NCBI GenBank assembly: GCA_001831055.1
Contig: MIDO01000106.1
Location: 1 to 13,321, forward strand
Direction: 5' to 3'
Source of the DNA: Verrucomicrobia bacterium GWC2_42_7
GTDB taxonomy: Bacteria; Verrucomicrobiota; Verrucomicrobiia; Opitutales; GWC2-42-7-A
DNA: 13,321 nucleotides
The notes below the pieces were generated by a model. That model was given only the letters and a program-made list of their open reading frames with translations. It was not told the DNA's origin and ran no database searches. Below, piece after piece: positions 1 to 13,321 of this stretch. The translations under genes were made by a program, and so were the position numbers. Numbering within the stretch: the first letter of the stretch is position 1; each line of letters begins with the position of its first letter.

Positions 1-2789
1 TACTTGAATGTCCTTAAGGTTCCTGCGTTTTCGTAGGCTGGAGACCAAGGGTCCCAACAGGTTTTGCTATAGTAGGGAACGGGAATGGATCCCGTTACGG
101 TTATATCCAGAGGGTAACGTGTTTCCAAGGTTCTTATAGCATCTTCTATCCCGCGATCGCCGCCAGCAATTAAAGTGCCATTTGCATTCGTTATAAACCC
201 TGGATGCGTGGAGCCGGTTATTAAGGATGCATTAATTTTGATTGCAGATGGCGCGAGGTTATCGGTGTAGGGTTTTGTTGAACAACGACTTTCGTAGTCA
301 AGCCATTTATCCGATAGTACAGTAATGGAATCTGCGGCTAATAGGACATTTTGACGCGTTCCCGTATTTACACTACCTTGGACATAGAGGGCTCCATTCG
401 TTGCCAATGTGAGAGGACTTGATAAAGCTGCCGCATTGATGAGTCGGACGCCGAAAGCGATGGGGTCGGTTTGTGGGTACCTTGTGATGCGAGCAGTATC
501 GTTGAATTGATTTGCCATGTAATTATAACGGACGTCTCCTGTACCATTTCCAGATGAGTCTGTGACATAGTACTGGCACTTTGTCGATGCTGGGAGATCG
601 GTACTTAGTGTAGTTGTACCTGTTTCGTCGGGTAACTGAATATAGATTCCTTTATTTGCTAAGGGTAATGTACTTAATTTACTTGCATCAACCTCTATTA
701 AATAAACCCATTTACGCCTGCGGTTATCCCACATGACATTTCGGCCATTGGAACGCTTAATTGGATTGAGTGTAACAACCCATTTCGTGCCATCGTATTC
801 AACATACTGAGGGACATTTGTGTCTTTTGCTATGTATATCGCTGATTGTGTCGTTACTTGGGTTGATAGGTCATATCCATCAACGGATTTTTTTCCACTA
901 ACGAGGTTTTCTTTAAAATAAGTAGACCCTGAGTTTGACTGCTGTATTTTCACAGCAGGAACTGAATTACCTGTAATTGAGACATTTTTCCAGGTAGTGA
1001 GCATCCCTGAGGAAGGATTTTTGAACCCAATCCAATAATTGCCTATAGCAGCCGCAGTCAAAGAGACAGAAAAATTCCCACTAGCAATATTGGTACTGCC
1101 CGCGATATCGGTTCCTGAAGAGTTCTTTGCCAGTAAGATGGTTCCGCTACAGTTTGATATTCCAGAAATAGTGCAAGAAGGCCCTGTTTTTAGGCAAATT
1201 GGCCAACTTGCAAATGAGGTTCCGGATGAAGAGGCTACGCCGGAAAATCCATCTACAGCAGTTGTAAAGGAATTATAGCCATAAGTGTTTTCTCCATTAG
1301 AAGCAAAAGGTTGGTTTGCAGAACAAGCCCTGATATCATAACGGGCGTAAGCGATGTTATTTGAGTTCCAAAGAGAGGGCGTTACGTCAGTTGAAGTAGA
1401 AGAAATATAAGAGGTATTATAGATATCTAGATCAGAAGGAACGTAGGGAGTATAAGTTCCTTGTGGATAGATGTAACGCTCATTTAATTCTCTCGCAACG
1501 GATCCCCTCGCGTTCAATGGGTACGGAGTCATGGGGGATTCGAAGCTACAAACCAAACCACATTGTGAGGCTATCTTTTGGGTTTCGATGAGTTGGAGTT
1601 TATCATAAATTTGAGTATTCGAGAGGGGGTCTCCTGCTGAAACAAGACTGCTATTTACTGTGCCACCGGAAGCAAGTAAGCTCTTTTGAAGAGCAGGTTC
1701 GATTAAGGTGTGAGTGCCAAAGTATTTTTCCCTTAAACGTGATAATGTATTTACGGGGGTTGTAGTAAATTCATTATAGTCGCCAATAGTAGTAACGCCG
1801 TAATCTTTTTCTGGATAGAGACCTGGACACATAAGGCGTTGAACGCCATTTAAGGCAGTCTTTAGGTTAGTACCCCAAACAGAGGCAGCATAATTACCAA
1901 AATTATCTTTCGGGAAAACTCCGTTCCATATAGCACCAGAACCGTTATCGTTGCTTGTATAAAATCCACTAGGTCCTTTATAACTGACAGATCCCCCAGA
2001 AGGAGTTGAAAACTTGACATCAGCATCAGTAGAAAAGTTAGGGACAAAGTTTTTATACAGCATGGAGTAGGTGTTTTGCGGAATAGAACTGTTATAAACG
2101 TTCATGTCTGCTACGTGAGAGCTCCCACTATTCATGAGATATCCCGCGCAAGAAACCGCCGCGGTATAAGTTTGAGAGCTACCTGCGCCCATCCTTAAAT
2201 TTCCATTGCAATGGACAGGGCCGTCCCATGTGCGTATTTGTTGAGAATAATTGGCTGTATCATGTTCGCTGAAGATGAGGGCATCAGAGAAGGGTTGATC
2301 GGTTATTCTACAAAGCATAAAAGTGTAGGCAGTCCTAGCTTGGATAGGGGAATTTGCATCTGCTTGGTAATTGGTCGTTATTTTTCCAAAGCACAAGACA
2401 TCTGCAATGTTTGCAGAATTGACTGTTTTCCAAAATACAGGCCCGGCGTATAGTTCACTATTGGTTCCTGATAGCGAGGCTAGGTTAGTGCTTGAAGAAG
2501 TGTGATTAAAATAAGATGCGGGAAGTGGAGTTAACGGATTTTTGCTTGAACTAAAGACGTTTGGCGTAAGAGGAATCCTATTGCTGATATCTTTCATTTG
2601 CCTAATAGCGGCTCTTGAAAGGATGTCGAGAGCATAAGTCTGCTCTATGTTTTGGGAACTCTTTTTTACAAATCCTGATTGAGTAGAGTTTAATGTAAGG
2701 AATGAAGCCATTACGATCAGGATCGTAGTCGACAGAATGATTGTCACAACCAGGATACTTCCTTTTTTATTATTAAGTTTTTTAGTCAT
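1..2789 (-). CDS. Giant PilX-like minor pilin / pilus-associated protein, 3' end outside window
   Basis: The frame is open from an ATG at 2789 to the left edge, giving 929 codons without a stop. The N-terminus is a short basic leader ending in KKG (residues 8-10), then a hydrophobic helix (about 11-33). There is no Glu at position +5 after the Gly, as I recall for Pseudomonas PilX, which also lacks it. The rest is a large Ser/Thr/Asn-rich exported domain with scattered Cys, including a cluster near residues 535-550 (CLKTGPSC and SNC). Near residues 819-831 it carries LAADSITVLSDKW, followed by a Gly-rich GGDRGIED stretch. From memory, this pattern occurs at the C-termini of large PilX-like proteins of Verrucomicrobia and relatives. 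The start overlaps the PilW-like stop as ATGA, so the two are probably translationally coupled. The usual PilX is under 200 residues, so this one is several-fold larger. The PilX-like N-terminus is well supported; the function of the large domain is unknown. Confidence 0.75.
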   Translation of the reverse strand, partial: MTKKLNNKKGSILVVTIILSTTILIVMASFLTLNSTQSGFVKKSSQNIEQTYALDILSRAAIRQMKDISNRIPLTPNVFSSSKNPLTPLPASYFNHTSSSTNLASLSGTNSELYAGPVFWKTVNSANIADVLCFGKITTNYQADANSPIQARTAYTFMLCRITDQPFSDALIFSEHDTANYSQQIRTWDGPVHCNGNLRMGAGSSQTYTAAVSCAGYLMNSGSSHVADMNVYNSSIPQNTYSMLYKNFVPNFSTDADVKFSTPSGGSVSYKGPSGFYTSNDNGSGAIWNGVFPKDNFGNYAASVWGTNLKTALNGVQRLMCPGLYPEKDYGVTTIGDYNEFTTTPVNTLSRLREKYFGTHTLIEPALQKSLLASGGTVNSSLVSAGDPLSNTQIYDKLQLIETQKIASQCGLVCSFESPMTPYPLNARGSVARELNERYIYPQGTYTPYVPSDLDIYNTSYISSTSTDVTPSLWNSNNIAYARYDIRACSANQPFASNGENTYGYNSFTTAVDGFSGVASSSGTSFASWPICLKTGPSCTISGISNCSGTILLAKNSSGTDIAGSTNIASGNFSVSLTAAAIGNYWIGFKNPSSGMLTTWKNVSITGNSVPAVKIQQSNSGSTYFKENLVSGKKSVDGYDLSTQVTTQSAIYIAKDTNVPQYVEYDGTKWVVTLNPIKRSNGRNVMWDNRRRKWVYLIEVDASKLSTLPLANKGIYIQLPDETGTTTLSTDLPASTKCQYYVTDSSGNGTGDVRYNYMANQFNDTARITRYPQTDPIAFGVRLINAAALSSPLTLATNGALYVQGSVNTGTRQNVLLAADSITVLSDKWLDYESRCSTKPYTDNLAPSAIKINASLITGSTHPGFITNANGTLIAGGDRGIEDAIRTLETRYPLDITVTGSIPVPYYSKTCWDPWSPAYENAGTLRTFK

Positions 2790-3664
2790 AAAGAGCTTCC
2801 TCTGGGATAGATTAATAGTTGACAGGTGAGTCGTTCGTCTTTCGTAAAGTTGTTGCTGAGCGCAACTCCTGTACGCATAAATTGAGCATTTACGTAGAGT
2901 AGATTATTTAGGGTCCGATAAAATAATCCGCTGCCACCAGAGGTAGGGCGGAAAAGAAATCCGTTGTTGACCAAATTTGAGGCACTGTTTAATACGTTGG
3001 TGGCCATTATCTTTGCGTTGCTAGGGGGGGCTGGAGGATTCCCTAGAGGGGGGCTTGAAGTGCCTAATTCGCTAGCAATGGATGACACAGAAGACATTTT
3101 GTAGCGGTAAAGGGGATACGTTTGTATGGTTCCTCCTAGAATCGAAACAGGAGCAGAACTGGGAGCTACATAGTATACAACAGAGTAACAATTGGTAAAA
3201 GTGATTGACGTACTGTTATATCCGTAACGAATAACGAGGCAATTTCCTGGGTGTTGAGGATCTTCTTTTGTAAGCGAACCATCCGAAGCTAAGGTATATA
3301 CTTGAAAATCAGTGGCTGTTCTAACGTCCGATAAAATTTGGGACGAAAAGACCTTCACGTCTTCATTGAGTAAGCGATAAATCTGTTCTGAATTAAAGCT
3401 CCTAGAAATCATAGTAGTAATCTTCAGCATCCCTTCAAAAAAGAGTGCACTAATCGCTAAAGCGATGATGATTTCTACCAAGGTAAAGGCTCTTGCTTGC
3501 GGAAAAGTAGTACCTATCCCTAAGAAAGGGCCGTTTCCTAATGGGTTAAACGGTATTTGGGATATGCCTTTTTTGTCAAGACACACACCGCATCCTCTTT
3601 TCCCTCTCAAGGAGAGAAGGTTTTTGCCTTTTTCGAGAAATGAAGATACCCTGTGGCTACACAT
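2786..3664 (-). CDS. PilW-like prepilin (minor pilin)
   Basis: The product is 292 residues if it starts at the ATG at 3664. A type III prepilin signal is visible at residues 57-64 as ARA|FTLVE: Ala replaces the usual Gly at -1, and Glu is at +5 of the predicted mature protein. The pilin helix follows (about 60-82), then a globular domain with a Pro/Gly-rich linker near residues 195-215. PilD-type peptidase would cleave and methylate it before assembly into a type IV pilus or pseudopilus. Second position in a V-W-X order suggests PilW. The 59-residue leader is unusually long. An in-frame GTG at 3586 is preceded by AGAGGA with a 6-base gap and would give a 33-residue leader and a 266-residue protein. 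The ATG at 3664 overlaps the upstream stop by 8 bases and has a poor ribosome site, so the start is undecided. The TGA stop at 2786-2788 overlaps the next gene. Confidence 0.8.
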   Translation of the reverse strand: MCSHRVSSFLEKGKNLLSLRGKRGCGVCLDKKGISQIPFNPLGNGPFLGIGTTFPQARAFTLVEIIIALAISALFFEGMLKITTMISRSFNSEQIYRLLNEDVKVFSSQILSDVRTATDFQVYTLASDGSLTKEDPQHPGNCLVIRYGYNSTSITFTNCYSVVYYVAPSSAPVSILGGTIQTYPLYRYKMSSVSSIASELGTSSPPLGNPPAPPSNAKIMATNVLNSASNLVNNGFLFRPTSGGSGLFYRTLNNLLYVNAQFMRTGVALSNNFTKDERLTCQLLIYPRGSSL

Positions 3665-4187
3665 TTGATTTGAGTTCTCGAATTGAATACTTATCGGCAG
3701 CGCCTCCCCAACCGTAATCCATAATAATCTCTAAGTAGGAATTGTCTGCAGCATAAGGTCTTATTGTTAGACTTAAACGAAAAGGATTGGTTGTATTCGC
3801 GAATTTCAATAAAGCAGGGGCACACATGAGTGTTATATCTGGGTGATTTATGGAGGTCCCTGGATTCCCTGGCGTTAGAGTCAATCTGGATAAAGTAGAA
3901 TCGGAAGTACTTGTGATGAGTCCTCCTGTCAACTGTATCAAATAAAGGGGCTTCCCTAACGTTAATGCCTCCTTTAGCGTTGCAGAAGGTAGACTCATAA
4001 TTTGTTCCATGTAGCTTTGTGCCACGTTTCCAGCACAAACCCTATACATGGCCGTCCGAGATATTGTATAGGACGTATAAATCGACTCTACGACTCCCAC
4101 ACACAAAATACCAAAAATCGCAGCCGATATCATCACCTCTACTAAGGTGAACCCCTTCTTTATTCGTTTTCTCAAACAAACGCCCAT
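3657..4187 (-). CDS. PilV-like prepilin (minor pilin), first gene of the operon
   Basis: The protein has 176 residues. Its N-terminus is a textbook prepilin signal: a basic leader with KKG at 10-12, then FTLVE with Glu17 at mature position +5, followed by a hydrophobic helix to about residue 34. The remainder is a small soluble domain. It is expected to be processed by the prepilin peptidase and to act as a minor subunit that primes or decorates a type IV pilus or type II secretion pseudopilus. Being first, and coupled by an 8-base overlap to the PilW-like gene, it matches the usual pilV-pilW-pilX order. No strong Shine-Dalgarno precedes ATG 4187. A weak promoter-like pair on the minus strand (TTGCAT, 17 bases, TAGCAT ending at 4197) would leave almost no leader. 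The family call is firm; the exact subfamily rests on gene order. Confidence 0.85.
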   Translation of the reverse strand: MGVCLRKRIKKGFTLVEVMISAAIFGILCVGVVESIYTSYTISRTAMYRVCAGNVAQSYMEQIMSLPSATLKEALTLGKPLYLIQLTGGLITSTSDSTLSRLTLTPGNPGTSINHPDITLMCAPALLKFANTTNPFRLSLTIRPYAADNSYLEIIMDYGWGGAADKYSIRELKSNV

Positions 4188-4292
4188 ACTGCCATCATGC
4201 TATATCTTTGTCTCTTCCAATGCAAGCGTTTTTTGAACGCGAACTTTGGATGAGCAGAAGTATGAAGAATACAGAGACTTCTAAAAACTTTA

Positions 4293-4328
4293 GGGAAACC
4301 TATTTGGGGAGCTCAAAATGGGTTTCCC
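4293..4328 (-). repeat. 36-bp palindromic repeat, copy A
   Basis: On the minus strand this copy reads GGGAAACCC, ATTTTGAGCT, CCCCAAATA, GGTTTCCC. The arms extend to a perfect 11-bp inverted repeat, TTAGGGAAACC at 4290-4300 against GGTTTCCCTAA at 4321-4331. A further T-G pair and four A-T pairs lie inside. A T7 run lies at 4339-4345 on the plus strand, but no plus-strand gene lies upstream to terminate. It aligns without gaps to copies D (25 of 36 identical) and B (26 of 36). It sits in the divergent space between the pilin operon and arnT. Confidence 0.7.
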
Positions 4329-4345
4329 TAACCCCCTCTTTTTTT

Positions 4346-4490
4346 GTTGCACTTCGAAATTGAATGGGCTGGCAAAGGAGCGCGAGCGAGGTGGATGAAA
4401 AACCCCTCCGCAGTTTGTCAGCGACTGGTGCCGACACCGTTTCCCGACGCTTGTCCCTTTTTCTCAAAATGGCCTTGCAAAGATGGGTGT
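4346..4490. other. GC-richer foldable block in divergent intergenic region (function unknown)
   Basis: This stretch between the pilin operon and arnT is visibly richer in G and C than its surroundings and contains nested dyads. One hairpin pairs GCGAGGTGG (4386-4394) with CCCCTCCGC (4403-4411), with a bulge and one mismatch. Another has GGTG/CACC (4427-4430 and 4435-4438) enclosed by AGCG/CGCT (4420-4423 and 4448-4451). A 90-codon minus-strand reading frame crosses it, but that frame has low-complexity composition, no ribosome site and no family I recognise. It could be a small structured RNA, part of a longer non-autonomous repeat that includes copy A, or leader/promoter DNA of arnT. Nothing here decides between them. 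Confidence 0.3.
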
Positions 4491-4516
4491 AATGATAGAT
4501 CTTATTGACCATTTGT

Positions 4517-6271
4517 ATGAAAGCTGTCGATACAGGTATGGAAGGTATGGGTTTGGGTGATGGAGAGAGCAAGTCTGAGGGTGCTCCAGAGGTTCGAAAA
4601 AATGTTATTTTTTTGGTGTTTAAGGACTTGATTTTGTTGGTATCGGTCCTGGGGTTGTTGTTTTTTTTGACGATAGGGAGGCGCCCATTGGCAAACCCTG
4701 ATGAGGGGCGATATGCGGAAATACCGCGAGAAATGGTGGTGTCAGGAGATTGGGTGACCCCGAGGTTGAATGGAGTTCTCTATTTTGAAAAGCCCCCATT
4801 GTTCTATTGGATGCAGGCTGCCGCGATAAAGGTAGGTGGATTGGGAGAGAGTACATTGAGGCTTTCTAATTCCTTATTGGGGCTGTTGGGGTGTCTTATT
4901 ACCTATGCATTTGGGGCGTATATATTTAATAGAAGAATTGGTTTGTATGCCGGATTCATTTTAGGAACATCCATGATGTTCTTCGTGCTGAGTCAAATTA
5001 TAACATTGGATATGGCAGTATCTGTATTTGTGACCATGGCACTTTTTGCTTTTATCGCTGGAGAAAAATCAAGAGGGCTTGGGAGAAGGCTGTTTTTTTG
5101 GCTATTTTATGCGAGCATGGCATTTGCGACCTTGTCCAAGGGGTTGATTGGGTTTTTGATTCCCTGTACTATTGTTTTCATGTGGACGGTCTTTTTGGGA
5201 AGATGGCGCGAAATTAAAAAATACTATCTTATTTCTGGGGGAGTGATATTTTTTGCGATAGCGACTCCTTGGCATATTTTGTGTGCGATGAAAAATCCTT
5301 CTTTTGCCTGGTATTACTTTATCAATGAACATTTTTTGCGCTATTTGACCCCAGGTCACGCACGTGTCAAGCCTTGGTGGTTCTTTATTATGACCTTTGC
5401 GGTTGGGAGTTTCCCTTGGCTTGTTTTCTTGCCACAAAGCATAGGTTATGCAATTAAGCGGGTAAAAAAGATTTCAGAAGAACGCAAAATATTTTTATTT
5501 TTGTCCTTATGGATTGTTTTTGTGATAGCGTTCTTTTCGATTTCGAAATCGAAATTGATCCCTTATATATTACCCACGATGCCTCCTTTTGCTCTAATAA
5601 TAGCCTGTTTTTTAGCAGAAGCTTCTCAGAATCTAAAAAAATATGAAACGCGTTTAAAGTGGGGCTATTATTCTTATGGCATTTTATTGGGAATATTGGC
5701 ATTGAGTTTTCCTGTTATTGCTTATTTTAAGTTCGAAATACTCTATGATTTGAGTGGGGTAGGGTACTGGTTATTATTGCCGCCGGTGACCTTTTTGTTG
5801 GCATCTATAATAATGATGACGACTATTCACAAGCGTCGATTGAGTGCTTGTTTTTCATTTACAATTTTGACGATGGTAGCCGTTTTCCTCGCGACAAACA
5901 CAATCGCAGGGCAATGTCAACGTCCGGGAACGAGGCAGGTAGCACAATCCTTAAAGCCCTATTTAAAGGCCGAAGATAAGGTGTTTATGCTTTTTGATTA
6001 TTATCAGGATTTCCCCGTATATCTGAGCCGTTTAGTCGGAGTCGCCTATAATATTCCTGGAGAACAAGCTTACGGTCTTCATCAAGAAGACCTATCTAAC
6101 AGATACCCTGACGAAAAGACTTTTGAAAGTCTTTGGATAAGTGAAACAAGGGTTTATGCGTTATCAAAAAAAGATCAATTTGAAGGATTCATAAATCGTC
6201 CTTTCGCTCCCAAAACCTATATCATTGACGAAGACGAAAATTTTGTCGTTTTCACTAACCACCCTATGTGA
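4517..6271 (+). CDS. arnT: ArnT-like lipid A 4-amino-4-deoxy-L-arabinose transferase (GT83)
   Basis: This polytopic inner-membrane glycosyltransferase has 584 residues from the first ATG; E. coli ArnT has about 550. Family members transfer L-Ara4N from undecaprenyl phosphate to lipid A phosphates on the periplasmic face, lowering charge and polymyxin binding. The first periplasmic loop carries PDEGRYAEIPREM (residues 61-73, acidic pair Asp62-Glu63) and GDWVTP...YFEKPPLFYW, both canonical for the ArnT/PMT fold. EHFLRYLTPGHARVKPWWFF-type sequence lies near 263-282. About a dozen hydrophobic segments follow, then a soluble C-terminal domain of about 120 residues. The start is uncertain: an upstream TTG at 4505 is in frame, as are ATGs at 4538 and 4547 and a TTG at 4553 preceded by GGAAGG. 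Neighbouring arnB and arnC support the assignment. A related GT83 enzyme acting on another acceptor remains possible. Confidence 0.8.
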   Translation: MKAVDTGMEGMGLGDGESKSEGAPEVRKNVIFLVFKDLILLVSVLGLLFFLTIGRRPLANPDEGRYAEIPREMVVSGDWVTPRLNGVLYFEKPPLFYWMQAAAIKVGGLGESTLRLSNSLLGLLGCLITYAFGAYIFNRRIGLYAGFILGTSMMFFVLSQIITLDMAVSVFVTMALFAFIAGEKSRGLGRRLFFWLFYASMAFATLSKGLIGFLIPCTIVFMWTVFLGRWREIKKYYLISGGVIFFAIATPWHILCAMKNPSFAWYYFINEHFLRYLTPGHARVKPWWFFIMTFAVGSFPWLVFLPQSIGYAIKRVKKISEERKIFLFLSLWIVFVIAFFSISKSKLIPYILPTMPPFALIIACFLAEASQNLKKYETRLKWGYYSYGILLGILALSFPVIAYFKFEILYDLSGVGYWLLLPPVTFLLASIIMMTTIHKRRLSACFSFTILTMVAVFLATNTIAGQCQRPGTRQVAQSLKPYLKAEDKVFMLFDYYQDFPVYLSRLVGVAYNIPGEQAYGLHQEDLSNRYPDEKTFESLWISETRVYALSKKDQFEGFINRPFAPKTYIIDEDENFVVFTNHPM

Positions 6272-6489
6272 TTTTTTTGAGGGAATACTTGTTAGAATAT
6301 CCATTTTTTTGGATTGTGTTTGTTGTTAATGTGCTTAATTGGATTTTGTTCCGTATAAGGATCCGGCATCTGTCCTTGCCTTTGGATGTCCCATCGACGG
6401 ACATAGGCTCTACTAGTGGTGCTCCTAGAATAGATAAAAAAGCTAAGAGTAAAGGAAAGTCTCCAGCACCCGAAATCTTAAATTTTTAA
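6268..6489 (+). CDS. Small single-helix membrane protein of unknown function
   Basis: This 73-residue frame starts with a GTG overlapping the arnT stop (ATGTGA). A TTG at 6289 preceded by GAGGG (6279-6283) is a better-looking start and gives 66 residues. It has one hydrophobic segment (about residues 13-28, FFWIVFVVNVLNWILF), then a basic patch RIRIRH and a hydrophilic, Ser/Lys/Pro-rich tail (KKAKSKGKSPAP). It sits where other arn clusters carry the small ArnE/ArnF flippase subunits. Those are about 110-130 residues with four helices, and this is not one of them. The position suggests a small accessory subunit of ArnT or of the lipid carrier step, but that is inference. A chance frame remains possible, although its overlap with arnT and its membrane-protein composition argue for a gene. 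Confidence 0.55.
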   Translation: MIFLREYLLEYPFFWIVFVVNVLNWILFRIRIRHLSLPLDVPSTDIGSTSGAPRIDKKAKSKGKSPAPEILNF

Positions 6490-6510
6490 AGTTTTCGCGT
6501 ATCGTTTTAT

Positions 6511-6546
6511 AGCAAACCACTTTTGAGTGACCAAAAGTGGTTTCCT
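6511..6546 (+). repeat. 36-bp palindromic repeat, copy D
   Basis: A perfect 12-bp inverted repeat, AAACCACTTTTG (6514-6525) and CAAAAGTGGTTT (6532-6543), surrounds a 6-base loop. No T-run follows on either strand, so it is not a canonical intrinsic terminator. It aligns without gaps to copy A on the opposite strand, sharing AAACC, TTTTGAG, AAA and GGTTTCC at the same spacing. It separates the arnT/small-protein pair from arnB. Read-through or processing could still make it a regulatory stem within one long transcript. Confidence 0.7.
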
Positions 6547-6638
6547 GCAAGCATCTTCTCTGAAAAAAATCTTGCACAGTCGTCATTTTTTAAGAATTTT
6601 ATAGCACACGCAGTAGATAGAAAGATTTGAGTATTACC

Positions 6639-7796
6639 ATGACAACAGACGAATATATTCCTTTTACAAAGCCGACAATTTCGAAAGAGGCCATACAAGA
6701 AGTAGTGGATTGTTTAGAATCTGGGTGGCTGGCCACAGGGCCGCGTACTCAAAAATTTGAGAACCTATTAGCGGAATATTTTGGAGTGCCATGTGTGCAA
6801 TCCTGCATATCGGCGACAGCGGGTTTGTTGATGGTGTTAGAATCTATTGATTTGCAGCCGGGGGACGAAGTCATTACGACTCCTATGACGTTTGCAGCAA
6901 CGGCCAATACGATTGTCCTAGCAGGGGGAACTCCTGTTATGGTGGATGTGGAGCCTGAGACGTATAATATAGATCCTAAATGTGTCGAAAAAGCTATTAC
7001 TAAGCGGACCAAAGCTATTATGCCTGTCCATTTTGCAGGGTTACCGGTTGATTTGGATGCGATCTATGGTCTGGCCTCAAAGCATGGATTGCGAGTGATT
7101 GAAGATGTGGCTCATGCCATGGGAGGAAGTTATAAGGGGAAAAAACTTGGGTCCTTTGGAGATACGCAAGTATTTAGTTTTCATCCCAACAAAAACATGA
7201 CGACGGGCGAGGGTGGGGCAATTGTTACAAGAGATGAAAAAATGAGGAAACACATCAACTATCTTCGTTTTCATGGCATTGATAGAGAGTCCTGGAATCG
7301 TTTTGCGAAGGGAGGAAGCCAGCTTTACGATATCGTGCTGCCGGGTTACAAATTTAACTTTATGGATATTCAAGCGGCTTTAGGTATCCATCAATTAGCG
7401 GCATTGGATGGTTTTAATGCAAAGCGAAAGGAATTGGCTGAGCGTTATTATTCATTATTGAAAGATTTTTCGGAGTTGTCTCTACCGGTACAACCTAGTT
7501 ATGACCATTTACATGCCTGGCACTTATTTACTCCTCTTATTAACGAAGAAAAAGCTGGCGTAACGCGAGATGAATTCATTGAAGAAATGAAGAAGCATAA
7601 CATTGGTATCGGATTACATTACCAAGCCATCCATTTACACTCTTATTACCGAAAAACTTATGGTTATAAAGAAGGAGACTTTCCCCATGCCGAATTCATT
7701 TCGGATAGAATCTTTAGCCTTCCTCTATTTCCGAAAATGACGCATAGTGATCAGGACCGTGTTGTCGGCGCTATGGCAAAAGTTTTTAGAAAATAA
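6639..7796 (+). CDS. arnB: ArnB-like UDP-4-amino-4-deoxy-L-arabinose aminotransferase (DegT/DnrJ/EryC1/StrS family)
   Basis: This cytosolic PLP enzyme has 385 residues, close to E. coli ArnB (about 380). ArnB aminates the UDP-4-ketopentose made by ArnA, with glutamate as donor, giving UDP-L-Ara4N. The PLP lysine is Lys185 in FSFHPNKN, and the cofactor-ring Asp is Asp156 in VIEDVAHA. Family motifs include SGWLATGP (28-35), SATAGL, GDEVITTPMTF, PVMVDVEPET, MPVHFAG, PGYKFNFMDIQAALG and HAWHLF. It looks closer to ArnB than to other sugar aminotransferases, notably in the GIGLHYQAIHLHSYYR region. I chose ATG 6639; a TTG at 6627 would add four residues. No strong Shine-Dalgarno is visible. It is followed four bases later by arnC, so the two are surely cotranscribed. 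Acting on a different UDP-4-keto-sugar is the main alternative. Confidence 0.88.
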   Translation: MTTDEYIPFTKPTISKEAIQEVVDCLESGWLATGPRTQKFENLLAEYFGVPCVQSCISATAGLLMVLESIDLQPGDEVITTPMTFAATANTIVLAGGTPVMVDVEPETYNIDPKCVEKAITKRTKAIMPVHFAGLPVDLDAIYGLASKHGLRVIEDVAHAMGGSYKGKKLGSFGDTQVFSFHPNKNMTTGEGGAIVTRDEKMRKHINYLRFHGIDRESWNRFAKGGSQLYDIVLPGYKFNFMDIQAALGIHQLAALDGFNAKRKELAERYYSLLKDFSELSLPVQPSYDHLHAWHLFTPLINEEKAGVTRDEFIEEMKKHNIGIGLHYQAIHLHSYYRKTYGYKEGDFPHAEFISDRIFSLPLFPKMTHSDQDRVVGAMAKVFRK

Positions 7797-7800
7797 CTCT

Positions 7801-8745
7801 ATGGGACACATTTACTTATCAATTGTTATTCCTGTATTTAACGAACAAGAAAATCTTGAGCGGTTGTTTACACGCTTGACGGCAGCGTTAGACGCGATGA
7901 AACAGCCGAGTGAGATTGTTTTTGTTAACGATGGAAGTTCTGACAATTCCTTCAAAATATTAAAAAACTTCCACGAGAGGCGCCCGCAGCAAGTCAGAAT
8001 TATCGATTTTAATGGCAATTACGGGCAACATACGGCCATTATTGCAGCCTTTGAACGGGTTCGGGGCAAAATCATCGTAACCCTCGACGCTGACCTTCAA
8101 AATCCGCCTGAGGAAATCCAAAAATTGGTTGCGAAGGTAGAAGAAGGTTACGATGTGGTCGGTGGTTTTCGTGCGCAACGCGAAGATTCTTGGTTTCGCC
8201 GCTATGCTTCAAAGCTAAACAATAAAATCCGTAAGTATACAACTAACATAGAGATGACAGATCAAGGTTGTATGCTCCGTGCATATGCGCGACATATCGT
8301 CGATGCTATTGTGCGTTGTGGGGAGCGTACTACGTTTATCCCTGCATTAGCCTACAAATTTGCAGCAAATCCTGGGGAAGTGGAAGTTGCTCATTCGGCC
8401 AGGTTGGGAGGTCAATCCAAGTATAGCTTATACAAACTTATCCGCCTGAATTTTGACTTAATAACAGGATTTACGCTTGTTCCGCTGCAGCTATTTACGA
8501 TTTTGGGCTTTATCGTTTCGGGCCTAAGTGCAATATTGGTCGTTGTACTAGTTGTACGCCGCATCCTTATTGGCCCGGAGGTACAAGGAATTTTTACGCT
8601 ATTTGCAGTATTATTTTTCTTAATAAGCGTTGCAATTACCGGTATTGGGCTTGTCGGTGAATACGTAGGCCGGACCTACCAAGCCGTTCAACAAAGACCC
8701 CGCTATATTCTCCGCCAAATCTTAGACAAAACTTCGGAGGAGTAG
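7801..8745 (+). CDS. arnC: ArnC-like undecaprenyl-phosphate 4-deoxy-4-formamido-L-arabinose transferase (GT2)
   Basis: This is a 314-residue GT2 family enzyme (E. coli ArnC about 322). ArnC transfers 4-formamido-L-arabinose from UDP to undecaprenyl phosphate on the cytoplasmic face; ArnD then deformylates the product. The GT-A domain opens with LSIVIPVFNEQENL (6-19) and has NDGSSDNS (43-50), NYGQHTAI and LDADLQNPPEEI (the Asp96-x-Asp98 metal motif), then EGYDVVGG and DSWFRRYASK. It continues with QGCMLRAYARHIVDAI and GGQSKYSLYKL, all matching ArnC block by block. Two transmembrane helices (about 231-254 and 264-286) and the GLVGEYVGRTYQ signature close the protein. The frame can be opened upstream inside arnB, but ATG 7801 matches the family N-terminus. 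DPM-like transferases share the fold; the WFRRYASK and QGCMLRAY blocks favour ArnC. Confidence 0.9.
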   Translation: MGHIYLSIVIPVFNEQENLERLFTRLTAALDAMKQPSEIVFVNDGSSDNSFKILKNFHERRPQQVRIIDFNGNYGQHTAIIAAFERVRGKIIVTLDADLQNPPEEIQKLVAKVEEGYDVVGGFRAQREDSWFRRYASKLNNKIRKYTTNIEMTDQGCMLRAYARHIVDAIVRCGERTTFIPALAYKFAANPGEVEVAHSARLGGQSKYSLYKLIRLNFDLITGFTLVPLQLFTILGFIVSGLSAILVVVLVVRRILIGPEVQGIFTLFAVLFFLISVAITGIGLVGEYVGRTYQAVQQRPRYILRQILDKTSEE

Positions 8746-8751
8746 GGGCTA

Positions 8752-8787
8752 GGGGAACCGCTTTGGGTAGCCCAGAAAAGCTTCCCC
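8752..8787 (-). repeat. 36-bp palindromic repeat, copy B
   Basis: It lies seven bases after the arnC stop. The outer arms GGGGAA (8752-8757) and TTCCCC (8782-8787) pair. Inside, GCTTT (8760-8764) pairs with AAAGC (8777-8781), and GGG with CCC around a TAG loop, with small bulges. On the minus strand it matches copy A at 26 of 36 positions without gaps. No T-run follows on the plus strand, so if it ends arnC transcription it does so atypically. Confidence 0.65.
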
Positions 8788-9062
8788 AACAGAAAAACGT
8801 GATATAGTATATTAAAAAATAGAAGTGGCAAAGAGCGAAAAAATTCCTTTTCGTAAAAAGAAAGCTTTTCGCGCTTTCCAAAGGAAAGCGGATATCGCCA
8901 AAGAAAATTTTTTAATTTTTCTTTATCAAAAGAGATAGGACTGTAACGAAATTAATGACTTATGCTATATCATGTAGCTAATCAAAATGTTGTTAGGATC
9001 TAAAACCTCTCTTCAGTTTATTCCAGGTTCGCGTCATACTTAATACACTTTAGAAGGAGGTA
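8788..9062. other. Intergenic DNA between convergent units, with dyads and no gene
   Basis: No coding frame is supported on either strand here. Two inverted repeats stand out: CGCTTTCC / GGAAAGCG with an AAA loop (8872-8890, perfect 8-bp stem), and AAAGAAAA / TTTTCTTT (8900-8907 and 8917-8924). On the minus strand the first stem is followed after several bases by a T-rich TTTCTTTTT, so it could be a weak terminator for the minus-strand acyltransferase operon. The rest is AT-rich, with no recognised motif. Confidence 0.35.
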
Positions 9063-9191
9063 TTGAAAATAGAGAATAGAACGCAAGAAAGGGTTTTAGG
9101 AAGCGTTTTACCTTCATTTTTTAATGTGTTAAGTCTATCATTAAAAATGATGCTTTCATTCAAAATATTATCGAATGACTTCATTGTTTAG
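9054..9191 (+). other. Orphan consensus Shine-Dalgarno with a 42-codon frame
   Basis: AAGGAGGT at 9054-9061 is the best ribosome-binding match I noticed in the window, yet no recognised gene follows. A frame from TTG 9063 runs 42 codons to TAG 9189-9191 and overlaps the 3' end of the acyltransferase-partner gene on the other strand. The spacing from AGGAGG to TTG is only two bases, too short for normal initiation, and no other start codon lies at the usual distance. It may be a gene remnant, a small peptide gene using another start, or coincidence. Confidence 0.2.
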
Positions 9192-10085
9192 AAAAGCAAT
9201 TCCTGTTTCAGACCGGAAATGGCAAGGGTCTATACGAAAGAAATATTCTCTTTTTCCGTAAGCTGATTCTGATAAGTCAACGATGTCAGGAAATATTTGT
9301 TTTACTGCTACCTTCCATTTTTGCCATTCTTGATAGCCATCAGATTTTTTTACTATTGCCATGATAGGTTCGCAAACGGGTTCTATGTAGGTAATTAATT
9401 TGATATGTCTTGATTCTAGCAAATTTTTGATTTTTTTTAAGTAATTCAATGAATTCTCGTGGAATTTGTAATGACTCCATTCTGTCGCAATTTGGTTCAC
9501 TTTCTCGTTAAAGATAGTTACGTTTTCTGTATCAAAGTGTTGCATCCATCCAACTTGGTTCCCTGAGCCGTCTATAGCTACGCTTCTTGGGGCTTTTTTT
9601 AAGTATTTAGCTAGGGTTTTTACACAAAACTCGATATTTTTTATGTTAAAAAGGTATAAGGAAATTTGTTTCCATTTTTTTTCATTAAAAAAGTCTTTTG
9701 ATGGATTTTGAGGATCCATTTCTCCAATGGAAATTCCGATGATGACAACGTTTTCATTTGAAAGGTGTTTTTTTAGGAAATGATAAATTTCACTGTGTTT
9801 TTCTCCTCCGCAAGCTGCATTGAAAAAACGGTGCTGCTTTAATTGGGAGACATTGATCATTGCTGACCTGCTATTTCCTATTAATAGGGCATTGTGTGAA
9901 TATTTATATATTTGCTGTGCTTTGTATTCTCTTTCGCATGAAATGTAGACTCCGAGTTTATTTACTCCGAAGAAGTTATAGGGGTCGATATAGTAGCTCA
10001 CCAATCCAATTACGAGTAGGATTGCCAAGGAGAATCCTAATGTCCTGTAGACATATTTTTTTAAAATATAAGGGGCTGAATCCAT
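9168..10085 (-). CDS. SGNH-type periplasmic partner of an MBOAT O-acyltransferase (AlgJ/AlgX/DltD-like role)
   Basis: This 305-residue protein has one N-terminal membrane anchor (about 14-33) and a periplasmic domain. GNSRSA at 70-75 matches the block I nucleophile region (Ser72). DPCHF at 286-290 supplies a D-x-x-H pair (Asp286, His289) near the C-terminus, where this fold keeps its catalytic Asp and His. FFNAACGG (88-94) and VVIIGISIGEMD (113-124) fit the intervening strands. Such proteins work with membrane-bound MBOAT proteins to move acetyl groups onto exported polysaccharides. The gene starts seven bases after the MBOAT stop; I chose ATG 10085 over TTG 10091. It appears intact although its partner is broken. 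Membership of a specific named family is not established; overall similarity to DltD or AlgX is not obvious. Confidence 0.65.
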   Translation of the reverse strand: MDSAPYILKKYVYRTLGFSLAILLVIGLVSYYIDPYNFFGVNKLGVYISCEREYKAQQIYKYSHNALLIGNSRSAMINVSQLKQHRFFNAACGGEKHSEIYHFLKKHLSNENVVIIGISIGEMDPQNPSKDFFNEKKWKQISLYLFNIKNIEFCVKTLAKYLKKAPRSVAIDGSGNQVGWMQHFDTENVTIFNEKVNQIATEWSHYKFHENSLNYLKKIKNLLESRHIKLITYIEPVCEPIMAIVKKSDGYQEWQKWKVAVKQIFPDIVDLSESAYGKREYFFRIDPCHFRSETGIAFLNNEVIR

Positions 10086-10092
10086 GGGCAAA

Positions 10093-11548
10093 TTAGAACT
10101 GATAATATAAAAACTCGCTGACGTTGGAGAGGGAGAGGACGCCCGTAACGAGCAACAAAGATGTTATTAACACCCAGCGCATTTTGGGAGTCCAATTGAT
10201 AGAGTTTTTTTCATAATCGTCATTTAGAATAAGCCTATAATTTTTAAATAGTTGCTGTGTGTTTGGGAAAACCCACACAAAAAATAAAAGTCCTCCTACG
10301 ATCGCCCATTTTTCAGGTTTAACCAAGGTTGTTGCGTTTGTTGCAGGAAATCCGAATCCCACCATCGCTGATAACATTTTACTTGCTGAATCTAAATCAG
10401 CTGCCCTAAATAAAACCCAACCAAAAACAACCAGCAAGAATGTAATTGTTTTTGATAGGGGAACGGTAACCTTATTTTTAAGAATATCATAACCTGTTAA
10501 AGCATGATTGAGGGCTAATAAAATTCCATGATAGGTTCCCCATAATACAAATGTCCATCCAGCCCCATGCCAGATGCCGCCAATAAGCATAGTCAGCAAC
10601 AAGTTGATATATCTTCGGCTTTTCCCTTTTCTATTCCCGCCAAGAGAAATATAGATGTAATCCCTCAAGAACCTTGATAAGGTCATATGCCACCTCCTCC
10701 AAAACTCGATAATGTTTAGGGAATTGTATGGCGAATTAAAGTTGGCAGGTAGCCTAATTCCGAACAATCTTCCTAATCCGATTGCCATGTCCGAATATCC
10801 CGAAAAATCAAAGTAGATTTGAAATGAATAAGTTAACGCTCCTAGCCAAGCATCACTGGCATGGATTTCTTTAGATGAAGAAAGGGCATCAAATACGGTC
10901 TTTACCGTTGGAGAAAGTTGGTCTGCAATAATCGTTTTTTTAAAAAGTCCGATTGCAAAGACTGTAATTCCAATAGCTAAATTTTCTCAATTAAATCGAA
11001 AAGTATCTAGCTTCCTAAATTGAGGGACAACATCATGATGATGTACGATTGGGCCTGCAATCAGTTGAGGGAAAAAATACGATAAAAAGCATATAATCCA
11101 ACAATCTATAGCACTTTGTTTCTCTCTTAAAAGAGTCGCAGAGGTATGCTATTTTTTGAAAGGTGAAAAACGAGATACCCAATGGTAAAATAATGCTTCC
11201 AATATTCCAGTTTGTTTCAAAAACAGTATTTATGTTATTAATGATGAAAAAGGTATATTTAAAATAGCAAAGCAATAGAACATTTGCAGTGATGCCGATT
11301 CCCAAAAGTAATTTTCGTGCAGGTAAAGGGAACGACTTTGCCCCTAATAGATTACCGATACCATAATTCGCAAACATGGACGCAAGGAGTAATCCTAAGT
11401 ACAATGGGTTCCACCAAGCATAATAAAATAGTGATGCAAATACGAGCCAGCTCTTTGCTAGAACAACTCTTTTGCTTCCAAATAAAAAATATACGATTAA
11501 AGCCAGAGGCAAGAATAGGAAAATAAAGGTGTATGAGTTGAAAAGCAT
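10093..11548 (-). pseudogene. MBOAT O-acyltransferase (AlgI/DltB/PatA type), disrupted by frameshift and nonsense codon
   Basis: The restored frame would encode about 484 residues, normal for this polytopic inner-membrane family, which passes acyl groups across the membrane for polysaccharide O-acylation. The N-terminal half (11548 to about 11078) reads normally from MLFNSYTFIFLFLPLALIVY through LPLGISFFTFQKIAYLCDS. At an A6 run on the plus strand (11072-11077) one extra base shifts frame, and the reading then ends at 11033. The correct continuation, FFPQLIAGPIVHHHDVVPQF, is in the neighbouring frame until TGA 10987-10989, where the family normally has Trp in an FxWxNLAIG context. After it, GLFKKTIIAD, QIYFDFSGYSDMAIG, EFWRRWH and GGIWHGAGW (the conserved His pair) follow intact to TAA 10093. 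TGA serves as a normal stop elsewhere in the window, so recoding is unlikely. A sequencing error could explain the homopolymer lesion but not easily both lesions. Confidence 0.85.
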
Positions 11549-11838
11549 TTATTTTAAAGTTCAAAAAAAACCAATAAGCCCTGTCTTTGTCAATGTTTTC
11601 TATAAATAATTAAATCTCTAGGTAATACCTGAATCCTTTTCCTTTCTCCAGAACAGAAACCTGGACACCTCTTCAAGTGCTGAAGGCGTTACCTTTTCTA
11701 TAATGGGGAATTATAATAAGAATATTTTTGGGTAGTGCTCTAAGGGGGATGTTTTTTATATTTTTATAAAAATTTTCTTTTTTGCTCGAAGTATGAATTT
11801 TCAAATCCATATCTCACGTAACAATTCCTTTTTCGGAA
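11549..11838. other. AT-rich intergenic DNA upstream of the MBOAT gene, no gene seen
   Basis: No coding frame is supported. A TTGACA lies on the minus strand at 11593-11588, pointing to the MBOAT gene, but I find no convincing -10 at 16-18 bases. On the plus strand there are two TATAAT hexamers, at about 11699-11704 and at 11712-11717. The second has TTACCT 17 bases upstream (11689-11694). They could start a small RNA or an early nrdJ transcript. The evidence is only hexamer matches in AT-rich DNA. Confidence 0.3.
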
Positions 11839-11867
11839 GGGGCTTTGGGGGCCAAAATGGGTTCCCC
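11839..11867 (-). repeat. Palindromic repeat, copy C (right arm truncated)
   Basis: On the minus strand it reads GGGGAACCCATTTTGG, CCCCCAAAGC, CCC. This matches copy A in all but one of the first 15 positions; there is then a two-base deletion, and the second GGTTCCCC arm is lost. The stem TTTGGGG (11844-11850) / CCCCAAA (11864-11870) is retained, with AAGGG (11837-11841) and CCCTT (11874-11878) pairing outside it. No T-run follows. It lies about 70 bp upstream of the NrdR boxes. Confidence 0.6.
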
Positions 11868-11935
11868 AAAATACCCTTTGTAAAAAAATAAAATAAAATA
11901 AAATTGCGCTGGTTTTAAAAATAATTTTTCTTTAT

Positions 11936-11951
11936 ATACAATATATTGTGT
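11936..11951 (+). promoter_or_regulatory. NrdR box 1 upstream of nrdJ
   Basis: The 16-mer ATACAATATATTGTGT matches the published NrdR palindrome ACACwATATATwGTGT at 15 of 16 positions. NrdR is the ATP/dATP-sensing repressor of ribonucleotide reductase genes. The site lies 113-128 bases upstream of the nrdJ ATG, in the expected promoter region. Confidence 0.8.
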
Positions 11952-11966
11952 GTTTGTTTTTGAGAT

Positions 11967-11982
11967 GCACTATATGTAGTAA
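11967..11982 (+). promoter_or_regulatory. NrdR box 2 upstream of nrdJ
   Basis: GCACTATATGTAGTAA matches the NrdR consensus at 12 of 16 positions, keeping the CACTATAT half. It starts exactly 31 bp after box 1, the three-helical-turn spacing typical of NrdR box pairs. The spacing lends weight to this otherwise weaker match. The nrdJ promoter probably overlaps the pair, but no -10 could be chosen with confidence. Confidence 0.7.
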
Positions 11983-12000
11983 TGAGGAAACGAAGTCTCG

Positions 12001-12046
12001 AAGGCCCGGAATATACGGGGCTTGGTGATTTTTTGTATTAAAAAAT
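12001..12046 (+). promoter_or_regulatory. Possible leader hairpins in the nrdJ 5' region
   Basis: Between NrdR box 2 and the nrdJ start, GCCC and GGGC flank GGAATATACG-type sequence (12004-12021) and are followed shortly by T6 at 12029-12034, somewhat like an attenuator. A second AT-only stem pairs ATTTTTT (12028-12034) with AAAAAAT (12040-12046). Both stems are short, so this is weak evidence for transcript-level control. Confidence 0.25.
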
Positions 12047-12063
12047 TTAACATTTTTGGTTTT

Positions 12064-13321
12064 ATGCATACGAAGGTTAAGCTACCAACGGAATATCAAA
12101 CTTTCATTCACATGTCACGTTATGCGCGCTGGGTTGACGAAGATCAACGCCGGGAGACGTGGAACGAGACGGTGGGTCGTTATCTTAATTTCATGGTCAA
12201 TGAGCAATGTAAAGGGTTGGTTGACAATGATACGGTCCAAGAAATTCGAAATGCGATTCTGCAGTTAGAGGTGATGCCCTCGATGCGAGCGCTGATGACT
12301 GCAGGACCTGCTTTGGCGAGGGATAATGTTGCTGGGTTTAATTGTAGTTATGTGGCCATTGATCACCCCCATGCGTTCGATGAGATGTTGTACATCTTGA
12401 TGTGTGGTTCGGGAGCTGGATTCAGTGTTGAGCGTCAATTTGTTTCGAAGTTACCCGTTATTGCTGAGCGTTTTAGAAATTCTAATTCCGTCATTAAAGT
12501 TGAGGACAGCAAAATCGGATGGGCGGATGCTTTTCGCGAATTGATCAGCTTTTTATATTCAGGTTGTGTTCCTCTTTGGGATGTGTCTCAAGTGCGTAAA
12601 GCTGGGGCGCGCCTAAATGTTTTTGGAGGAAGGGCTTCTGGGCCTGGGCCATTGGAGGAATTGTTTAAGTTTACGGTTTCGACCTTTAAGGAATCGGCTG
12701 GACGGAAATTAACATCAATAGAATGTCACGATATTTGTTGTAAGGTTGGCGAAGTGGTGCTCTCGGGAGGGGTGAGGCGTTCAGCGGAAATCTCCTTGTC
12801 GAACCCTAGCGATGACCGTATGCGCCATGCGAAGAGCGGGGATTGGTGGAAGACAGACCCCCACCGTGCCTTGGCGAATAACAGTGCCTGTTATACAGAA
12901 AAGCCAAACATGGATACTTTTATGAGGGAGTGGTTGGCTCTCTATAGCAGTAAAAGTGGCGAACGTGGTATCTTTAACCGAGAAGCCGCGAAGAAGCAGG
13001 CCGCTAAATATGGCCGACGCGATCCCGAACACGAATTTGGTACTAACCCTTGCAGTGAAATTATTCTGCGTTCTTGTCAGTTTTGTAATCTTTCAGAAGT
13101 TGTTATCAGGCATGACGATGACTTGAATAGCCTCAAGCGCAAGGTTCGATTGGCCGCGATCATTGGGACGATGCAAGCGACCTTGACAAACTTCCGTTAT
13201 TTACGAGATGTTTGGAAGCAAAATTCACAAGAAGAGGCATTGCTTGGCGTAAGTCTGACGGGCATTGTGGATAACAAGCTCATGGCAGGAAAAGAAGGCA
13301 AAGCTGTCCTGAAGCAAGTTT
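12064..13321 (+). CDS. nrdJ: Class II (adenosylcobalamin-dependent) ribonucleoside-triphosphate reductase, 3' end outside window
   Basis: The first 419 codons are present; the monomeric Lactobacillus leichmannii enzyme has about 739. The enzyme reduces ribonucleotides to deoxyribonucleotides using a thiyl radical made from adenosylcobalamin. The N-terminus LPTEYQTFIHMSRYARW and the blocks MCGSGAGFSVERQ and GEVVLSGGVRRSAEISL fit the monomeric RTPR branch. Key residues are visible: Cys94 in GFNCSYV (equivalent to C119 of the Lactobacillus enzyme), Asn328 and Cys330 in NPCSE (thiyl Cys, equivalent to C408) with Glu332, and Cys341 (equivalent to C419). The 11-residue distance between Cys330 and Cys341 equals that between 408 and 419. 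The C-terminal redox cysteines lie beyond the edge. ATG 12064 gives the family N-terminus; no Shine-Dalgarno is evident. The frame stays open upstream to 11986. Two NrdR boxes precede the gene. Confidence 0.92.
   Translation, partial: MHTKVKLPTEYQTFIHMSRYARWVDEDQRRETWNETVGRYLNFMVNEQCKGLVDNDTVQEIRNAILQLEVMPSMRALMTAGPALARDNVAGFNCSYVAIDHPHAFDEMLYILMCGSGAGFSVERQFVSKLPVIAERFRNSNSVIKVEDSKIGWADAFRELISFLYSGCVPLWDVSQVRKAGARLNVFGGRASGPGPLEELFKFTVSTFKESAGRKLTSIECHDICCKVGEVVLSGGVRRSAEISLSNPSDDRMRHAKSGDWWKTDPHRALANNSACYTEKPNMDTFMREWLALYSSKSGERGIFNREAAKKQAAKYGRRDPEHEFGTNPCSEIILRSCQFCNLSEVVIRHDDDLNSLKRKVRLAAIIGTMQATLTNFRYLRDVWKQNSQEEALLGVSLTGIVDNKLMAGKEGKAVLKQV

Follow-up and report, generated by a model that had tools for sequence, protein, structure and literature searches.

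The question raised by this locus is what kind of repeat recurs between its genes, how it may have multiplied, and whether it acts on the genes beside it. The window (the whole stretch of 13,321 nt that was analysed) belongs to an assembly, here called G000, of 1.30 Mb in 133 contigs and 64% completeness. A preliminary description of the window had proposed a four-copy family (copies A to D) of a palindromic repeat of approximately 36 bp. This palindrome is real, but it is only half of the repeat: it is the second hairpin (hp2) of a unit of approximately 105 bp in which a first hairpin (hp1) is followed by a linker of approximately 22 nt and then by hp2. We consider it probable (roughly 0.7) that this unit is a non-autonomous mobile palindromic element of the REP/BIME/MITE grade. 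The following features were recognized in the window.

4293-4328, plus strand (strand uncertain): copy A, an hp2 palindrome with a stem reaching 4290-4331
4339-4345, plus strand: T-run behind copy A, TTTTTTT preceded by CCCCCTC in the sequence
6511-6546, plus strand: copy D, an hp2 palindrome without a T-run
8752-8787, plus strand: copy B, an hp2-like palindrome with weak family membership
8831-8934, minus strand: a further double-hairpin element, type II/III-like, absent from the preliminary description
About 8835-8872, 8873-8894, and 8895-8927, minus strand: hp2, linker, and hp1, respectively, of the element at 8831-8934
11779-11873, plus strand: copy C, a decayed full type I element with an hp1 remnant, a linker, and a shortened hp2 (11839-11867)
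11825-11842, plus strand: linker core of copy C, TTCCTTTTTCGGAAGGGG, from the sequence and its alignment to model R2

The sequences and folds of copies A, D, and B agreed with the earlier account. Ungapped identity to copy A was 26/36 for B, as had been reported, and 24/36 on recount for D, where 25/36 had been claimed. Membership was assessed with R2, a model of the full type I element that has no window sequence among its sources. Copy A scored 37.0 bits (E of 1e-9) on the plus strand and 23.9 bits on the minus strand, copy D scored 29.1 bits (E of 2e-7), and the full element at copy C scored 38.7 bits (E of 4e-10), whereas copy B reached only 9.8 bits (E of 0.08). By this measure the proposed family holds for A, C, and D, the membership of B is weak, and the copy at 8831-8934 had been overlooked (R2, 29.8 bits and E of 1e-7; R3, a model of the linker and hp2 drawn from G000 and the relatives G012 and G022, 28.4 bits and E of 1e-6). 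A 36-nt model, R1, was built from 11 source copies that included A, B, and D, so that the high R1 scores of these three are not independent; copy C as a 29-mer alone matched R1 weakly (12.1 bits, E of 0.09). No clear hp1 or linker was found in the sequence around 4293-4328. Copy D lies 21 nt past the stop of a 73-amino-acid open reading frame (ORF; 6268-6489), copy B lies 6 nt past the stop of a glycosyltransferase ORF that ends at 8745, and copies A and C lie in divergent spaces. Copy A is followed by CCCCCTCTTTTTTT, and with the T-run at 4339-4345 copy A alone could serve as a plus-strand terminator; the lack of a T-run at the other three copies was confirmed.

The suggestion of a genome-wide REP- or MITE-like element was borne out by searches of the source assembly. 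The arm pattern GGGAAACC-N8-30-GGTTTCCC, taken from copy A, occurs at 18 places in the 1.30 Mb and its reversed form at none, which is beyond chance, and a looser core pattern occurs at 29 places in G000 and at none in 34 relatives of the same order. Searched genome-wide on both strands, R1 gave at least 150 match rows in G000. A sample of 40 contigs or contig parts (441 kb) was then combined with the window to give 41 stretches of 454,495 bases. The first 20 contigs had been picked for matches; the second 20 were mostly every sixth contig number, with four contigs of this series omitted as already present in the first set and the off-series contigs C124 and C130, with known matches, added. 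A plain hairpin scan of these 454 kb returned 312 near-perfect inverted repeats versus 0 in one Markov-1 control, and a looser scan (score of at least 14) returned 306 versus 3. We listed 175 elements in the 454 kb, of which 115 were type I and 60 were other; type I was called by the linker and a folding hp2, and 98 of the 115 also had a folding hp1. The second set held 46 elements in 172.7 kb, or 20 in 124.9 kb when its last four stretches are left out, and a rough extrapolation gives approximately 200 to 350 elements for the whole assembly. Runs of N are present in 30 of the 41 stretches, at least some of them within intergenic repeat DNA, and copies may therefore be undercounted. Of the 312 hairpins, 265 are intergenic, 9 lie across an ORF end, and 38 lie inside crude ORFs, some of which are overlong ORF calls; the repeat is mostly intergenic but is not restricted to transcription unit borders. 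A second dispersed repeat of G000, approximately 140 bp long (TTTTAAGTTTCGAGTGTGTTGG...CACGTACGTATGTACGCTCCCT...CTGCTCGAAA), gave 55 pattern matches in the 41 stretches, a count from two patterns in which some copies are counted doubly; examples lie in L040 near 8968, in L041 near 667 and 8366, in L043 (minus strand), and in L050 near 2020.

The paired layout emerged from the spacing of neighboring hairpins. Among 85 pairs less than 60 nt apart, 72 are spaced at 20 to 26 nt (26 of them at exactly 22 nt), and the repeat is therefore hp1-linker-hp2. At least three subtypes in G000 have this one layout in common. In type I, an hp1 such as TTGCGCGGATATAAATTCC-loop precedes the linker core CTCCTTTTCGGAAGGGG and an hp2 of the form TTGGGGAAACCCATTTTGG-GNGA-. 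The two hairpins differ in sequence and are not inverted copies of one another, and conservation drops near both edges of the element, save for an A-rich stretch ahead of hp1. One mosaic was seen at L042 2996-3169, where a single hp1 is common to two outward-facing elements, type I on one side and type II on the other.

Base pairing within the stems is conserved across sequence change. Twenty-four type I copies were aligned with MAFFT (alignment A3); the alignment was not structure fitted, and no copy from the window was included. Of its 42 stem pairs, 22 show two-sided changes, as expected from the compensatory changes that the preliminary description had proposed as a check. In the same alignment 96.7% of cells are paired, a percentage biased in favor of the consensus structure since that structure was derived from A3 itself; none of 500 shuffles paired as highly, and slid partners paired at 38 to 65%. 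Mean identity is 91% in the linker, 83% in the hp2 stems, and 66% in the hp1 stems. GNRA/GNA-like loops are confined largely to one strand, with 72 forward and 0 reverse among 98 hp2 loops and 37 forward and 5 reverse among 98 hp1 loops. The pairing may have been kept either by selection or by template switching between the arms. The linker paired with DNA upstream of hp1 in 8 of 51 cases, versus 5 and 6 in controls, and a search of six sources (86.6 kb) against Rfam 15 above the gathering score returned two tRNAs and one SRP RNA only, with no match to the element.

Divergent versions with the same layout are present in three other family-level groups of the order, represented by G012, G022, and the family f20. 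No genus- or family-level relative of G000 was found. Scans of more than 40 genomes scored 12 to 13 candidates per genome under stricter filters, so that their counts are lower bounds and their absences are soft. Among 273 genomes of the order, R2 matched G000, G012, and G022, with a single weak match in G122. With R3 at an E of 1e-4 or below, 10 of 372 order genomes matched (G000, G012, G022, five members of f20, and weak lone matches in G175 and G633), and among 384 genomes of the class there were 4 that matched (G000, G019, G053, and G428, the last by a lone match). The lone matches in G122, G428, G175, and G633 lacked the two-hairpin layout and were not counted as carriers. The f20 carriers are G019, G053, G116, G128, and G137; with up to 150 candidates scored and an E of 0.01 or below, G053 has 31 places, G137 has 5 (8 match rows, three of them second-strand), G128 has 4, G019 has 2, and G116 has 1, the weaker of these places being candidate elements. 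While hp2 is a long stem, hp1 is a long stem in G000 and G012 and a mini-hairpin of 6 to 7 bp in G022 and f20. The linker core in relatives is AAAGTTTTTTGGGAAGAGC or ...GGGAAAGGGGG; read by eye, the element is GGATGCGCAGCATCC plus GTCATAAAAGTTTTTTGGGAAAGGGGGC plus hp2 in G022, GGAACGAAGTTCC plus GTCTCAAAAGTTTTTTGGGGAGAGC plus hp2 in G053, and GGCGC..GCGCC plus AAAGTTTTTTGGGAAGAGC plus hp2 in G019, G137, and G116. R2 had no match in 19 control stretches from relatives, of which three were masked (G+C of 0) and one came from the carrier G019. A distant blastn search of plasmids and phages with one type I element and a search of viral contigs with one exact type I pattern also returned no match. 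Six core-pattern matches in two Bacteroidota and four Clostridia records (R2, 20.6 to 32.9 bits) were taken as chance palindromes. The intergenic DNA of f20 holds another large palindrome, for example CAGTGATTACCCAAACCAGC-GAC-GCTGGTTTGGGTAATCACTG adjoining CGATGCGCAGCATCG (L197 of G019; L204 and L207 of G137).

The element is placed with a polarity behind genes. Using crude ORF calls in the 41 stretches of G000, we examined 266 gene 3' ends followed by at least 60 nt of space, of which 107 have an element and 159 have none listed. When the element nearest to a stop codon lies no farther than 45 nt from it, hp2 comes first in 53 cases and hp1 in 11 (P of 1e-7); each sampling half gives the same picture (38/9 and 15/2). 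If every first-in-line element is counted, the median distance from the stop is 16 nt for hp2 first (n = 62) and 135 nt for hp1 first (n = 45). Among spaces of at least 150 nt, an element is present in 12 of the 44 that are divergent, 64 of the 138 that are tandem, and 14 of the 33 that are convergent. Orientation relative to tandem genes is even overall (44 same, 49 opposite) because many copies are found toward the distant end of the space, facing in the opposite direction. In f20, 24 of 28 elements recognized by sequence pattern are intergenic; in 20 of these 24, hp2 is directed at a gene 3' end (median, 19 nt), and in 15 hp1 is (median, 66 nt), counts in which 13 copies in convergent spaces were scored on both sides. 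hp2 faces a 3' end in 5 of 8 intergenic copies in G012 and in 6 of 8 in G022. The copies in the window obey this rule only in part. Orientation showed no relation to GC skew (43 copies with it, 40 against) or to the gene strand of the contig (34 with, 42 against). Distances to start codons were excluded, as hp2 contains an ATG that pulls ORF starts.

Hairpins lying close past stop codons, and copy A with its T-run, could be read as independent intrinsic terminators that merely look alike. We give this reading almost no credence: the copies have a linker in common and a paired layout, and by a simple test only 1 of 53 stop-proximal copies combines a hairpin with a T-run. The common linker and the second hairpin contradict ordinary terminators, which we reject. 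Behind alaS, G019 and G137 have a T-run terminator (arms GTAGTT..AACTAC) close past the stop codon, which was identified by eye and was not seen in G128. In G053 a terminator of the same kind lies farther on, and the element sits between it and the stop codon (also by eye). The G053 element there is therefore an addition to the 3' untranslated region (UTR) and not the terminator. The terminator role proposed for the repeat is not supported.

Gene ends of relatives were compared with those of G053. Six G053 elements adjoin eight genes, whose counterparts in G019, G137, G128, and G116 were identified from their C termini; at the 21 matching 3' ends (20 regions) R3 found no element. Loss in the four relatives, instead of gain in G053, could formally also account for this pattern. 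G128 and G137, which belong to two genera, have an element in common at one homologous place, with DNA alignable for 1.2 kb up to the element, and some copies are thus old or useful. No target duplication was seen at any tested offset for 51 G000 elements.

If the element is mobile, as we favor, new copies would be made by an enzyme acting in trans, which may recognize the linker sequence together with the folded hairpins of one strand. Most copies would be inserted, or would persist, in the stretch that runs from a stop codon to the end of the transcript, where little harm is done. One candidate is the Y1 transposase (RAYT) that moves REPs and REPINs, and the preliminary description had anticipated such a partner. 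No match to PF01797 was found in G000 (64% complete), G012 (91%), G022 (97%), G019 (98%), or G053 (97%). Y1 is present in the carriers G137, G116, and G128, where it was not seen beside the elements placed there, and in G003, G018, and G020, three genomes in which elements were not found. It is also missing from G122 and from the element-free G006, and its absence is for that reason not peculiar to carriers. It might be argued that this is a true REP/REPIN family whose RAYT was lost or is missing from an incomplete assembly: the repeat is of the same grade (intergenic, palindromic, many copied, with paired hairpins), G000 is only 64% complete, three f20 carriers have Y1 genes, and the published CGTC-tagged REPs are likewise reported to lack a dedicated transposase (PMC3733652). 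However, Y1 was not found in G012, G022, or G019, nor in G053, the richest f20 carrier; GTAG shows no enrichment (found in 9 of 98 element windows versus 0.21 at random); and neither hairpin is an inverted copy of its partner. Membership in the RAYT-REP system fails because no Y1 was found in five carriers, and we regard a lost or missing RAYT as very improbable.

Copying by a reverse transcriptase, with RNA as the intermediate, would be consistent with the GNRA-like loops on one strand and with the lack of a target duplication. PF00078, however, had no match in the carriers G000, G012, G022, and G019, nor in G003, G018, and G020, and of the five carriers searched only G053 had it (two match rows); this route seems highly improbable. 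As far as these two profiles see in most carriers, then, the mobilizer is neither Y1 nor a reverse transcriptase.

A different explanation is that the element is a functional 3'-UTR RNA module, in which hp2 just behind the stop either shields the 3' end of the mRNA or adjusts translation through the stalling of ribosomes at termination. On this view selection retains the copies, however they arose. The median distances behind stops (16 nt for hp2 first in G000, 19 nt in f20), the strand-specific conservation of hp2 loops (72 versus 0 of 98), and the place common to G128 and G137 agree with this explanation, and ribosomes reportedly stall at REPs of E. coli that lie no more than 15 nt from a stop codon (PMC12306157, citing Liang 2015), a source in which REPs close behind stop codons are treated as known in that species. 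Against it, four f20 genomes have just 1 to 5 places, and a general role there is thus not expected; the matching genes of relatives manage without the element; 159 of the 266 spaced 3' ends in G000 have none listed; and many copies are in the other orientation. We consider a module of this kind rather unlikely as the explanation of the repeat, while an extra 3'-UTR effect of a mobile element is possible.

The element resembles REPs, BIMEs, and REPINs in being short, palindromic, and intergenic, in hundreds of copies with two hairpins per unit, and in the general working sense of REP (high-copy, mostly intergenic palindromes) it belongs with them; compensatory stem changes have been described for REPINs too (PMC3116915). 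It differs from GTAG-tagged, RAYT-driven (TnpA-REP) families in its tag: among 98 type I windows (134 nt, G000 only), GTAG occurs in 9 and CTAC in 11, versus 0.21 each at random. It also differs in that no Y1 gene was found in five carriers. A REPIN consists of two inverted copies of one REP around a spacer, with conserved ends and a variable spacer, whereas here hp1 and hp2 are unrelated and a conserved linker joins variable hairpins. The element behaves like a mobile palindrome of REP or MITE grade, but the tag, the transposase, and the design that were tested as hallmarks of RAYT-driven REPs and REPINs were not found.

CGTC-tagged REPs are like it in forming palindromic families without a dedicated transposase (PMC3733652), and the mini-hp1 of G022 and G053 is followed by GTC after its final C. 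Their stems, however, are 8 to 9 bp, CGTC is not enriched in G000 elements (8 of 98; 0.27 at random), and it does not adjoin hp1 in the G019, G137, and G116 elements that were read. How palindromic repeats spread without a dedicated transposase is described as an open question in the same source. The likeness to MITEs lies in small size, lack of coding capacity, dispersal, and presence/absence between relatives, and a short terminal inverted repeat occurs by eye in some G053 copies only; G000 copies differ in showing neither a terminal inverted repeat nor a target duplication, and no parent insertion sequence is known. The G053 copies concerned (L149-L187) end in TACCG.TTC / GAA.CGGTA, outside both hairpins.

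Mitochondrial double-hairpin elements, in which two hairpins form one dispersed unit in organelle genomes, are alike in layout. A literature search by titles and abstract openings found no published description of the present double-hairpin element. Tentatively, and at odds somewhat short of even, we propose that it represents a new superfamily with a design inverse to that of REPINs, in which the linker serves as the sequence signal and the two hairpins, unrelated to each other, are preserved chiefly for their fold. The mobilizing enzyme would be of a class other than Y1 or reverse transcriptase, and the element would enter gene 3' ends with hp2 towards the stop, between stop codon and terminator. 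Carriers in which no Y1 gene was found, such as G053 (97% complete) and G019 (98%), make the mobilizer searchable by a comparison of carriers with noncarriers. The conserved linker, the hairpins kept as structure, and the polar placement also allow experiments on what a pair of hairpins does when it follows a stop codon.

Among the genes of the window, ArnT-, ArnB-, and ArnC-like ORFs (arabinose-lipid A) occupy 4505-8745, all of them under the curated model cutoffs. A DltB-like ORF at 10093-10788 scored 110.9 bits over model positions 238 to 376, under the cutoff of 375. It lies behind a separate same-strand ORF at 11033-11548, and the gene across 10093-11548 may be broken or hold an error.
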